From: Polyangiaceae bacterium
Lineage (GTDB): Bacteria > Myxococcota_A > Polyangia > Polyangiales > Polyangiaceae
DNA: 64,000 nt
Direction: 5' to 3'
NCBI GenBank assembly: GCA_013214025.1
Contig: JABSRN010000006.1
Location: 1-64,000, forward strand
Shown here: positions 1 to 64,000 of the stretch, in pieces
How positions within the stretch are numbered: position 1 is the first letter of the stretch
Layout: every line of letters starts with the position of its first letter
Notes under the pieces: generated by a model
What the model saw: the letters and a program-made list of their open reading frames with translations, nothing else
Database searches by the model: none
Told to the model about the DNA's origin: nothing
Made by a program: the position numbers and the translations under genes

Positions 1-1
1 C

Positions 2-100
2 ATCGACGGCTTCTACAACCCGACCCGTTATCACTCGACGCTTGGCTACCTCAGCCCAGTGCGCTACGAACAAGAACAGAGGCTCGCTCAGGCGGCCTAA
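2..100 (+). mobile_element. 3' end of an IS3-family transposase (OrfB/integrase core), partial
   Basis: An open frame runs in from the left edge and ends with TAA at 98-100. The 32 visible residues contain FYNPTRYHSTLGYLSPVRYE, the typical C-terminal signature of IS3-family OrfB transposases (FYNxxRxHSxLGYxSPxxYE). That enzyme is a DDE recombinase; the catalytic residues would lie upstream of the window. Just after the stop, at about 111-140, a GC-rich stretch containing TGTCCGCTAGAGCGGGACCA probably includes the right terminal inverted repeat, but the left end is not visible, so this is unproven. Whether the element is intact cannot be judged here. Confidence 0.85.
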
Positions 101-230
101 TCCTGACATGATCACTGTCCGCTAGAGCGGGACCACTCCACGCCGACGGGGATCGGCGAGTGCGTACTCTCTATCGACCAGGAGGCTTCGACTACTCGCC
201 CGTGTTTTCGCTGAGGGCAGTTCTGAAGAA

Positions 231-788
231 CTAGGCGCCAACTGGCAGTAGCACCACTGCCGAGTATAGGGTCGCGCTACGCCGTCCGCGGCACGTGTAA
301 CTGTGGGGCCGGTCTCCGCGAAAACAGATCACGTCACCAGACGACATCTGATGCGCTTCCCCGTCCAGGCGCAGCTCCACACCACCAGACTCGCAAGCGA
401 GGTACTCCCGCGTGCCGGCGCCATGCAAGGTCCCCTCGAGGCTAGCGGTCGCCCCCAGTTCTAGGCGGTTCCATTCCAAAGTTGCCAGGCCATCGGGAAT
501 CAAATTCCTGACTTCTGTGCCCACCCGTTTCTCACTCGGCAGAGCAGCGGCGGCGTAGCGATAGGTTTCCTGCGTCGGCTCCACGATCAGTTCTTCGATG
601 GATACCTGGAGTGCCGCTGCAATCTTCACCAACACGAGCAGCGTTGGGTTAGCGGTGCCGGATTCGAGATTGGCGATCGTGGGTCGCGGAACCCCCGACG
701 TTTTCGCCAAACGAGCCTGAGTGAGGTTTCGCGCCTCCCGCTTGGCCTTGATATTCACGGCCAGGCTTGTTGATACCCTGTCCAACAC
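231..788 (-). CDS. XRE-family transcriptional regulator with C-terminal cupin domain
   Basis: This 185-residue protein starts at a GTG. Residues about 10-70 form a helix-turn-helix of the XRE/Cro type (NLTQARLAKTSGVPRPTIAN, then LESGTANPTLLVLVKIAAAL). Residues about 100-182 look like a small cupin barrel, with GDVICFRGDRPHSYTCRG near the end as in small-molecule-sensing cupins. Proteins of this architecture (SutR/PuuR-like) are cytoplasmic DNA-binding regulators of metabolic or stress genes, with the cupin sensing a ligand. The ligand is unknown. It lies between the IS remnant and a lipoprotein gene and has no obvious operon partner; its target may be its own promoter or the neighbour. Confidence 0.85.
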   Translation of the reverse strand: MLDRVSTSLAVNIKAKREARNLTQARLAKTSGVPRPTIANLESGTANPTLLVLVKIAAALQVSIEELIVEPTQETYRYAAAALPSEKRVGTEVRNLIPDGLATLEWNRLELGATASLEGTLHGAGTREYLACESGGVELRLDGEAHQMSSGDVICFRGDRPHSYTCRGRRSATLYSAVVLLPVGA

Positions 789-851
789 GTCAAAAACGTA
801 ACACGGACGGGGGCGTTGGAAACCCCCAAATCTATGAGTGAAAGCTCGGAA

Positions 852-2336
852 TTAGGCGCCGAGACAGCCGAGGGACACCTGTACGCGACCGTTGGCGTCC
901 TGCTGTACGGTCGAACAACTGGCAGGGCACAGGCTAATGGTCGTCGGGGGCTGTTCATCGTCGTAATAAAAGCCGCCGGCTCCGGCGCATTCCGCGAGGT
1001 TCATCCTTTGTTCAAATACGGACGTCTGCTGTCCCTCGCGCGAATATTCCACGGTCACTTTCGACAGGTCGATGAGTCCCGCATCTGGATCCGGCGGCAT
1101 GTCGAACTCGCACGCCACAATCCCTGACTGAATTCGGGCTAGCGCTACAGCGAGAATGCTCGCGTCGTTGCCCACCGGCGTCCCGTCATAGGAGAAACAG
1201 GGGTTGACCCCGTCGGGACAATGGTCCGTATGAAGTGGCCCGCCCCCTGCCTCGGCGATGCGTTCCAGCGCACTGAAGTTCGCTCCTTCAATGCCGATGA
1301 CAAAAGTATACAACCCGGTGTCCGCCAAATGTTCCGACGCGACTAGAGCGAGATTGTATGGATTGACAGCACAACCTAGTGGGGCTCCATCCGTCACCAA
1401 CACGGAGATCATCGTCCGCAGCGGACGGCGGTTGGCTGCGGTCCATCGGCTGAGCCCACGCAAGGCCGGTTGGATCGGCGTCTTAGTCCCCAGGGGCACC
1501 TGAGCGTTCAAAGCGGCTTGCAACGCGCTCCGGTGCTCTGGGAGTTCCCCTAGCCCAACTTCAGGTACTTCGTCGAGTCCTCCGTAACAACAACTGCCGT
1601 CGTCACAACAGATATCTCCGCTCGGGCCATCTGTGTCGCAGGTGCCGTTGGGGAAAAAGTTGAGAGCAACGCCGGTGCCGGCCGGAGCGTGCTCGAAGAA
1701 GCTGTCCAGTGCGGTGATCGCACGACACCACTGGGAGTACTGATTGATCTCCCAATCTGGGTCCGTCCCGCTATCGGCCGCGTCGCTCCCACCGCCGTCC
1801 AATCCGCTGTCGGCTCCCGCCCCCGAGCCAATACTCCCGGGGATGTCGCAATCACCGCTGACGACTCCGCCCGACGGCAAAGTGTAAAGCATCGACGCCG
1901 AACGATCGAGCATGATGTAGACGTCGAGGGGGCGAGGCACAGCATCCACGTAGGTACTGGTACAGGCAAGCACGCCCGACTCGGGAGGCGTCCCTGGATT
2001 GTAGGTAAAGGAACCATCCGGCAATGGGCCCGTATCCTCCGTCGAGGAACTATCCCCCAGACCGCTATCAGCGGGCAGTCTCCCCCCACCCTGGCCGCCA
2101 GTGGACGTGGAGGCGGTGCCTCCCCCGCCTCCGACACTTGAGACGACTCCGCTATCTGTCTGGGCGTCTGGGGTATCCGAAGTCGTCGGCGTCGAAGGAG
2201 CGGCCTCACACGCCCATGGTAGGAACGACAGTAGACAGATGCCGGCGACTCTGCCCCCCGGGCCCCGCCGCGCGGGGAGTGGCTGGAACCCCAAAGAGGC
2301 ATGTGAGTAGTCGTTGTCAGCCACTGACCTGATCAT
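852..2336 (-). CDS. von Willebrand factor A domain lipoprotein
   Basis: A 494-residue exported protein. The N-terminus has a hydrophobic stretch ending near FLPWAC (C43), a plausible though imperfect lipobox. A Ser/Gly/Thr-rich linker follows (about 50-110), then a VWA domain from about residue 137 with the metal-site motif DRSAS (D144) in VYIMLDRSASM. A Cys cluster (CDTDG...CCDDGSCC) sits inside the domain. VWA domains bind ligands through a divalent cation (MIDAS). In myxobacteria such lipoproteins are common on the outer surface and mostly uncharacterised. It has the same organisation as the VWA lipoprotein at 53022-54299, so the two are probably paralogues. The ATG at 2336 is the first good start. 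The ligand is unknown. Confidence 0.85.
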   Translation of the reverse strand: MIRSVADNDYSHASLGFQPLPARRGPGGRVAGICLLSFLPWACEAAPSTPTTSDTPDAQTDSGVVSSVGGGGGTASTSTGGQGGGRLPADSGLGDSSSTEDTGPLPDGSFTYNPGTPPESGVLACTSTYVDAVPRPLDVYIMLDRSASMLYTLPSGGVVSGDCDIPGSIGSGAGADSGLDGGGSDAADSGTDPDWEINQYSQWCRAITALDSFFEHAPAGTGVALNFFPNGTCDTDGPSGDICCDDGSCCYGGLDEVPEVGLGELPEHRSALQAALNAQVPLGTKTPIQPALRGLSRWTAANRRPLRTMISVLVTDGAPLGCAVNPYNLALVASEHLADTGLYTFVIGIEGANFSALERIAEAGGGPLHTDHCPDGVNPCFSYDGTPVGNDASILAVALARIQSGIVACEFDMPPDPDAGLIDLSKVTVEYSREGQQTSVFEQRMNLAECAGAGGFYYDDEQPPTTISLCPASCSTVQQDANGRVQVSLGCLGA

Positions 2337-2402
2337 AGCGCAAGGTGAGATGGCAGCCGAATCTGTATCAGCCCGCCGCGTTCGCTAGGCGAGTGTCAAC
2401 GT

Positions 2403-3284
2403 TTAGTTGGCAACGTCTTCCGGCGCGGATTCCGGGTCCGGCTTGAGGTCCCATGGGGTTTCCCCGTTCGGAACCCTCTCTTCCTCGAGCCAGCGAATCA
2501 CAGCGTCGGCCCAAATGGCCCGGCCACGCTTGGTAGGGTGGATCTTGTCACTACCGCGGGGCAAATCCGGCACCAGAGCTGTACTGTCGAGATATCGGCA
2601 AGGCGGCGCGCTTTTACGAATGACCTCAAGTAAGTCTGGCTTGGCTCCCTCCCACAGCGGCGGGCCGATCCACACACAGGGTCGACCGCGAAGCTGACTG
2701 TTGAGCTTGGCGATGGTGGACGTTCTGGACTCGGGATCTACGATGAGCAACTCATTCGCACCCAGGGTGATCAAAACCAAATCCGGATGATATTTCCACA
2801 TGTAAGCCGTGAGCTCTTTGCCCCAGGCCCAGGTCGGGATGTACGTGCTCTGCTTATGCTTGAGAATGCTACGGATCCCCATAGCTTTGAGCTTAGGACT
2901 TAAGGCTAAACCTAGCGCGCCGGCGAATGAATCGCCGATATGTAAGACCGTGGTCCCCACCGGAAGAGGCGGCGGCTCCCTCGGCTCGATCGGCTTTGTC
3001 ACAACAGGGGGTGATGCGGCCTCGGCAGGGACCCCGGCCGTGGGTGAGACCGGAGCGGGCACTGCGGACTCGCCGGCTAACACATCTTCCTGTGGCTGCG
3101 ACGCCCTGGGCGACTCGGCGACTGCTTTGAGTTGCGCCGAATCTCCGGTCGCCGTGCCGTCTGTCCCGGGGGCTCGCGCGGGCGCTACCGGGCTGCAAGC
3201 CAGCATGCTGAGCCCGAATGCCAGTGACGCCGCCCGCCGGGAGATCTGTCGCGAATCGAAATTCGAAGTTCTCAGGGGCAACAT
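2403..3284 (-). CDS. SGNH/GDSL-like hydrolase lipoprotein
   Basis: From the ATG at 3284 this gives 293 residues; a longer frame to 3323 would overlap the upstream gene more. The chosen start has a GGA-containing Shine-Dalgarno and still overlaps the upstream stop by 13 bases, suggesting co-transcription. A signal peptide with RR and a lipobox-like LACS follows. After a Pro/Ala-rich linker the SGNH blocks appear: VLHIGDSFAGALG (block I, catalytic Ser in GDS), ITLGANELL (the G and N of blocks II/III) and DKIHPTKRG (block V, Asp and His). This predicts an esterase, acyltransferase or O-deacetylase acting on envelope glycans or lipids. The substrate is not inferable. Its neighbour is a SUMF1-fold lipoprotein. 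Confidence 0.8.
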   Translation of the reverse strand: MLPLRTSNFDSRQISRRAASLAFGLSMLACSPVAPARAPGTDGTATGDSAQLKAVAESPRASQPQEDVLAGESAVPAPVSPTAGVPAEAASPPVVTKPIEPREPPPLPVGTTVLHIGDSFAGALGLALSPKLKAMGIRSILKHKQSTYIPTWAWGKELTAYMWKYHPDLVLITLGANELLIVDPESRTSTIAKLNSQLRGRPCVWIGPPLWEGAKPDLLEVIRKSAPPCRYLDSTALVPDLPRGSDKIHPTKRGRAIWADAVIRWLEEERVPNGETPWDLKPDPESAPEDVAN

Positions 3285-4558
3285 GCCGAATTCCAGCCTA
3301 CGCCGACGTCTCGGTTTTTGCATGAACGGTCGCGGCCTACCGCGTTTCGCGCCCGATGGGAGCCCCCTTCGAGACGATACGCTGTGGGTCGACTTTTTTG
3401 ATACTCACGGCAATCGGAGTCGAAATTTGGCGAGCGCAGCACCCTCACCTCAGCAATTTCAGGCTGGAGGCTGTCATCTTTTGAGCTCGTCCCCCCAGCG
3501 GCAGTGCGCACACACCCGTATCCACGCTTCTCGGTAGTGCCCGCCGGGCATGGCCCCGCGCCCTCGGGAGCGCAGCGAACACCATTGAACGACTTGCCGC
3601 CGGGACACTCCATAGCGATCACATCTCGCGCGCAGCCGCCACCCTCGAGCGCGCTCGCGCACGCTTGTTTGGGATCCGACAGCGCGCAGCGAAATCCGAG
3701 ATGTGAACCGTGACGGTCGGCACCGAAACGGTTGCGAAGCCGATTGTGCATCCACTTGTCGAAACGTCGACTCCAGCTGCCGCCTCGATACACCCGCGTC
3801 TTGGAAGCGGACGCCAACCATGGGTATGGGCCAAAGGCATCCGCAGTCCATTCCCATACGTTGCCAGTCATATCCCGCAGGCCGAAGTCGCCGGCCGCAA
3901 AGCTCCCGACCGGACAGGTTCGGTGAAGTTTCCAACAGGTCCGACCCTCCGGCGTCTCGTTGCCCCAGGAGTATCGCTGGGTATCGCTACCGCCGCTGGC
4001 GGCGTACTCCCACTCCACCTCGCTAGGCAGACGGGCGCCATGGACCTCGCAATACGCCTTGGCTTGGTGCCAGTCGATGCAGTTCATCGGGTGATCCGCG
4101 CGGTTTTCTTTTCCGGAGGTACAGGTGATGCGCTTAGAGCGTGAAGCCGTACACTTCTCGGTACTCACACAGGCATCGTATTTGGATGCCGTGACTTCAG
4201 TTTCGTCCAGGCAGAAGGCCTGAATGCGAATCTGAAACCTAGGGTGCTCTTCCTCCGCGGATCGGCCTTGAGGAGAACCCACCCAAAACAATCCCCCCGG
4301 AATCAATTTCATGGTGGATGGACACACAAATGGCTCCACGACAGCTGCGGACGCGAGCGGTTTGGGGGGCGCCGCGGAGGACGCGGCCGATGCGCTCAAT
4401 GGGGTTCCTGGCGCAGCCGAACTGGACGCTGCAGTGCGCGACGCGGGAAGCGGCTCCGATTCTGCCTGACAACCAAGTAGGACGGCGGCTAGAGCACAGC
4501 AAACAGCCGTCGGCGAAATCACACGGCGTGTATTGGATCCGATCGCCAAGTCATCCAT
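3272..4558 (-). CDS. SUMF1/formylglycine-generating-enzyme-fold lipoprotein lacking the catalytic cysteines
   Basis: A 428-residue lipoprotein with lipobox LLGC. Residues about 80-295 form a SUMF1 (FGE-sulfatase) domain: MKLIPGGLFWVGS, DETEVTASKYDACV, HPMNCIDWHQAKAYCEVHGA, RLPSEVEWEYAA, DMTGNVWEWTAD, RVYRGGSWSRR and HLGFRCAL. True formylglycine-generating enzymes carry two active-site cysteines shortly after GGS. Here that stretch reads SWSRRFDKWMHNRLRNRFG, with no cysteine, so sulfatase activation is unlikely; a binding role or another SUMF1-type activity fits better. A Cys-containing tail follows (about 300-428) without a recognised domain. It precedes the GDSL-like gene with a short overlap, so the two are likely translated together. 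Confidence 0.85.
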   Translation of the reverse strand: MDDLAIGSNTRRVISPTAVCCALAAVLLGCQAESEPLPASRTAASSSAAPGTPLSASAASSAAPPKPLASAAVVEPFVCPSTMKLIPGGLFWVGSPQGRSAEEEHPRFQIRIQAFCLDETEVTASKYDACVSTEKCTASRSKRITCTSGKENRADHPMNCIDWHQAKAYCEVHGARLPSEVEWEYAASGGSDTQRYSWGNETPEGRTCWKLHRTCPVGSFAAGDFGLRDMTGNVWEWTADAFGPYPWLASASKTRVYRGGSWSRRFDKWMHNRLRNRFGADRHGSHLGFRCALSDPKQACASALEGGGCARDVIAMECPGGKSFNGVRCAPEGAGPCPAGTTEKRGYGCVRTAAGGTSSKDDSLQPEIAEVRVLRSPNFDSDCREYQKSRPTAYRLEGGSHRARNAVGRDRSCKNRDVGVGWNSACCP

Positions 4559-4631
4559 CTTCTAGCTGCGACCATACAACGGATAGCCCGCCGCTCGAAA
4601 TATCGCGTATCTCGACCGGAGCTTCGAGCTC

Positions 4632-7025
4632 CTAGGGAGTTGATACCGACAGCGCCGGGGCGAGACCAGGAGCGCCGGAGGGCTCAGCGGAGCCAGATGC
4701 GGCAGCGCTGCCCGACGCTAGCTCCGGGGGCGCCTTCGTCGGGGTAGTGGGCCCCTCGTCTAAACAGCGTTCGGCGAGCCGCAACAAGCCGTCGCGCCGG
4801 CTGACGGATAATTGCTTTTGGTTGACCAAAGCCCGCGTCATCGCGGGGACGATCGTGCGCTCGCCCAAGGCACAACCGACGAAAATCCGCGTACGCCGGG
4901 CCTCTACATTTACGCTCGCGATGGGTAATTTCCGCGCGAGAGCGCGATCCAAGTGCGTCGCCGCCAACGTCCAGCGGCCCTGGGCGAACCAGTTCTTGCC
5001 CAGCAAGTAGTCGGCTATCCCGAGTTTGGGCTCCAACTCGGACCAGGCGCGAAGTTCGGCTGCCGATACTGCCCAGTCACGGCCTAGCGAGGCGTCCCCA
5101 ATCAGCAGCGCCACAATGGCCGTCCGTGCTGCGGAATGATTGGAAGCATACATTTTCACGTCCAGCGCCCGCTTATGGCCTTCGCTAACTAGAGCCTTGT
5201 ACCGCGCTTGGTAATGCAACAGCGCTTCGTTACCGTCCCCCGCCTCAAGCGCTAAGTCCCCCAAACGTTCTCGTGCGATGGAACGGTGAACTACGGAGAG
5301 GCTCTCGTCATCGGCGATCGCCTGGTACCGTTTCTTCGCATCTGTTTCTTCGTGCTTTCGGCGGTCACACTCCGCCAACGCCAGTCGGGCAGACAAGTGG
5401 CCCGCGTCCAGCTCCAACAAATCACCAAAAGACTTCTGAGCGGACTCTATGGCTTGCACCGAAAGCGCACGGAATCCGGCGCCGCTCAACCGGTCAACCA
5501 CATGCGGACAACGCCGGCCGACGATCCCCGGGCGGTCGAAGCGCGCTTTCGCCACCGCTAGAGCTTGCGGACTCAAGGGCTGCTTGGCCAGCTCCGCCTT
5601 CCATTGTTTTTCCAAGGTGGCCATGGAGATCCCATCCGTCACCGAAAAGAATGGCCCCCCCCCATACCATTCCGCGAGAGCGTCGCTGCCCCACTTCTCG
5701 CGAAACCAATGCACAAACGCACCAGCGACTTGGTACGCACGGCTCGAATTATGTTGAAAGAATCCAAGCCGAAACACCGAATCCAAGGGGGGCAATAATT
5801 CCAACTTGAGCATCGCCGCAGCCCAAACAGCGGGACTCAAGTCGGCGTCCAAGCTCGGCGCCGCGGCTACTGCCAGGCCCTCGATGCGCCCGGGATCGGG
5901 GATATAGCCGCCGGCCGTCCCCGCGATACGAAATGGCCCCTGCCCGAAGGCGCCAGCGACCACATGCGCCAGCTCGTGACCGAGAACAGGGTGAGGAAAT
6001 CCAGCCTGTTGAATGTAAATTGCGTTAAGCCAGGGCTTGGCAATATACGTCTTGGAGGCGCCCGTCAGGCGTCCCTTCTCGGCGGGCCCATCGAACAAGT
6101 AGACACGAATCTTGGGCGGGCCAGCATGCTCGAGATACGCCTCGAGCTGCCGAACGTGTGCGTCGCACTCTCGCGCCAGGGCGTGGGCGTAGGTTTTCGA
6201 GACCCCATCGCCATACAGCACTCGGCACCGTTGCCCATCCGCGCGGTGGCCGAGGGTCTGCGCAATGCTCTCGTCAGTTTGGTAATGGCCCAATTTCGGA
6301 CCGGACCACGTCACATAAGCGCTTGCGCACAGACCGAGAATCGCCATCGCTACGGTCGCTGGCGGCAATTCCAGGTTAAAATACACCGACCCGTCCGGGC
6401 GTCGGCGGAACAACGAGGCCGAGCAGGCAAGACAGAGCAGTGTCGCACTGCTACCGACGCGATAGGTGGTCATACGCGCGTGACCGTCAACAACCGTGTC
6501 GTAGATGGGCCCCGCGAAGAACCCGAAGAAGGGGTCAAAGGCGAACACCATTGGACTCGTGTAGAAGCGCCACAGGCTGATGCCGATCATGAGCAACGGA
6601 GCGATCAGCGAAAACAGAGGTCGCAAGAAATGTCGGCTAGGACGAAACACCAACGCCACCAGTGCTCCCCAGACGCCCCCCATAGCGCAGCCAAATAGCG
6701 GGCCCAGGACGAAGTCACTCGTCCCTTCCCAAAGATCGCAAAGGCCCGTGCGGAAGCCGTGCCCAACAAAAACCAAATAAGCGGCTGCGGCTAAGATCAC
6801 ACCGAACCATGCGCCATTGGCAAGAGCCGGCAAGGGATCGTGGCGCCAAATGACGGTAAGCTGCGCGGCGGTCAAGGCCGACAGCGTTGGTAAGAACAAC
6901 CCCATCGCGAGAGTGGCTTCGTAGCCTGGGCCATCCAACAAAGGCAAAAACCCCAGGATGGTTGAGATGGCGATGCTGAGGGCGAGCGCACTGGCCCCGA
7001 CACGCTTTGCCGGTGTATCGAGCAT
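4632..7025 (-). CDS. Membrane protein with gluzincin-type zinc peptidase domain and TPR-like C-terminus
   Basis: A 797-residue protein. Residues 1-240 contain about six hydrophobic segments. The central region carries HELAH at 350-354 followed by RIEGLA with E382, the HExxH-plus-Glu layout of gluzincin (peptidase MA-like) metalloproteases. Residues about 500-760 are helical and repeat-like, with alternating Ala/Leu helices (for example AIESAQKSFGDLLELDAGHL) suggestive of TPRs. The C-terminus is Ser/Ala/Pro-rich. It probably cleaves or assembles proteins at the periplasmic face, with the TPRs as docking surface; the substrate is unknown. The gene lies between lon and the SUMF1 gene on the same strand. 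No close named family is recognised. Confidence 0.75.
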   Translation of the reverse strand: MLDTPAKRVGASALALSIAISTILGFLPLLDGPGYEATLAMGLFLPTLSALTAAQLTVIWRHDPLPALANGAWFGVILAAAAYLVFVGHGFRTGLCDLWEGTSDFVLGPLFGCAMGGVWGALVALVFRPSRHFLRPLFSLIAPLLMIGISLWRFYTSPMVFAFDPFFGFFAGPIYDTVVDGHARMTTYRVGSSATLLCLACSASLFRRRPDGSVYFNLELPPATVAMAILGLCASAYVTWSGPKLGHYQTDESIAQTLGHRADGQRCRVLYGDGVSKTYAHALARECDAHVRQLEAYLEHAGPPKIRVYLFDGPAEKGRLTGASKTYIAKPWLNAIYIQQAGFPHPVLGHELAHVVAGAFGQGPFRIAGTAGGYIPDPGRIEGLAVAAAPSLDADLSPAVWAAAMLKLELLPPLDSVFRLGFFQHNSSRAYQVAGAFVHWFREKWGSDALAEWYGGGPFFSVTDGISMATLEKQWKAELAKQPLSPQALAVAKARFDRPGIVGRRCPHVVDRLSGAGFRALSVQAIESAQKSFGDLLELDAGHLSARLALAECDRRKHEETDAKKRYQAIADDESLSVVHRSIARERLGDLALEAGDGNEALLHYQARYKALVSEGHKRALDVKMYASNHSAARTAIVALLIGDASLGRDWAVSAAELRAWSELEPKLGIADYLLGKNWFAQGRWTLAATHLDRALARKLPIASVNVEARRTRIFVGCALGERTIVPAMTRALVNQKQLSVSRRDGLLRLAERCLDEGPTTPTKAPPELASGSAAASGSAEPSGAPGLAPALSVSTP

Positions 7026-7066
7026 GGTGGTTGAGGTTATAGCGGCTGATGCTAACGCGTTCTACA

Positions 7067-9469
7067 CTAGAGCGCGGGGATCACGGCTTCAGATGCTAAG
7101 GCTGGCGCTGGTGCTCTACTCGGATCCAGAGTCATCGCTAGCACCTCGTCGACTTTGGAGATGAACCGAATCTCCAGCAAGGACAGAATCTCGCGGGGAA
7201 CTGCCTCTAGGTCACGACGGTTTTGCTCCGGCAGCAACAATGTGCGGACCCCGGCCCGATGAGCCGCCAGGACGCGATCCTTCACATTCGTTACCCGAAG
7301 AACGTTTCCTCGTAGGGTGAGCTCTCCGGCCATGGCGACCCCTGGCAGCGTAGGAATTCCCAACATCAGCGAGGATGTCGCGACAAACATGGGGATTCCG
7401 AAGCTCGCGCCGTCCCGAATGCTGCCACCTCGGGGGACATGCAAATGCAAGTCAATATCCTTCAGCCACTTGGGGTCTAGCCCCAGCTTGGAGGCGCCGC
7501 TCCGCACCGTGGAGACCGCAGCCGCCGCGGACTCTTTCATGATGTCTTGGAGACTGCCGGTGACTAGGATTTTGCCCTTGCCTGGCATGCGTGTCGCCTC
7601 AATAAACACGACGTCACCTCCAGCGCCGGAGACTCCCAGTCCCATCGCTACCCCCGGTCTCAAGCTGCGTTCTGCTAGCTCCGGATGAAAGCGCCGAGTT
7701 CCGAGCACATCGTCGATATGCTCGGGCGTCGCCTTGAGCCCGGTGGGGCGCTCGCCCTCGGCCATCCGCACCGCGATATCCCGACAGATAGCGCCTATCT
7801 CTCGCTCCAGTCCACGCACGCCCGATTCATGGGTAAAGTGGTCGATGATCGTCGATACCCCGACCTCAGTGAACTCCAGTTGAGGTTCGCTGACGCCATT
7901 CTCCCGAAGCTGCTTGGGCACGAGGAACTGCATGGCGATGTTTAATTTTTCGGAGCGCGTGTACCCGGGCACATCGATAATTTCCATCCGATCCCGAAGG
8001 GGGCCGGGGATCTTGTGACGCTCATTCGCGGTGGCCAGGAACGTGATCTGGGACAGATCAAACGGCATCTCAATGTAGTGGTCAATGAAGGTATCGTTCT
8101 GCTCCGGATCCAGCACCTCCAACAGTGCACTCGAGGGGTCCCCTCGTTCGTCTGAGCCCATCTTATCGACTTCGTCGAGTACGAAGACAGGGTTACGAGT
8201 ACCGACCTTTTTTAGCGACTGAATGATCCGCCCCGGCAAGGCCCCCACGTAGGTGCGCCGATGTCCGCGGATCTCTGCCTCGTCTCTCACGCCGCCAAGT
8301 GCGATCCGTCGATATCGGCGGCCCATGGCACGCGCGATGCTGCGCCCGAGGGAGGTCTTGCCCACGCCCGGTGGACCCACGAACAGCAGGATCGGGCCCT
8401 TCTTGTCATCTCGTAATTGGCGGACGGCAGCGTATTCGACGATCCGTCGCTTGACACGCTCGAGACCATAGTGGTCCTCATCCAAACATTGCGCGACACG
8501 CTTAACATCAATCTGGTCGGGCGTGCTGCGGTCCCAGGGTAGGTCCGCCAGCCACTCCACATAGGTGTGGGCCACGTTGTACTCGGCGGATTGGGGCTGA
8601 ATGGAACGCAAACGGGATATTTGCTTGCGGGCCACCTTCTCAGCCTCGGTGGGCATCTCCGCACGAGCGACGCGATCTCGGAGCTCGTCGAGCTCGTCTT
8701 CATCGCCACCTTCGCCGAGTTCTTCCAAGATGGTTCGCATCTGCTGGCGCAGCACGTACTCACGTTGGGAACGCCCGATGTCCGTCTTCAGCTGTTCAGA
8801 GAGTTTTTCCTTGGCCTGCAATACGTCCAGCTGCTTCTCGACAACATTGAGTACCAATGCCACGCGCTCTTTGGAGGCGAGGGCCTCAAGGACACGCTGC
8901 CTTTGGCCGACCGGCGCGAACTCGTCGGGAAAGTTCGACGCGATCAAATCCGCCAGTGCCCCGGCCTCCAACACGTTGTCTAGAATGCCGCTGGTTTCCC
9001 GGGGAAGGTCCGGCATCAGACTCAGCACTCGCCGGGTGCGCTCACGAAGGCGTTGACTCAGTTCGTCTAGTTCTTCGCTGGGCGTCCGATCGTCATGCAG
9101 AGGTTCAGTGACCGCCCGCATGAAGGGCTCCAGGCCTACGCTCTTTTTTACCCGAAATCTGCCGAGACCGTTCAACACCACGCTGTAGTTGGATTTGCCG
9201 AGACGAATCACTTTGACGACTCGAGCGAGTGTGCCGATCTCGTAGAGGTCGTCGAAGTCAGGCTCAACGGTCTCGGGATCTCGTTGGGTGAGCACCCCGA
9301 CAATCGCCCGTTCTTTCTCGGATATTTCCTCGACGAGGCGAACGCTTCTAGGCCGCCCAACGTTGATCGGTACGACCGACATCGGAAACAACACCGAGTT
9401 CTTGAGCGGCAGGATGGGCACCTGAGCCAGCCCTGTCGGCGTTGACGGCGGGTTACTCTCCGAACTCAT
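7067..9469 (-). CDS. lon: Lon-type AAA+ protein (LonA architecture) with altered protease dyad
   Basis: An 800-residue protein of usual LonA length. The LON substrate-binding domain is at about 15-215 (LPLKNSVLFPMSVVPINVGR). The AAA+ module has Walker A GPPGVGKTS at 365-373 and Walker B FVLDEVDK around 429-436. The P domain is at about 600-795. In LonA the protease site reads PKDGPSAG with catalytic Ser, and the catalytic Lys (K722 in E. coli) lies 43 residues on, directly before (L/V)LAAHR. Here the Ser block is IRDGASFG (S689 kept), but the residue before VLAAHRAG is Arg (R732, codon 7274-7276), and PIGGLKEK has become RVTNVKDR. The ATPase should work; proteolysis is doubtful. It may be a second Lon paralogue beside a canonical one elsewhere. 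Confidence 0.9.
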   Translation of the reverse strand: MSSESNPPSTPTGLAQVPILPLKNSVLFPMSVVPINVGRPRSVRLVEEISEKERAIVGVLTQRDPETVEPDFDDLYEIGTLARVVKVIRLGKSNYSVVLNGLGRFRVKKSVGLEPFMRAVTEPLHDDRTPSEELDELSQRLRERTRRVLSLMPDLPRETSGILDNVLEAGALADLIASNFPDEFAPVGQRQRVLEALASKERVALVLNVVEKQLDVLQAKEKLSEQLKTDIGRSQREYVLRQQMRTILEELGEGGDEDELDELRDRVARAEMPTEAEKVARKQISRLRSIQPQSAEYNVAHTYVEWLADLPWDRSTPDQIDVKRVAQCLDEDHYGLERVKRRIVEYAAVRQLRDDKKGPILLFVGPPGVGKTSLGRSIARAMGRRYRRIALGGVRDEAEIRGHRRTYVGALPGRIIQSLKKVGTRNPVFVLDEVDKMGSDERGDPSSALLEVLDPEQNDTFIDHYIEMPFDLSQITFLATANERHKIPGPLRDRMEIIDVPGYTRSEKLNIAMQFLVPKQLRENGVSEPQLEFTEVGVSTIIDHFTHESGVRGLEREIGAICRDIAVRMAEGERPTGLKATPEHIDDVLGTRRFHPELAERSLRPGVAMGLGVSGAGGDVVFIEATRMPGKGKILVTGSLQDIMKESAAAAVSTVRSGASKLGLDPKWLKDIDLHLHVPRGGSIRDGASFGIPMFVATSSLMLGIPTLPGVAMAGELTLRGNVLRVTNVKDRVLAAHRAGVRTLLLPEQNRRDLEAVPREILSLLEIRFISKVDEVLAMTLDPSRAPAPALASEAVIPAL

Positions 9470-9710
9470 GGCTTGACATTAGTACGGAACGGCACCGAGT
9501 CCAGTATACGGGAAGCGCCCAACCATGGTTCTGTCCCGTCCGGCCGATGCCGTCCGGCCCGCGCGGTCGGATCCGCGACAAGCTGTTGCCGACGGGGGCT
9601 GATCGACGCTGAGCTCTCTCTACTGGGCTCGTCGACCGCATTTTGGCGTACCGGACTGACTTCCGGCCCATAAGTCGCTGGGGAACTGCTGGCATGCTAA
9701 GCCCCTGAGG

Positions 9711-10409
9711 GTGTCAAATACCTGGCGCTATCCGACCTCCTGGGGGGCCCTCCGCTATGCCGCGGCCTGCGGTCTCCTGGCGACAGCGTGTTGGAGTTGC
9801 GGGGGCGCAGCCAGCCTCGGGCCCCGGGAAACCGTCCAAGCGTACGCCCAAGCCCTGCGCTCCGGAGATAGCGAGGCGGCCTATGCGCTGTTGAGCGCGG
9901 AGGCGCGCAAAACGCTCACCTACAGCGCGTTCAAGAAGATCCTGGCGGAGAACCCGGACGAGGTTCGAGCCGTCGCCAACGCATTGCTCACGGAGGGCGG
10001 TCATCCCAGCGCTACAGCAACGCTCACCGCGACGGAGGGCGAGCCCTTGAAACTCGTCTACGAGAACGACCACTGGACCGTCGATCCCGCCGCCATCGAA
10101 ATCTACGGTCAATCGACCCCGGACGAAGCCATTCGGACCTTCGTCCGAGCCTTCGAAAACGGTCGCTTCGACGTTCTGATGCGCTTCGTGCCTGACGCCA
10201 AACGCGAGGGCTTGGACGCTAAAAAGCTAAAACTGGCTTGGACTGGCGATCAGAAAGACGAGCTAGAACGCTCGATTTCCGCGTTGAAGGCGGCTATTCC
10301 CGGAGGGAAGCTGCAGCGCCTAGGCGACCGAGCATCCCTGCGCTACGGAACGGGCAATACCGTCGAGCTGCTACGAGAAGCCGGCGTGTGGAAGATTGAG
10401 GAATTTTGA
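9711..10409 (+). CDS. Putative lipoprotein of unknown function upstream of hisB
   Basis: A 232-residue protein with a GTG start and a hydrophobic N-terminus that reaches a cysteine (LLATACWSCGG). The mature part holds two similar segments beginning ETVQAYAQALRSGDSEAAYA and EAIRTFVRAFENGRFDVLMR. Each opens like an NTF2/SnoaL-type small cone domain, so an internal duplication is likely. No catalytic motif is visible. Its stop is one base before the hisB ATG, so it is probably co-transcribed with hisBA-pgsA although its role is unrelated to histidine synthesis. The name of the family is not recognised. Confidence 0.75.
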   Translation: MSNTWRYPTSWGALRYAAACGLLATACWSCGGAASLGPRETVQAYAQALRSGDSEAAYALLSAEARKTLTYSAFKKILAENPDEVRAVANALLTEGGHPSATATLTATEGEPLKLVYENDHWTVDPAAIEIYGQSTPDEAIRTFVRAFENGRFDVLMRFVPDAKREGLDAKKLKLAWTGDQKDELERSISALKAAIPGGKLQRLGDRASLRYGTGNTVELLREAGVWKIEEF

Positions 10410-10410
10410 G

Positions 10411-10998
10411 ATGCGACGCGCCAAAGTCGAGCGGAAGACCAAAGAGACGGAAATATCGGTCAGCGTGAATCTGGACGGGACGGGCCGTTCCAAAATCCAG
10501 ACACCACTCCCGTTTCTGAGCCACATGTTGGAGCAGCTCTCGCGCCATGGGCTGATCGATCTTGAGGTCACTGCCACCGGCGACACAGAGATTGACGGGC
10601 ATCACACCACCGAGGACATCGGGATTGTGCTCGGCGCTGCGGTACTTGAGGCCCTCGGCGATCGTAAAGGGATCCGTCGCTACGGCGCCGCGACTCTCCC
10701 CATGGACGAGGCGCGCGCGACTGTCGCCATGGACCTATCCGGACGGCCGTTTTTCGTGTGGGAAGTACCCATCCCCAAGGCAAAACTCGGCGACTGGGAT
10801 AGCGAGCTGGCGGAAGTATTCTTCGAAGCCTTCGCTCGCAGCGCTAAGGCGAACTTGCACATGGTGCTGCACGCTGGGACCAACCTTCACCACTGCGTCG
10901 AGATCAACTTCAAGGCCTTTGCTCGGGCTCTCCGTCAAGCCGTTGAACTCGACCCCCGGGCTACCGGCATCCCCTCCACGAAGGGCTCCCTCGACTGA
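10411..10998 (+). CDS. hisB: Imidazoleglycerol-phosphate dehydratase HisB
   Basis: A 195-residue monofunctional HisB using the ATG at 10411; an in-frame TTG at 10396 lies inside the previous gene and is less likely. The enzyme converts imidazole-glycerol phosphate to imidazole-acetol phosphate, step six of histidine synthesis, in the cytoplasm. Diagnostic motifs are present: the Mn-binding GHHTTEDIGI, LPMDEARATVAMDLSGRP, and the second metal motif around GTNLHHCVEINFKAFARALR. The C-terminus ends STKGSLD, close to the usual STKGxL. The stop overlaps the hisA ATG by one base. There is no N-terminal histidinol-phosphatase fusion. Confidence 0.97.
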   Translation: MRRAKVERKTKETEISVSVNLDGTGRSKIQTPLPFLSHMLEQLSRHGLIDLEVTATGDTEIDGHHTTEDIGIVLGAAVLEALGDRKGIRRYGAATLPMDEARATVAMDLSGRPFFVWEVPIPKAKLGDWDSELAEVFFEAFARSAKANLHMVLHAGTNLHHCVEINFKAFARALRQAVELDPRATGIPSTKGSLD

Positions 10999-11720
10999 TG
11001 CGTGTCATTCCCGCAATCGATCTTCTCGACGGCCAAGCGGTACGTCTCAAGCAAGGTCTGTATGACCAGGTTACCACCTACGACCAGCGCCCCGGTGAAA
11101 TCGCCAAGGAATGGCGCCAGGTGGTCGACCGCCTGCATGTTGTCGATCTTGAGGGCGCGCGCGGCGGAAAACCGGCACAGGTCGATCTAGTCCGCGAAGT
11201 CGTGGAGGGATTCGGTGACGGCGTGCAAGTCGGCGGCGGGGTGCGAAATCTCGAGGCAGTGGAAGCCTATTTTTCATTGGGCGTAAGTCGAGTGGTGCTC
11301 GGCACAGCGGCCATCAAGAACCCAGAGTTCGTTCGGGAGGCGGCCAAGCTGTATCCTGACCGTGTAATCGTCGCCGTCGATGCGAAAGACGGCATGGTGG
11401 CAACCGAAGGCTGGCTGGACGTGTCCGAGATGACAGCAGTCGATCTCGCGCGCCAAATGGCAGACGTCCCCCTCGCTGGCGTGCTGTACACCGACATCGC
11501 ACGAGACGGCATGGAGGTCGGTCCGAACATTGAGGAAACCGCGCGCCTGGCTCGCGAAGGCGGCGTCCCCGTCATCGCCAGTGGCGGCGTCGGTACTCTC
11601 GCCCACCTTTCGGCTCTTGCCGCGACGGACGCTGACATCCAGTCAGTTATCGTCGGGCGGGCGCTTCACGAACGCCGCTTCACCCTCACCGAAGCCATCG
11701 CAGCCGCCGGACCCGTCTAG
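10998..11720 (+). CDS. hisA: Phosphoribosylformimino-5-aminoimidazole carboxamide ribotide isomerase HisA
   Basis: A 240-residue TIM-barrel enzyme of normal length, catalysing the Amadori isomerisation of ProFAR to PRFAR. The N-terminus has PAIDLLDGQAVRLKQG with the catalytic Asp in IDLLDG. The middle has VIVAVDAKDGMVATEGW with the second Asp, and the phosphate-binding segments include VQVGGGVRN and VIASGGVGT. It directly follows hisB with a one-base ATGA-type overlap. hisH, which often lies between hisB and hisA, is not in this window, so the pathway genes must be dispersed. Confidence 0.97.
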   Translation: MRVIPAIDLLDGQAVRLKQGLYDQVTTYDQRPGEIAKEWRQVVDRLHVVDLEGARGGKPAQVDLVREVVEGFGDGVQVGGGVRNLEAVEAYFSLGVSRVVLGTAAIKNPEFVREAAKLYPDRVIVAVDAKDGMVATEGWLDVSEMTAVDLARQMADVPLAGVLYTDIARDGMEVGPNIEETARLAREGGVPVIASGGVGTLAHLSALAATDADIQSVIVGRALHERRFTLTEAIAAAGPV

Positions 11721-11743
11721 GCCGCTCGTCACCTGAGTCCCTC

Positions 11744-12397
11744 TTGCCTGATCCGATCATCAAGCCGTCGCGAGAAGAACGGGTAGCGCGGCGTCGATCC
11801 CTGCGCGAGGACGCGTGGAATATTCCCAATCTGCTGACGATGGGGCGAATCGCCGTCATCCCATTGGTTCTGTGGTTGTTAGACCGCGGTTCCCCCAAAG
11901 ACTGCGTGTGGGCCGCCATCGTCTACTCATTGGCAGCTCTTACAGATCTGCTCGACGGTTACCTCGCCCGACGAATGGGAATCGTCAGCGTGCTCGGTAA
12001 GTTTCTCGACCCCTTAGCCGACAAGTTGCTCGTCATGTCGACGCTTATCTGGCTGATTCCCATGGGCAGAATGCCCGAGTGGGCAGTGATCCTCCTGCTG
12101 GGTCGAGAAATGGGCATCACCGGCTTGCGCTCCATCGCCAGTAGCGAAGGCGTCGTGATAGCCGCCGGCAGTGGTGGCAAACAGAAGACCGCACTCCAGA
12201 TGATCGGCATTCTTTGCCTGATGATCGGCTACCCCTACCCGATAAATCTCGGAATCATCGACCTAGGGGTCGTCGATCTTGTTCTGGTCGGGCGAATGCT
12301 CGTTTACATCTCCTTGGTGTACTCGATGACCAGCGCCTTTCAGTACCTGAGCACCTTTGCGGAAGCCGTCGAGGCCAAAGACCGCCGGACGAACTGA
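11744..12397 (+). CDS. pgsA: CDP-diacylglycerol--glycerol-3-phosphate 3-phosphatidyltransferase
   Basis: A 217-residue integral membrane enzyme with a TTG start at 11744. It carries the CDP-alcohol phosphotransferase signature LDGYLARRMG...LGKFLDPLADK (DGxxARxxxxxxxxGxxxDxxxD), which binds metal and CDP-diacylglycerol. About five to six transmembrane helices are predicted by eye. It makes phosphatidylglycerol phosphate, the precursor of phosphatidylglycerol and cardiolipin. It lies 23 bases after hisA, so it is probably in the same transcript. Other CDP-alcohol transferases share the motif; the N-terminal IPNLLTMGRIAVIPLVLWLL and length fit PgsA best. Confidence 0.9.
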   Translation: MPDPIIKPSREERVARRRSLREDAWNIPNLLTMGRIAVIPLVLWLLDRGSPKDCVWAAIVYSLAALTDLLDGYLARRMGIVSVLGKFLDPLADKLLVMSTLIWLIPMGRMPEWAVILLLGREMGITGLRSIASSEGVVIAAGSGGKQKTALQMIGILCLMIGYPYPINLGIIDLGVVDLVLVGRMLVYISLVYSMTSAFQYLSTFAEAVEAKDRRTN

Positions 12398-12484
12398 CGT
12401 CGCTGTGCGGTGAAATCGCTCTGTAATACGAGCTTTTGCCGGTCGGTAGACATAGGCCCCGGCGCCCTGCTACGACACGCCCAC

Positions 12485-12850
12485 ATGACTATTCGCCAAT
12501 TTCGCGCTGCCAGTTTCGCCACACTATTCCTGGTCCTAGCCTCCGGTTGTGGCGAACAAGAAGAAGGCGACCGCTGTGAAACCAACGCTGACTGCGCCTC
12601 TGGATTGCTCTGTGTCGATGTCAACGACGTGGACCTCTGCTGCCCCCAGACTGGCGCGACTGTCGACGCCTGTGTGGGCATGGGTCTGATCTCGACGAAC
12701 AACGGCGGTTCTGCTGGCTCCTCCGCTGCCCCTGCGGGCGGTACATCGAGCGGCGGAGCCGATGCCAGCGCCGCCGTTGACTCGGGAAGCGCTGCGGTCG
12801 ACGCCACCTCCAGCGATACGGGTACCAGCGCCGACTCGGCCGCAGAATAG
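12485..12850 (+). CDS. Small lipoprotein with cysteine motif and Ala/Ser/Gly-rich tail
   Basis: Using the ATG at 12485 gives 121 residues. The signal peptide ends at a lipobox-like LASGC. A Cys-rich segment (CETNADCASGLLCVDVNDVD followed by LCC) resembles the Dickkopf-like Cys repeats seen in other myxobacterial lipoproteins, including the large hydrolase at 14408-16972. The rest is low-complexity Gly/Ser/Ala/Asp, a typical surface tether. A longer frame from 12410 lacks a sensible signal peptide. It ends two bases before the FliQ/SctS-like gene. Function unknown. Confidence 0.7.
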   Translation: MTIRQFRAASFATLFLVLASGCGEQEEGDRCETNADCASGLLCVDVNDVDLCCPQTGATVDACVGMGLISTNNGGSAGSSAAPAGGTSSGGADASAAVDSGSAAVDATSSDTGTSADSAAE

Positions 12851-12852
12851 TC

Positions 12853-13101
12853 GTGGACGCCATCACTGAGCTGGGCCGTGACGCTCTCCTGTTGGCCGTA
12901 AAACTATCCCTTCCTGTGGCCGGCGCAGCAGCTCTCAGTGGAGCCTTGACTGCCCTGGTGCAAAACGTCAGTCAGGTCCACGATCCCTCGGTTAGCCACC
13001 TTCCTCGCTTGCTCGCCGTCACAGCCGTACTCCTCACCATGGGGCCGTGGATGGGCTCGGAGATCGTGAATTTTGCTCGTCAGATTTGGGCCATCGTTTG
13101 A
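12853..13101 (+). CDS. Orphan FliQ/SctS-like export-apparatus protein
   Basis: An 82-residue protein with a GTG start, two transmembrane helices and the family's hairpin layout: DALLLAVKLSLPVAGAAALS, then LTALVQNVSQVHDPSVSHLP, then LLAVTAVLLTMGPWMGSEIV. In FliQ/SctS the corresponding blocks are LSLPxL(L/V)xxLxVGL, QAxTQIxExTLxFxPKL and (A)GPWM. Its length (80-90 aa) also fits. FliQ/SctS subunits sit with FliP/R or SctR/T in the export gate of flagella and type III secretion. No other export gene is in this window; the neighbours are a lipoprotein and epmA. It may serve a gate encoded elsewhere. Confidence 0.8.
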   Translation: MDAITELGRDALLLAVKLSLPVAGAAALSGALTALVQNVSQVHDPSVSHLPRLLAVTAVLLTMGPWMGSEIVNFARQIWAIV

Positions 13102-13120
13102 ACAGCCTTGGCGCCCACGA

Positions 13121-14374
13121 GTGGATCGACGGCGAGTCTCGGTGACCCCGCAGTTGTCACCGTCAGAACTTGAAGCCGGCGTGCCCCGCCAGGGACTGCG
13201 GCTCACGGGACGGGTCGCGATAGACGGTTCCGAAGTTGAACTGACCGACGCCTACACCAGCGTGCCCATAAACTGGGACGGCGAGGCTACGCTGGGGGAT
13301 CTACTGATCGTCGCCGGGGACTACGATGGTAGCCATTTTTGCGTGCGAGAGATCTGTTATCGCCAAAGCGGTGGTGGTGCCGCCTCGATCCCTAACAACG
13401 CGGCTCATGGGATAAACAGTGAGGTAGCTCGTTTCACGACTGCCGGAGTAGGCCGAAGGCTGCGGGCCCGCGATCTCGCCCTTCGGAGCATCCGGCAATA
13501 TTTTCGGGATGAAGCTTTCGTAGAGGTACAGACGCCCGTCCGCGTGCCGTCGCCTGGCGTTGAAGTCTACGTTGAGGCCATCCCGAGTGGTGACAGCTAC
13601 CTGATCACCTCTCCCGAGCTACACATGAAACGGCTCTTGGTGGGCGGCCTGCCGAAGATCTACCAAGTGGCCCACGCCTCCCGGGCGGACGAACAAGGAG
13701 CTCAGCACGAGCCCGAGTTTTGTCTCATCGAGTGGTACCGCGCATTCGCCGGTCAAGAACACGTCATGGTCGACACCGAGGCACTGGTACGTCGAGTAGC
13801 CCAAGCCACCATTGAACCCCCAGATGCTGACTCGCTCCGCATCGTCTCCGATGGCCGGCAGATCGAACTCAACGCTCCCTTCGACCGGCTCACTGTCAGC
13901 GACGCATTCGCCAACTGGGCGGATACCCCCGACGTGGTCGCATTGGCAGCCGAGAATGAGGACCGCTATTTTGAACTGTTCGTTGAACGGATCGAACCGC
14001 GGCTGACCGAACTGAGGCGCCCCACCTTTTTGACAGAATATCCAGTGAGTCAGGCGTCGTTGGCGCGAGCTATCCCCGATCGCCCCGACTTTGCCGAACG
14101 TTTTGAGCTTTACATCGGCGGGGTTGAACTGTGTAACGGCTTTGGCGAACTGACGTGCCCCCGCGAACAACGCTCTCGAATGGAGGCTGACAATGTCGCG
14201 CGGGTGACGCAGGGCAAGGCCCCCTATCCAGTCGATGAGCGATTTCTCGGAGCGCTGGCTGAAGGCATGCCCCCATCTGGAGGAAACGCTCTGGGGTTCG
14301 ATCGGCTACTCGCACTCTGCCTGGGCGCTGACGACATCCAGTCTGTCTGCGCGTTCCCGAACAACTGGCGTTGA
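13121..14374 (+). CDS. epmA: EF-P lysine ligase EpmA (GenX/PoxA), class II aaRS-like
   Basis: From the GTG at 13121 this is 417 residues; a TTG at 13073 inside the previous gene and a GTG at 13142 are alternatives. The enzyme activates (R)-beta-lysine and attaches it to a conserved Lys of elongation factor P. Class II synthetase motifs are visible: TPVRVPSPGVEVYVEAI, motif 2 around HASRADEQGAQHEPEF and LIEWYRAF, the region GVELCNGFGELTCP, and motif 3 GGNALGFDRLLALCLG. About 95 residues before the catalytic core may form a small OB-like domain (LRLTGRVAIDGSEVELTDAY), which short EpmA enzymes lack. It is not LysRS because the full anticodon domain is missing. efp and epmB are not in the window. 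Confidence 0.88.
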   Translation: MDRRRVSVTPQLSPSELEAGVPRQGLRLTGRVAIDGSEVELTDAYTSVPINWDGEATLGDLLIVAGDYDGSHFCVREICYRQSGGGAASIPNNAAHGINSEVARFTTAGVGRRLRARDLALRSIRQYFRDEAFVEVQTPVRVPSPGVEVYVEAIPSGDSYLITSPELHMKRLLVGGLPKIYQVAHASRADEQGAQHEPEFCLIEWYRAFAGQEHVMVDTEALVRRVAQATIEPPDADSLRIVSDGRQIELNAPFDRLTVSDAFANWADTPDVVALAAENEDRYFELFVERIEPRLTELRRPTFLTEYPVSQASLARAIPDRPDFAERFELYIGGVELCNGFGELTCPREQRSRMEADNVARVTQGKAPYPVDERFLGALAEGMPPSGGNALGFDRLLALCLGADDIQSVCAFPNNWR

Positions 14375-14407
14375 CCTCAGCGACGCGAAATGCCCGCCGT
14401 CACCCGG

Positions 14408-16972
14408 CTATTGACCGACCTCGGGGACCAAGCCCTCGACGGACATGCTCAGGAAGCGAACTACGTCGGCGTTCGCCTCCGCCACGTCAAACACGACGAA
14501 GTGACCGTCGCGCCCTTCCGGAGGCCCATATTGCCGCACCGCCAGGGTTACGGGGATGCCGTCGGCGGCAAAGGTGCTGCTATAGGGCGGTGGCATGGGG
14601 TCGTTCGGCGAACTGAAGAGGTTGCTCGCGCCATCTGCGGAACTGTGGGCGGTCACTTCGACCATTCCGGCGGCAGAGACGTAGGTCTTCATCGTCACAT
14701 TCGGACTGAAGGTATCGCCAAGCCCGTACGTTGCGAATAGATGCAACGGCGCCACGAACTCGTCGCGGGTGCGAGATGCGATTTTGGCAAAATTGAGCGG
14801 ATCCGCTGGATCGATCCAGTGCTGCAGCAGAGTGAGCACCGGGTGTTTGTCACCGCCGAATAGGCTTCCGTCGGTTTTCATATCCTGCAGGGCAAAGGGA
14901 ACCGCCATCGCGATATTCACTGGCGCCGTCTTGCTCAGGAGCGAATCCATTAAACTAGCTCCGTTGCCCGACAGCACGGCCCCCCGAAACTGGGTGGCGT
15001 AGGGCAAAGCCAAACTGCCATGAGTCGAACCCTGAGAGTGGCCGAAGTACGCCAGTTTGGCGCCGTCCACCTGGATGGCACTGCCTCCGGATTCTGCGGA
15101 AGTCACGTTCAAGCTGGACGCGAATCGAGCCATGGTGATGATGTCCGCTGCGCCCTGGAGCGGGTTGCCCCTCGCCGCCGCGGGGTTAACGAAGTTAAAG
15201 AACAGGTTGTTCGGCGATTCTGTTGAGTCTCCTCGCCGAGGGCCGTGTTGGGGCGCATCAAATCCGAGCACCGCGACGCCATCCCGGGCGAGTGCTCCCG
15301 CTACCTCATCTCGCATACCGCTGCGGAACGAGCCGCCCGTGCCGTGCCCGTAGACGACCAGAGGCCAACCATCGATGGGCATCACCGAACCGGTGGGTAC
15401 CGCAATCGCCACACAGACCGATTCGCTGCCGGGCGCGACGCTGACGTCGATGCCTCCGCCCTCCATCAGATAAGGCGCTGTTCCTTGTTGAAAAATCGGT
15501 GTGGCAACGAGCAAGTGATACTCGTCATAGTCCGCAGCCTGTTCTCCACAGGCTCGGGTGTCCTCGGCCTGACTGCAGGGCGACACGGCGGTTCCGCCGC
15601 ACTTGATCCAGTCACTGCTGACAGCCGCCGGAGCTCCCTCAGCGGCCGCGGCTAGGCCGGCCATGATATCCAGCGTGGGTCCCACAGTGAAAACGGTCGC
15701 GTTGAGGATATCGGCCGTCGCGATGCCCTCGGTGCCTAGGTGCGCACGGAACCCGGCATACTTCGCGTGGGCCGTCGCCAGGGCACCGTCCCCGGGCGCC
15801 GCGGAGTCGAGCAAGGCTTGCAGGTGCTCAGAGCGTTCAATCGCCGCTTCGTCACCCCCGAGCAAATCGGTCGTTAGCCAAACCGCGTAGGTGTGGTTCG
15901 GCAACAGTGGGCGCCCCAAAGGCCGGCGGACTGACAACCAATCAGCGCATAGATACTTGCCTTGAGCGGTATTGGCGTTCCAGGTAACGCCCTCCTGGCG
16001 GCCGTACTCAGGCGCCCCTTCCGTGATGTCGACCCACTTGACCACGCCGGGGCTCTCCGCCGACGGCATGTTGATGGAATTCGAAAATCGAAACGTTACC
16101 GTCGGGTAGGTTCCGAAGCCAGACTCGTTCGCTTCAATCGCGTCCACGTACACCTGAACGGGATCAAAACCGAGGAGGCCGGCGCCTGGCGTCGGAAATC
16201 CGCTCAGGTCGACGCGGCCATTCACCAGCCGTACGTCATTAGGATACGGCAAACGAAAAAAGTCGCCGTCTTGCCCGGCAGGACTGGTCGCTCCCGGAAC
16301 TTCGTAGAAGGCGCGAGTGACCCCGTTCGCTCGCCCCTGGCAGGTCTCCCCTGCAAAAGTCGGAACTCCGAAGCTAGGTATGCCTCCCACTGCCGGGCTA
16401 CACATGACCCCTGGATTGGTTGGATCGATACTGGCCATGCAGGTTAGGCCACTCAGACAATCGGTGGGCGTGACACAGGCTCCGCCCCAGTCGACAGCAC
16501 CTTCGGGTACACACTGCAAACCGAAACCCTGGATGCCGCAGCGCAAACCTGTCGAACAGTCGATTTCCGTAGAACAGCTATCGCCGGCGGCTCCGTTCAG
16601 TGAAAGCGTACACTCACCTATTATACCCGTCGGACCGACACATTTTAATCCGTCCTCGCACTCAGCGGAGACAACACAGGTCGTGCCCGCCGTACTGGCG
16701 GCGCTTGGTTCGCACGCGCTATCGGTGCAGGTCAATCCAGTGCGACAACTTTCCGTCGCACTGCACGCTTCTCCAATTCCGGGGAACGTGGGCTGAACGA
16801 ACACCTCGTCGCCGAGGTGTTCGTCTCCGACAACAGTGTTTGCCTCGAAACATCCAGGCACCAACGATGCCAGAACGATTGTACCGCTCAGCATTGTGCC
16901 ACTCAGCACTACGCGAGATAAAACTATGCGAAGCGAAGCCATGCGAGATAAAACTATGCGAAACGAAGCCAT
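14408..16972 (-). CDS. Large alpha/beta-hydrolase-fold lipoprotein with Cys-rich N-terminal repeats
   Basis: The ATG at 16972 has a strong Shine-Dalgarno (GGAGG six bases upstream), giving 854 residues; the frame extends to a GTG at 17041. The signal peptide contains a 10-residue duplication (MASFRIVLSR / MASLRIVLSR) and ends at the lipobox LVPGC. Residues about 45-180 hold four to five Dickkopf-like Cys repeats (ESCRTGLTCTDSAC, AECEDGLKC, IDCSTGLRC, TDCLSGLTC). The catalytic part has PLVVYGHGTGGSF, VLGFDAPQHG, the nucleophile elbow FGHSQGSTHG (Ser near residue 646) and HFVVF at the end as a candidate His. It is likely an outer-membrane esterase or depolymerase; substrate unknown. Confidence 0.8.
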   Translation of the reverse strand: MASFRIVLSRMASLRIVLSRVVLSGTMLSGTIVLASLVPGCFEANTVVGDEHLGDEVFVQPTFPGIGEACSATESCRTGLTCTDSACEPSAASTAGTTCVVSAECEDGLKCVGPTGIIGECTLSLNGAAGDSCSTEIDCSTGLRCGIQGFGLQCVPEGAVDWGGACVTPTDCLSGLTCMASIDPTNPGVMCSPAVGGIPSFGVPTFAGETCQGRANGVTRAFYEVPGATSPAGQDGDFFRLPYPNDVRLVNGRVDLSGFPTPGAGLLGFDPVQVYVDAIEANESGFGTYPTVTFRFSNSINMPSAESPGVVKWVDITEGAPEYGRQEGVTWNANTAQGKYLCADWLSVRRPLGRPLLPNHTYAVWLTTDLLGGDEAAIERSEHLQALLDSAAPGDGALATAHAKYAGFRAHLGTEGIATADILNATVFTVGPTLDIMAGLAAAAEGAPAAVSSDWIKCGGTAVSPCSQAEDTRACGEQAADYDEYHLLVATPIFQQGTAPYLMEGGGIDVSVAPGSESVCVAIAVPTGSVMPIDGWPLVVYGHGTGGSFRSGMRDEVAGALARDGVAVLGFDAPQHGPRRGDSTESPNNLFFNFVNPAAARGNPLQGAADIITMARFASSLNVTSAESGGSAIQVDGAKLAYFGHSQGSTHGSLALPYATQFRGAVLSGNGASLMDSLLSKTAPVNIAMAVPFALQDMKTDGSLFGGDKHPVLTLLQHWIDPADPLNFAKIASRTRDEFVAPLHLFATYGLGDTFSPNVTMKTYVSAAGMVEVTAHSSADGASNLFSSPNDPMPPPYSSTFAADGIPVTLAVRQYGPPEGRDGHFVVFDVAEANADVVRFLSMSVEGLVPEVGQ
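16913..16972. repeat. 30-bp tandem duplication in a signal-peptide coding region
   Basis: Two adjacent 30-bp units, 16913-16942 and 16943-16972, differ at one base and the next five bases restart the unit. Read on the minus strand they encode ten residues twice at the start of the large hydrolase lipoprotein. Each copy carries an ATG in the reading frame. Confidence 0.9.
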
Positions 16973-17136
16973 GCGAGCCCTCCAGTGCGCTCCGAAGACG
17001 GAGCGAAGCGGCCGAGGATACTTGGGATTCGACTGTTCCACCAGTCTCGGCGGCTGACAGCGGCCCTGGCCCGATCCGCGAGCTTCTACGTGTGTTCTAA
17101 CGCCAGATCGGCGGGAGCCGTGAGGGGCCTCAGACT

Positions 17137-17796
17137 TCAGTCGTATTGCAGCAGGGAAATCGGGCGTGTGGAGCCGAGTTTTCGGGCACCACCCAGGAAC
17201 CCCAGTTCGATAACAAACGCAAAGCTGACGACTAGGCCCCCACGCCGTCCCACCAACTCAGCAGCCGCCCCCGCTGTCCCACCTGTGGCGAGCAGATCAT
17301 CGATAATTACCACGCGACTTCCCTTGCGAACCGCGTCTCGATGAATCTCCAACTCGCCTGAGCCGTATTCTAATTCGTAAGATACCCGATCCGACTTCCA
17401 CGGCAATTTGCCGGGCTTGCGAATGGGCACGAAGCGTTTGTTCAATCGCAAGGCCAGCGGAGCGCCAAAAATAAAGCCACGGGACTCGATGCCGACAATC
17501 GTGTCGAAATCCAGCTCGATCAGCTGTTCGGCAAAACTGTCTATGGTCATGTGAAAGCCTCGGGCATCCGCAAGCAGTGGCGTGATGTCTTTAAACACGA
17601 TTCCGGGACTCGGAAAGTCGGGCACGTCGCGGATGAGACCCCGGATGTAGCTCAGGCGATCCTGGTCAGGATCTGTCACAGCTTTCGCTTTCGCCTTCAG
17701 TGTTTTCTTTCGCCCAACTCCCCGGGGCGTAGGCGAGCGACGCGGCGGCACCGGTCTTTTTGATCCAACGGAGGGGCGCTTCTTCGCAACGGCCAT
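17137..17796 (-). CDS. apt: Adenine phosphoribosyltransferase with basic N-terminal extension
   Basis: A 219-residue protein. The core from about residue 47 matches APRT: YIRGLIRDVPDFPSPGIVFK, DITPLLAD, GIESRGFIFGAPLA, FVPIRKPGKLPW, and the PRPP-binding loop VVIIDDLLATGGTA. It salvages adenine and PRPP to AMP in the cytoplasm. The first 45 residues are unusually rich in Lys, Arg and Pro (RPSVGSKRPVPPRRSPTPRG) and are not part of the normal 170-180 residue enzyme. They may be a disordered nucleic-acid-binding tail, or the real start may lie downstream, but no good internal ATG is near. surE, also nucleotide-related, lies just upstream on the same strand. Confidence 0.95.
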   Translation of the reverse strand: MAVAKKRPSVGSKRPVPPRRSPTPRGVGRKKTLKAKAKAVTDPDQDRLSYIRGLIRDVPDFPSPGIVFKDITPLLADARGFHMTIDSFAEQLIELDFDTIVGIESRGFIFGAPLALRLNKRFVPIRKPGKLPWKSDRVSYELEYGSGELEIHRDAVRKGSRVVIIDDLLATGGTAGAAAELVGRRGGLVVSFAFVIELGFLGGARKLGSTRPISLLQYD

Positions 17797-17901
17797 GGGG
17801 ACGTGCTTAGCACGATATCAGCCGAGAACCTTCGAGCAGCCCCTAATAAGGCGCTGGTGCTGCAAGTGCCTAGAAACGGTAGTTAGGCAGCGTAACATCG
17901 G

Positions 17902-18699
17902 CTAGGACGCGTCCACCGGCAATGCTCCAACCCTGGCCGCAAGATCGGATGCTACGTGTTGATGACGGGAAGACCACAGCTCCAAGGACACCGGAGTGAT
18001 TCCTATCACCCCAGCGTCGTATGCCTGGGTGTCCGAATCCTGCATTTCCTTGTGGGACACATGGCTGCCTCCGATCCAAAGATATTCTTTTCCTCGGGGG
18101 TCCCGCCGGAAGTCGACCGCTTCTTCATATAGGCGCACGCCGACCACGGTTGCGCATAGGTCCCAGCTGTCGCCGGGGGGGAAATTGACGTTGAACAGAG
18201 AGCCACCCTCAGGCCCCTCACTCAACAACGAGCGAGCCAATTGGGCAGACACGCGGGCCGCCGCGGCAGGATCCGTACGGGAGTCCGCGGATAAGGCGAG
18301 AGCGCAGAATCCGCTCAGCGCGGCTTCTCGCGCCGCCGCCACAGTACCGCTGTAGAATATGTCGTTGCCCAGGTTCAGGCCGTGGTTGAGCCCTGACAGC
18401 ACCAAGTTCGGCCGGCCCGAAAGCACACGATTTCCGGAATTGAGCGCCACATATATACAATCAGCGGGCGTCCCGTTGACAGAAAACACGCCCGGCTCCT
18501 GCTCCAGTAGCCTCAACGGTCGATGTAGCGTGATGCCATGACTAGCAGCGCTTTGCTCATTGGCGGGCGCGCAGACGACGACCCTTGCGAAGCGTTTTAG
18601 CTCAGCTACGAGGACACGGAGCCCAGAAGCCCTATATCCGTCGTCGTTTGACACCAAGATCAAGGGGAGGTCGCGGCTTGGCTTGGGAGAATTTGTCAC
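17902..18699 (-). CDS. surE: 5'/3'-nucleotidase SurE
   Basis: A 265-residue protein of usual length. The metal-binding N-terminus is LILVSNDDGYRASGLRVL (DD), followed by VVVCAPANEQSAASHGIT (the family's AP...S.SIT), NGTPADCIYVAL, and LVLSGLNHGLNLGNDIFYSG (the family's SGxNxGxN...YSGTVxAA), ending with TVAAAREAALSG. SurE dephosphorylates nucleoside monophosphates and is linked to stress survival. It is separated by about 100 bases from apt on the same strand. The TS of the usual ITND becomes VSND, a mild change. Nothing suggests inactivation. Confidence 0.95.
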   Translation of the reverse strand: MTNSPKPSRDLPLILVSNDDGYRASGLRVLVAELKRFARVVVCAPANEQSAASHGITLHRPLRLLEQEPGVFSVNGTPADCIYVALNSGNRVLSGRPNLVLSGLNHGLNLGNDIFYSGTVAAAREAALSGFCALALSADSRTDPAAAARVSAQLARSLLSEGPEGGSLFNVNFPPGDSWDLCATVVGVRLYEEAVDFRRDPRGKEYLWIGGSHVSHKEMQDSDTQAYDAGVIGITPVSLELWSSRHQHVASDLAARVGALPVDAS

Positions 18700-18903
18700 C
18701 CGGCGATATTAGCCTAGCGACCCCGGTTTCGCAGGAAAACGTGATTACCGTGTCGTTCCGATGAACCGATCCCAAAAACCCGCTGCCCCTGCGCGACGCA
18801 CCCGAGCGAGCCAACGGTGGAGCTGCTCCTACCGTGGTTTTTCGGTCATATTTCTCGCTTTCCCATGGTCGCAGATCTTTACTAGGATCTACTCTAAGTA
18901 ACA

Positions 18904-20292
18904 TTGGATTCCGTGGACCCCACCGACGCAGAAACGCTGTCAGACATCCGAGCCAGCATCCTGGAGGCACTCGCTCGCTTCGGGGTCGCAGGCGAGCTCT
19001 ATGTGGAACCGAGCCAGGCTGTGCTGCACGGGAACGGACCCACCGTAACGGTCCCGCTGGGGGATCTACTCGGCGCTTGGACGAGCCTCCCCTACGAAGG
19101 CAAAGGTCGGCGTTCAACGATGATCGCCCGCGAGTTATCCAATCAACGCCGTGGCAGAGGGCAACTCCCGTCCGGTGACTTCTCTAACGCTGTTTCGCTG
19201 TCGGCCTCCGCGGGCACCGCCGCCGTCGGCGGGCACTCACCGACACAGACCTCTCAGGGCCAGACTGAGCACCGAGCCGGTCCGAGTCCTCAGCCCCACG
19301 CTGGCGCCCAGGCGACACGCCGCCAAGATCCCGCTCAACGGAGCCCTCGCGAAGTAGCACTGGCCACGGGCGGCGGGGTGCTGCTGATGGTGCTGTCGCT
19401 CGGTGCTTATGCCCTATTCGACCTCCGCTACGGTGAAGGCAACGAGGGGCAAACCGATACACGCACCGTGGAGCAACGAATCGCTGCCGACGATCGCGAG
19501 AGACGAGAGCGAGCCTCCACGGTTTGCGCAAAAACCCGTTCCCGGGTGATGCGTGGCGCCACCATCGGACCGGCTGATTCCGAAGGCTGGGTCGTCGAGC
19601 TGTCTTTACTCCGGGAGGAAGACGGCGAAGCGATGCTGGACGCGCCAGAACTGACCCAATTCTTTGCAATGAACGAAGACGGGGTACCCCGTGTCAGCTG
19701 GAAAAAGGTGCCCACTCTTGCATTGGCCAGCGGTCCCGGCACAGAGGTTCGCTTGACAGACGGAACCCTGCCGTCACCGGAGGCTAAGAAGTGGCACGGG
19801 CTGAAGGTAACGTTCACTGGACGCTACGTTCGTACGTTTTTCAGTCGTGAAAAGCGCGGTAACTTTTTGTTACTGTCCAACGAACTAGCCAAAACGCTAG
19901 GGGCCAGCGCGGCAGCTCTTTACGCCCGCTGCGACGGCGGCGCACAACACCACATCGGCGCCTGGTTCATGGGATCCTCGCCCGGTGAGGCGACTGCGGC
20001 CATGATCTACAACCTGGGAGCGTTCGCAGATATTCCGCACTTGAGGGACGACCTCATGCGCGCCGACGGTGGCACGGAGACCGACCCCGTGCGCATTATG
20101 ACCGCTTTGAATAAGACGCTCATTCCAGTCAAACGACGAAAAGTTGGGGCCCTCTTGGGCACCCAGGGCGGCATGATCACCGGAACCGGGCAAGAGCGCA
20201 CGATGATTACATTCCCGTTTGGCGATGCCAACCGAGCATCACGAGCTTCCCGTTTCATCTCGCGAACCATGGGTTTGGGAACCGCCAGGTAA
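18904..20292 (+). CDS. Single-pass membrane protein of unknown function
   Basis: A 462-residue protein starting with TTG at 18904 (a GTG at 18913 is an alternative). Residues 1-80 form a small cytoplasmic domain (ILEALARFGVAGELYVEPSQ; VTVPLGDLLGAWTSLP). Residues 90-150 are a low-complexity, basic linker, and a single transmembrane helix lies at about 150-173 (ATGGGVLLMVLSLGAYALFD). The outside part, about 180-460, has a mixed alpha/beta look with no recognised motif (LFSREKRG.. region, then a Gly-rich stretch GTQGGMITGTGQERTMITFP). The order, cytosolic domain-linker-TM-periplasmic domain, resembles anti-sigma or receptor proteins, but no function can be assigned. It is transcribed away from surE. 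Confidence 0.75.
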   Translation: MDSVDPTDAETLSDIRASILEALARFGVAGELYVEPSQAVLHGNGPTVTVPLGDLLGAWTSLPYEGKGRRSTMIARELSNQRRGRGQLPSGDFSNAVSLSASAGTAAVGGHSPTQTSQGQTEHRAGPSPQPHAGAQATRRQDPAQRSPREVALATGGGVLLMVLSLGAYALFDLRYGEGNEGQTDTRTVEQRIAADDRERRERASTVCAKTRSRVMRGATIGPADSEGWVVELSLLREEDGEAMLDAPELTQFFAMNEDGVPRVSWKKVPTLALASGPGTEVRLTDGTLPSPEAKKWHGLKVTFTGRYVRTFFSREKRGNFLLLSNELAKTLGASAAALYARCDGGAQHHIGAWFMGSSPGEATAAMIYNLGAFADIPHLRDDLMRADGGTETDPVRIMTALNKTLIPVKRRKVGALLGTQGGMITGTGQERTMITFPFGDANRASRASRFISRTMGLGTAR

Positions 20293-20318
20293 CCGAGCCT
20301 CTCGACGACGGTTTGGCG

Positions 20319-20570
20319 TTAACCCTGCTTGGCTTGCCAAGATGCCGGAGAAAACGTCTGCAAGCTGAGGGCGTGAATCTCTCGCCCCACCCGCTCTCCC
20401 AAGGCGCCGTACACCAACTTATGGGCAGCGATACGAGTCTTTCCCTCAAAGGCTACACTGACGATACGCACTGAATAGTGGTCCTGGCTTCCGGTAAGAT
20501 CGGTGACTTCGATGTCGGCGTCAGGCATTTCTGCGAGTAGCAGCGCCTGGAGCTCGGTTGGCGGGATCAT
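20319..20570 (-). CDS. BolA family protein
   Basis: An 83-residue protein of normal BolA/IbaG length. Recognisable blocks are LQALLLAEMPDADIEVTDLT (helix and first strand), HYSVRIVSVAFEGKTRIAAH, KLVYGALGERV (the conserved HRxVYxxL, here HKLVYGAL) and EIHALSLQTFSP (IHALxLxxxxP). BolA proteins partner with monothiol glutaredoxins in iron-sulphur handling and stress responses. The start overlaps the stop of the DUF4139 gene by four bases, so it is translationally coupled. No glutaredoxin gene lies beside it. Confidence 0.92.
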   Translation of the reverse strand: MIPPTELQALLLAEMPDADIEVTDLTGSQDHYSVRIVSVAFEGKTRIAAHKLVYGALGERVGREIHALSLQTFSPASWQAKQG

Positions 20571-22516
20571 GAAGAGCGTTTACTCGGTTTGCTTCGTCGC
20601 AGATACTTCAATTGACGAACCGAGTCCGTCAACCGCACGACCAATTCGGAACGCTTCACCGTCAGCTCAACCAGACGTTTTGTGATCCCGTCGAGTTTCG
20701 TGCCGTATCCAGCTAGCCGGACAGTCAGTTTCCTGCGCAGATCTGCTGCGGCCTTGTTCTTTTCGATGGCGCGCAGACTGAGCCTAGTTTCTCTGCTGGC
20801 GTCTTCCATCTCGCGCTGAGTTTCGGCCAATTGGTTGGACTCCGTGGCGATCTTGCGCAACTCGGCGATGAATTTCCGAATGGGCCCGAGACTAGCCGCC
20901 AGTGCGTCCCCAGAGGCTGCCTTCTTTACGTAGGTGGCAATCGCTTCCGCCCCGAGCGCGGAATGCCACTCGACACGGCGCGAATACCCGTCGCGTTCTT
21001 CAACTCGAAGAGACGACCTCGAGTTGCCCTTCACGTTCAGCGGGATCAACGCATGGGATTGCCCCGGCTGGTCCTCAGTGCCCTTCGGCGGCTTGTGCAA
21101 CTCCGTGCCTCGCCGTCGGGCGTGTTTCATGAACAGCCGCGCGTTGTCTCCACCGCCGTTGGTCACCAGATACGTCGTATTGAAGCTTCGCGTTCTCCAG
21201 ATACTCAACCGACCCCCGTCAATCTGTTGGAGCTCTGCGCCGAATTCTTTGGTGTTATGTTCGGTTTCGACCGCGACCGCCCGCTCCAATGCAAACGGCA
21301 CAGTCGTCGTCGCCTTCGGGGGCATGGCGCCGAGGACACCTTGCCCAAGGAATCGACCCTTTTCGAAGACCGTGATGGGACCGCGTTCCAACAAGCCGGC
21401 ACTGCTGTTGGCAAAACGAGCAACCCGGAACGGGTGAGAATGGGACGCTGTGCTCCCGGGATCCGGCGCGAACAAGAACTCGGTCCGGCCGTCGACCTCC
21501 TTGTTGAGCAGCAATACCATCGTCGCGCTGTCGTTGGGCACGGTGATGCCGTGGGGGATCTCATAGGTTGTATTGCCCCCTTCGACCGCCATCTGCGCCA
21601 AAATACTCTTGTTTCTTGGCGCGTTCAGCGTGCTCCCGGGCAGGCCATGGGTCGGGCGCCAGTCACGCTTCGCTTTGCTTTTCTTCATCGCCCGACGTGG
21701 ACGAGATTTGCCCACACGGCCACCGGCCATCTGAGCGGGAGGCGCAGCGGACGCCTTCATCCCGGCCAGCTGTCCCATCGTGTCATCTTCCTCCGGAGCC
21801 ACCATGTCCTCTTCGGCTTCCACCATCTCCTGGGACGCGCTTAGAGTCGTGATTGCTTCCGGAACAGCGGCTATCACCTCGCCTTCGTCGGTAACGATCG
21901 GACGGGGGGGAATGACGGCATCCGCCAATGTCGACTGGAACGCGATGGGCGCTCCTGCCACCAGCGTGAGAGAGATGTCGTTCCAGTCCTCACCAGATAA
22001 ATTTTGAACAATACCCCAAAGCTGTAGCACCGCCTTGCCGTCATGTTGCACAACCAAGCGATAAGAGGGGCGCCACACCGGCGTCTCTGAGATATAGCCG
22101 ATACGCAGGTGGTGATGCTCTCCGTCGAGATGAAGAACGACGACTTCGTCATCTGCTTCCGCTCCCTTGGCCGAGGTGGGAACGGGCAACGACGGGGGCC
22201 CCAAGTGAGGTGGCTCCGACATGGGCTCGTCGTCGTCGGCGGGTTCCCGACTCAAAGGAAACGAGGCCGAGCGCACGCTGCTGCCCCCGCGTTCGACTAT
22301 CGCCAAACTAGCGAGGAAGTCGCCAATCATTTCCGGTTTGACGCGAAACCGGACTTCGGCGGTGTCCACTTCCCCCTCCCGTTCGAAGTACCCAACGCCA
22401 TTTCGATAGATAACCACCCGCTTCAGTGGAAGCTCGCTACCAACGTTGGGGCCGCGCGCGCAGGCGTTGGCGGCAATACACAGAAATAATAAGACGAAAC
22501 GGCTGATGGCCTTCAT
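20567..22516 (-). CDS. DUF4139-domain lipoprotein
   Basis: From the ATG at 22516, preceded by AGGAAG at suitable spacing, the protein has 649 residues. It has a signal peptide with lipobox AANAC. The first mature strand, LKRVVIYRNGVGYFEREG, and the central beta-rich DUF4139 block (VWRPSYRLVV, EDWNDISLTLVAGAPIAF) mark this family. A Glu/Met/Ala-rich insert is at about 240-300, and residues about 565-640 are a coiled coil (LRKIATESNQLAETQREMED) where related proteins carry theirs at the N-terminus. Functions in the family are largely unknown; it is likely anchored in the envelope. It overlaps bolA by four bases and is divergent from the gene at 22631. Confidence 0.85.
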   Translation of the reverse strand: MKAISRFVLLFLCIAANACARGPNVGSELPLKRVVIYRNGVGYFEREGEVDTAEVRFRVKPEMIGDFLASLAIVERGGSSVRSASFPLSREPADDDEPMSEPPHLGPPSLPVPTSAKGAEADDEVVVLHLDGEHHHLRIGYISETPVWRPSYRLVVQHDGKAVLQLWGIVQNLSGEDWNDISLTLVAGAPIAFQSTLADAVIPPRPIVTDEGEVIAAVPEAITTLSASQEMVEAEEDMVAPEEDDTMGQLAGMKASAAPPAQMAGGRVGKSRPRRAMKKSKAKRDWRPTHGLPGSTLNAPRNKSILAQMAVEGGNTTYEIPHGITVPNDSATMVLLLNKEVDGRTEFLFAPDPGSTASHSHPFRVARFANSSAGLLERGPITVFEKGRFLGQGVLGAMPPKATTTVPFALERAVAVETEHNTKEFGAELQQIDGGRLSIWRTRSFNTTYLVTNGGGDNARLFMKHARRRGTELHKPPKGTEDQPGQSHALIPLNVKGNSRSSLRVEERDGYSRRVEWHSALGAEAIATYVKKAASGDALAASLGPIRKFIAELRKIATESNQLAETQREMEDASRETRLSLRAIEKNKAAADLRRKLTVRLAGYGTKLDGITKRLVELTVKRSELVVRLTDSVRQLKYLRRSKPSKRSS

Positions 22517-22630
22517 TGCCACATCTTCCTGCTTCCGACTGCGCTCCACAACCGCCATTGAGCGCCCGATCCCCACTCCGTGCCTCTACTCCCTATTCAG
22601 GCCACCGTATTGCGGGCTAGGGTGGCCGCC

Positions 22631-23188
22631 GTGAAGTCTAGCCTCGCGATCGCTGGAGCCGTCCTCGGTGCCGTCACGATTCTGTATGCAGTCATGTCGG
22701 CAGAAACCGACGAGGAGAAGCTCCAAGGAGTGTTGAACCGCTTGGAGGCAGCAGTGCAAGTAGCGCCAGGCGGCTCGACCGGGCCCATGCGCTTGGCACG
22801 ACTGAATCAGGAATTTGAAGAAATATTCGACGCGAGCCTGACCTACAAGATCCCCGAACTACTCAGTCGGGGTAGCACCCGGGGCACCTTAGCGAAGCTC
22901 GCCACTCATGCCGCAAACGCCTACGCGTCGATGGACATCGACCTGAGCGACAGCGAGATCGTGCTCATGCCTACGGGAACGTTTTTATCGGCCACAGTGA
23001 GCACGCGTGCAGGAGTCACGGTCACCCGCCACGGTCGCCGCCCGCAGCGCACGGTGCGGCGCGTCACCTGGAGCTTCGACGAATCCGACGGCGACTGGAA
23101 AATTACGCGATTTCGAGTGTTTCCTCTCGAGACAAATAGGGCCAAAGAAGAGGAGCCGGAAGGAGATACCGAGCCGGAATTTGAATGA
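22631..23188 (+). CDS. Small membrane-anchored protein of unknown function, possible NTF2-like fold
   Basis: The GTG at 22631 has a GGGTGG Shine-Dalgarno and gives 185 residues beginning at once with a hydrophobic anchor (AIAGAVLGAVTILYAVMSA). GTGs at 22580 and 22622 are also possible. The remainder reads as one alpha/beta domain: EEKLQGVLNRLEAAVQVAPG, FEEIFDASLTYKIPEL, then strands FLSATVSTRAGVTVTRHGRR and VTWSFDESDGDWKITRFRVF. This order of helices followed by a curved sheet ending in W-x-I resembles SnoaL/NTF2-like domains, an inference only. It is divergent from the DUF4139 gene, with about 114 bases between starts for both promoters. Confidence 0.7.
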   Translation: MKSSLAIAGAVLGAVTILYAVMSAETDEEKLQGVLNRLEAAVQVAPGGSTGPMRLARLNQEFEEIFDASLTYKIPELLSRGSTRGTLAKLATHAANAYASMDIDLSDSEIVLMPTGTFLSATVSTRAGVTVTRHGRRPQRTVRRVTWSFDESDGDWKITRFRVFPLETNRAKEEEPEGDTEPEFE

Positions 23189-23371
23189 GGCCGGCGGGCA
23201 CATCACCCCATTCCGAACGGACACCTGCTCCATCGCCTGATCTCCCAGGCCGCTGAGCCAGTATTGGGGGCCCAGTACCAGCGGCGTGAGCCCCCTTCGA
23301 TACGGACGCGAAGCAGCGAATCCCCGTTTTAAACGTCACCCAAATGCTCATAGACTATGCTTTGACACCCG

Positions 23372-26300
23372 ATGCGTGGACGCCAAAGCCCAGTCGAAGC
23401 CCTCATCACCCTTCCCAGGGTTCAGGATGAATCCGAGCGTCGAGCGCGCTGGCGACAGGCGATCGCGGCTCTGAGCGAAGCGGGCCACGCGGACGGCCCG
23501 CCGCCGCTGGACGGTGTGCTGACAGTCGACCTGTTGGCAGCGATTCGCACTGCGCTCAGCACGGGGCTCGTCGATGATCTGGACTGGGTAGCTCCAGGCA
23601 CGGCTGCCGTTGCCCTTTTTGAGCTAATGGCAGCGCTGCCAAACGGTCACGAACGACGTGAACTCGGCCGCCGCGTATTTGCCCGACTCTATCGAGGCAC
23701 GGCGGGAACCTTTTCTGCGGTGGCCACGCGGATGGCGATGGGGACAGGCCGTCCCTTGGAGACGGCGACGATGCGAGCTCGTGTGGGCTTGTTGTTTGCG
23801 ATGCCGGTGGGCAGCGGGGTGCACTCAGATCCGCTCGCCCTCGCTTTGGTCACCCGCCGCTCGCACTTCGAAGCTTGGGTTGCGAAATCCTCTACGGGCC
23901 CGCTACCCGCTCGGCGATTGGCGGCCACTTTGATTGAAAGAGCCACACGCGCTGCCGCCGCGAGAGCGAGCCGAGGGGATCCGCACGCCCAAGAGTACTT
24001 GCAGAGCGCCGCTGTCAAGCCGGTGTTCGATGCATTGCTCGCCGATCGAGAGCCATTAGTGTGGCGTCACGCAGCCATCGCACGGGGACTCATCGCCGCC
24101 ACAGACCCTCGAGCCCGCGAAGACATCGATCTACTGCTAGCCCCGGGCCTGTCGCCGACGGAATGGCGCCGGGCGGTGGTGTCACTCGTGGCCTGCCTCG
24201 CTAGTGACTTCGACACCACGATGCAACAATGCAAACAGTTGTTGGAGGGTGAAGTGGCGAAACGACATCCCGGCATCGCCGCGACTATGCTGTGGGGGCT
24301 GCCGCCGGTGATCGAAGCGGACCCCGAGGCCGCCGAAGAATTTCTGAACTACATTTGTCAAAGCGAGCGTCACGACGTCGGCGTGGCGCTGGTGGCACTG
24401 CTCGCTGACACCGCCACCCCTGGCTTCGGCACCCAAGCATCCGAGTGGATGCGCAAACAGCTGGTGGAACAGTGTCAAGATAGCGACCCGGCATTGCAAT
24501 CATTGATCTATCACACGCTCAGTGGCCTCGACCGCGACCACGCCGCAGATCAGGGCGTCGTCAGCGGGATCCGTCAGGCCTTGGTCGCCTACGAGACAAC
24601 CGGGGCCCTGCAGGCCTACGAAATCGCACTTCAAACGGCGACATTGGCGCACGCGTCCATGGATGAAATCGAGGCGTTGGCGAGTGCCGGAGACGACGGC
24701 CTGCCGATCGTGCTTCCAGCCCTCGCCGACCTCGACTCGGCGGCCTTGGAGCGGTCACGGCTCTACGATCTGCTGCTGCTAGGGCGGCGACCCGGCGACT
24801 CCAGCGCGTCGGTCCCACAGATGGAAACTCTCTACGATCGAATCTCAACTTGGGTGATCAAGTCCGAGGACGAATACGACGATTCGAAGTGGTCGCGGAG
24901 CGGTGCAACGGCCCGGCAACGGCGTCTGATCGCCTTGCTGCATTTGATCGATCTGGAGACCACCCAGATGGACAGCGGTGCCAAATCGGACTCCCCCAAC
25001 GCAGCCCGTGTGAAAGAACGCATAACACGTTCGATCCGTGTCCTGCTCACACGCATCGCGGACGGCCCCGACGCTACCGTACACCGCGTTTTGTGCGCCA
25101 CCCTGGCTCGTAGCTTTGATGCCGCTGTCCGGGAACAGGTGGCGGATGCCTGTGATCTCTTCTTACTAGTTGTCCACCATCTAACCGACCACCACAGCAT
25201 TGAAGCCATCACAGAGGCCTCTACGAACCTGGATGTGCAACGAGCTCTACAGGCCTACACGGAGTTCCTCGGGAAGAGTTCCCAAGATGCTCTGGAATCC
25301 ATCGCATCCGGAACTTTCGACGCGGCTCAGATCGCGTTGCAAAACAAAGATGTCGATGCGGCCGCCTTAGCACAATCCGTTATCGGTCTGAGCGGCGGCA
25401 TCGGAACCAACGGTTCTTACCGCGGAGAAGCTCTCCGTCGAGTGGTATTGCGATTGGGTCGGGCTCTCGGGTCCATCGCAGGCGCTAGGGGGCTGAGCGA
25501 GGTAGTCGAAGCCGGTGCTGGCACTCTCGGAGCAGTGACAGAACTCGAGAACATGGTTGAAGCCGTCAACCAGCTGACCGCTGGAGCGACCCGCCGGGTG
25601 CTGTCGGAGTCGCCGGAGGAAGGCATCGATATCACCGCGGACATTCTTCCCCTGTCGGTACTGCTGGAACGCGCAGTCAGCTCCGGAAGCAAACCGGAAA
25701 AAAGTGATATGGCGATGGCGATCGGTGAGCTCGGAGCTGCGCTCCCGAACACTCTCGCAGCGGTCGTCGCCTCCGTGATCGCGCGTGTGGACGAGCTGCC
25801 CCTTCAGGCAGCGGTCGACTCTGAGGTGATCCCGATGAATAACCGGCGGGCGCCGTTGCCAGAGTGGCTCCTACCACGCCGAACCATCGGGAGCTTCTAC
25901 GTCATTCGAGCGCTGGGGGCGGGCGGCGCCAGCTCTGTTTTTATTGCCCGCAGGATCGAAGAGCGAAACGTAAGCGACGCAGAAATCTACGCGCTGAAAG
26001 TGCCATATTACGATCCCAACACCGCACGAAATATCTCCGAACAGGAGTTCCTCAATCTGTTCCGTGAGGAGGCCGGCGCGCTGCTTTCCCTCCCGAGACA
26101 CCCGAACCTTGCGCGATTCGTCAACTTTGATGCGGAAGCACGACCGAAGCCCATGTTGGTGATGGAGCTCATTAGGGGCTACGCGATGGACCGAGTGATC
26201 CGCAACCGAACCATGTCGACAACCCAAGCTTTCGCTTACGTCGAAGGGGTACTTGCAGGACTAGCAGCGATGCACAGTGCGGGCGTCGGACATCTGGACG

Positions 26301-26776
26301 TGAAACCGTCCAACGTCATTGTGCGCGATGACGATACTCCAGTACTCGTGGACTTTGGCTTGAGTGGACGTAACTTGCGACCCGGCTGTGGAACCATGGA
26401 ATACACGGCACCAGAAATTTTGGGGGTGATCCCGGACGGCTATACGCCCACCCCGCCGAAGACGGACCTGTATGCGTTTGCTGCCACAGCGTTCGAACTA
26501 TTAACCTCTCGGCCCTTGTTCGATGGCGGCGACGAACTCGCCCTCATCTCAGGCCACGTCACCCATGACGGGTGGCCCCCGGCCTTACGGGAGCTCGCCA
26601 CTCATGAGCCCTTTGTTGGCCTCTGCCATGATCTCGCCTCGTGTTTGAGGCGAGATCCGCGAGACCGGCCGGACACCCCCGTGTTGCAACGTCAGTTGCA
26701 CGAACACGCCGCCCTCATACAGACCTATCGTTGGCCCATCGGCGCTGAACCGAGCACCGTCGAGAACCACGCCTAG
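23372..26776 (+). CDS. 1134-residue protein with long helical region and C-terminal Ser/Thr kinase domain
   Basis: Residues 1-830 are almost wholly helical with HEAT/ARM-like periodicity (runs such as LAATLIERATRAAAARASRG and VFDALLADREPLVWRHAAIA), with no predicted signal peptide or transmembrane segment. A Hanks kinase domain follows from about 841: glycine loop GAGGASSVF, beta-3 Lys in YALKVPYY, HLDVKPSN at about 973 (RD Arg replaced by Leu), DFGLSG at about 994 and APE-like APEILGV. All key catalytic residues are present, so it should be active. Most bacterial Hanks kinases put the kinase first and a TM helix after it; this is the reverse. The repeat region may scaffold substrates. Lipoprotein genes follow closely. 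Confidence 0.88.
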   Translation: MRGRQSPVEALITLPRVQDESERRARWRQAIAALSEAGHADGPPPLDGVLTVDLLAAIRTALSTGLVDDLDWVAPGTAAVALFELMAALPNGHERRELGRRVFARLYRGTAGTFSAVATRMAMGTGRPLETATMRARVGLLFAMPVGSGVHSDPLALALVTRRSHFEAWVAKSSTGPLPARRLAATLIERATRAAAARASRGDPHAQEYLQSAAVKPVFDALLADREPLVWRHAAIARGLIAATDPRAREDIDLLLAPGLSPTEWRRAVVSLVACLASDFDTTMQQCKQLLEGEVAKRHPGIAATMLWGLPPVIEADPEAAEEFLNYICQSERHDVGVALVALLADTATPGFGTQASEWMRKQLVEQCQDSDPALQSLIYHTLSGLDRDHAADQGVVSGIRQALVAYETTGALQAYEIALQTATLAHASMDEIEALASAGDDGLPIVLPALADLDSAALERSRLYDLLLLGRRPGDSSASVPQMETLYDRISTWVIKSEDEYDDSKWSRSGATARQRRLIALLHLIDLETTQMDSGAKSDSPNAARVKERITRSIRVLLTRIADGPDATVHRVLCATLARSFDAAVREQVADACDLFLLVVHHLTDHHSIEAITEASTNLDVQRALQAYTEFLGKSSQDALESIASGTFDAAQIALQNKDVDAAALAQSVIGLSGGIGTNGSYRGEALRRVVLRLGRALGSIAGARGLSEVVEAGAGTLGAVTELENMVEAVNQLTAGATRRVLSESPEEGIDITADILPLSVLLERAVSSGSKPEKSDMAMAIGELGAALPNTLAAVVASVIARVDELPLQAAVDSEVIPMNNRRAPLPEWLLPRRTIGSFYVIRALGAGGASSVFIARRIEERNVSDAEIYALKVPYYDPNTARNISEQEFLNLFREEAGALLSLPRHPNLARFVNFDAEARPKPMLVMELIRGYAMDRVIRNRTMSTTQAFAYVEGVLAGLAAMHSAGVGHLDVKPSNVIVRDDDTPVLVDFGLSGRNLRPGCGTMEYTAPEILGVIPDGYTPTPPKTDLYAFAATAFELLTSRPLFDGGDELALISGHVTHDGWPPALRELATHEPFVGLCHDLASCLRRDPRDRPDTPVLQRQLHEHAALIQTYRWPIGAEPSTVENHA

Positions 26777-26801
26777 TCCCCAGTTGTTGATCCGCTCGCT
26801 C

Positions 26802-27380
26802 ATGCTGCGCCCGCTCGTAAAACTCTTGGGAGTTGGCTCTATCCAATGTGCATGCTTGACCTCGTGCAGCGAGCAGACAGCGCCGCGCATCGAACTGACC
26901 GTCGGCCCGGACAGCGACCATCATTTAACTCTGGTGCCGGTCACAGCAACCGGCGAGTACATCGATCTAGTGGGTTCCCGGCGAGAGCTGCGCCTCGTGT
27001 TCTCCACGCACCCCGTGAAGTGTGGTGCTGCCAACGCGCAGGATCCTGGCGCTACCGTGCTCCGAGTCACCGTCGTGGCGCCCCCGGACAAGGATCTGGG
27101 TCCTGGGAAATACCCTTGGGACGAACGGGTGGCCCTGGGCCGCACCAGCGTGCCAGTCGAAAAACATGCGGCAATACCAGTCGTGCGTCGCGGAGCGACC
27201 CGATACCAAATCCCCCCAGGCGGACAGCTTCTCCTAAACGAGGTGGCGTTGGAGTTGGGGGGCACCATCAGTGGGCGTCTTGAGTTCGAGTTTTCTGGAG
27301 AGGCAAAACAGCCCTCCACGCGGGTCTTCGGTAATTTCAACGCGCGTATCTGCTCTAGCCAGGGGGCCGCCCCTCGCTAG
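26802..27380 (+). CDS. Putative lipoprotein of unknown function
   Basis: A 192-residue protein from the ATG at 26802 (a TTG at 26784 is also in frame). The signal peptide GVGSIQCACLTSCSEQ reaches a lipobox-like LTSC. The mature part is beta-rich (LTVGPDSDHHLTLVPVTATG; LRLVFSTHPVKCG; GGQLLLNEVALELGGTISGR; LEFEFSGEA) and has two more cysteines. It begins 25 bases after the kinase gene, so it may share its transcript. No domain is recognised; a single beta-sandwich domain is the simplest guess. Confidence 0.65.
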   Translation: MLRPLVKLLGVGSIQCACLTSCSEQTAPRIELTVGPDSDHHLTLVPVTATGEYIDLVGSRRELRLVFSTHPVKCGAANAQDPGATVLRVTVVAPPDKDLGPGKYPWDERVALGRTSVPVEKHAAIPVVRRGATRYQIPPGGQLLLNEVALELGGTISGRLEFEFSGEAKQPSTRVFGNFNARICSSQGAAPR

Positions 27381-27482
27381 GAGCAGATCTTAACGGCCAT
27401 ACCGAATCGGTCATCGGGCCAGTCGAGAATGTGCTCGACATCCAAATCGGAATCGTGTTCTTTCGGCGGCGCCGGAGCATCG

Positions 27483-28307
27483 ATGAAACGCCACCAGATT
27501 ATCCAAAAACTCTTGAGCAGCGCGCTCGCCGTCAGCTGTCTGTGGTCCTGCGACGACGACGAAACAAAGTCGCCAGTCCCCCTCGCGCCGCCCAGCATTA
27601 GCATCGAGTCCATTCGCGGCACTACGGGCTCCGATCAACAAGGATGCCACACCAACGCGTGTTGTTTCGCTCACGAAGACGACCCCGCCGCCGCGATAGG
27701 GATTCAGATTGGTCCCCTCAGCCCTTCTGGAGCGATCGAAAACTGGGCACTCCAACCCAGATATAGCTGCAACGGCGCGGCTCAGTGTGGGCCCGTCCTC
27801 CTCACCGTGACGGACGCCACTACCGACATGGTAATATTCAGCGCTACTTTTGGCAGCAGCTTCCTGACGGTGCCGGTGTCGCAAATTCTCAGCGCTTCGG
27901 ACGCCGCCGCCCCGACAATCGGCTTGGAGCTGACTTTCAAGGTATCTCTCCAGGATGACTACGGCGGCCAGCACGGCACCACGTTCCAGGTCACCGTGGA
28001 CGCAGGCGGGCAGGCGGGGAAGGCCGATATAACGGACGAATGGAGCGTAATGCTCGCGGCGAACTGCGAAAGCGACGGCGCAGCTGGGGATGCCACCACA
28101 TCCGATGCCGCCCCCGCCGATGCCTCGCCACGGGATGGCGGCATCCCGGATACCGGGGCCTTTGACGCCACTGACGACGCCTCCGCTGCGGATACCGGCC
28201 TCACCGATAGCAACACGCCGAACGATGCTTCAGAAGCCGTCGACAGCTCGGATGCTACGGCAGACGCGAACGATACCGGCGCGTCCGACGCGCCCATCGA
28301 CGGCTAG
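27483..28307 (+). CDS. Lipoprotein with beta-sandwich-like domain and Asp/Ala/Ser-rich tail
   Basis: From the ATG at 27483 the protein has 274 residues, with signal peptide SSALAVSCLWSCDDDE (Cys anchor followed by Asp). Residues about 40-195 form an Ig/cadherin-like beta domain with Cys pairs (GCHTNACCF; YSCNGAAQCGP) and LTVTDATTDMVIFSATFGSS. Residues about 200-274 are a low-complexity tail of Asp, Ala, Ser, Thr and Gly (TSDAAPADASPRDGG). Such tails occur on surface-exposed lipoproteins. Function is unknown. It is the last gene of the plus-strand group beginning at 23372 and is convergent with the L,D-transpeptidase gene. Confidence 0.72.
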   Translation: MKRHQIIQKLLSSALAVSCLWSCDDDETKSPVPLAPPSISIESIRGTTGSDQQGCHTNACCFAHEDDPAAAIGIQIGPLSPSGAIENWALQPRYSCNGAAQCGPVLLTVTDATTDMVIFSATFGSSFLTVPVSQILSASDAAAPTIGLELTFKVSLQDDYGGQHGTTFQVTVDAGGQAGKADITDEWSVMLAANCESDGAAGDATTSDAAPADASPRDGGIPDTGAFDATDDASAADTGLTDSNTPNDASEAVDSSDATADANDTGASDAPIDG

Positions 28308-28367
28308 CTAAAGCCGGGCGATTCACCCCTCGTCCGCCCCAAGCACCGGGCCGTAAAGGCGTACCCG

Positions 28368-29945
28368 TCAGGGATGAATGAAGACGACCGTTCCCTTCAG
28401 GGCAGAGAGCGCACCATGCCAATGATCGGGAACCTGGGGAGAGGTCCAGTGGAACACCCTCCGAGCATCTTCCGGAGCGAGATTGATGCAGCCGTGACTT
28501 TTCGGCATACCAAATCGATCATGCCAATAGGCCCCGTGGATCGCGTAGCCCTGCTTGTCGAAATATTGAACGTAGGGCACGTCTCGCAGCTCGAAAGCTT
28601 CACCCACCTCGCTCGAACTCATTGTCGTGCTCACATGTTTGGTGTGAATTCGGAAAATCCCACGCTTGGTGGCGGTTGTGGAACTCGCATCACCTAGGCC
28701 GGCCTCGCCGGTGGAGACCAAGGTCGCGTACACCGGCGTCTCGCCTTCGTATAGAATGAGCGCTTGCCGCGAGATGCTAATATCGATCCACCGCTCGCCA
28801 CGCAGTGCCCACCCCGGCATCTTTTTCGCGATGTCGAACTTCGACGCGACTCGATCAGACACCCATTTCCCGTCAGTCGTCTCGTAGTGCAAGACCTTCG
28901 AATAGAAGCGCTTCTTGCCCGTCAACTGCAGCACCCCCCGATAGAGCGCCCGGCTGCCATCATGATATTTTCCGCGGATTTGGCGAACCATGGCGAAAGG
29001 AAAACGAACAGACTCGTCAATTTCCAAACCGGAAAATGACGACCCCTGAATCGGCCGGAGGCGATCCGTCGGCAACAACTCCATCTCTGCGCTCAGACCG
29101 TAACGACGTCCCCGCCAGAAAAACGTCTCGACGAAGGAGTGACCCACTTTCGGTCGCATACGCCGCAGGACCAACTGATTCTTGTCTCGTGGCTTCCGCC
29201 GGAAATTGGGCACAGCCCCGCCAGCCCGAAGAAACGACGGCAAGGGTTCTGTCCGCTGTTCGGCCCAGGCGATCTTGGGATCCGGAGCTTCGCCGTCAGC
29301 GCCTAGCCAAACGTGTTGTGCGAAGGTCGACCCTATCTCTCCACCGATTTCGAACCAGAGATCCATCCGTCGATCGATTCCGACTTCGCTCGTGCGCATT
29401 TCTTCGGGAGTCGGCAATCGACCGTACACCGGTCCCGGCTTCCGCACGGTACCATATACATATGGCAGCCGACGTGTGTGATCGGGCGCGTACTCGGACA
29501 TGGCAGCCACCACCGGATCCGTGGCGTCAAAGGTCGCGCTGCGCCCCTCGCATACGAAGCCGCTCGGCGCAATCGGATACCAATCTCCCCGACAGCCGTC
29601 GCCGAGTTGTGGAGCTCCAGTGATGGCCGCTGAAGCACCGGCGCGGAGGTAGCCCAGCTTGTTACTCCCCCGGCTCGGCTTCTTGCGAATCCAGACCCGG
29701 TTCGACCGCGCATACAGGCGCTTGACGCCGGCTGCGGTAATCCAGTCACGGGTTTGACCGTGCAGATCAACCAACGGAACTTCGGAGGATTCAACCACTG
29801 GAACGGAGGCGGCGTTGGCTGCCTCCGGCGACGAAAGTTTTTCGCCGCGAGCCAGAGCTGGGGCTTGTTCCCCCAGGGATTCACAGCCGACGGCGAGTAG
29901 CGCCAACAGCGCCACATGACCGGTACTGAAGCTTCGGAGATTCAC
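28368..29945 (-). CDS. L,D-transpeptidase (YkuD) lipoprotein with SH3-like domain
   Basis: A 525-residue lipoprotein (lipobox LLAVGC). Residues about 75-140 resemble a bacterial SH3 domain (RVWIRKKPSRGSNKLGYLRA). The catalytic YkuD domain lies near residues 390-525 and carries HGAYWHDRFGMPKSHGCINL, the HGxx14SHGC(R/I)NL signature with catalytic Cys at about 486, followed by EDARRVFHW. It should cross-link peptidoglycan (3-3) or attach proteins to it in the periplasm. It is head-to-tail with the next minus-strand genes after a 282-base gap. All catalytic residues are present. Confidence 0.93.
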   Translation of the reverse strand: MNLRSFSTGHVALLALLAVGCESLGEQAPALARGEKLSSPEAANAASVPVVESSEVPLVDLHGQTRDWITAAGVKRLYARSNRVWIRKKPSRGSNKLGYLRAGASAAITGAPQLGDGCRGDWYPIAPSGFVCEGRSATFDATDPVVAAMSEYAPDHTRRLPYVYGTVRKPGPVYGRLPTPEEMRTSEVGIDRRMDLWFEIGGEIGSTFAQHVWLGADGEAPDPKIAWAEQRTEPLPSFLRAGGAVPNFRRKPRDKNQLVLRRMRPKVGHSFVETFFWRGRRYGLSAEMELLPTDRLRPIQGSSFSGLEIDESVRFPFAMVRQIRGKYHDGSRALYRGVLQLTGKKRFYSKVLHYETTDGKWVSDRVASKFDIAKKMPGWALRGERWIDISISRQALILYEGETPVYATLVSTGEAGLGDASSTTATKRGIFRIHTKHVSTTMSSSEVGEAFELRDVPYVQYFDKQGYAIHGAYWHDRFGMPKSHGCINLAPEDARRVFHWTSPQVPDHWHGALSALKGTVVFIHP

Positions 29946-30227
29946 CTGAACCTACTTCGCACAGCGGCAAGAAATGCCCCAATTGTTCGCGTTCTCTCGG
30001 CTGTGCCCGAAGCACACAGTTCGGGACACAAAATTAAGAAAGGCGGCAGCCCGGGCGGAGGGGGGGAATCGCCACAGGCTGTCGCCGCATAATGGGCTAC
30101 TGCAACCCATGTACCAACGAGGTGGCGACGCAATTACCACGAGTTACGAGCGTTTTCGCGTGATGCGTTTCATGGTCGCAATTCCAGCCCGGCAAATTCG
30201 AAACGGTGTGGGCTCAGAGGCCATGCT
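29946..30227. other. Intergenic region between the L,D-transpeptidase and PEGA-like genes
   Basis: A 282-base stretch between two minus-strand genes. I see no convincing gene in either strand: a long plus-strand open frame runs from here over both neighbours but has no start signal and mirrors real genes. No clear stem with a T-tract and no strong promoter were found. It probably holds the L,D-transpeptidase promoter. Confidence 0.4.
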
Positions 30228-30656
30228 CTACCGGTCGACTCTCACGGTGCCCTGCCGGCACTTCGCGTGCCTGACGATTAACTCGCCCAGCGCCGGGACG
30301 ACCTCAATCTTTACTGATTCTCCGGTGTGGCACCTGACTGAACCGAGGAAAGGCGTGTTGCCTTTACGGCGGCCATTGATGAACACCTCGCTACGACTGC
30401 CCCCCATGTTCACGATCACGCTCATGCGGAGCTGCTCGGCGCTCGGTGTGGGCTCCAGCCTAGGATTTCGAGGCTGGGCGACTCCTGTGTCGGGCTCAGC
30501 GCTGGATTCGTTGGGCAGCACGTCATTGAGCTCAGGCACTGTCTCCCGGAAGGACTCGCTTGCCGCCACCGCAGTAAAACGCAAACATACGACGGCGAAT
30601 AACAGCGAAAAAGCCAGTCGGCTGAGCTGGACCACACGCCAGACGAAACGTGTCAT
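30228..30656 (-). CDS. Exported PEGA-like domain protein
   Basis: A 142-residue secreted protein. The N-terminal hydrophobic stretch LAFSLLFAVVCLRFTAVAA ends at an Ala-rich cleavage site, followed by a Pro/Glu linker. Residues about 75-140 carry SEVFINGRRKGNTPFLG and VKIEVV, the pattern of PEGA domains (VxINGxxxGxTP). PEGA domains are small beta folds often attached to surface or kinase proteins. The start overlaps the stop of the ATPase gene at 30653 by four bases, implying translational coupling, so it may be an envelope partner of that ATPase. Confidence 0.78.
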   Translation of the reverse strand: MTRFVWRVVQLSRLAFSLLFAVVCLRFTAVAASESFRETVPELNDVLPNESSAEPDTGVAQPRNPRLEPTPSAEQLRMSVIVNMGGSRSEVFINGRRKGNTPFLGSVRCHTGESVKIEVVPALGELIVRHAKCRQGTVRVDR

Positions 30657-32173
30657 CCCGCCACCCGGAGCACTTCAGACAATGGCGTTTCGCCTCGCGC
30701 AGCCCGGTCTAGCCCGTCTTTCAACATCATCGTCATGCCGAGAGCCACGGCGATGTCGTAGAGGTCGCGAGTGGGCTTGCGGTCGTTTATCGCCTGACGC
30801 AATTCAGGGCCTATCAGCATCAGCTCGGCGATGGGCAACCGCCCGTCGAAGCCTTCACCGCCGCACTTATCGCAGCCTGCTTCCTCGAAATACGTCACCG
30901 CGGGCAACGCGAGACCGTACTCAGCGAAACGATCGATCTGATTGGTCCCCGGCACTACCTGCCTCCGACAATGACTACACAGGCGCCGTACGAGACGTTG
31001 GGAGACGCTTCCGACAGTGGCGCTGGCGAGGACGAATGGCTCCACGTCCATCTCCAGCAGCCGCATGAAGGGCCCGGCAGCGTTTTGGGCATGCACCGTT
31101 GTCAGAATCAGGTGACCCGTGAGCCCCGCCTGAACGGTAATTTCAGCGGTTTCCCGGTCGCGGATCTCACCGATCATCAAGACATTAGGGTCTTGCCGAA
31201 GAACGCTCCGCAAGGTGGCAGCGAAGGTACGCCCTCCCCTGACATTCATTTGTGTCTGCGTGGCAAATGCGAGTTCCAACTCAATCGGGTCCTCGAGGGT
31301 AACGATGTTGGCCGTCCCTGAACGCACATCTGATATCCGCAGCAAGGACGAATACAACGTCGTTGTCTTGCCGCTTCCCACCGGTCCGGTAACAAACAGG
31401 ATGCCTTCCGGTCGATCCAGAATGCGGATTAAGCCGTCCGTCACTTCTTTAGACAGCCCCAAGTCTTCGACTTTCGGAATTTCAGCACCACCCTTCAACA
31501 GACGGAGCACGATACGCTCGCCTAGTTCAGTGGGTAGCGTTGAAGCGCGCGCTTCGAGTGGCTTCGCGCCGAGCGTAGTGACCAGACGCCCGTCCTGGGC
31601 CTTCCCACGTACATGGGTGTCCATTCCAGACAACACCTTCGCTCGGGCAGCCAGTGGCATCGCGAACCCCGCGGGAAGCGTCATGATCTCGTGGAGCGTG
31701 CCTTGAACGCGGTAGGTCAGCTTCACGCCACTCGGGGTGGGCGAGATGTGCACGTCACTCGCTTGTAAACTCGCAGCGCCGAACAACAACTCCTCGAAAG
31801 CCGAAACAATGTCCTTCTTGCTGCCCGTCAGGCACTGAGAAATTCGACGGGAGATCTCTTCGAGTGCCGCCGCGGTGTTGGTGACGTCCAACTCATGTAG
31901 CCCCCCCAGACGCTCCGTCGGGGTCCTCGCCAACAAAATGTCCAGTGGCGTCAAAATCACCGCGATGCCGAAACTCAGCACGGTGGCCCTGGCGAGGTAG
32001 TGCCACGTCCTATTTCGGAACGCAGCCTCAGCTGTGCGGACGACGCTCTCAATCAAGTCGTCGAGACTCGAAATGTCGGACCAGACCGCTAGAATGATGA
32101 TGCCAAACACCAGAGTGGTGACCGCAATGGTCAATATTCCGCTGATCGCCCCGCGCATACGCTGATTCACCAT
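30653..32173 (-). CDS. GspE/PilB-like secretion ATPase with two N-terminal transmembrane helices
   Basis: A 506-residue protein. Two hydrophobic helices occupy about 8-31 and 62-81, unlike typical cytoplasmic GspE/PilB/PilT. A shortened N-terminal domain (about 90-240) includes SDVHISPTPSGVKLTYRVQG. The ATPase core has Walker A GPVGSGKTTT (263-272), the Asp box VTLEDPIELE, Walker B VLMIGEIRDRE, the His box LTTVHAQNA, and the GspE Zn site CSHC (399-402) and CDKC (434-437). It should power pilus-like or secretion assembly. Neither pilins nor a GspF-like partner are in this window; the coupled PEGA-like gene is the only candidate. Confidence 0.9.
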   Translation of the reverse strand: MVNQRMRGAISGILTIAVTTLVFGIIILAVWSDISSLDDLIESVVRTAEAAFRNRTWHYLARATVLSFGIAVILTPLDILLARTPTERLGGLHELDVTNTAAALEEISRRISQCLTGSKKDIVSAFEELLFGAASLQASDVHISPTPSGVKLTYRVQGTLHEIMTLPAGFAMPLAARAKVLSGMDTHVRGKAQDGRLVTTLGAKPLEARASTLPTELGERIVLRLLKGGAEIPKVEDLGLSKEVTDGLIRILDRPEGILFVTGPVGSGKTTTLYSSLLRISDVRSGTANIVTLEDPIELELAFATQTQMNVRGGRTFAATLRSVLRQDPNVLMIGEIRDRETAEITVQAGLTGHLILTTVHAQNAAGPFMRLLEMDVEPFVLASATVGSVSQRLVRRLCSHCRRQVVPGTNQIDRFAEYGLALPAVTYFEEAGCDKCGGEGFDGRLPIAELMLIGPELRQAINDRKPTRDLYDIAVALGMTMMLKDGLDRAARGETPLSEVLRVAG

Positions 32174-32239
32174 GGCACAGTCCGCCAGCGACTAGCAAAC
32201 CGCTGTTCACGAGGCACTTCAGCAAGTTGGCCGCCTCGC

Positions 32240-32245
32240 TATAAT
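32240..32245 (+). promoter_or_regulatory. Putative -10 box of the sulfatase-fold gene
   Basis: A perfect TATAAT sits 18 bases before the GTG at 32263. A weak -35-like TTCAGC lies 16 bases upstream at 32218-32223. The match to the sigma-70 consensus is good only at -10, so this is a tentative promoter. The leader would be about 11 bases. Confidence 0.4.
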
Positions 32246-32262
32246 TGGGATAAAGCCGCGAT

Positions 32263-33666
32263 GTGCGTAGCGTTCATCTTGGTCCCACCGGCATTTTCTG
32301 TTGTGCTGGGCTGCTGCTAGCGGCGTGCAATGCGCCCAGCCAACCGACGGAGCCGGGGGCTGCGCTCAGCGTCAGCGCGGCGCCCCTGTTGGCCAGCGCG
32401 GCTCCGCCAGCCGCCCCGGTTCAGGCGCCCAAGCCACCGCCACCGTTCAACGTGCTCTTGCTCACTATCGACAGTCTGCGGGCCGACATGCCTTGGACGA
32501 CCTACGACCGTCCGATCGCTCCTCACATGACCGCTCTAGCGAAACGGTCCACGGTCTACACAAATGCCTACTCGGTCTCGAGTACGACTGCCAAAAGCCT
32601 CCCAGCGCTGCTCACTGGCCGCTACCCTTCGAGCCTGTATCGCTCGGGCTGGTTCTTCGCCGGTTACACCAAGTCCGATGTGTTTTTTCCTGAAATCCTC
32701 CAGGACAAGGGGATCAGAACGATGGCCGGGCAGGCGCATATGTACTTTGGCCGCGGTAAAAACCTCGACCAGGGCTTTGACGAGTGGGAATTGGTGCCTG
32801 GGCTGACCTTCAACGCCCAGACGGACAAACACGTCACTAGCGCGAAGCTGACCGATCTCGCCATCGAGCTGATCAAGAAACCCGAAAACGACGGCAAACA
32901 GTTCTTCGCCTGGTTCCATTACATGGATCCCCACGATGAATACGTGAAGCACGAAGAGTCGCCGGATTTCGGCAAGAACAACCGGGATCGCTACGACTCG
33001 GAAGTTTTCTACACAGATCTACACATCAAGCGACTGCTCGACTTCTGCAAGACACAGCCCTGGTGGGAACAGACAGCCGTCATCATCAGTGCGGATCATG
33101 GCGAGGCCTTCGGCGACCATGACATGTACAAACACGCCTTCGAGGTGTGGGAGGTACTGACTCGCGTTGCCATGATCATCTACGTGCCTGGAGCCAAAGC
33201 CCAAGTTATTGACCAGCGGCGGTCCCATATTGACCTTGCGCCCACCATCCTGGATCTCATGCAGGTCGAAGGCCACCGCGAGACCTTCGTTGGGCAGTCT
33301 CTGCTTGAAGAAATCTACGGGCGGGAAGAGCCCAAGACAAAGGACGTGTTGCTCGATCTACCGGAAGATAGCCACAACCCTCCGAGACAGTCTCTCCTGA
33401 GTGGCGACTACAAGATCACGGCCCACGGCAAGTACAATTTTTTCCTCTACAACTTAAAAGAGGATCCCAACGAAACCAAGAACCTCGCCAAGAAGGAACC
33501 CGAACAGCTGAAACGAATGAAAAAGCTGTTCCAAGAACGCTGGGGAGAGATCGACCAGGTTCGACCCTTTGGTGGCATGAAACTTCGCGGCGGACGAAAA
33601 GCCATGGGCCCGCAATCGCCGCCAAAAAAAGCGCCGAAAGCCGCCGAGACCAGCAACAAACAATAG
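32263..33666 (+). CDS. Sulfatase-fold lipoprotein with Thr in the nucleophile position
   Basis: A 467-residue protein with GTG start and lipobox LAAC, then an Ala/Pro linker. The alkaline-phosphatase-superfamily core has LLLTIDSLRAD (metal Asp, D70), ADHGEAFGDHDMYKHAFEVW (metal Asp/His) and a C-terminal FLYNLKEDPNETKNLA typical of sulfatases. The usual nucleophile block CxPxR...LLTGR is here T109-A-K-S-L-P-A-L-L-T-G-R: Thr replaces Cys/Ser, Lys replaces Pro, Leu replaces Arg. Thr is the nucleophile in the related phospho-transferases LtaS and EptA, so this may be a phosphoglycerol/phosphoethanolamine-type transferase or phosphatase rather than a sulfatase. A Lys-rich, Pro-rich C-terminus follows. 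Confidence 0.88.
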   Translation: MRSVHLGPTGIFCCAGLLLAACNAPSQPTEPGAALSVSAAPLLASAAPPAAPVQAPKPPPPFNVLLLTIDSLRADMPWTTYDRPIAPHMTALAKRSTVYTNAYSVSSTTAKSLPALLTGRYPSSLYRSGWFFAGYTKSDVFFPEILQDKGIRTMAGQAHMYFGRGKNLDQGFDEWELVPGLTFNAQTDKHVTSAKLTDLAIELIKKPENDGKQFFAWFHYMDPHDEYVKHEESPDFGKNNRDRYDSEVFYTDLHIKRLLDFCKTQPWWEQTAVIISADHGEAFGDHDMYKHAFEVWEVLTRVAMIIYVPGAKAQVIDQRRSHIDLAPTILDLMQVEGHRETFVGQSLLEEIYGREEPKTKDVLLDLPEDSHNPPRQSLLSGDYKITAHGKYNFFLYNLKEDPNETKNLAKKEPEQLKRMKKLFQERWGEIDQVRPFGGMKLRGGRKAMGPQSPPKKAPKAAETSNKQ

Positions 33667-33745
33667 CGTTACGCAGCCAAATGTCATCGGCTACTGGCGT
33701 CTCTGGCCAGTTGAATGCTGTCGATGGGCTTACGGGACGGACTCG

Positions 33746-34771
33746 TTATTGCCCGCCCAACAGGCTTTGCACATCGGCAGACACCTGCTCGGCGATGCTG
33801 CGAAGCACCAGCGCGTACCATCGACTGGTTTCAGACCTGGCTAGGAACTCGAATTGCCCGGCGGTCTCGCCGGGGATCCGACGGAGTTCCACGAAGCCTA
33901 CCTTCTTTGTTCCGACGAAATACTCAAGGGTGAATATCGGAGCGCCACTCACCGCCTGAGGCTCTGGAACTTCTACGTAAGACGAGGCGACCAAACGTTG
34001 GATTTTTGCCATCCAGTTGCTCGCGGTTTCATTTTTCCGGTCGGCGCTTCCCAGCGTGGACCAAAATTCCCCTTTGCCTTCGAATCGAATGTACTCAGCG
34101 GTGGCGTCCGAGGCATGCAGTTTGACGCGGGTGACATCCTCCAAGGAAAAGGCGTGCAGTTGGCGTTGGAGCAACCGGGAGTCTCCGCCAATGAGATCGC
34201 GAACCACGCTGCCGTCAATCACATAGACCTGTCCGCTCCCGACATCGGAGACGTAGCGATCCGTACCACCCGGCGTCGAGTCCCCGACACGCAGTGATTG
34301 GCTTTCTCCAGCGATCGTTACGCCGATGGTCCCCTGATCTGAATCGAAACCGAACTCGGCTTTCCGCCCCTCCTCTAACTTCCCTAGAACGCGAAAAGCA
34401 TGGAGCGGCGCCAGCTTGTCGACAAGCGCTGTTGCTTGTTCAACGGCGATGAACGCCCCTGACACTTTCTTTCCGTCGGCGGATGGCGACGGAGTGGACG
34501 TGTGAGGATTCGCAGCCGGCTTGGTAGACTGTTTTTCGAAGCGTCCAACGTAATACGCACCCTCTTCGTCCTGGTGCCGTACCAAACGGACTTGGGCCAC
34601 CTTGCTGACGAAACTAACGGCCTCGACTTGGTCCGCTGTGCCCTCCCAAATCTTTCCCGCAATGCCCCGTGCGCTGTCATCGGCAGCTTCCGTCGTCCAG
34701 GCTCGATAGGCGACGCTACTGGCCAATAGGAAAATGCCCAGATGGACGCCAACGCTTCGAACTACCATCAT
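33746..34771 (-). CDS. DUF4340-domain protein of the Gld-like ABC operon
   Basis: From the ATG at 34771 the protein has 341 residues; a longer frame is an artefact of the preceding gene. It begins with a transmembrane anchor (VGVHLGIFLLASSVAYRAWT) and continues as a periplasmic beta-rich repeat domain (GKIWEGTADQVEAVSFVS; VRLVRHQDEEGAYYVGRF; VYVIDGSVVRDLIGGDS; FSLEDVTRVKLHASDATAEY). These are marks of DUF4340, usually found beside GldG-like proteins. Its start overlaps the stop of the GldG-like gene by four bases (ATGA), implying coupled translation. It is the last gene of the operon. Confidence 0.85.
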   Translation of the reverse strand: MMVVRSVGVHLGIFLLASSVAYRAWTTEAADDSARGIAGKIWEGTADQVEAVSFVSKVAQVRLVRHQDEEGAYYVGRFEKQSTKPAANPHTSTPSPSADGKKVSGAFIAVEQATALVDKLAPLHAFRVLGKLEEGRKAEFGFDSDQGTIGVTIAGESQSLRVGDSTPGGTDRYVSDVGSGQVYVIDGSVVRDLIGGDSRLLQRQLHAFSLEDVTRVKLHASDATAEYIRFEGKGEFWSTLGSADRKNETASNWMAKIQRLVASSYVEVPEPQAVSGAPIFTLEYFVGTKKVGFVELRRIPGETAGQFEFLARSETSRWYALVLRSIAEQVSADVQSLLGGQ

Positions 34772-36834
34772 GACGCTCCTACCAGGCGGCGTTTGGAACG
34801 GCGACTGAATAGCAGCCCGAGGCCGAGCACCAGTCCCGGAGCGCCGAAAATGATGCCGTAGAACCAATACAGGTCCTTCTGCTTGGTGTGCTCGATACGC
34901 ACATCTTCTTCGCTGGAGAGCACGCCCGCAAAACTCTCTTCCCCGCCCAGCCAGCGAACAGCGTCCATGATCAACAGCTGATTGGCTGTCACGCTCCCAC
35001 ACGCCAAGTCAGAGATTACGTCAGCGTCGGCTAGCACGAACGCTCGCATCCCGGCGCGTCCGGTTGGCTTGTCGACCTTTTTCTCCGAAGCTGGAGATCC
35101 TGCCTTTGACGACTTCGCTGAGACCGCTGCAACCAGACCGAAGGCTTTCTGCTCCTCGCTGGCCTTGTCGAACAGGCGGTCCCCGTTCACATCTCGGAAA
35201 GTCTTCGGAAGCGCTCTGACGGCGAAATCAACCTTCTGCGTGGCTCCCGATGTTTTCTCAAGCGAGCCCGTCCCCGGAAACAAGACCGGCCAACGCGAAG
35301 CGTTCTTACTGAGAGTGGAAACCGCGCTGTGGGAAGAAAAGCGATTGGTAATCAGATTGTTCCGGTCGGAAATATTTCGTCGCCGCGGCACGAAACGCCG
35401 TTCGTTGGCCAACAGGGCGGGTTCGTAGATCAGCCCGACGATGGCGGCGAGCTGCCGCAAGCCTAGGTGAGGGTCGCGTTCAACTTCTGTTTCCGCCACG
35501 TTGGCCGACGACTCCTGAGAGGGCACCGAACTGGGCTCAGCCACCCTTTCAGCCACCGGTGATACCACGGCAACCTCTGGTGTCAGTGCTGCCTGGACAA
35601 CGTCCGCGACCGATGCTGTGCCATCGGAATCCAGAGCCAACAGGAGCTGTCCTCCCCCATCGGCATATCGTTGCAAGCTCGCCAGCTCCTCGACGAGGAA
35701 CTGTGAAGTCGGTCCGAGTACCATTACGATACCCGCATCGTCGGGCACCTCCGTCGCCAAACCATTGGAAAGCCCCAACCTCTTCACGACGTAGTTTTGC
35801 TTTTGAACTAGCTTCTTCAGGATGTTTGCGCTGCGACCGCGCGACAAGCCTTCGCCCTTGGCATCGTCGTTCAACTCACCGTGCCCCACGGTGAGGTACA
35901 CGGAACGCTTCTTTCTCACCAACTTCAGTAGCTTTTCCTGAACATCTCGGTCCAAGTTTTTCAGCTTTAACTTCGCTTCCGGAAACTTGGTCCCCACAGA
36001 CAAAGACTCCAGGCCATCCCCTCGTTGAAATACGATGCGGCCGTCGCTCACGACCTTCAGTTCCTTGGCCAACGTGGGCCGCAAGTAGCGATCAGTGATC
36101 GTGACCTCCGCTGTCGTACCTGTCTTGAGCTGCGTCAGGTAGGCTCGAACCTCGGAGCGTGCATCACTGGCAGTCGGAAAAAACGCCGTAATCTTTACAG
36201 GTTCTTGGAAACTGCGAAGGACATTGCGTGTCGCCTCGCTCGGCGCAGACGTCTTAAAGTACGAGTAATCAGCCTGTATCCCGGCGTCGGATGCCGCGTA
36301 CACGAACAGTGAACAATAGGCGGCTGCCAAGGCCAAGCTCATGCCGCTCGTGGCGGCCGCGAGCACACGCCGGCTCTCTGGTTTCGGCGCTCGTCGCATC
36401 GGGTGCAAGGCGAATTCAGCGAACAGCATCGACACCACGGCCACCGTGATCAACGTCACCCAGCCTACTGTCAAAATAGTGTCGACGTGATCCCGCGCCG
36501 CCGGATCATCAACGCCGTATCCGAGAATATCCAGCCCCTGTCGGGTCGACGCAAAGTACATGGCAATGGCCAAGAGCCCCGTCACAGATAAAGCACCCAA
36601 GAGCCGCTCAATCGCTGCTAGTTGTCCACCCGCTTGAAATCGGGGAATCAAGCGGGCCACCGACGCCGCTCCAAGAGCAGAAAGCCCCATGCCCGTAAAT
36701 GATCTAGCGAAGCCCTCAGAAGACAAGAGCACCCGTTCGCCGATGAACAACAAGCCCAACCCCCCCAAGTACAGAGGGAATAGCCAAGCTGGAGAGGTGG
36801 CACTATTAGAATGTTCGGCTTGGGTCATTTCCAC
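34768..36834 (-). CDS. GldG-like ABC-transporter auxiliary membrane protein
   Basis: A 688-residue membrane protein. Three hydrophobic segments lie within the first 130 residues, then another near 160-180, and a large extracytoplasmic domain (about 190-600) of the ABC_transp_aux/DUF4350 type (PVKITAFFPTASDARSEVRA; VYLTVGHGELNDD; LLLALDSDGTASVADV). A final hydrophobic segment is at about 655-675 (GIIFGAPGLVLGLGLLFSRR). GldG with GldF and GldA forms an ABC complex needed for gliding in Bacteroidetes; in other phyla it is of unknown role. It overlaps the permease gene by ten bases. Confidence 0.85.
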   Translation of the reverse strand: MEMTQAEHSNSATSPAWLFPLYLGGLGLLFIGERVLLSSEGFARSFTGMGLSALGAASVARLIPRFQAGGQLAAIERLLGALSVTGLLAIAMYFASTRQGLDILGYGVDDPAARDHVDTILTVGWVTLITVAVVSMLFAEFALHPMRRAPKPESRRVLAAATSGMSLALAAAYCSLFVYAASDAGIQADYSYFKTSAPSEATRNVLRSFQEPVKITAFFPTASDARSEVRAYLTQLKTGTTAEVTITDRYLRPTLAKELKVVSDGRIVFQRGDGLESLSVGTKFPEAKLKLKNLDRDVQEKLLKLVRKKRSVYLTVGHGELNDDAKGEGLSRGRSANILKKLVQKQNYVVKRLGLSNGLATEVPDDAGIVMVLGPTSQFLVEELASLQRYADGGGQLLLALDSDGTASVADVVQAALTPEVAVVSPVAERVAEPSSVPSQESSANVAETEVERDPHLGLRQLAAIVGLIYEPALLANERRFVPRRRNISDRNNLITNRFSSHSAVSTLSKNASRWPVLFPGTGSLEKTSGATQKVDFAVRALPKTFRDVNGDRLFDKASEEQKAFGLVAAVSAKSSKAGSPASEKKVDKPTGRAGMRAFVLADADVISDLACGSVTANQLLIMDAVRWLGGEESFAGVLSSEEDVRIEHTKQKDLYWFYGIIFGAPGLVLGLGLLFSRRSKRRLVGAS

Positions 36835-37547
36835 CTCCGCGCCTCAAGAACCTTGGTTGCCCCGAGTAAGAACAGGAACGCGACGGCAAGATAGTAGGCA
36901 ACCCCCTGCAGCTCCAAGATACCCTGCTGGAAGGGCCTGAAGTTCGTGTGATGAAACGCCAAGTTGACGAGAAAGCTATCGAACGGCGGGTCTACCGCCT
37001 TCGCGAGAATCCACTGAAGTATCAGAGCCGCGATGATCCCGCCGCTCACGACTACCGCGACCACCTGGGATTCAGTCAGCGCGGAAGCAAACAACCCGAT
37101 AGCGACACAGGCTGCCCCAATGAGCAAAAGCCCGCCGTAACCCACAGCGATATGTCCCAGGCTCACCTTGCCGTTAACGAAGATCAGCAGCGGCATATAG
37201 ACGGTCAGAGCCGTGAGTGTCGCCACCATGCCGAAGGCGGCGAGGAATTTACCCGCGACAATCTGCGCGTCTGTGACCGGAGCCGTGTTCAGCAGCGTAA
37301 GCGTGCCCGTCTGGCGCTCTTCCGCTACCAGTCGCATGGACAGAAACAAGCTCGCCACCATCACCACGCCGCTACTGGAATAGAAAAACTCGGAGAGCAC
37401 CTCCGACGACAGCAGTTTCTCCGTCAAGCCCTTCCAGTAGAACAGGATCCCAATCACCAACAACGCGCCCGACAAGACAACGGCACCAATGGGCGAACGG
37501 AAATAGGAGCTGGCCTCGCGACGAGCAATGAGTAGCGCCACTCTCAT
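36825..37547 (-). CDS. ABC transporter permease (GldF/ABC-2 type)
   Basis: A 240-residue protein with six hydrophobic segments, beginning ALLIARREASSYFRSPIG and including PIGAVVLSGALLVIGILFYW and ATLTALTVYMPLLIFVNGKV. This is the ABC-2/GldF permease pattern, with the short cytoplasmic EERQTGTLTLLNTAPVTDAQ region typical of CcmB/GldF-like permeases. It partners with the ATP-binding protein upstream (overlap of four bases) and the GldG-like protein downstream. The transported substrate is unknown. Confidence 0.88.
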   Translation of the reverse strand: MRVALLIARREASSYFRSPIGAVVLSGALLVIGILFYWKGLTEKLLSSEVLSEFFYSSSGVVMVASLFLSMRLVAEERQTGTLTLLNTAPVTDAQIVAGKFLAAFGMVATLTALTVYMPLLIFVNGKVSLGHIAVGYGGLLLIGAACVAIGLFASALTESQVVAVVVSGGIIAALILQWILAKAVDPPFDSFLVNLAFHHTNFRPFQQGILELQGVAYYLAVAFLFLLGATKVLEARRWK

Positions 37548-38533
37548 GCTGATGCCTCCTCGCCAGAATCGCCCGGCTCAGACAAAACACCAACCCGAGC
37601 GTCTGTGAGTTCAAGAAACACGCTCTCTAACTCCCGGGCGATACGCACGATGGCTAACAGCCCTCCTCCCGCCTCGACAACGCGTTGACAGATAAGAGCG
37701 CGGCGATCTGTCGCTGTCTTAAGCTTCACTTGCCATTCCCCAGATGTTGATTCTTCAATCACCACATCGGAGACGCCGTCGGTGGCTTCAAGCAGAGAGC
37801 GGAGAGCCGCTAAATCGCTGAGGTCACCGTCGGGACGTATGGTCAATTGAAGGCGGTCCCCAGTATCCGCCTCGGCGGTCAGTTCTTGTTCGCTACCGGA
37901 CGCGATGATCTCCCCGTCTCGGATGATGAAGATGCGGTCACAGGTCTCGCTAATCTCCGATAGAATATGACTGGATACAATCACCGTGTGTTGACCGGCG
38001 AGGCCACGGATCAAGCCGCGCATCTCTTTGATCTGCGCCGGGTCCAAACCCGAAATGGGCTCGTCCAGTATTACCAACTTTGGACGATGCACGATTGCCT
38101 GGGCGATGCCGACCCGCTGTTTGAACCCATGAGATAAGGACGCAATCGGATCGCCGGCGACCGCCACCAAGCCCGTCTGGGCGAGCACGTCGTTCAGCCG
38201 AAGTTCCAAATCCTTGCCACTGACTCCGCGTAGCCGCGCGGCGTATCCGAGATACTCGCGCACGCGCATCTCCCCGTAGAGCGGCGGTGTGTCTGGGAGA
38301 TAACCGATGTTGGCCCGCACGGAATCCGCCGACTCGACGGCGTCGTAGCCCGCAACCTTGACCGTTCCGCTCGAAGCCAACAAATCGCAGGCTAGAATGC
38401 GGAGCGTGGTGGTCTTGCCTGCCCCATTTCGGCCCAACAAGCCGATTACCTCGCCATCGGCGATCGCCAGCGAGATCGGCCCAACCGCGCGCCGCTGCCC
38501 GTAGTATTTGTATAATTCCGAAATCTCGATCAT
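37544..38533 (-). CDS. ABC transporter ATP-binding protein (GldA-like)
   Basis: A 329-residue ATPase. Walker A is GLLGRNGAGKTTTLRIL at about 31-47; the Q-loop is near DTPPLYGEM; the signature motif is LSHGFKQRVG (a divergent LSGGxxQ) before IAQAIVHRPKLVILDEPISG, which contains Walker B; the H-loop is IVSSHILSE. A C-terminal domain of about 100 residues follows, as in GldA/CcmA-type exporters. It is the first gene of the four-gene operon. The substrate and energised process are not identifiable. Confidence 0.92.
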   Translation of the reverse strand: MIEISELYKYYGQRRAVGPISLAIADGEVIGLLGRNGAGKTTTLRILACDLLASSGTVKVAGYDAVESADSVRANIGYLPDTPPLYGEMRVREYLGYAARLRGVSGKDLELRLNDVLAQTGLVAVAGDPIASLSHGFKQRVGIAQAIVHRPKLVILDEPISGLDPAQIKEMRGLIRGLAGQHTVIVSSHILSEISETCDRIFIIRDGEIIASGSEQELTAEADTGDRLQLTIRPDGDLSDLAALRSLLEATDGVSDVVIEESTSGEWQVKLKTATDRRALICQRVVEAGGGLLAIVRIARELESVFLELTDARVGVLSEPGDSGEEASA

Positions 38534-38608
38534 TTCATCGCTTCCTGACTGCGAATTAGCACGAATCTCAGGCGCAAACTGGCAAGCTTGTGGGAATGTT
38601 CAGAGCGG

Positions 38609-39835
38609 ATGGCCCCGACAAATACCCCCACCGGGCCACCGGTGCCGTTCGTGCCGACAGCCATTGAGGAGTTTCTACCGGAGCCGCGCAGCGGCCCGAG
38701 CGATACCGACGACTGGGCAGAAACCCTCCGCAGGCTGGGCCGACTGGCCGGAGCTCGATCCATTGGCGTCACCTCGGCAGCAACGCTCTCGGAAGCCAGC
38801 ACTCCCCTTCAGGCTTGGCTGGCAAACGGTCAGCACGGCCAGATGGAGTACATGGCGCGGGATGCCCCCCGCCGAAGCCACCCCACCGAGCTGTTTCCAG
38901 ATGCTCGAAGCATCATGGCGATAGCGGTCCCCTACGCGCCTCCCCTGACTCAACTGAGACGCTCCGCTGAGACAACAGCCCGCCCCATCGCCGCCTACGC
39001 CCTCGGGACGGATTATCACGTCGCCCTCAAACATAAGCTGCGACGAATCGCCCAGGGGCTCGCGAACTATCGCAAGGAAACGATACGCGCCCGGCTGGCC
39101 GTGGATACGGCGCCTCTGATGGAGCGAGAAGCGGCTCGCCGTGCCGGACTCGGATTCTTTGGGAAGAACACGATGTTGATCACTCCAGGCACTGGAACAT
39201 TCACGCTGCTCGGAGTGATGCTTCTAGATCTGGAATTACCCTCTAGTTCCGCCTCCGCTGGTGACTGCGGCGAATGCCGCGCATGTTTGGATGCCTGCCC
39301 GACTGCCGCCTTCCCCGCCGCCTATCAACTCGATGCCAGGCGCTGTATTTCCTACCTAACGATTGAATATCAGGGGGTCATCCCCGAAAGTCTACGCCCG
39401 AGTATCGGAAGTCGCGTCTACGGCTGCGATGCCTGCCAAACGGTGTGCCCGTACAACCGGACTGCCGACCAGAAGCCCCACGACGAAGAGTTGGCGCCTC
39501 GTCCGCAGACCGATCTGTCCCCCTTGGATTTACTTCAGCTCACCTCTGGTCAGTACCGACGGCTCGTGAAGGGCACTGCGATGCGCCGAGCGAGTCGCCA
39601 GCAGCTAGCGCGTAACGCTGCGATCGTTCTGGGAAACTCCGGCGATCGAAAAAACGTCCCGGCACTAATTGAGAAACTCCACTCCGCGGCCCCGGTGCTG
39701 GTGCGTCAACATGTTGCCTGGGCTCTCGGACGGCTAGGCGGCGAACAAGCGAAGCAAGCCCTCGAAACGACATCTGCAGGCGACGGCGAATTGGCCGAGG
39801 CCATCAAGTCAGCGCTGCTCGCGTTGTCCGACTGA
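38609..39835 (+). CDS. queG: Epoxyqueuosine reductase QueG
   Basis: From the ATG at 38609 the protein has 408 residues (a TTG at 38588 is possible). It reduces epoxyqueuosine to queuosine in tRNA wobble positions using cobalamin and two [4Fe-4S] clusters. Visible are the catalytic-site region AGLGFFGKNTMLI, the first cluster CGECRACLDACPTAAF and the second CDACQTVCPYN, followed by HEAT-like C-terminal helices (NVPALIEKLHSAAPVLVRQH) typical of the family. A 35-residue N-terminal Pro/Thr-rich extension precedes the usual start. It is divergent from the ABC operon. Confidence 0.95.
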   Translation: MAPTNTPTGPPVPFVPTAIEEFLPEPRSGPSDTDDWAETLRRLGRLAGARSIGVTSAATLSEASTPLQAWLANGQHGQMEYMARDAPRRSHPTELFPDARSIMAIAVPYAPPLTQLRRSAETTARPIAAYALGTDYHVALKHKLRRIAQGLANYRKETIRARLAVDTAPLMEREAARRAGLGFFGKNTMLITPGTGTFTLLGVMLLDLELPSSSASAGDCGECRACLDACPTAAFPAAYQLDARRCISYLTIEYQGVIPESLRPSIGSRVYGCDACQTVCPYNRTADQKPHDEELAPRPQTDLSPLDLLQLTSGQYRRLVKGTAMRRASRQQLARNAAIVLGNSGDRKNVPALIEKLHSAAPVLVRQHVAWALGRLGGEQAKQALETTSAGDGELAEAIKSALLALSD

Positions 39836-39895
39836 GATCTTCAAGGTTTGCGCCAATTCCGTTAAAGCAATGCATCAGCTGCCTGAGTCATCCGT

Positions 39896-40774
39896 GTGAG
39901 CCAACTACAACAACCAACATTCGAACGGGTGCGACTCGACACCGGGCTCAGTTCACGCTGGCTTCGGTGGCGAGGAAAAGCAGCCCAGGGCCACACGGTG
40001 GTCCTTCTACACGGCTATCAGGATTTCGGACACACGTGGCAACAGACCGTGAACTGCGGCTTGCTCGGTCAATTTGATCTCGTAGCGCCAGATGCGCGCG
40101 GACACGGTGATTCGGATCATGTCGGTCCGGGCGGCTACTACCACTTCATGGACTACGCCGCGGATCTCCGCTCCATCATCTCGCAACTTGAATTCTCTCG
40201 TCTCAGTCTGGTGGGTCATTCAATGGGCGGTAGTGTCGCTGCGTACTACACGGGTTCCCACCCCGAACAAGTCCATAAGCTCGCACTTATCGAGGGCCTG
40301 GGCCCGCCGACAGATGAGCGCGCTCCGGTTGACCGGGTTCGTAATTGGGTCGGGGACGCCGCCAAACGAAGGACGCAACCCGCCAATCGCTACGAGACAT
40401 TGGACGCTCTCACCGCTCGAGTGGCAAGAGATGACCCGCGATTGCCCGAGGGCAGCGCTCGTTACTACGCAGAGCACTCCTCGCGAGAACTGGCCGGCGG
40501 CGTACGAGAACTCAAGTACGACCCTCTGCTACGGGCCATGGGGCCTCGCCCCTTCCAGTTGGACTACGCCGGGGAATTCTGGGACCGCATCGCCTGCCCG
40601 GTGCTCTATGTTCACGGCCGTGACTCCTGGTACAACGGCATCTCGGATCTGGAAGAACGTCTGCTTCGGTTTCGAGATTTGCGCCGGGTCACACTCAACA
40701 ACACGGGACACATGATCCAACGAGACGTGCCCGATCAATTGGGTCCTGTACTGACGTCCTTCCTCGCCGACTGA
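39896..40774 (+). CDS. Alpha/beta-fold hydrolase
   Basis: A 292-residue protein with GTG start. It has the canonical fold: HTVVLLHGYQDFGHTW (oxyanion region HGY), LVAPDARGHGDSDH, the nucleophile elbow VGHSMGGSVAAYY (Ser in GHSMG), VLYVHGRDSWYNG (acid) and NTGHMIQRDVPDQL (catalytic His). All triad residues are present. Related enzymes hydrolyse esters, epoxides or C-C bonds; the substrate cannot be told. It lies about 60 bases after queG on the same strand and converges with htpG. Confidence 0.92.
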   Translation: MSQLQQPTFERVRLDTGLSSRWLRWRGKAAQGHTVVLLHGYQDFGHTWQQTVNCGLLGQFDLVAPDARGHGDSDHVGPGGYYHFMDYAADLRSIISQLEFSRLSLVGHSMGGSVAAYYTGSHPEQVHKLALIEGLGPPTDERAPVDRVRNWVGDAAKRRTQPANRYETLDALTARVARDDPRLPEGSARYYAEHSSRELAGGVRELKYDPLLRAMGPRPFQLDYAGEFWDRIACPVLYVHGRDSWYNGISDLEERLLRFRDLRRVTLNNTGHMIQRDVPDQLGPVLTSFLAD

Positions 40775-40817
40775 GCGCCACTTGCTTTGGGCGCCGGTCT
40801 AGGCGCTGGACAGATTG

Positions 40818-42728
40818 TCAATCGCCAGCGAGCGCGGCACCCGCTGCGCCAGTCACCAAATCCGTCAGCTGCTGAGCAAACTTGGTGGGGTCATCCACAG
40901 GGCTACCCTCCGCAATCAGCGCCTGATCATAGAGCACCTCAATCAACGAGGTCACGGTATCTTCTGAGCTATCCGCAATCAGCAGCTTTCGAAGGCTCTT
41001 CATTACGGCATGGTCGGAGTTCAATTCCAGAATTCGTTTCGCCGCCGGCAAACCGAGCTGCTGCTCACGAAGCAGTCGCTCGATGTGCGGTTCCATCCCT
41101 CCCTCCGGCAGTACCAAACACAGCGGAGACTTACGCAGTCGCTTGGACACGCGTACTTCGCTAACTTTTTCGGACAACACGCTTTTTACACGGCTGAGCA
41201 AGATCTCGGACTCGTCGTCCTTATCGCTATCTTTCTCGTCATCTTTCTCGTCATCCTTTTTGTCGTCAGCGTCGGAATCGCCCAACTTGAGATCTTCACT
41301 CATCACCGAGACCAGCGGCTTGCCATCGAACTCAGGAAGGCTCTGCACAGCGAAGGGATCCACCGGATCTGTCATGAACAGCACCTCATAATCTCGCTCG
41401 CGAATCGCTTCGAGGTGCGGGCTATTCGCGAGCTGTTCTGCAGACGTGCCAGCCGCGTAGTAGATGCAATTTTGCCCCTCCTTCATTCGCGAGACGTAGT
41501 CCGCCAAGGAGGTGATCCCGTCGCCATCTGAGGTCTCGTATCGAAGGAGCTTCGCAATACGATCGGCCTCTTCTGCCTTGAAGTGCAAGCCTTCCTTCAA
41601 CACCGCGCCGAAGGTCGTCCAAAATCCCTTGTAGGCGGTTGCGTCCTCCTCTGCGAGGCTCTCCATCATGGCCAAGGAGTGGTTCACTACCTGTTTCCGA
41701 ATGGTTTTGACGATTCGTGAGTCCTGCAACATTTCCCGCGATACATTCAGCGGCAGATCTTCCGAGTCGACGACGCCACGGACAAATCGCAACCATCGAG
41801 GCAGCAACTCCTCACAGTTATCCATCACAAAGACACGCTTCACGTGGAGGCGCACACCGTGTTTGGACTCGCCGTTGAATAAATCAAAGGGCGCGCGCTT
41901 GGGTAGAAATACCAAGCCGGCGAACATCTGCGTGCCTTCCACCTTGAAGTGTTTGTGCTGAAGAGCAGACTCCCAATCGTGGGAGAGGTGCTTGTAAAAC
42001 TCCTCGTACTGTTCGTCTGTGACCTCGCTGGGACTCCGCTGCCAAAGGGCACTGCCCTGATTGATCACTTCTGATACCGGCGCGCCATCCTTCTGATCGA
42101 CCAACTCGATGGGATGCCCCAGATAGTCGGAGAACTTGGTGACTAGAGCTCGCAGGCGATGCGGCTCGAGGTACTCCTTCTTGTCCTCCTTCATGTGGAG
42201 GGTGATCTGAGTTCCGCTCTGGTCGCTTTCGGCGGATTCCATAGTGTAGCCGTCTTGCCCATCGGAACACCATCGGTAGGAAACCGAACTGCCCGCTCGC
42301 CGGCTGACAACTTCTACCGAATCCGCCACCAAGAACGAGCTATAGAATCCAACGCCAAATTGGCCGATGAGTTGGACCCCTTCAGCTTGAGCTTTTTGTG
42401 CCTCCTGCATCTTCTGGACGAATTCTTTCGTCCCGGAGCGGGCGATGGTTCCGAGATGTTGCCGGAGCTCTTCCTCGCTCATGCCGATTCCGTTGTCGCT
42501 GATCGTCAGCGTCCCTTTGTCGGGATCAGGAATGAGCCGGATTTTCAGCGGGTCATCGGAACTGCGGAGTGAAGGTGTCTCGATGCTCTCGAATCGCAAC
42601 TTATCCAGCGCGTCCGAAGCGTTCGACACCAACTCGCGCAAAAAGACGTCCGCGTGGGTGTAGAGCGAGTTGACCACCAGACGTAGGACTTCGCTAACTT
42701 CCGCTTCAAATTTGTGACTATCAGCCAT
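40818..42728 (-). CDS. htpG: Molecular chaperone HtpG (Hsp90)
   Basis: From the ATG at 42728 the protein has 636 residues. The N-terminal GHKL ATPase domain contains [18 protein letters not shown] (the Glu and Asn of the ATP site), [17 protein letters not shown] and [15 protein letters not shown]. The middle domain has [20 protein letters not shown], with the catalytic Arg region. The acidic linker [19 protein letters not shown] is a tandem Asp/Lys/Glu repeat. The C-terminal dimerisation domain follows. It is a cytoplasmic ATP-dependent chaperone. Its start lies 56 bases from the divergent gene at 42785. Confidence 0.97.
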
Positions 42729-42784
42729 GACTTCCTCCAGGGAGCGCAAACACCTGCACATTTCACGCGCTGTCAAGCTGCCCC

Positions 42785-43948
42785 GTGAGTTTTCGCTGGA
42801 TCATCCAAGATCCCTCGCCCGAACGGGTCGGTGGTACACTAACGCTGGCCCCAATCGGTCGGCAGTTCAGGGACTTGCGAAGAGCAACGAAAAAATGGGC
42901 AGCGCGTGCTGTCGGGGCGGTCCTCGTTGCGGGGGCGGCGGCGGCCCTCTCTTTGGCCTTCGCGTGGCGATTTCCCACGCCGCCCGACGTCCCAGACCCC
43001 AACGAGCCACGGCGCCACGCTCTGCCTGAGTCGCCACGCTTGCGCTACGAAACCGACCTTCGACGACTCTCGCCCCATCACTTGGGGGTGCGTGTTTACG
43101 GATTTGTCCTCGACACGGACACACAACAGGCCCGATCCAACGGCTGGTTAACGGTCCTCTTGGACACCGGGGCGACGCTGCCACTGGCGACGACAGCGGC
43201 GGTGGAACGCCTTCGGCTCGGGCGCGACAAGGCCCGCGCCATTCCAGTCAGGAGCTTTGCCGGCGCTCTGTCGAGTCTCGACCCACTGCCCGCCAACGAA
43301 GTGTTCCTCATCTCCACTGAGAGTTTCGCCGAACCAGGTGCCGTGCTGACGCCCGTCAAATACATAACCCCCACAGCATTCGAGGGCGTTGACGTCATTG
43401 TTCCCCCCAGTGCTCTGGCTCCCATTGGCGGGGCGGTAAGAATTGACTTTCGGCAGGATCGTTTCACGATTTGCGAGTCCATTGCCGCGTGCACCAAGGG
43501 CACCGGATGGCACCTTAGCGCAGAGTCCAAATGTTATACTGATGAACAGCTGGTGGGCATCGACGCGCGAGTGGGTCGCCTCAATGGGCACTTCATGCTG
43601 GATTTGGGCGGAGTGACGCTGATCTCGCAACAGGCCTACGAGGCAAGTGGCATCATGCCGTCGGCTGCTCCTCAAAAGGCGTCGCTCCTCGGATCCGACA
43701 GAAAAGCTCGCGACGCCCACCGGCTGGTAGGCCCCTTTCCGGCGCTGTTGGGCTCAAGAGCGGGAGTAAAAATTCAGATCCCGCGTTTTTGGCTACTCGA
43801 CGACCCCGTTACTCGCCAAGCGTCGACGTGTTTCGATAGTGGGTCCTTGGGCACGGAGGCACTCGCGAATTGCGAGTTAGTGCTCTCTCAGCACCTTCCA
43901 CGCCAAGGCATGCTTCGCTGCGGGACGCCCCCGGACGAGCCGGAATGA
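42785..43948 (+). CDS. Single-pass membrane protein with two-lobed retropepsin-like domain
   Basis: A 387-residue protein with GTG start. A cytoplasmic N-terminus is followed by a transmembrane helix at about 42-62 (AVLVAGAAAALSLAFAWRF). The first lobe carries WLTVLLDTGATLPLATTAAV at about 121-140, with DTGA (D127) as in retropepsin-like aspartyl proteases. A second similar block, GHFMLDLGGVTLISQQAY at about 268-285, has DLG (D273) instead of DTG. The repeated geometry suggests a pepsin-like two-lobe protein whose second half lost the Thr/Ser of D(T/S)G. It may be a membrane protease or a binding protein. Divergent from htpG. Confidence 0.7.
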   Translation: MSFRWIIQDPSPERVGGTLTLAPIGRQFRDLRRATKKWAARAVGAVLVAGAAAALSLAFAWRFPTPPDVPDPNEPRRHALPESPRLRYETDLRRLSPHHLGVRVYGFVLDTDTQQARSNGWLTVLLDTGATLPLATTAAVERLRLGRDKARAIPVRSFAGALSSLDPLPANEVFLISTESFAEPGAVLTPVKYITPTAFEGVDVIVPPSALAPIGGAVRIDFRQDRFTICESIAACTKGTGWHLSAESKCYTDEQLVGIDARVGRLNGHFMLDLGGVTLISQQAYEASGIMPSAAPQKASLLGSDRKARDAHRLVGPFPALLGSRAGVKIQIPRFWLLDDPVTRQASTCFDSGSLGTEALANCELVLSQHLPRQGMLRCGTPPDEPE

Positions 43949-44049
43949 GTGGGCGCCGCTTGCGACAATCGCCATAGTTTGCGCCACAAATCGTTCTTTG
44001 TACTAAGCTGTGCTTGCGATCCGTGAAGTCCGTCCTAGGTACCCGTTCC

Positions 44050-44931
44050 ATGCCCAGCCTGCGCCACCGAGATCTCGAATACACCATCGATCAGGTGGTC
44101 GATAGCTACGACACGTCGAGCGAGATCAACAACCTGGAGAGTGCCACCCTACCCAATCGCCGGGCAGTACTGAAAGCCTTCCATCACCTGGTCCCTGTCT
44201 GCTTCATGGGATTTTATAGCAGCCGAGGCCTCAATCGAGACAACCTCCGGCACTCTATCAGCGAACATCTTTACCCGGCCTACGAAACCCTCGTGGAGCA
44301 AATCGAACGAGCGGTAACTTACCACGATACCGACAGTGACCAACGTCACCCGCCAGGCTGGAGCGAACAGACGGTTCTGGAACTTTTTAAGGCCCTCCCG
44401 CAGATCCGCGGAATACTCAACACGGACGCGCTTGCTGCGTACGAGGGCGATCCCGCAGCCGGGAGCCTCGAAGAGATCATCTTCAGCTATCCGACAATCC
44501 GTGCCATCACAGCACATCGAATCGCTCATCAACTCTACTCGACCGGTGTCCCGATGATTCCTCGCATCATTGCGGAGTGCGCCCATAGCGAAACGGGAAT
44601 CGACATCCACCCGGGTGCGCAAATCGGACCCAGTTTCTTCGTCGATCACGGTACTGGCGTTGTGATCGGTGAGACGGCAGTGATCGGCAGCTCGGTGAAG
44701 ATCTATCAGGGCGTGACGCTCGGTGCGCTCAGCACGGCGCGCTCCCACGAGACCGACGGTAGAGCCAGAAAGCGTCATCCAACCATCGAGGACGACGTCA
44801 CCATCTACTCCGGCGCGAAGATTCTCGGCGGTGATACCATTATCGGCAAAGGCGCTACGATCGGTGGCAATGTCTGGCTGGTCGACTCGGTCGCGGCCGG
44901 CGCGAAAATCTTCGGCCGCGAATCAAGCTAA
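44050..44931 (+). CDS. cysE: Serine O-acetyltransferase (CysE/EpsC type)
   Basis: From the ATG at 44050 the protein has 293 residues (TTG 44014 and GTG 44023 are alternatives). The C-terminal left-handed beta-helix shows hexapeptide repeats: IDIHPGAQIGPSFFVDHGTG, VVIGETAVIGSSVKIYQGVT, and IIGKGATIGGNVWLVD, with catalytic His in DHGTG and the acetyl-CoA site before it. The N-terminal helical domain (YEGDPAAGSLEEIIFSYPTI) matches SAT. It makes O-acetylserine for cysteine synthesis. cysK is not beside it. The C-terminus stops shortly after VAAGAKIFG, slightly shortened against most CysE proteins. Confidence 0.92.
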   Translation: MPSLRHRDLEYTIDQVVDSYDTSSEINNLESATLPNRRAVLKAFHHLVPVCFMGFYSSRGLNRDNLRHSISEHLYPAYETLVEQIERAVTYHDTDSDQRHPPGWSEQTVLELFKALPQIRGILNTDALAAYEGDPAAGSLEEIIFSYPTIRAITAHRIAHQLYSTGVPMIPRIIAECAHSETGIDIHPGAQIGPSFFVDHGTGVVIGETAVIGSSVKIYQGVTLGALSTARSHETDGRARKRHPTIEDDVTIYSGAKILGGDTIIGKGATIGGNVWLVDSVAAGAKIFGRESS

Positions 44932-45050
44932 ACAGCGAGACCGGCCGCGCCCGAAGGCCGCTCCCCCGTGCAAATGCTGGAATCTGCAGGGAATTCCAGG
45001 TGCCCCGTGCTGCTGCTTCAAGTACGCGGCTGTCGCCGTAGTTACGATGC

Positions 45051-45956
45051 GTGGGAATGATCATCGAAAAGTATTGGTCTTCGAACAGCCACGATAAGGC
45101 TGCCGATGCAAAGGCGGGCGCCAGCATGGCTGCCCTCGTCGGTAATACAATCGCAGCCAAGCCCTTCCCTCGCGCCGCCCAACGCCTGGCCCAGCTGACC
45201 CAAGACTCCGGCTGCCGACTGGACGACGTCGTCGGCATCCTTGAGACAGGTCCGGGGCTATGTAGCCACATCCTACGCCTGGTCAATTCCGCTGGCTTTG
45301 CGCTCCGAATGCCTTGTTCGTCCATTCACCATGCCGCAGCTCTAGCGGGGATGGCGCGTCTGAATCAAGTCGCCACCACCGCGGCGGTACTCCCAATGTA
45401 CGACGGCAAGGAGAATTGTCGACCAAGGTCCTCGCCCAATCAGCTGTCGTGGCCGCCGTCGCTCGCCGTCTAGCCGTTCACTTCGCGTTGTCTCCAAACG
45501 ACATGTTCACCTGCGGCTTTCTACATGACCTCGGCAAACTGATCTTGCTCACGTACTGACCGCGTGAAAAATACCGGAACCCGTGCCGTCGGTGATAGCG
45601 TGGTACCACGACCCAACTCGCGCCGAGGCCGACGATGACCCCGCTCCCCAAGCCGCGAGAGTAGCCGCCACGGACTCAGCAGAGGCGCTTGACGTGACCG
45701 CAGAGCAACTCGCTGAACTTTTGCACGAGTTTCCCGCCAGACAAACTGCGGCATATTGTTCGATGCCCCGGTGACGGCAGTGCCCCCAGTCGTCGCGGAG
45801 CCCGCGCCCGAAACGGAGCAATCCCCTAAAATCGCCGCCGCACCCGCTCTGCCGGTGGGACCTCCCATCAGCGAAACCCCTGCCTGGGAACGCGTACTTG
45901 AGTCTTTGCACCCCAGCGACCCTGGATCCTACGCCGTTCTGGACCGGCGGCGGTAG
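45051..45956 (+). pseudogene. Broken HDOD-domain protein (frameshifts and internal deletion)
   Basis: Three consecutive frames together read as one HDOD protein. Frame one (45051-45410) gives LILRLVNSAGFALRMPCSS-type text (here HILRLVNSAGFALRMPCSSI, the HDOD N-half). Around 45411-45425 the frame shifts by -1 and continues in the second frame with AVVAAVARRLAVHFALSPND and TCGFLHDLGKLILL (the HDOD HD-like helix), then hits TGA at 45557-45559. A third frame from about 45583 resumes with VIAWYHDPTRA, where intact HDOD domains read about 40 residues later, so about 40 codons are missing. A low-complexity Pro/Ala tail follows in yet another frame. HDOD proteins are signalling modules; this copy is probably non-functional unless recoded. 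Confidence 0.8.
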
Positions 45957-45974
45957 TCGCGTTAGGCACGCCCT

Positions 45975-46280
45975 ATGATCCTCACCGGCAAACAGAACCG
46001 TCATTTGCGCGGTTTGGGACATGGGCTCCAACCAGTAGTGCAAATCGGCAAGTCGCTACTGTCCGAAAGCGTTGTGCAACAACTGGACGACGCGCTCGAC
46101 CAGCACGAGTTGATCAAGATCAAGTTTGGTCAAGATATCGAAATCGACCGGAAGGCCACTGGCGCTGAAATCAACGCCAGCCTGAAGTGCTCCACCGTGC
46201 AAGCCATAGGTCGAACGATGTTGCTATTCCGTCCCCGTAAGAAAGACCCCACCATCAAGCTACCGCCGCGGGGCGACTAA
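45975..46280 (+). CDS. yhbY: YhbY family RNA-binding (CRM domain) protein
   Basis: A 101-residue protein of normal length for YhbY. It reads LTGKQNRHLRGLGHGLQPVV, then VQIGKSLLSESVVQQLDDAL, HELIKIKFG and VQAIGRTMLLFRPRK, the CRM-domain pattern (TxKQxRxLRxxxH.LxPxxxxGKxGLT; HELIKVK; xIGxxxVLYR). It associates with the 50S ribosomal precursor. Only the pseudogene precedes it; the crotonase begins six bases downstream, so they may be co-transcribed. Confidence 0.93.
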   Translation: MILTGKQNRHLRGLGHGLQPVVQIGKSLLSESVVQQLDDALDQHELIKIKFGQDIEIDRKATGAEINASLKCSTVQAIGRTMLLFRPRKKDPTIKLPPRGD

Positions 46281-46285
46281 ACCCA

Positions 46286-47065
46286 GTGGGCAAGGTCTAC
46301 ATCCAGCTGAACGGATCCATCGGTTGGCTCATCTTTGATAATGAGTCGCGGCGAAACGCGATATCTGTATCCATGTGGCAACAAATTCCGAAGCTCGCGG
46401 CCGAGCTGGCGGACAACCCGCAGGTGCGTGTCGTGGTCCTCCGCGGCGCGGGGGAGACATCCTTCGTCTCCGGTGCCGACATCTCCGAATTTCGCGAAAC
46501 TCGAATCGGGGAGAATGCGCGCGGCTATGACGAACTCAACAGCGCCGCCTATCGAGCACTACTCGATCTGAAGAAGCCGACCATCGCGATGATTCACGGC
46601 CATTGTATTGGCGGGGGAACCTTACTGGCTCTCACGTGCGACATTCGCTACGCCTCCACCTCGGCAGTATTCGCCGTGCCGGCAGCAAAGCTAGGCCTGG
46701 GTTACCCGATCGACGGCATCCGCTTACTGACCGCCGCAACTAGCCCTGCCCGGGCAAAAGAAATTCTCTTCACGGGCACCCAATTCGGCGCCAACGCGGC
46801 GGCCGAAGCCGGGATTGTGAACCTTGTCGTCGACACGGACGATCTAGAACCCAGAGTCCGAGCGCTGGCGAACGGTATCGCCGACAACGCCCCGTTGACG
46901 CTGCAGGGCATCAAAATCGCCATGGCCCAACTCTCCCGGCCACCCTGCGAACGCGACATGTCTGTCGTCGACCGGGCTCTGGAAGCCTGTTTCCACAGCG
47001 AGGATTACGCTGAGGGAGTCGACGCGTTCCTCAACAAGCGCCCCGCCAAATTTAACGGACGCTAA
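46286..47065 (+). CDS. Enoyl-CoA hydratase/isomerase family protein lacking the canonical Glu144
   Basis: A 259-residue crotonase-fold protein with GTG start. The oxyanion-hole region SGADISEF and the second GHCIGGGTLLALTCDIRYAS are typical. The stretch FAVPAAKLGLGYPIDGIRLL corresponds to the block carrying catalytic Glu144 of rat crotonase (PEIxLGxxPGxGG); the Glu position is Ala and the GxGG is GYPIDG. The second Glu (in ARAKEILFTG) is kept. It may be an isomerase, decarboxylase or thioesterase-type crotonase rather than a hydratase. Cytoplasmic, acyl-CoA substrate unknown. Follows yhbY closely. Confidence 0.88.
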   Translation: MGKVYIQLNGSIGWLIFDNESRRNAISVSMWQQIPKLAAELADNPQVRVVVLRGAGETSFVSGADISEFRETRIGENARGYDELNSAAYRALLDLKKPTIAMIHGHCIGGGTLLALTCDIRYASTSAVFAVPAAKLGLGYPIDGIRLLTAATSPARAKEILFTGTQFGANAAAEAGIVNLVVDTDDLEPRVRALANGIADNAPLTLQGIKIAMAQLSRPPCERDMSVVDRALEACFHSEDYAEGVDAFLNKRPAKFNGR

Positions 47066-47079
47066 ACCGCACAGCCTAC

Positions 47080-47820
47080 TTAAAATGTAAGTCGGAGCGC
47101 TGCCCCGCCCGGATGGGGCGCGATTGCCCATGCAAACCGGGGAGGCGTCAAGGTCATGGCTGAGCCGCGGCGTCGGGCCTCAACCTCCCGCATAGCCGAT
47201 GTGGGTACGGTGGCGATGCGCACCTGGCCGATGGCGGAGCCCCCTACGAAGGTAAAAAGACCCGAACCGAATCGATCGTACTTCAGATACAGGATGGCGC
47301 CCAAGCCAACGGGGACCAGCGTGCTGGCGATATGAACCCAAATCGACTTGGCAAAACGCTCCGAGCGGGCGGTCCGCTCGAGCAGCCGACGGGCGAAGTG
47401 CAATCGCTTCAGTCGCTCCGCGGGCGTGCGCCCCGGTGCCTCTCTGAGCTCTGAAGCAGCGCTAGTAGCGGGGAACGGGATCAGGACGACGCTCAGCAGA
47501 CCCAGAGATGAACCGAGGGCCCCGACCGCTAGGTTTGCGCGGAACCCGTCGTACTCGAAGTAATCTCCCGGCACCTTATCGCCGATATAGTGACTGCCGA
47601 CACTTTGGGTGATCAGCATCCCGGCATAAAAGCCAGCCCAACCGTACCACCAGGCGTTGCCCGGCTGTTCGTCCGCCTCGAGAACCGCCAGAATGCGCCG
47701 AGTCTCGGTGTGGGTTGCGTCGTCGGCCTTGACGGCTTCAGTCTGCGCACCAACCCGCCCCGAGAAAGTGGTCAGGGTCATCAGTAATGACAGCACGATC
47801 GGCGGAGTCGGGAGCAACAC
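47080..47820 (-). CDS. Exported or membrane protein of unknown function
   Basis: A 246-residue protein with a signal peptide (IVLSLLMTLTTFSGRVGAQ) and about three later hydrophobic segments (YGWAGFYAGMLITQSVGSHY; VGALGSSLGLLSVVLIPFPA; ASTLVPVGLGAILYLKYD). The layout resembles other myxobacterial uncharacterised membrane proteins without family names. It contains a basic stretch between segments two and three (RTPAERLKRLHFARRLLERT). It converges with the crotonase gene, with 14 bases between stops. The divergent neighbour begins at 48214. No catalytic motif is seen. Confidence 0.68.
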   Translation of the reverse strand: MLLPTPPIVLSLLMTLTTFSGRVGAQTEAVKADDATHTETRRILAVLEADEQPGNAWWYGWAGFYAGMLITQSVGSHYIGDKVPGDYFEYDGFRANLAVGALGSSLGLLSVVLIPFPATSAASELREAPGRTPAERLKRLHFARRLLERTARSERFAKSIWVHIASTLVPVGLGAILYLKYDRFGSGLFTFVGGSAIGQVRIATVPTSAMREVEARRRGSAMTLTPPRFAWAIAPHPGGAALRLTF

Positions 47821-48213
47821 TCACTTCATCATTAGCCAATCGGGACAGTGATTGCAGCCGAATAAGCAGCATCAGCGTGACTTCACGCCGCCGCCCAGGT
47901 TCATCAGGGCAGCCTCTGTCAGGGCAACCTCTGTCTTGTCCTGATACCCGGGCCGGGGCTAGGCAGCTAAAGAGGTCGTATCGGACCAGTTTGCGCCGTA
48001 TTGGGGCACGCAGCTCCTCAAACCGCTGGGCCACCGACCGACGGCTTAACAGGACAGTTTGACCCTCGGAACGCACCAATCTCGGGTACCGGGCGACCGG
48101 CACAATTGATTCAACAGCTGCTCATGAGCGGCGCTGGACCACGAGAGTATCGAACTAGCCGCCACCACACCGTCGTGCCGGCGCAACGGCGTAAAACGAG
48201 GTACAATCGCAGC
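47821..48213. other. Intergenic region of about 393 bases with a 15-bp tandem repeat
   Basis: The stretch separates divergent genes at 47820 (minus) and 48214 (plus). It holds two perfect-but-one 15-bp direct copies at 47904-47918 and 47919-47933. Open frames on both strands (a 121-residue minus-strand frame, and an extension of the plus-strand gene to 48001) lack start signals and resemble no protein I know, so I leave them uncalled. Promoters for both flanking genes probably lie here. Confidence 0.5.
47904..47933. repeat. 15-bp tandem direct repeat, two copies
   Basis: TCAGGGCAGCCTCTG is followed at once by TCAGGGCAACCTCTG, differing at one base, and the next two bases restart the unit. 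It lies in the non-coding interval between divergent genes. It could be a slippage product or paired protein-binding sites. Confidence 0.85.
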
Positions 48214-49134
48214 GTGGAGACGCCGGAACTTCTCAGGTTTTTGGAGCTGGTGCGCGAGGAAGTCGGGGCTGCTGATGCCCGATACGAACTCGGCGGCCAA
48301 CCGCCTAACGACTCGCGAGTGACCAGCCAAGCTCTCGACGAGGAGTGGCGCTTAGTCGTGGCTTTTACAGACCCCATCAGCGATCGCAGCGCCGTCGACA
48401 AAATGTTGGAGCGGCTCGTCTCGCCGTTTGTCGATCTGCTGCGCTCGGTCACTGTGGTGAAACAGCCCGTACAGTTGGATCGCGGCACCACCCGACCCGC
48501 GGCGGCGCAGGCTCGACTGGATCGAGCGCTCGCGCAATTGGCAGACCGGGCCGGGGCCAGCTGCAGTCTGGTGATTGACGATCGTTCACCCATGCTCTGG
48601 GGGCCCGGCACCATCCGACGGGTGATCATCGATGTAGAGACGGCGATCATTGACGCCTCCTTGCTCAAGAAACTGGACGGCTCACCGGAGCCCACCAGCA
48701 GGGGTCGCTTCGTACGCGATACGATGCGGGAACGCCTGGATGCCCTCGGGCTCCAGCCAGCAGAAACCGTGGAAGCCGACGCGCAGATCAGTCGTTGGTT
48801 TGACGCCGAACAAGTGGCGCCCGGCTGGGTTCAGACTTGTTTGCTCGCCGCAACGGCCATCGACGCTCTGCGCGGCCCCGCCAACGCCCATCTTCGGCCC
48901 GTCGAAGACACCCTGCGGCGGGTGATTCACCGTGAAAACTTCGGCTGCTTGGCGCGGCGTTTCGCCAACCAATACTGGCTGTGCTTGGTCTTCAGCGGAG
49001 AATTCTCGGAATTGCGCGCGGAGGCTCAGGCCATTCGCGCAGCCCCGTTGATCGAGGCGCTGGTTCACCATCTGCCCCCCGTCGAGCCAGATTCCGGCGG
49101 TAAATCAAAAGCCTCTAGTCTACGATTGGTTTAG
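48214..49134 (+). CDS. Uncharacterised protein, possible duplicated roadblock/GAF-like fold
   Basis: The GTG at 48214 gives 306 residues; an in-frame extension to 48001 covers unlikely sequence. The protein is soluble with no signal. Segments LADRAGASCSLVIDDRSPML and later GCLARRFANQYWLCLVFSG have the helix-then-strand rhythm of roadblock/LC7 or GAF-like domains, and the N-terminal part (LLRFLELVREEVGAADARYE) is helical. Roadblock proteins regulate small GTPases in myxobacteria, but no diagnostic residue confirms this. The C-terminus is polar. It has no clear operon partner. Confidence 0.65.
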   Translation: METPELLRFLELVREEVGAADARYELGGQPPNDSRVTSQALDEEWRLVVAFTDPISDRSAVDKMLERLVSPFVDLLRSVTVVKQPVQLDRGTTRPAAAQARLDRALAQLADRAGASCSLVIDDRSPMLWGPGTIRRVIIDVETAIIDASLLKKLDGSPEPTSRGRFVRDTMRERLDALGLQPAETVEADAQISRWFDAEQVAPGWVQTCLLAATAIDALRGPANAHLRPVEDTLRRVIHRENFGCLARRFANQYWLCLVFSGEFSELRAEAQAIRAAPLIEALVHHLPPVEPDSGGKSKASSLRLV

Positions 49135-49170
49135 AGCGCCGTCGGTATCGCCGGGTGTCGGTATCGCCGC

Positions 49171-49794
49171 CTATTTCTCAGCGTCGAGGATCGCCTGGTA
49201 CTCAGCGTTCGGTTTCGCCTTACCCGCTTCAATCAGTTTCTGTCGCATCCGCCAACCGTTGCCGGGTTTTGCCACCATATCCGCCGGCTGAGTAGAAATA
49301 CTGGGCGGCGGCCACGCGTCGTCCTGACGCTCGCTCTGCTGCGCGATGGGACCCATATCGACGTCGTCGTCGATGGCTGGCATCTGCACGATGTCGAGAC
49401 AGTCCCAACTGATTTCTAGTGGGATGTTTTGGGGATCGTAGAAGTAGATGCTCCACCCCACTCCATGATCCACCGGACCATGTACGTCGATACCCGCCGC
49501 TTCAATGCGATCCTTCATGACAAATAGCGTCTGCCGCGTAGCTACCGTGAAGGACACATGGTCGAAGCCCAGGGGCTTCGATGTTTTTACGCCAGGGAAC
49601 TTCTGGTCCATCGGAGCGGCGCCGTCGTATTCGAAGAACGCGACCTGAGCGCTACCGGCACCGAAGAAGTAGTGGCGGTAACCGCCGTGCCCAACACCAC
49701 CACGCAGTTCCATACCGAGCAAATCTCGATAAAACCGAATCGTGACTTCCATATCCGACGTAATGAACGCCAGGTGATTGATTCCTGTAATCAT
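49171..49794 (-). CDS. VOC/glyoxalase-family metalloprotein
   Basis: The ATG at 49794 has an AGGTGA Shine-Dalgarno (GTG at 49803 is possible), giving 207 residues. The N-terminal half reads INHLAFITSDMEVTIRFYRD with LLGMEL, and the second half has GFDHVSFTVATRQTLFVMKD and IYFYDPQNIPLEISWD. His in INH, His in FDH and Glu in PLEI are the usual metal ligands of VOC dioxygenases and glyoxalases. The last 70 residues form a polar tail (QPADMVAKPGNGWRMRQ). The substrate is unknown. It is downstream of a crotonase gene on the same strand, separated by a strong hairpin. Confidence 0.85.
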   Translation of the reverse strand: MITGINHLAFITSDMEVTIRFYRDLLGMELRGGVGHGGYRHYFFGAGSAQVAFFEYDGAAPMDQKFPGVKTSKPLGFDHVSFTVATRQTLFVMKDRIEAAGIDVHGPVDHGVGWSIYFYDPQNIPLEISWDCLDIVQMPAIDDDVDMGPIAQQSERQDDAWPPPSISTQPADMVAKPGNGWRMRQKLIEAGKAKPNAEYQAILDAEK

Positions 49795-49819
49795 CCCCGT
49801 CACCTAGCCTACCCTGTCG

Positions 49820-49858
49820 GAGCGCGAAAAGCAGCCATTCGGCCTGCTTTTCGCGCTC
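49820..49858 (-). terminator. Perfect 15-bp stem hairpin between the crotonase and VOC genes
   Basis: GAGCGCGAAAAGCAG at 49820-49834 is exactly complementary to CTGCTTTTCGCGCTC at 49844-49858, with a nine-base loop. It lies just after the crotonase stop (49867, minus strand), consistent with a terminator or an RNA-stabilising hairpin. There is no clear T-tract on either side, so intrinsic termination is uncertain. Confidence 0.55.
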
Positions 49859-49866
49859 TGACGGTA

Positions 49867-50610
49867 TCAGCAGCTCTTCTGGCGGCGCATCTCGGCGCTG
49901 GCTTCCCGCTCATTCTTCAGTGCGCTAGCTAAATCGGCTGACTCACCGAAGTTCAAAACACTCTTGGCTGCCGCGGTAACGGCCCCCTTATTCGCCGCGA
50001 TCTTTTCCGCCAGAGCGATGGCCGTCGGAAGCACGTCCGATGCGGGAACGGCTTGGTTCACCAGACCGATGCGCGCGGCTTCCTCCCCAAGCACAGTGGC
50101 CCCGGAAAGGATCAACTCCTTAGCCTTCGCCGGTCCGACCAACCGAGGCAAGAAGTACGTGGAACCGAGTCCAGGCAGCATTCCGAGCTTGGTGAAGGTC
50201 AAACCCAGCTTAGCTTCGTTCGCGGCAATGCGAATATCGCACGGCAAACTCATGGTGATGCCCACACCAATCGCGTGACCATTCATCGCCGCGATGATCA
50301 CCTTCGAACTCGCCGTCATTTCCAACGGGAGTTTGGTTACAAAGTCTTCTTCGCCCAGCTTGGGGCCGACCGAGGGTTTCCCGGACTCGCGTTGGGCTTT
50401 GAGAAACTGAAGATCGACCCCGGCGCAGTACGCCCTGCCCGCCCCCGTGAGCACGATCACCCGTACGTCCGGATCCTCTTTGTACGCGCGAAACGCGCTC
50501 ATGAATTCTTCGCCCATCCCGATGATGTACGCGTTGAGACTGTCGGGACGATTTAGCGTGATGATGCCAACGCCGTTGCGGGTTTCCGTAAGAATGTGCT
50601 CGTAACTCAA
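49867..50610 (-). CDS. Enoyl-CoA hydratase/isomerase family protein
   Basis: A 247-residue crotonase-fold protein. It has RAYCAGVDL (first oxyanion block), NGHAIGVGITMSLPCDIRIA (second), KLGMLPGLGSTYFLPRLVGP and ELILSGATVLGEEAARIGLV. The PGxGxT block is kept, but the residue aligned with catalytic Glu144 of crotonase is not Glu (region LTFTKLG). The second Glu before LILSG is present. It may be an isomerase rather than a hydratase. It is on the same strand as, and 130 bases downstream of, the hydrolase gene and separated from the VOC gene by the hairpin. Confidence 0.9.
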   Translation of the reverse strand: MSYEHILTETRNGVGIITLNRPDSLNAYIIGMGEEFMSAFRAYKEDPDVRVIVLTGAGRAYCAGVDLQFLKAQRESGKPSVGPKLGEEDFVTKLPLEMTASSKVIIAAMNGHAIGVGITMSLPCDIRIAANEAKLGLTFTKLGMLPGLGSTYFLPRLVGPAKAKELILSGATVLGEEAARIGLVNQAVPASDVLPTAIALAEKIAANKGAVTAAAKSVLNFGESADLASALKNEREASAEMRRQKSC

Positions 50611-50740
50611 TGGGCTTGCTCCTGTTCCGTGGCGTCATCCCAAATCGAGCCGCCCAAGTACAGCCCGATATGCGGTGTTCCGCGTACGGCGTCATCTTCG
50701 TGCTGACGACGGGAGTCAAAAAGGAGAGTTGTGTGGCGAA

Positions 50741-51841
50741 TTAGGGCGATTCGCTACGTTCCTCAAGCCAATCACGAATTCTTGGGAACACTTCTGAGGG
50801 AGACGCCAAACCGGTGAGCAAGTCGTCATGCCCGTAGTCCACTGCAAATCCCTGCGCCCTGCCGCAGCGAATCAAGGTCTTGTCGGTGCTGCCCATAGAT
50901 TCAAACGCTGCCTCGACCGCCTCTGCTGGGCGCTGCAAATCCAGCTCCGCCGCCAACATCAACAATGGGACCTTCACTTCATCGAGATGACACGAATACA
51001 CCCGGCGACCATCCCGGCTACGCATGACCCCTTCGCGAATCCATACAGCGAATTGGTCGACTAGATCCGTCGCCTCATCCGGGATCCCGTTTCGAAAATA
51101 GCGCGAAACCACGACGGGATCGACGTTGCAACCGCGAAAGCTGCTCTCCAACACCCGAGACTTCGTATACGCCAGCACAGGACCGGCGAAGGCCGCGCCC
51201 CCGCGAAACGGGACTCGACCGCCGCTCCGTCCTTTGGGAGCCGAAGTAACGCCAGGAACCAACGCCGTCTTGGGCGTCAACACAGGTGAGCCCATGGTGA
51301 CCGCACCGCGGATCTTGTCGGCGAGCCGATCAATGCTCGCGGCATACAATACTTGGCCGCTCATCTCCATACCGAGCCAGAACGCTTCGGGAGCTCCCGA
51401 GACGTCCAACACCCGGTTCACTACCGCGGGAAAGTCCTGTTGCACCAGATCATCAAAATCCCACTGAGAAGTCCTGTCGGGGCCACCATCGGGCCAACTG
51501 TCCATTCGCCCCCGCCAGTCGATCGTCCAAACGTCGAACCCCTCCGCCGCCAAATAGCGCGCTATCGAATAGTGTTCGTGAAGATCGTAAATCAGACGCG
51601 TGCCCGCCATTCCATGGGCACATACCAGCGGGTATGGATGGCGTTTCTCTCCTGTGGGACGATAACGATAGAGCCCAATATTCCAGCCGTCACCTGTTCG
51701 GGCCTGATGCACCTCGTCGTGTGCCGTCTGCCACTCAAAGCTCCGATACCAGCGTCTGAACGCCAATGCCGCTGCAGCCCCGACACCCACCGCCGGAAGC
51801 CCCATGTCGATAAGACGTTCCATGCTTGAAGTTTCCATCAT
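50741..51841 (-). CDS. Alpha/beta-hydrolase-fold protein with Glu in the nucleophile position
   Basis: From the ATG at 51841 the protein has 366 residues; it overlaps the upstream stop by four bases (ATGA). An N-terminal hydrophobic segment (LPAVGVGAAAALAFRRWYRS) may anchor it. The fold is clear: YPLVCAHGMAGTR, FDVWTIDWRGRMDSW, ... LMLAAELDLQRP and FAVDYGHDDLLTG with the catalytic His. The nucleophile elbow, normally GxSxGG, reads GMEMSG, so Ser is replaced by Glu (E159, codon 51365-51367). It may be a non-hydrolytic relative or use different chemistry. It forms a pair with the SDH_sah gene upstream. Confidence 0.85.
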   Translation of the reverse strand: MMETSSMERLIDMGLPAVGVGAAAALAFRRWYRSFEWQTAHDEVHQARTGDGWNIGLYRYRPTGEKRHPYPLVCAHGMAGTRLIYDLHEHYSIARYLAAEGFDVWTIDWRGRMDSWPDGGPDRTSQWDFDDLVQQDFPAVVNRVLDVSGAPEAFWLGMEMSGQVLYAASIDRLADKIRGAVTMGSPVLTPKTALVPGVTSAPKGRSGGRVPFRGGAAFAGPVLAYTKSRVLESSFRGCNVDPVVVSRYFRNGIPDEATDLVDQFAVWIREGVMRSRDGRRVYSCHLDEVKVPLLMLAAELDLQRPAEAVEAAFESMGSTDKTLIRCGRAQGFAVDYGHDDLLTGLASPSEVFPRIRDWLEERSESP

Positions 51842-52878
51842 CGAACGTGAAGCACGCTGCTCTTCACTCGTCGCCCGACACGCTCCACCCGTCGCCACGA
51901 GCTCTGATCATTCAAAGATGCCCAGCGCCGCTCTTCGCTACGGTAATGCCAATCCTTGTCGTTCTGGTAGTAAACTTGCAGCCTCGGGCCTTCGACAATG
52001 TTGACGATCTCGTGGCTGTGGTAGTTTTGCTCGTCGTAATCCGTCAAGGCACGTTGCCCCATCTCAGCGTATAGCGACTTCAGATCCAAAAGCAGGTCAT
52101 TGATATCAGCATCCAGGGACTTGACGTTCAGACCAATGCGCTGCGCTTCCCGAAGGGTGATGGGATAGTCATGGGACGGATACTCGACACTGAGTTCCTT
52201 GCTGATCGCTCGTACTCGCTTCTTATCCTTCATATGATAGGTCAAGATTTCCTGACACAACTTGAGCGAGAGTGAACTCATCCGGTCAACTGCGCCGATG
52301 ACCAGAGGGTGCACGTGCTGAAACAAGGTCTGGTAGGGATTCTTGTCTTCCTTGCTCGAGTTAGCCACCCACAGCCGGACCACACGCAATAACTCGTCTT
52401 GGCTGACGCTGACCAACTCGTTGTCAATATCGACCGGAGACAGCTCGTGGCGCAGAGAGGTATCCACCGCTGAAAGGTGCGCGAGCGGTCCCATTCGTAT
52501 TTGCTCCGCACCGAGTGCCATCATCGTCGCAGCCGACGCACACTCAAGCGGCACCATCACCTCAAGACGCCGGGTGTACTGTCGAATCAAATTGATGATC
52601 CGAAGCGCCGCCTCCCCCGATCCCCCATCGGACTTGATGCTGAGCACCAACTCGTCCTGTTTGCCCAAGGCCGACAACACCTCATAAAAGGCCAACACGT
52701 CATGGTTACAGACAGCGCCATTGGGACTAGTCCAATAGGCGAGTACGGGTCGACCGAGACGTTTTCCAAGCTCGGTGATGATCTTTTGGGTTTGGCCGAA
52801 AAGCACCGGCGGCTTCTTAATCGTGGTTTGTTTCTTCCGGCTTCCGGGCGCAGCTTTTCGAGTGCGGGTGGTGCTCAT
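51838..52878 (-). CDS. SDH_sah/ClpP-crotonase-fold serine protease-like protein
   Basis: A 346-residue protein. The basic N-terminus is followed by LVLSIKSDGGSGEAALRIIN and VMVPLECASAATMMALGAEQ, the SppA/ClpP-like pattern of the SDH_sah (serine dehydrogenase proteinase) family, with the candidate catalytic Ser in ECASAATMMALG and the GSG oxyanion stretch. Conserved later text is RMGPLAHLSAVDTSLRHELS. Members are cytoplasmic or membrane-associated proteases or phospholipid/protein-processing enzymes of unclear role. Its stop overlaps the start of the Glu-variant hydrolase by four bases, implying translational coupling. Confidence 0.87.
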   Translation of the reverse strand: MSTTRTRKAAPGSRKKQTTIKKPPVLFGQTQKIITELGKRLGRPVLAYWTSPNGAVCNHDVLAFYEVLSALGKQDELVLSIKSDGGSGEAALRIINLIRQYTRRLEVMVPLECASAATMMALGAEQIRMGPLAHLSAVDTSLRHELSPVDIDNELVSVSQDELLRVVRLWVANSSKEDKNPYQTLFQHVHPLVIGAVDRMSSLSLKLCQEILTYHMKDKKRVRAISKELSVEYPSHDYPITLREAQRIGLNVKSLDADINDLLLDLKSLYAEMGQRALTDYDEQNYHSHEIVNIVEGPRLQVYYQNDKDWHYRSEERRWASLNDQSSWRRVERVGRRVKSSVLHVR

Positions 52879-53021
52879 GGCTCAATCTCTCCTGCCGAAG
52901 CCGCCACAGACGCGGGTCCGAATTGCCCGGTAGCCTAACCACTATTTATAAGCAACTGCGGAAAAATCCTGCCTCAACGGTTCGCGTCGATCGACGGCCC
53001 CTACACGTATATAAAGCACGC

Positions 53022-54299
53022 ATGGCGCTAAACGAACCGACCTCCAACTCTCATGGCTCCCCTGACACATCGCATTCTGCGGCTAAGGGAAATCCACGCG
53101 ACCCAGCCGGCCGGCGACGTCAACTCGGTCTATTCCTGGGTGCTACCTACGGCCTCTGCTTGGCGCTTTCAGCCTGCTCGTCAGAGGACGACGACAACTT
53201 GATCAAGGGCACAACCAGCTCCACTGGCGGAAGCGGCGGCGCTGGTGGCACCGGCGCTATTCTCACCGGAACCGGTGGCAGCGGAAACACGGGACCGGTG
53301 ATCCTGGGTCCTCCTGCTGATCCGATTCCTGAGGAACTAAGGTGTGTCGAGGCCGCCGAGCGCGCCGAACCGGTGCCCCTCGACTTGATCATCATGTTGG
53401 ACCGTTCATCGTCTATGCAGGAGATGCTCGAAGGCTCAACCGAGACCAAGTGGGATGCCGTGACTGCGGCCATCATCGCTTTCGCGGGTGACTTGGAAGC
53501 CAGAGATCTCCACATTGGGCTCAACTTCTTCACCCCCATCGGCGTCGACGTCGATGACTGCAATCCTGCAGACTACGAAACCCCCGAAATCGATATCGCC
53601 CCATTGACCGCTGACTCCGCCGCGCAATTCAGCTCGGTCATCGCGAGCATGTCACCGCCCCTGTCCCTCACGCCCACTGGACCTGCGCTGGCCGGCGCTA
53701 TCGAAATCGCGAAACGCAATACCCTCGCCACCCCGGGTCGCGAAACTGCCGTCATACTAGCCACCGATGGTTTGCCCTCGAAGTGTGACTCCCCAGGCGG
53801 CGTCGAAGACATCGCTCGGGCCGCAGCCAACCCGCCAAGCGTGGACGGCGGCACACGTGAACCTATCATTCACACCTATGTCATTGGAGTCGGCGACATT
53901 CGTTCCAATATGGACAACTTCGCAGAAGCTGGTGGCACCATCGCGGCCACCATGATCGAGGAGGGCAACGTCGGAGCGCAGTTCATCGCCGCCCTCAAGA
54001 ATATCACGGCCCAACCACTCTCCTGCAGCTTCAACCTGCCCGAGGTCGAAAACCCCGAAGACCAACGAATCGACGTGGGCAGCGCCTTTGTTCAATACGC
54101 GCCAGTCAACGGAGATCGCATCGACGTCCCTCCCCGAGCGGGACCCAGCGACTGCTTTACTGGCGACGGCACTGGCTGGTACTTTGTTTCACCCGACGAC
54201 CACAGCAAGCTGATTCTATGTGGAGAATCCTGCAACGCCCTCAATGCCGGCGACTTGAACATTCAGTTCGAGTGCGAAAACATCACGACGATTCAGTAA
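53022..54299 (+). CDS. von Willebrand factor A domain lipoprotein
   Basis: From the ATG at 53022 the protein has 425 residues. The signal peptide ends at LALSAC (C52), followed by an acidic stretch and a Gly/Thr-rich linker (SSTGGSGGAGGTGAILTGTG). The VWA domain begins at about residue 120 with DLIIMLDRSSSMQEM, so the MIDAS DxSxS (D127) is intact, as is the later ILATDGLPSKCD. The C-terminal part has scattered cysteines and beta strands. It is a likely surface ligand-binding lipoprotein and the probable paralogue of the VWA lipoprotein at 852-2336. Transcribed away from the SDH_sah gene. Confidence 0.9.
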   Translation: MALNEPTSNSHGSPDTSHSAAKGNPRDPAGRRRQLGLFLGATYGLCLALSACSSEDDDNLIKGTTSSTGGSGGAGGTGAILTGTGGSGNTGPVILGPPADPIPEELRCVEAAERAEPVPLDLIIMLDRSSSMQEMLEGSTETKWDAVTAAIIAFAGDLEARDLHIGLNFFTPIGVDVDDCNPADYETPEIDIAPLTADSAAQFSSVIASMSPPLSLTPTGPALAGAIEIAKRNTLATPGRETAVILATDGLPSKCDSPGGVEDIARAAANPPSVDGGTREPIIHTYVIGVGDIRSNMDNFAEAGGTIAATMIEEGNVGAQFIAALKNITAQPLSCSFNLPEVENPEDQRIDVGSAFVQYAPVNGDRIDVPPRAGPSDCFTGDGTGWYFVSPDDHSKLILCGESCNALNAGDLNIQFECENITTIQ

Positions 54300-54574
54300 C
54301 CGCGATCTGTAGCCTCGGTGAGCACCGCCGCTCATTACGATCACCGGGCGCTCGCACAATTCGCCGTTGGTGTGCGGCTCAGTTGGGTCGCTTCGAATCA
54401 ACGCTGATGCGCGCGTCGGCGGTCCTCACCCCCGTCAATTGGTTGACCACCTAAGCGCGCTGAGCGCCCGAGTCGAAGGACCGGCGGAGATATCGACGTC
54501 ACACGAGAAGCCGTTACAGCACGACTGGCATGACTTGCCGCAGTTTAGCATCAAGCTACCCTTACTAATGGTAC

Positions 54575-55024
54575 ATGAGAAAAGGCTCACGATCCCCTCC
54601 CAGCTCTCTCCGTTCGGCGTTCCGACGCAACTGGCTGAGCGATCGAGCAGCCGTCGGCCTCACCGACGACTGCTCGGCTCCGCCATTAGAGAACATCGAA
54701 TACGAAACGGCTGTCGACATCTCCGGTAGCCTGGCCCGGGCGGTGGTGTACATCCAATCCGAATTGTACAAACTTCGCCAACTGCTACGTCGACTGGAGA
54801 GCGCCCGTGCTGCATCGGACGGGTCCGAAGAGGCAACATTGGTTGCGAACTTCAACGCCTCACGGGACGAGGCAACGTGGCGACTCGGGCAACTACGAAT
54901 TCAACGGGCGGCCCTCGGCGTTGAATGCCACAAAGAGCTCGATGTGCTGTATCCGATACCGCAGTCCCAAAGAGCGACACTCCCGGGCTACTCGTCGACG
55001 AGCAGTGGTCGCTGGGATCATTAG
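54575..55024 (+). CDS. Small helical protein of unknown function
   Basis: A 149-residue protein from an ATG. The centre is strongly helical and may form a coiled coil (AVVYIQSELYKLRQLLRRLE; ATWRLGQLRIQRAALGVE). The N-terminus is basic and Ser-rich, the C-terminus short and polar. The stop overlaps that of the kinase gene on the opposite strand by four bases. No family is recognised, and there is no strong Shine-Dalgarno, so the gene call itself is uncertain. Confidence 0.45.
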   Translation: MRKGSRSPPSSLRSAFRRNWLSDRAAVGLTDDCSAPPLENIEYETAVDISGSLARAVVYIQSELYKLRQLLRRLESARAASDGSEEATLVANFNASRDEATWRLGQLRIQRAALGVECHKELDVLYPIPQSQRATLPGYSSTSSGRWDH

Positions 55025-57054
55025 TCGGTCGCGGGCGGACGCTCAGTCTGTCCTCGCTGCACCTCAGTTGGCATGAGCTGACGCATATACCAAGCGTGAG
55101 CGAATAATTTTTCTTCCGCCGCGTTGAACCGTTCCACCGCGATGCCAATGATGGCCGCCGGCACGCCGATGGTCAGCACTGCTACGCCCATGAGCAACGG
55201 GATCGTAGTGGAGGCGTCGAAGGGCATACCCCACGGTTGAATGCACATGACGCCCCCTTCATGAAAAGTGTACGACGCCCTGATGTAACCCCAATCCTGC
55301 AAGAACGCCGGCACCAGAACTCCGAGGATCCCGATCCCCAGAGACATCATCCACATTTTTCGGTCCATCCGCATGGCGACAATGAACAGGAGTGTGAGTG
55401 CACAAATGATGCTCGGTACGATAAAAAGCGCACCGAACCCTGTCGTGGTCGAGCCACCAATCGCTGCGGTCAGCGCCACCAAACTGAACATATGGCGTTT
55501 GGTCGCGCGCCCGTGGGCTCCGATACGCCAGAGCAACAAGCCAATACCTAAGAACAGGACGATGGAGAACAGAAACGACACGGTGTCGCCGACTCCAACG
55601 TAGACGTTCACACCAAACAGGACGATGCCCGTGAGAAAGGCCAGAGAGAGAGCCTTGGCGAACTCTGCTCGCTGTCCAGCCCGCTCCGACTCCAGTTCGG
55701 CAGCGGCTTCCGGGGGAAGCTTTTCAGGAACGTCGGAAAGCAATAGTCCCATCGCGCGCAAGGCCGCATCATTTGTTGAATCTAAGGACACCGCCGCGTT
55801 GAGTTCACGTAGAGCCCGCGCTCGTAACATCTCTACGTCCTGTGGATTGCTACGCGCATCCCGGGCTGCCTGGCGAGCCGCCTCCACATGGCGCTCGGCC
55901 ATTTGTCGGCGGGCCTCCGTGTCACGGCCGCCATCGAGATAACGCTCGATGGTTTCGGCGACGTCTAACATGTCGTGATAACGGTGGTCGCGATTCAGAG
56001 CGGTGGCGGCGACACAAAGCCGGTCGAGTTCCGGCGCAAAATTGCGATGGGGAGCCCTGACGCTCGGGCGCGCATCCACGCCCTTGACCGTCGACGCCAG
56101 TACGTCTTCCGCCTTGCCTCTCTTGTGTAAGGGAGTGAGCGTTAGTGTTTCGAATATGATGACACCCAAGGCGTAAATATCTGCGCGATGATCCACATCA
56201 CCATCAGCGTAGGCCTGCTCCGGCGCCAGGTATCCGGGAGTCCCCAGAACCGCGCCAGCCTCGGTTTGCCCTTGAATAGTCGTGTCGTCCACTCTCAACT
56301 GATCGCTAGGACGGGAGGGTTCCTCCGCGCCAAATATTTTCGCGAGCCCCCAATCAATAATGTAAACCTCGCCATAATTTCCGACGATGATATTTTCCGG
56401 TTTGATATCACGGTGCACCACACCGTGTTGGTGGGCATAAGCCAGAGCTTGGGCGACCCGCAGCAAGGTCGTCAAGATCCGCCGGTCGGAATACGTGGCC
56501 TTCAACTCGGGATCGCCCTTGCGGAGGCGAACGGTGATCTCCTCCAAAGTGAGGCCCCGAATGCGCTTCATGGTGAAGTACGCCGCGCCTTCGGGAGTGA
56601 CCCCTAAGTCGTATACCGGCACGATCGCCGGATGTTCGAGTTGGCCTTGGACTCGGGCCTCTCGTCGAAACCTCTCCAAAATGTCTGTCGCATGAATGTA
56701 CTTGTCGCGTACGACCTTCATGGCGATGTCTCGGCCAATCCGCTCGTCTCGGATCAACTTGACCTCTCCCATGCCGCCGTCACCCAGAAGACGCTTGGTG
56801 TGGTAACGACCCTCAAATTGCTCACCCACGACGGTGACATCGATATCGACCATGCTCGACTGGGACATGGATTTGGGGCGGTCGCCCCACACGGCTGCTG
56901 GCTGGCGACTCACCGAACTGAGTTCTGCTCCCTGGTGGGATTGCGCGCGCGCCAACGACGGCTCACAGGCAAACGGCGTGTCTGGATGAGTCGAGGGACT
57001 CCGTGCCAGACGTTTGGGCGGCTTCGGCGGCTTCGGCGGCTGGGAATCGCTCAT
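55021..57054 (-). CDS. Hanks-type Ser/Thr kinase with C-terminal transmembrane domain
   Basis: From the ATG at 57054 the protein has 677 residues (GTG at 57063 possible). The kinase domain spans about 85-380: glycine loop GDGGMGEVKL, beta-3 Lys in IAMKVV, VVHRDIKPENIIV (HRD and Asn intact), IIDWGLAKIFG (DFG as DWG) and GTPGYLAPEQA. A helical linker (about 395-460) precedes about six transmembrane helices (LAFLTGIVLFGVNVYVGVG; FLFSIVLFLGIGLLLWRIG; LVALTAAIGGSTTTGF; and others). This kinase-then-polytopic-membrane plan is common in Polyangia, and the membrane part may be a sensor. Substrate unknown. Confidence 0.93.
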   Translation of the reverse strand: MSDSQPPKPPKPPKRLARSPSTHPDTPFACEPSLARAQSHQGAELSSVSRQPAAVWGDRPKSMSQSSMVDIDVTVVGEQFEGRYHTKRLLGDGGMGEVKLIRDERIGRDIAMKVVRDKYIHATDILERFRREARVQGQLEHPAIVPVYDLGVTPEGAAYFTMKRIRGLTLEEITVRLRKGDPELKATYSDRRILTTLLRVAQALAYAHQHGVVHRDIKPENIIVGNYGEVYIIDWGLAKIFGAEEPSRPSDQLRVDDTTIQGQTEAGAVLGTPGYLAPEQAYADGDVDHRADIYALGVIIFETLTLTPLHKRGKAEDVLASTVKGVDARPSVRAPHRNFAPELDRLCVAATALNRDHRYHDMLDVAETIERYLDGGRDTEARRQMAERHVEAARQAARDARSNPQDVEMLRARALRELNAAVSLDSTNDAALRAMGLLLSDVPEKLPPEAAAELESERAGQRAEFAKALSLAFLTGIVLFGVNVYVGVGDTVSFLFSIVLFLGIGLLLWRIGAHGRATKRHMFSLVALTAAIGGSTTTGFGALFIVPSIICALTLLFIVAMRMDRKMWMMSLGIGILGVLVPAFLQDWGYIRASYTFHEGGVMCIQPWGMPFDASTTIPLLMGVAVLTIGVPAAIIGIAVERFNAAEEKLFAHAWYMRQLMPTEVQRGQTERPPATD

Positions 57055-57189
57055 GATCGTCACAAGTGTAGTGAGCGACCACAGATTGGCCCAATCCCAT
57101 GGCTGCGACGTTCCGCATCATCAGCTCATCAGTAACGACATCAGGAGGCGAACCGAGCTCGGTTCCGAACGGCTGGTCAATGGCCGATT

Positions 57190-58221
57190 TCAGCGGCCGA
57201 TGAGTTGGTCGAACCGAGCCGCGAGTCGCGCAGAATTCCCGTTCAGGAGAAAACCAGAGCGATCCCTTCGAGCCAAACTCAGTGTCCGTTGGGCCGCGAT
57301 CTCCGGCGCGAGCGGCTGAGGGCCGGACGGCAACTCAAAACTGCGAAATATCACGCCGGAAGCCAACGCCCACTTCGATACCAGCCCGTTCCACTCGTGG
57401 CTGTGCTCGGGGACAGCCAGCCACACTTCCAACGGGCGCTTTCGTTCCTGACTCAATGTCCGACAACCGTCAAGCCACCTCGACTGAGACAACGGCCCCT
57501 CTGCGGTGTCCAGCAGCATCAAAACGTCAATGCGCTTGAGCGCGTCCAAGCTCGGGGCGGAATCCAAGTCGACCACCGGGTGAACAGAACTCCTGCCGAT
57601 GGCCAAAGCCACCTCACGCCCGAAGTCCGATTGGCCACCAACAACACCGAAGCGCCGTGCTTCCAAATCGCAGGCGGTACCCAGCAGACGGTCAAATACC
57701 AAGACGTAGGCGCTAAAATACGAGTGAGGATAGAGATGGTGAAGTGCGTGGTATCGCGCTGTGCCAAGCCAACGCCGGGGATAAGCGGTGAGCACGTCGA
57801 TGGGGCGGTGATACGCATCGTTCCCACCTTGCAGGACGATGCGGACAAAAATCAGAGTCTGCAAGGCCAACGTTGCCATCCCCAATTGCAGCGAGCAGAG
57901 CATCAGGGCGAAGCTGAACAACACCTGCGGCCCAAACTCAGGAACGATGTGCAACACCATGTTTCTGAACCGATAGTCGCCGTGAGTCTGAAGATCAGCG
58001 CCAAAAAACTCATGATGAGCCTGATGCAGTCCCCCCAGGAAACGCAGGAGGCGCCAAGGAGATCTCGCCATCCAGTGAAGCGACCAGTGCACGACGTCAA
58101 ACAATACCGTTGAAAACAACCACAACGGCAACGCTGCGAAGAATAGGAACACGACGCGTTGCGCGTTCACCGGAGCCTCGGCCAAAATGGCTTCGGTCAG
58201 CGGATGAAGCAGCTCAGACAT
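57190..58221 (-). CDS. Fatty-acid-hydroxylase/sterol-desaturase protein with fused C-terminal domain
   Basis: A 343-residue protein. The N-terminal half holds the di-iron hydroxylase pattern of the FA hydroxylase superfamily: HWSLHW, HQAHHEFFGA and TARYHALHHLYPHSYFSAYV (HxxxH, HxxHH, HxxHH), with transmembrane segments. After about residue 190 a separate domain follows with a Rossmann-like start RRFGVVGGQSDFGREVALAI and VDVLMLLDTAEGPLS-type text (DVLMLLDTAEGP). A hydroxylase followed by a Rossmann-like domain is reminiscent of plant CER1/WAX2 proteins, an inference from layout only. It may hydroxylate or modify membrane lipids or fatty aldehydes. Confidence 0.8.
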   Translation of the reverse strand: MSELLHPLTEAILAEAPVNAQRVVFLFFAALPLWLFSTVLFDVVHWSLHWMARSPWRLLRFLGGLHQAHHEFFGADLQTHGDYRFRNMVLHIVPEFGPQVLFSFALMLCSLQLGMATLALQTLIFVRIVLQGGNDAYHRPIDVLTAYPRRWLGTARYHALHHLYPHSYFSAYVLVFDRLLGTACDLEARRFGVVGGQSDFGREVALAIGRSSVHPVVDLDSAPSLDALKRIDVLMLLDTAEGPLSQSRWLDGCRTLSQERKRPLEVWLAVPEHSHEWNGLVSKWALASGVIFRSFELPSGPQPLAPEIAAQRTLSLARRDRSGFLLNGNSARLAARFDQLIGR

Positions 58222-58275
58222 GGTGGATTCCAGTCGTTCTCAGTTGTCACGGCGGCCAGGACTGAGCCGCCAGAA

Positions 58276-58303
58276 ACCTATCATTGAGAGACCTATCATT
58301 GAG
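58276..58303. repeat. 13-bp direct repeat overlapping the EEP gene stop
   Basis: ACCTATCATTGAG occurs at 58276-58288 and 58291-58303 (15-base period). The second copy covers the stop codon of the endonuclease/exonuclease/phosphatase gene. It looks like a short local duplication; no function can be inferred. Confidence 0.8.
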
Positions 58304-59513
58304 CGGCGTATCCGTTCGGTACCGCGTGAGTGATGACGCCGATATGGTCCGAGCCCCAAAGCCATCCGTCAGGAGAAGTTTGAACTAACACCGCCTCGTC
58401 CATAAACAGCGCGCTGGAGATGACTTCAGCGTAGTCCCGGGCAAAAATGTAATCGATGGTCTGCGTCGGGTTAGCGAACTGCTGCTCGATATCATCGACG
58501 TCACTGGTAAAGTCCGAAGATCCGTTCGCGACTACGTAGGTGTCAACAAATCCGCCCGACGTCATCCTGGAGTAGGCCGGGGTGCTGGGTGTCACATTGA
58601 AATCACCCGCGATCACTAACGGATTCCGCCCCTGAAAATGAGCGAGAATTTCCTCCGTCTGCTCATCGGCGAAATCGCCTTTGAGGTGGCAAGATATGAA
58701 ATCCAAATCTCCATTGGCCCCACTGATAGTCACCCTCAAGGCGGTTCTCGTTTCTATGATGCCACCTGTTCTTGCTTGGGCATCGAAGATAATCGTCTCT
58801 GCTGAAAGCACCTCGTACTTTGTCAGTACCGCATTGCCGTCAGCGAAATTGACCAACATCGGCGAAATATTCGACTGGTTGTAAACCGAGTTATAAACGG
58901 TAGAAGTCCCGCTCAATCGCGAGTTCACCGCGACGCGCAATCGATCCAACATGTGCCCCCCACGCCGTTCAGCCACGATCGCGACCTCCTGAAGCAGCAC
59001 CACATCGGGTTCGACGGCAGCGATGGCGGCGGCAAGGAGTTCGAGACGCGCATCCGCCGTCGAGCTCTGTTGCTCGTTCTCGCCGGTGCCGATGGGCCCC
59101 GGATGCAACATGTTGTAGTCGATGACAACTATCTCGGAGCGGTCAAAGGCATTGCCGGTCTCGACATTCACGATCACCGGATCCTGCGGTGTCGACGGTG
59201 CGGTTGGAATCGAACCAGAACCGCTATTCGAGCCCCCTCCCGCTCCTGCAGTTGAGTTGCCGTACGTAGGCGCTCCTCCATAACTGTCATCCGGAGCACC
59301 GGCGTCGGGTGCCCCTCCAGTTCCCCCTAGGCTGCCGCCACCGCCCGACTCGTAGACAGAGGCCCCCGAGGAGCCGGCTCCCCCCGCCCCGGCATCAACA
59401 TCGCCACCGCGTGAACCATCCGGAACTCCACTGGTAGCCGCACACGCCAGCAGACTCGCCACCGTCCAGAGCCCCCCCAGCGTTAGACCCACCAAATTGG
59501 AACGAACTTTCAT
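58296..59513 (-). CDS. Endonuclease/exonuclease/phosphatase-family lipoprotein
   Basis: A 405-residue lipoprotein with lipobox LLAC, then a Gly/Ser/Ala linker. The EEP fold is marked by VVIDYNMLHPG, DVVLLQEVAI (Glu metal ligand), FISCHLKGDF (His), VIAGDFNVTPSTPA (catalytic Asp/Asn, GDFN) and the C-terminal WGSDHIGVIT (DH). All expected active-site residues are present. EEP enzymes cleave phosphodiesters in DNA, inositol phosphates or phospholipids. As an exported lipoprotein it may act on extracellular nucleic acid or lipid; the substrate is not known. Confidence 0.9.
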   Translation of the reverse strand: MKVRSNLVGLTLGGLWTVASLLACAATSGVPDGSRGGDVDAGAGGAGSSGASVYESGGGGSLGGTGGAPDAGAPDDSYGGAPTYGNSTAGAGGGSNSGSGSIPTAPSTPQDPVIVNVETGNAFDRSEIVVIDYNMLHPGPIGTGENEQQSSTADARLELLAAAIAAVEPDVVLLQEVAIVAERRGGHMLDRLRVAVNSRLSGTSTVYNSVYNQSNISPMLVNFADGNAVLTKYEVLSAETIIFDAQARTGGIIETRTALRVTISGANGDLDFISCHLKGDFADEQTEEILAHFQGRNPLVIAGDFNVTPSTPAYSRMTSGGFVDTYVVANGSSDFTSDVDDIEQQFANPTQTIDYIFARDYAEVISSALFMDEAVLVQTSPDGWLWGSDHIGVITHAVPNGYAAQ

Positions 59514-59663
59514 AACTGTCTCCCAGCCGCCTCGCGGCTAACAAGCCGGGACCCATATTAGCACAGTGTACAATAACTGTCACCGGCGTTATTGGCCGAC
59601 ATGAGTGCGAGATACCCAACGGAACACGGTATGTGGTGTGCCGGAAAGTCGGAAAAACCGCCG

Positions 59664-61847
59664 CTAAATGTCATCCGGGGTGAAGGCCTTTTTGGCGGCC
59701 TTGGGCTTCGCCTTCCGTTTGGGCCGTTTCTTAGGCGCTTTTCTCGTGACGGGTCGGGGGGGCCTGGGGGCCTGGGGAACTACCACCGGCTTCACTGGCT
59801 GAGCCTCAGGCTCCACCTCGGCGGGCTCATTTTCTACCTCCGCGCTCATCGCCGGCGCGGGACTGTCCGGTCCAACCGTGTTGGCGCTCGGGGCCGACTC
59901 GACACTCGGCTCGGGCACCTCGGGGACTTTCAACTCGGGCTCGTTTGCGGCAACGGGGGCGTCTGCCGAAGCCGCGGTCGCTGTTGACGTCGTCTCAGTC
60001 TTAATTGAGGTGGTGTCGGATGATGCCCACCACACAGCAGCGAAAACCATCAGGGAACCGACAGCTGCCGCTATCCAAATGACGGGTGGGCCTTCCCCCC
60101 GGGGGCCCGACGATGCCCCCCCGCCAGGTGGAATGGCCGCTGCCCCTGCCTGCCCGCCAGGCAGGGCGTCGGAGGGGGCGTACACCCTACCGAACGCACG
60201 TTTTGGCGCCGGAGCATGAGAAATACGATCTTCGAAAGATGGGACTCCCGCAGCGTCAGACGCCTCCACCGACGGCTGAACTCCCGTGGGTGCGGCCTCA
60301 GGAAATGCACTGGGCACCTCGGACACATCGACGGGAATTTCGATCGTGCCCGACAACACCGGCGGCGGAACGGCAAAATCTGGCGCGCTCGCCAGTGCCG
60401 CTGTCTCTTCGAAGGAGATCTGTTCCGGTTCTGGCTCCGGCTCCGGCATCGGCTCCGGCATCGGCGTCTTTTCGACCGCGACGCTAGTTTTGTTAGCCTC
60501 CGCAGCGGCGGCGCCATCCGTAACGGCCGGCTTCTCCACCGACGCCTTCGGCGCGGGGGCGACCAGACCCGCCAGCAGAGCGTCCTGGGGCATACGAACC
60601 GTCTGTTCCTCCTCGGTCCGATGCCCTCCACTGCGCTCCGCCGGAACAAGCGGTGCCGGACCTGTTTTTTTTACGCCCGATGCTGCCACCGACGGTGCCT
60701 GGGGCGTCACCGCCGATGGTGTCTCGGTGGAGAACGCAGGCTTGTGAAGATCAATCCTGGGAATCGATGGCGCACGCTTCCGAATCGGCGCCGCTGGCTT
60801 CGCTTCGGTACCTACCTTGGGCGTCGGCTTGTTGAGAACCGGGGGCGCCATACCCAGCATGGTGCGCTGAACTTTTCTGGGTACGCGCCGTCCGGCACCA
60901 GCGCCCGGAAGTGAACTCCGCGTCTTTGCCTTCAAGGCATGGGCCAATTGGTCTCTGCGATTTTCCAAGGGCCGAGCACAGAGTTCGGCGACATACGCGC
61001 CAAGCTCGTCTCTGCCGGGCAGCGCTTCACCCAAAGCCAACAGCGCGTCGGCAAACTCATCCAGCGTCGCGTAGCGATCCGTGGGATCTCGCTGCAGTGC
61101 CTTGTCGACTATGTCTGCGAGTTCCGGACGAATCGTCGCCCCATCCTTCCGCTTCAGGCTGTCTGCACGGGGGATCTTGGCGCCCAATACCTTCTGCCCC
61201 ACCGCTCGTGCCGAACCGATAAACAAGCGGCGCGTAGTGAGTAGCTCCCAGAGCAGGATCCCGACAGAGAACACATCCGAAGTCTCCGTCGCTTCTTTGT
61301 TACCACCAATTGTTTCTGGTGACGAATAGGCGATCATCTCCGCGCTCGCACCGACGCTTTCGAATTTCGTGGCGGCACTGGACACCACAACGTCGAACAG
61401 CCGGACGCCTCCGTCCGTGCCCAACAACACACTGTCGGGACTGACCCCCCCATGGCAGAGCTGCTCAGCCAACACGGCCTTGAGCGCATCGATTATGTCC
61501 AAACTGATACGCAGCACGGCCTCCACCGTCGGCGGCATCCGCCTCACTCCGCCAAGCAACTGAACCTGACGCAAGCCTTCGCACTCCATGTGTGGGCTCA
61601 CCAAACCGATGCAGCCATCGCCTTGCACGCACTCGAGCACGGACGCTACTGACGGGTGGACGATACCACTCGCCTGCTCCGCCAGCTCCAAAAAGCGGGG
61701 AACATCGGCGCCATCTGGAATCGCCAACATCCGCAGCAACACCGGTGAGCCCGTTGGGTCCAGTGCGGCGTACAGGGACCCCATCGGGCTCTTGGCGACT
61801 TCGCTGACTAGAGCGTACTCATCGATGGTCGGGGCAGAACTTGACAT
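59664..61847 (-). CDS. Membrane-anchored pseudokinase with Pro/Ala/Glu linker and Lys/Pro-rich tail
   Basis: From the ATG at 61847 the protein has 727 residues (ATG at 61874 possible). The kinase-fold part is about residues 9-275, with ALLAL helices at the end. The beta-3 Lys is missing (VLLRML, Arg), the HRD loop is HGGVSPDS (His-Gly-Gly, no catalytic Asp), and DFG becomes FDV (Asp kept). The APE-like SPETIGG is present. It is therefore a pseudokinase. A long low-complexity linker with Pro/Glu repeats follows, a TM helix near residues 590-610 (IWIAAAVGSLMVFAAVWWAS), and a basic tail (KKRPKRKAKPKAAKKA). Divergent from the gene at 62059. Confidence 0.85.
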   Translation of the reverse strand: MSSSAPTIDEYALVSEVAKSPMGSLYAALDPTGSPVLLRMLAIPDGADVPRFLELAEQASGIVHPSVASVLECVQGDGCIGLVSPHMECEGLRQVQLLGGVRRMPPTVEAVLRISLDIIDALKAVLAEQLCHGGVSPDSVLLGTDGGVRLFDVVVSSAATKFESVGASAEMIAYSSPETIGGNKEATETSDVFSVGILLWELLTTRRLFIGSARAVGQKVLGAKIPRADSLKRKDGATIRPELADIVDKALQRDPTDRYATLDEFADALLALGEALPGRDELGAYVAELCARPLENRRDQLAHALKAKTRSSLPGAGAGRRVPRKVQRTMLGMAPPVLNKPTPKVGTEAKPAAPIRKRAPSIPRIDLHKPAFSTETPSAVTPQAPSVAASGVKKTGPAPLVPAERSGGHRTEEEQTVRMPQDALLAGLVAPAPKASVEKPAVTDGAAAAEANKTSVAVEKTPMPEPMPEPEPEPEQISFEETAALASAPDFAVPPPVLSGTIEIPVDVSEVPSAFPEAAPTGVQPSVEASDAAGVPSFEDRISHAPAPKRAFGRVYAPSDALPGGQAGAAAIPPGGGASSGPRGEGPPVIWIAAAVGSLMVFAAVWWASSDTTSIKTETTSTATAASADAPVAANEPELKVPEVPEPSVESAPSANTVGPDSPAPAMSAEVENEPAEVEPEAQPVKPVVVPQAPRPPRPVTRKAPKKRPKRKAKPKAAKKAFTPDDI

Positions 61848-62058
61848 ACTATCGCTGGGACCTGCGGCCAGCATAATGGGTCGTCTCTCCCCGGGCAAAA
61901 CGTGCCCAATTCGGAGCCCCATCCGACCCCGCAAGCGCATGCCGAACCGGACAGTCCCCAGCCAATCGACTCGCCGGCCTACACATGCCCGGGTGTCGAA
62001 CCGCGAAAACTCCGGGAGTTCTTCACCAAACGCCAGGCACACGCCATGATGTCGACTT
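61848..62058. promoter_or_regulatory. Divergent control region between pseudokinase and pseudo-receiver genes
   Basis: The 211 bases separate the two divergent starts. I find no clear sigma-70 box. Both genes most likely have their promoters here, so common regulation is possible but unproven. Confidence 0.4.
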
Positions 62059-64000
62059 ATGGCAGTTAGTCGGCGGCCGCCCCCCAGACACCCAACGGAC
62101 ACCTCCGGCTCTCAGACACCAGAGTCCGAGCCAGCGGTGCTGTTGGTGGGAGCCGACAGGGCGTTCCACGACGCATTGGCCGCGGCCCTCTCCAACTACA
62201 ACGTGTTCGTCGAAAACGTGGAAACCGACGCTGTGTACGAATGCGCGCAGGCTGCGGCTCCCGATCTGATTTTGCTGATGGGGGATTCCGCACTCGGCGG
62301 TGGGACCCAGGCTCTCCAACTGCTGTCCGGTTCGCCCCAGACCTCGGTGATCCCGGTCGCCATCCTCGCGGATGACGCTGCGTTGGCAGAACGACTCAAG
62401 GCATTTCGACACGGCGCGACCGCCGTTATACCGCTCACCGCCTCGGTGGATGCGATCGCGGTCGAGATCGCTCACTTGGCGAGAGAAATCCCGGACCGCG
62501 ACGGTACGACGACGGGGCAGCTCGGCGATACCACCCTCGATGAGCTCGTTCGCGCTCTAACAACCGAGCTGCGAAGCGGAATCTTGTCAGTGCGCGGCGG
62601 CGCAACCAGCGATGAAGAAGCGATCCGCCTCGTTCTGGGCGGCGGCCGACCTCTTGCCCAAACCATCGACGAATTTGTTTCCCAGCTGCGTGAGCACGTC
62701 GTTCACGCGGAACCGCTGCATTACGAATTTGACGAACGCGCTGGGGGAACGGTCCAGTTCTTGGGCGGCGATAGTCTGGCACCACCAGGGGCCCCCGAGG
62801 ACGTCGCGGGACTGCGACTTTTGATCGCGGACAAGAACTCCGGCCGAGCTGATGCCGTTGCGCAGGCGCTGAGGTCTCACGACATTGAGGCGACCGTCAC
62901 GGACTTCGATGTGAACGAGGCCCGGGTGTCCCGGCTCCGCCAAGTCGATCCGGCGATTCTCCTGATATCCGACGAAGATCTGCGCGGGGATGGCTATGCG
63001 TTGGTGCGTCTGATGCGCCAGGACACACGATTGCGATGGGCATCACTATTGGTCGTACCCTGGGATGAAGTCTGGCCCGAAGACACGAACGTACCCCACG
63101 TAGATGAAATGCTGGCAACGTTGGCAACGTTGGCCGAGCCCGAACATAGTATCCGGGACCGCATCCGCTCGGGACTAGCCTTTGACACCCGACTGGAAGT
63201 GACCGGCCCCGCTCGGATGCTAAGAGCGCTGATGAGATCTCCGCACATGTTGCGCGTCAGTGTGTTCAACACGCGAGCCTACGTGCAGGTCGACATTTCT
63301 GACGAGTTGGTCGTGGGCGCCAACGGCGAAATCCAAGGCGACGACCCGTTCTCCACGGAAGGAATCGAGGCGCTGTCTACATTGCTGGTGCTCGGATCCG
63401 GACGCGTGCATATCGAGAAAATCACTCACGCCCAATCCGCCAACGTCATGGCGACCATCGCAGTCGCGCTGACCCAATCGGAGGGTTCCCCGCCGCCATT
63501 AGCCCCCTCAATCCCAGCGCCGTCTGGCACCCTTCCCCCGCCGCCGATAGCCACCCAGGCGGAACCAGCGGGCAGCAACCCCCTTGCTACTGTGACAACG
63601 GCAGCAACCCCCAAGGCAAAGCTAATCGCCATCGCCGTTATCGCGTCAGCACTGTGTCTGGTGCTGGGCATCGTGCTGACCCGAGGCGGCGATTCTGCAA
63701 GCGTTGTCGCATCTGTTAATTCGACGGCGACCGCCCCCCAGAAGGCCGAAGCCCGGCCGTGGCCGAGCCCCTCGGCCACGGCCGGTGATGAAGTCGCCCC
63801 TGGACCCGCCCCGTCGGCGCACGTGGAGGAAGCGGACGTGCCAGCGGAGCCGGAGGAACCCGCGGGCGATCCACCGGGAGCCGTCGCGGAACTCACGAGC
63901 CGAGAAGTACAAAATATAGCCCCGTCATGCGAAACGTTGGTGGGGGCGGCATGGGAACTTCTGCTGCGCGGAAATCGGGAGGGCCAATCGATTATCGAAT
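62059..64000 (+). CDS. Membrane protein with two pseudo-receiver domains, 3' end outside the window
   Basis: An ATG at 62059 opens a frame of 647 codons with no stop before the window ends. The first receiver-like domain (about 26-130, VLLVGADRAFHDALAAALSN) has Met where the phospho-acceptor Asp should be (PDLILLMGDS). A DUF4388-like block follows (TTLDELVRALTTELRSGILS). The second receiver-like domain (LRLLIADKNSGRADAVAQAL, from about 255) has Ser at that place (PAILLISDED). Another block, then a Pro/Ala linker, a TM helix at about 520-542 (LIAIAVIASALCLVLGIVLT) and a Pro/Ala-rich outer part follow. It cannot be a normal response regulator; it probably senses or scaffolds with the neighbouring pseudokinase. 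Confidence 0.8.
   Translation, partial: MAVSRRPPPRHPTDTSGSQTPESEPAVLLVGADRAFHDALAAALSNYNVFVENVETDAVYECAQAAAPDLILLMGDSALGGGTQALQLLSGSPQTSVIPVAILADDAALAERLKAFRHGATAVIPLTASVDAIAVEIAHLAREIPDRDGTTTGQLGDTTLDELVRALTTELRSGILSVRGGATSDEEAIRLVLGGGRPLAQTIDEFVSQLREHVVHAEPLHYEFDERAGGTVQFLGGDSLAPPGAPEDVAGLRLLIADKNSGRADAVAQALRSHDIEATVTDFDVNEARVSRLRQVDPAILLISDEDLRGDGYALVRLMRQDTRLRWASLLVVPWDEVWPEDTNVPHVDEMLATLATLAEPEHSIRDRIRSGLAFDTRLEVTGPARMLRALMRSPHMLRVSVFNTRAYVQVDISDELVVGANGEIQGDDPFSTEGIEALSTLLVLGSGRVHIEKITHAQSANVMATIAVALTQSEGSPPPLAPSIPAPSGTLPPPPIATQAEPAGSNPLATVTTAATPKAKLIAIAVIASALCLVLGIVLTRGGDSASVVASVNSTATAPQKAEARPWPSPSATAGDEVAPGPAPSAHVEEADVPAEPEEPAGDPPGAVAELTSREVQNIAPSCETLVGAAWELLLRGNREGQSIIE

Follow-up and report, generated by a model that had tools for sequence, protein, structure and literature searches.

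The window, a 64,000-nucleotide stretch of Polyangiaceae DNA, encodes on its minus strand (7067–9469) a protein of LonA descent in which the catalytic lysine has been replaced by arginine, and which we believe, with a probability of roughly 0.7, would use ATP to unfold or chaperone other proteins, its Ser-Lys peptidase site being dead. Lon is the textbook example of a motor and a peptidase combined in one chain. The window protein has the domain order, the LON domain, the AAA+ motifs and the Lon_C domain in common with E. coli LonA (MEROPS S16, TIGR00763), but differs from it in carrying Arg for Lys and Ala for Thr704, and in the rewriting of both the PKDGPSAG and the PIGGLKEK blocks. An earlier note on this DNA had proposed that the protein unfolds or chaperones its substrates and has little or no proteolytic activity, and the comparison with relatives described here favours that proposal.

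The open reading frame starts with ATG, has no internal stops and encodes 800 amino acids, its LonA-type make-up being evident from profile matches and orthologues. It scores 829 bits against the TIGR00763 lon model (cut-off 608), with the LON substrate-binding domain at residues 17–210 (PF02190, 137.6 bits), the AAA+ module (PF00004, 82 bits) and the Lon_C domain (PF05362, 209.8 bits) all far above the Pfam cut-offs, and the Lon lid (PF22667, 63 bits) above its own. The Walker A motif GPPGVGKT (residues 365–372; 8354–8377, minus strand) is identical in 28/28 family orthologues, and Walker B (D432-E433; 8171–8176, minus strand) is invariant in the same number. The pore-loop RRTYVG, N482 and the lid motif GVRxLE(R/K) are kept across the 28 family relatives, the sole deviation in the lid motif being that two rows have V instead of L at position x+1. 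The Pfam scores and the alignment of the 28 orthologues bear out the earlier claim that the LON domain and AAA+ motifs are intact. Identity to E. coli Lon is 42%. The protein is not of the archaeal LonB type, as it has DGASFG instead of [E/D]GDSA[S/T] and possesses a LON domain; full matches to TIGR00764 (69.7 of 516.6 bits) and to the BREX BrxL model TIGR02653 (49.5 of 628 bits, confined to the C-terminal part) are likewise absent. AlphaFold modelled this protein poorly (pLDDT 68.7, pTM 0.35), and the model was set aside.

A phmmer comparison with the Lon chains of E. coli and Thermus in the PDB gave an end-to-end alignment that is free of gaps in the dyad region, and MAFFT with 73 relatives gave the same placement of the dyad. 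By both methods the serine is kept, S689 (AGC, 7403–7405, minus strand) being equivalent to E. coli S679, whilst R732 (CGC, 7274–7276, minus strand) stands in place of the catalytic K722. A714 (7328–7330, minus strand) replaces T704 in the alignment, the canonical TGEIT having become AGELT. In the phmmer alignment of the Ser block the window's DGASFG lies against DGPaAG, and the GPAAG of the E. coli PDB chain is taken to be an engineered S679A; in the Lys block VLRVTNVKDRVLAAHR lies against VLPIGGLKEKLLAAHR, with R732 on K722 and K730 on K720. The residues equivalent to H665, H667 and D676 are retained as His675, His677 and Asp686. The earlier note had assigned the serine and the arginine to these very codons and had read IRDGASFG for PKDGPSAG and RVTNVKDR for PIGGLKEK, all of which agrees with our codon check and alignments. 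It had also named as a refutation an alignment gap that brings a lysine to the dyad position, and this is ruled out: no gap in either alignment restores Lys at the dyad position. Chance or sequencing error is excluded, because several codons of the motif have changed and the loss of the PKDGPSAG block is common to 28 subclade orthologues. Since the canonical Ser-Lys dyad in a PKDGPSA context was not found, the serine being accompanied by Arg732 for Lys in the motif IRDGASFG, we file the protein as a non-peptidase homologue and not as a protease.

The search for a canonical lon elsewhere in the genome that the earlier note had recommended was run on the assembly (5.77 Mb, 184 contigs), and it yielded three further full-length LonA-type genes, on contigs C119 (836-aa frame), C82 (896) and C3 (867), all of which carry KDGPSAG and GG(F/L)KEK and so the canonical dyad. 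The picture of two myxobacterial Lons therefore has to be enlarged, since besides the window lon there are three full-length genes of the LonA type and some fragments. Because three canonical full-length genes coexist with it, the window lon is an additional copy; its product is about 38–49% identical to these paralogues. On contig C28 (L012 3231–3660) there are also pieces of a broken Lon C-terminus, spread over several frames and closest to the C3 paralogue (65–76% identity), which could be either a frameshifted copy or assembly damage.

A Lon match is present in every genome of the family (108/108), and the family yielded about 95 orthologues of the window lon. In a tree computed with the dyad columns left out, the clade of the window protein is separate from the canonical clade of the C119 type, and the window gene is a member of a second, order-wide LonA paralogue. 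When the residues that the alignment places at Ser, Thr704 and Lys were compared, Ser or Lys proved to be missing in 35 of the 126 sequences that represent this paralogue in the order, against 0/20 in the sister paralogue and 0/22 in relatives outside the order. The serine has been replaced by Ala, Gly, Cys or Asn and the lysine by Gln, Met, Ile or Arg, and parsimony on the tree requires at least 14 dyad changes, or 18 if loss is irreversible. Several independent losses are likely, because the replacement residues vary, although their exact number is uncertain because branches inside the subclade are unevenly supported. In the window's 28-row subclade the PKDGPSAG motif is gone in all members, usually to xDAAS. 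The subclade would not be uniformly dead, however, because several of its members (rows L015, L024, L026, L101, L106, L111, L057 and L107) keep both Ser and Lys despite the changed motif; these may be active or inactive.

The constraint acting on the altered copies was assessed from 272 columns that are conserved in 69 intact family orthologues, with variability scored in the window subclade. Released columns number 2/59 in the N region, 1/151 in AAA+ and 9/62 in the protease domain, where the dyad loops hold seven of the nine (window positions 685, 687, 689, 690, 713, 714 and 732; Fisher p 6e-4 within the domain). The release of constraint is concentrated at the active site. General decay of the protease domain was rejected: the terminal-branch ratio P/AAA is 1.06 vs 0.97 (p 0.23), with no clear domain-wide acceleration, and what has changed lies around the site. 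In pairs of closely related dead proteins dN/dS is 0.02–0.22 in all domains, the protease domain included, which remains under purifying selection. Purifying selection there would be explained by a scaffold role, and equally by weak activity; some residual peptidase activity is possible because Ser689 and the equivalents of H665, H667 and D676 are kept.

A decaying duplicate on its way to becoming a pseudogene would fit the quicker evolution of the subclade, in which the median AAA+ terminal branch is 0.146 vs 0.067. Against this, frames and motor motifs are intact in 28 relatives, and hardly any genome of the family lacks the gene; pseudogene status was rejected, since dN/dS values this low in dead pairs are not those of pseudogenes, and we regard decay as very improbable. 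The pattern is instead that of a pseudoenzyme retained for its motor and scaffold. We also think it unlikely that the protein has remained a protease whose site is merely altered, so that Arg732 or the nearby Lys730 would serve as the general base for Ser689. Such a site could draw on the retained Ser689, His675, His677 and Asp686 and on K730, which is present in most orthologues, and in one survey the dyad is given as S679, K/R722, which permits either residue at the second position (PMC2605481). However, arginine is only one of four replacements, sister lineages have lost the serine, and the equivalent of T704 has gone too. The retention of K730 is not compensatory, because canonical Lon (KEK) conserves this residue equally well, and compensation by it was discarded as unspecific. 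The dyad of different chemistry envisaged in the earlier note is disfavoured in the same way, because the replacements of the lysine vary (Q, M, I, R) and Ser has been lost in many orthologues. A further reading makes the protein a regulatory subunit that mixes with an active Lon paralogue and alters its substrates or rate, much as ClpR and FtsHi, which are precedents for it, relate to ClpP and FtsH (PMC8197885). The presence of three canonical LonA-type genes beside it in the genome speaks for this reading, but mixed rings are unlikely at about 38–49% identity and the conserved gene partner of the window lon is no lon, so that this too seems quite unlikely.

In Lon proteins the N domain binds the substrate and the AAA+ ring unfolds it and threads it into the chamber. 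If the window protein is, as we favour, an unfoldase or chaperone with a dead dyad, it would assemble as a Lon-like hexamer in which the AAA+ motor and substrate-binding domain bind, unfold and thread the substrate with ATP; with no active dyad the chain would be released uncut, and the action would be that of a chaperone or remodelling unfoldase. The substrates may be membrane or envelope proteins, given the membrane protein encoded by the partner gene described below. The serine mutant of yeast Pim1 is reportedly an engineered Lon used as a chaperone. Likewise human LONP1 S855A, an ATPase without peptidase, still acts on substrates and suppresses aggregation, which the Walker A mutant K529A and the Walker B mutant E591A do not (PMC8368198), and the LonE424Q/K722A double mutant, dead as both protease and ATPase, still binds substrate (PMC11986505). 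Whereas LONP1 S855A and the Pim1 mutant were engineered from active enzymes, the loss in the window paralogue is natural and recurrent.

The partner gene (4632–7025, minus strand) starts 41 nt downstream of lon on the same strand, lon being the first gene of a conserved two-gene unit. Conserved adjacency, an AlphaFold model and a fold match characterise its product as a 797-residue protein with seven transmembrane helices, a putative gluzincin site (HExxH...E) and a TPR region. H350, E351 and H354 of the HELAH motif (residues 350–354; 5964–5978, minus strand) are invariant in 60/60 sequences, as is E382 (EGxA; 5880–5882, minus strand), the candidate third zinc ligand. No Pfam peptidase family match was found for the protein. 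In its confident model (pLDDT 86.6, pTM 0.86) the N-terminal part consists of seven long, membrane-type helices, and there is a middle domain as well as a TPR array; the Foldseek list consists mostly of TPR proteins, and residues 249–485 match the Grimontia (Vibrio) collagenase 7wss_A with Z 15.7 over 225 aligned residues at 3.4 Å. The modelled middle domain fits a gluzincin fold like that of M9 collagenases, an assignment supported by this alignment with Vibrio-type M9 enzymes. Loop charges favour an N-in orientation, with one weak helix in the count, and the putative peptidase and TPR domains are predicted to be periplasmic, away from Lon. The partner is found in 106/108 genomes of the family and 182/192 of the class, usually in single copy, and is co-located with the lon paralogue mainly in the window's order. 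It lies directly downstream of that paralogue on the same strand in 82/99 decidable genomes from several families, including other families of the order where its identity has dropped to about 30%. The genetic link between the two is well supported, and the locus suggests that the genetic partner of lon belongs to an undescribed membrane family resembling metallopeptidases.

A more specific version of the pseudoprotease explanation, and one compatible with it, is that the two proteins are a working pair in which the Lon motor acts on or feeds the 7-TM gluzincin, making Lon's own peptidase site dispensable. The invariance of HExxH...E in the partner and the adjacency in several families speak for such a pair, and the partner is adjacent in 27/27 decidable dead Lons vs 55/72 intact ones (Fisher p 0.005). 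The correlation between adjacency and dyad loss is only suggestive, as it loses significance when tested on 6–8 phylogenetically independent pairs, too few of which are informative, and a causal link between the two is not well supported. In addition, many intact Lons share the same neighbour, and the predicted topology separates the gluzincin and TPR domains from Lon; the working pair is thus a doubtful proposition. A cytosolic Lon motor and a 7-TM gluzincin/TPR cutter forming a two-part quality-control machine at the inner membrane of these myxobacteria-like bacteria is a still more speculative idea, but if it were true, division of labour would have let the Lon peptidase site die repeatedly.

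Losses of the active site are known from other AAA+ proteins. Like the window Lon, FtsHi and ClpR are relatives or subunits of AAA+ proteases that lack the active site and are still important (PMC8197885), but they belong to other protease families and to the plant chloroplast, and are neither bacterial nor Lon. RadA and BrxL similarly keep a Lon-type C-terminal domain as a structure without the dyad (PMC10164562), but have other motor domains, DNA functions and no LON N-domain. A 2008 survey counted two inactive homologues among 117 Lons, and in our literature search neither the present paralogue nor any other full-length bacterial LonA with recurrent loss of the dyad turned up. At least 14 losses of the peptidase site under strong selection on the motor suggest that unfolding or chaperoning by Lon can itself be the selected function. 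Lon's two jobs have so far been separated mainly by point mutants; the dead and intact orthologues of this one paralogue would offer natural pairs that separate them.

Upstream of lon and divergent from it lies a gene for a putative lipoprotein (9711–10409, plus strand) with weak NTF2-like matches (MecA_N, DUF4878), which in the family usually keeps its place next to the lon paralogue, even where the gluzincin gene has moved away. Beyond it, the order hisB, hisA, pgsA, epmA-like, apt, surE (10396–18699) is kept beside the lon paralogue in several subclade relatives. Downstream of the partner are FGE-sulfatase-type and DUF459/SGNH-like genes (2403–4558, minus strand), which are conserved near the locus in several subclade relatives (L146, L149 and L154).

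Follow-up and report, generated by a model that had tools for sequence, protein, structure and literature searches.

Gene layout and setting of the locus

The window analysed here, viz. the whole stretch of 64,000 nucleotides, lies on contig C141 of a source assembly of 5.8 Mb in 184 contigs. Its last part carries the genes for two membrane proteins, referred to below as protein A and protein B, whose divergent ORFs start at positions 61847 on the minus strand and 62059 on the plus strand, leaving a gap of 211 bp.

59664 to 61847, minus strand: gene for protein A, a membrane pseudokinase of 727 aa, identified from its ORF, a Pfam Pkinase match (3.9e-15) and its profile family
61848 to 62058, no strand: intergenic region of 211 bp between A and B, in an arrangement that is not conserved
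62059 to 64000, plus strand, cut by the window end: gene for protein B, 865 aa at full length (contig C141:62059-64656)

The first-pass annotation of this DNA described two proteins sharing a control region of 211 bases. The gap and the divergent orientation are as described, but the proposed control region is not conserved and the sole other A-B neighbours are in tandem; further, a search of the 211-bp gap found no sigma-70-like promoter. The end of the second gene, which was to be sought in the adjoining sequence, was found 656 bp past the window, and the completed 865 aa protein was thereby seen to have an outer TPR domain. At positions 55021-57063 of the window, 2.6 kb from A and on the same strand, there is a further kinase that looks active and has several hydrophobic stretches. 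Just past the window, beyond B (L003:9679-11608, contig C141), there are genes for a CheY-like receiver, a phosphatase of the CheX type and a short fragment resembling an MCP. The relatives identified by name in this work are metagenome assemblies from Polyangiaceae or other Myxococcales.

Protein A and its family of pseudokinases

In protein A, the kinase domain is joined by a linker rich in Pro and Ala to a single TM helix, beyond which there is a basic outer tail.

60918 to 61847, minus strand: pseudokinase domain of A, from a 46-kinase alignment, an AlphaFold2 model and Foldseek
60841 to 60873, minus strand: cytoplasmic linker motif VQRTMLGMAPP, of the family form xxT[LMI][LMIV]G[IMV]xP
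60027 to 60083, minus strand: TM helix of A, from hydropathy and a positive-inside count
59667 to 59684, minus strand: conserved six-residue motif FTPDDI-COOH, with which the basic outer tail of A closes

The match of A to Pfam Pkinase (PF00069) and its modelled bilobal structure place it within the Ser/Thr kinase fold. The AlphaFold2 model of A has a pLDDT of 81 and a pTM of 0.85, the structure models in this work having been built on shallow alignments (14 and 6 rows), and in Foldseek its best PDB match is Stk1 of S. aureus, followed by PknB, with a TM score of about 0.7. Structure prediction, which had been suggested as a check, therefore shows A to have the fold of a kinase, with Stk1 and PknB as close matches, and the reported absence of the HRD Asp and the beta-3 Lys is confirmed, as these residues read Gly134 and Arg39 in A, whose DFG motif reads DVV. 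In the 46-kinase alignment, the catalytic Asp is absent from all 33 sampled A-type proteins (Gly in 25), the beta-3 Lys is replaced by Arg in 31/33 and the alpha-C Glu is missing from 32/33, while the DFG acid is still Asp or Glu in 30/33; all 13 active relatives retain the Lys, Glu, HRD, Asn and DFG residues. Because the losses follow a conserved pattern, they do not represent plain decay, and A shows family-wide the features by which pseudokinases are defined, viz. loss of the VAIK Lys, the HRD Asp and/or DFG. Based on these sequence comparisons, the assignment of A as a pseudokinase, predicted to be non-catalytic, is well supported.

A profile made from eleven A-type kinases and run on 108 genomes of Polyangiaceae gave strong matches in roughly 23 of them. 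In a phylogenetic tree the A-type pseudokinases are separated from their active relatives by a 100/100 branch, a split that is partly due to selection, as the members were picked by the profile.

It may be asked if A catalyses a different reaction by means of its conserved beta-3 Arg (31/33) and DFG Asp/Glu (30/33), as kinase-fold proteins with different catalysis are exemplified by SelO and SidJ. However, the glycine-rich loop, the alpha-C Glu and the catalytic loop are all gone in the A family, whereas SelO, as listed in Table 1 of PMC12599244, retains the Lys and the Asn, and we regard such an activity as very improbable.

The outer tail motif and the usual partner gene

A and B have one TM helix each, and the family charge bias is consistent with an N-in topology. 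About half of the pseudokinases have the linker motif, which among the HRD-bearing relatives is found only in L070. A more distinctive feature is the C-terminal motif [FYLI]xPxx[IL]-COOH, which is present in 24 of the 27 complete pseudokinases as against 0/12 active relatives (P = 1e-7). In its strict form it occurs in 21 of the 459 ORFs called in the loci, 20 of these being A-type and the other an active kinase close to one, and among 30 kinases inspected in the source genome it is limited to A and its paralogue C47. Active relatives often end in NPY[RK] or in Cys-containing, KxxCL-like tails, and tails of these kinds are seen on active kinases of the same group in L085, L086, L111, L112 and L114. 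The presence of other tails on active kinases of A's group suggests that the types of outer tail may mark types of partner. The A-type clade with its conserved outer tail motif is a family for which we found no description.

The usual neighbour of an A-type gene codes for a TPR-like protein that is exported, and is located downstream on the same strand in 11 loci (a twelfth is cut by a contig end), mostly 7-60 bp after the A-type gene or overlapping it. The exported partner is about 340 aa long and ends in a C-terminal Phe; its TPR-like repeats were recognised by eye and by hhalign, its matches to Pfam TPR being sub-threshold or none. Its homologues make up a large Polyangiaceae family ending in Phe, often with more than 10 members per genome (e.g. 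L116:7960-9015) and with kinases as frequent neighbours, and distant homologues adjoin active kinases carrying NPYR tails. In the source genome, 9 of the 20 exported TPR-like genes are found within 2.5 kb of a kinase, where 10% is expected (P = 5e-5). A in the window has no exported TPR-like gene as a neighbour; the closest homologue of the exported partner in the source genome (C108:99629-100612; 2.7e-92) is unlinked and has no kinase within 13 kb.

Periplasmic PDZ proteins of the DegS/Tsp type read a free hydrophobic C-terminus, and the outer tail of A could accordingly be envisaged as a ligand of such a protein, with A reporting envelope stress. The tail motif, like PDZ ligands, ends in Ile/Leu-COOH, and the Phe at the end of the exported partners is of the same tenor. 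However, the conserved aromatic residue and Pro are more distant from the C-terminus than is usual for PDZ ligands, and among the neighbours of the A-type family, which were clustered and in part annotated, no PDZ gene was recognised beside it. This explanation is thus considered improbable.

Protein B and its domains

The order of domains in B is receiver-like, PATAN/DUF4388-like, receiver-like, PATAN-like, linker, TM helix and TPR domain.

62131 to 62487, plus strand: pseudo-receiver 1 of B, with Met74 in place of Asp and no acidic pair, near the FrzS structure
62506 to 62793, plus strand: PATAN/DUF4388-like domain 1, with Pfam hits in homologues, poorly modelled in B
62806 to 63153, plus strand: pseudo-receiver 2 of B, with Ser304 in place of Asp
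63181 to 63504, plus strand: PATAN/DUF4388-like domain 2, after the second receiver
63622 to 63678, plus strand: TM helix of B, the TPR domain that follows it lying almost wholly past the window

Two receiver-like domains lacking the phospho-acceptor Asp, with Met and Ser in its place, had been reported for B, and both are present as Met74 and Ser304; structure prediction gives a receiver fold, so that B carries pseudo-receivers in the usual sense of a receiver fold without the Asp. In receiver 1 the Asp is lost in all 28 aligned rows, and ordinary receivers as well as the FrzS pseudo-receiver are among its nearest structure matches. In receiver 2 it is lost in 19/28 rows, including B and the window's family, and is kept in 9/28, which belong to other families of the order. 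PF14332 (PATAN/DUF4388) is matched at E <= 0.1 by 13 of 14 members of the B family, the window's B being the exception. The TPR domain (residues 648-861), which is predicted to be periplasmic, matches TPR_16, TPR_19 and TPR_2 above the gathering score. The description of A and B as having one TM helix each and low-complexity outer parts is correct for the helices and for the low complexity of A's outer part, but the tail of A has a conserved end motif and the outer part of B holds a TPR domain.

Proteins of the B type are common in the order and widespread without A. The domain types of B are known, but its layout was not found described in a non-exhaustive literature search. Elsewhere in the order, in other families, the B gene is oriented divergently from genes for exported proteins that carry VWA and MopE repeats (L039, L040, L045 and L047). 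A type IV pilus link through these VWA neighbours was considered and set aside, as they carry VWA and MopE repeats and no PilY1-type match was reported.

Do A and B form a unit?

An A-type gene adjoins B in 2/33 B loci, viz. in the window, where the genes are divergent, and in G006, where they are in tandem and 57 bp apart. The remaining 31 loci have no A-type neighbour, and in one of them an ordinary-looking kinase is adjoining. A conserved divergent A/B pair is thus ruled out: the search for the pair in other myxobacteria, which had been proposed, showed that the adjacency recurs once, but in tandem, and that B mostly has no kinase as its neighbour. Looser linkage is seen in G020 and G068, from two other genera, where A-type and B genes are 24-32 kb apart. 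Of the 108 genomes, both genes are present in 11, A only in 12, B only in 9 and neither in 76, giving P = 2e-4, a value that is not corrected for kinship. Further, a single protein of G121 (L131) is made up of a pseudokinase of the A type, followed by a TM helix and a TPR domain like that of B, and has no tail motif; in the tree L131 shares a moderately supported (80/85) subclade with the B-adjoining pseudokinase of G006. Of the signs that the cytoplasmic domain of A and the outer domain of B belong to one process, this fusion is the most direct. The inference from these sequences that A and B form a pair is weakly supported.

The observations can also be explained if A and B are unrelated neighbours brought together by local rearrangement, with A working with an unlinked exported TPR-like protein (e.g. 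C108:99629-100612) and B being a lone scaffold. In its favour, B has other neighbours in 31/33 loci, and a close but unlinked homologue of the exported protein is retained in the source genome (2.7e-92); however, the renewed adjacency in G006 (tandem, 57 bp), the looser linkage in two genera and the fusion of an A-type protein with a B-type TPR domain in a third speak against it. We consider this alternative a serious one, its probability being somewhat below even and close to that of our preferred explanation. It should be noted that B's TPR domain is like the exported partner at the level of the TPR repeat only (hhalign P = 0.003), and homology beyond the repeat was not supported by hhalign; due to this, the two need not bind the same peptide.

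Proposed mode of action and the tandem relatives

Our preferred explanation, for which we would put the chance somewhat below even, is that A serves as a receptor subunit without catalysis of its own, which would dock by its tail on a TPR partner in the periplasm and signal by contact, with B as the partner in this locus. Against it speak the rarity of A-B adjacency (2/33 B loci), the wide occurrence of B without A, the likeness of the two TPR partners at the repeat level only, and the failure of the exported protein to reach the Pfam TPR cut-offs. The residue losses, the family, the charge bias, the tail motif, the gene partners and the fusions on which the reading of A is based are direct observations. 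According to this proposal, A would comprise a cytoplasmic pseudokinase domain, a long linker with a possible docking motif, the TM helix and the basic outer tail, which would bind a TPR domain in the periplasm by its free C-terminus, FTPDDI; TPR clamps that bind the C-terminal peptides of Hsp70 and Hsp90 provide a model for such docking. In many relatives the docking partner would be the exported TPR-like protein from the next gene, and in the window and one other genome the neighbour B, with its outer TPR domain and its cytoplasmic array of pseudo-receivers and PATAN domains. B would thus be a membrane scaffold able to serve as A's partner in the window genome. Binding on the outside may then reorganise the cytoplasmic domains and bring those of A and B together, the signal being passed by contact.

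As output, an active Ser/Thr kinase would probably be controlled allosterically, because in three relatives (L133:1148-3703, L288:1812-6008 and L290:1851-5885) the pseudokinase is in tandem with an active-looking kinase on a single chain that ends in the same tail motif. In L133, the pseudokinase is followed by an HRD-bearing kinase and the tail FIPTDI, while the L288 and L290 proteins, which come from two large genomes, show a pseudokinase-kinase layout of 1344-1398 aa with the tail YNPSGI, and an exported-partner gene is located downstream of both. In the tree, the pseudokinase domain of L113 (the L288 protein) is nearest of all to the active kinases, a position that fits with the tandem proteins having come first; stand-alone pseudokinases such as A may then have arisen later by loss of the active domain. 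The earlier view of a non-catalytic relay or scaffold working without phosphotransfer agrees with the family-wide losses, but its being wholly free of phosphotransfer is less certain in view of the relatives with an active-looking kinase on the same chain. A still broader proposal, viz. a bacterial receptor system in which membrane pseudokinases sense the periplasm by a C-terminal peptide docked on a TPR-like domain, be it exported, membrane-borne or fused, and regulate active kinases through contact, as a counterpart of the JAK type, is at present rather unlikely in our estimate.

Comparison with known systems

A 2025 review covers bacterial Ser/Thr pseudokinase families, several of them membrane-bound, EssB, MviN, GLW, ActPs2 and ActPs3 being described as membrane proteins; on searching its text, neither myxobacteria nor TPR was found mentioned (PMC12599244). 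Like A, its EssB/YukC, MviN, GLW and ActPs families have a kinase fold with several catalytic motifs lost, and EssB/YukC, a non-catalytic membrane scaffold (PMC12599244), is the closest functional precedent for A. The ActPs3/MviN type is marked by a deletion in the activation loop (PMC12599244). The GLW pseudokinases are distinct in having GLW for HRD and Leu/Trp at beta-3 (PMC12599244), whereas A, in which HRD reads xGG and beta-3 reads Arg, falls outside this group. For a tail motif with an exported TPR-like partner gene, as seen in the A type, we found no counterpart in the family descriptions consulted in the review (PMC12599244).

For B, a close likeness is to FrzS of Myxococcus xanthus, which has a receiver fold without the phospho-acceptor Asp (PMC1974792), as has receiver 1. 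However, FrzS has a single receiver and a coiled coil (PMC11580455), whereas in B a second receiver is present, together with PATAN domains, TPRs and a TM helix. EcpK of M. xanthus is, like A, a myxobacterial pseudokinase, but it is a tyrosine pseudokinase in exopolysaccharide synthesis (PMC12004946), and bacterial tyrosine kinases differ in fold from Ser/Thr kinases (PMC12599244). Eukaryotic-like kinases number in the hundreds in myxobacteria, with 353 of them in Minicystis rosea (PMC8436480). The outer tail, the adjacent exported partner and the natural fusions described here offer concrete contacts that can be probed.

In JAK, a pseudokinase and a kinase are in tandem on one chain. The proteins of L133, L288 and L290, in which the pseudokinase is ahead of an active-looking kinase on a single chain, are JAK-like in this regard; they differ in being bacterial and predicted single-pass membrane proteins, and A itself lacks the active domain. 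The A family is thus a set of bacterial pseudokinases for which a tandem form with an active kinase is available for comparison.
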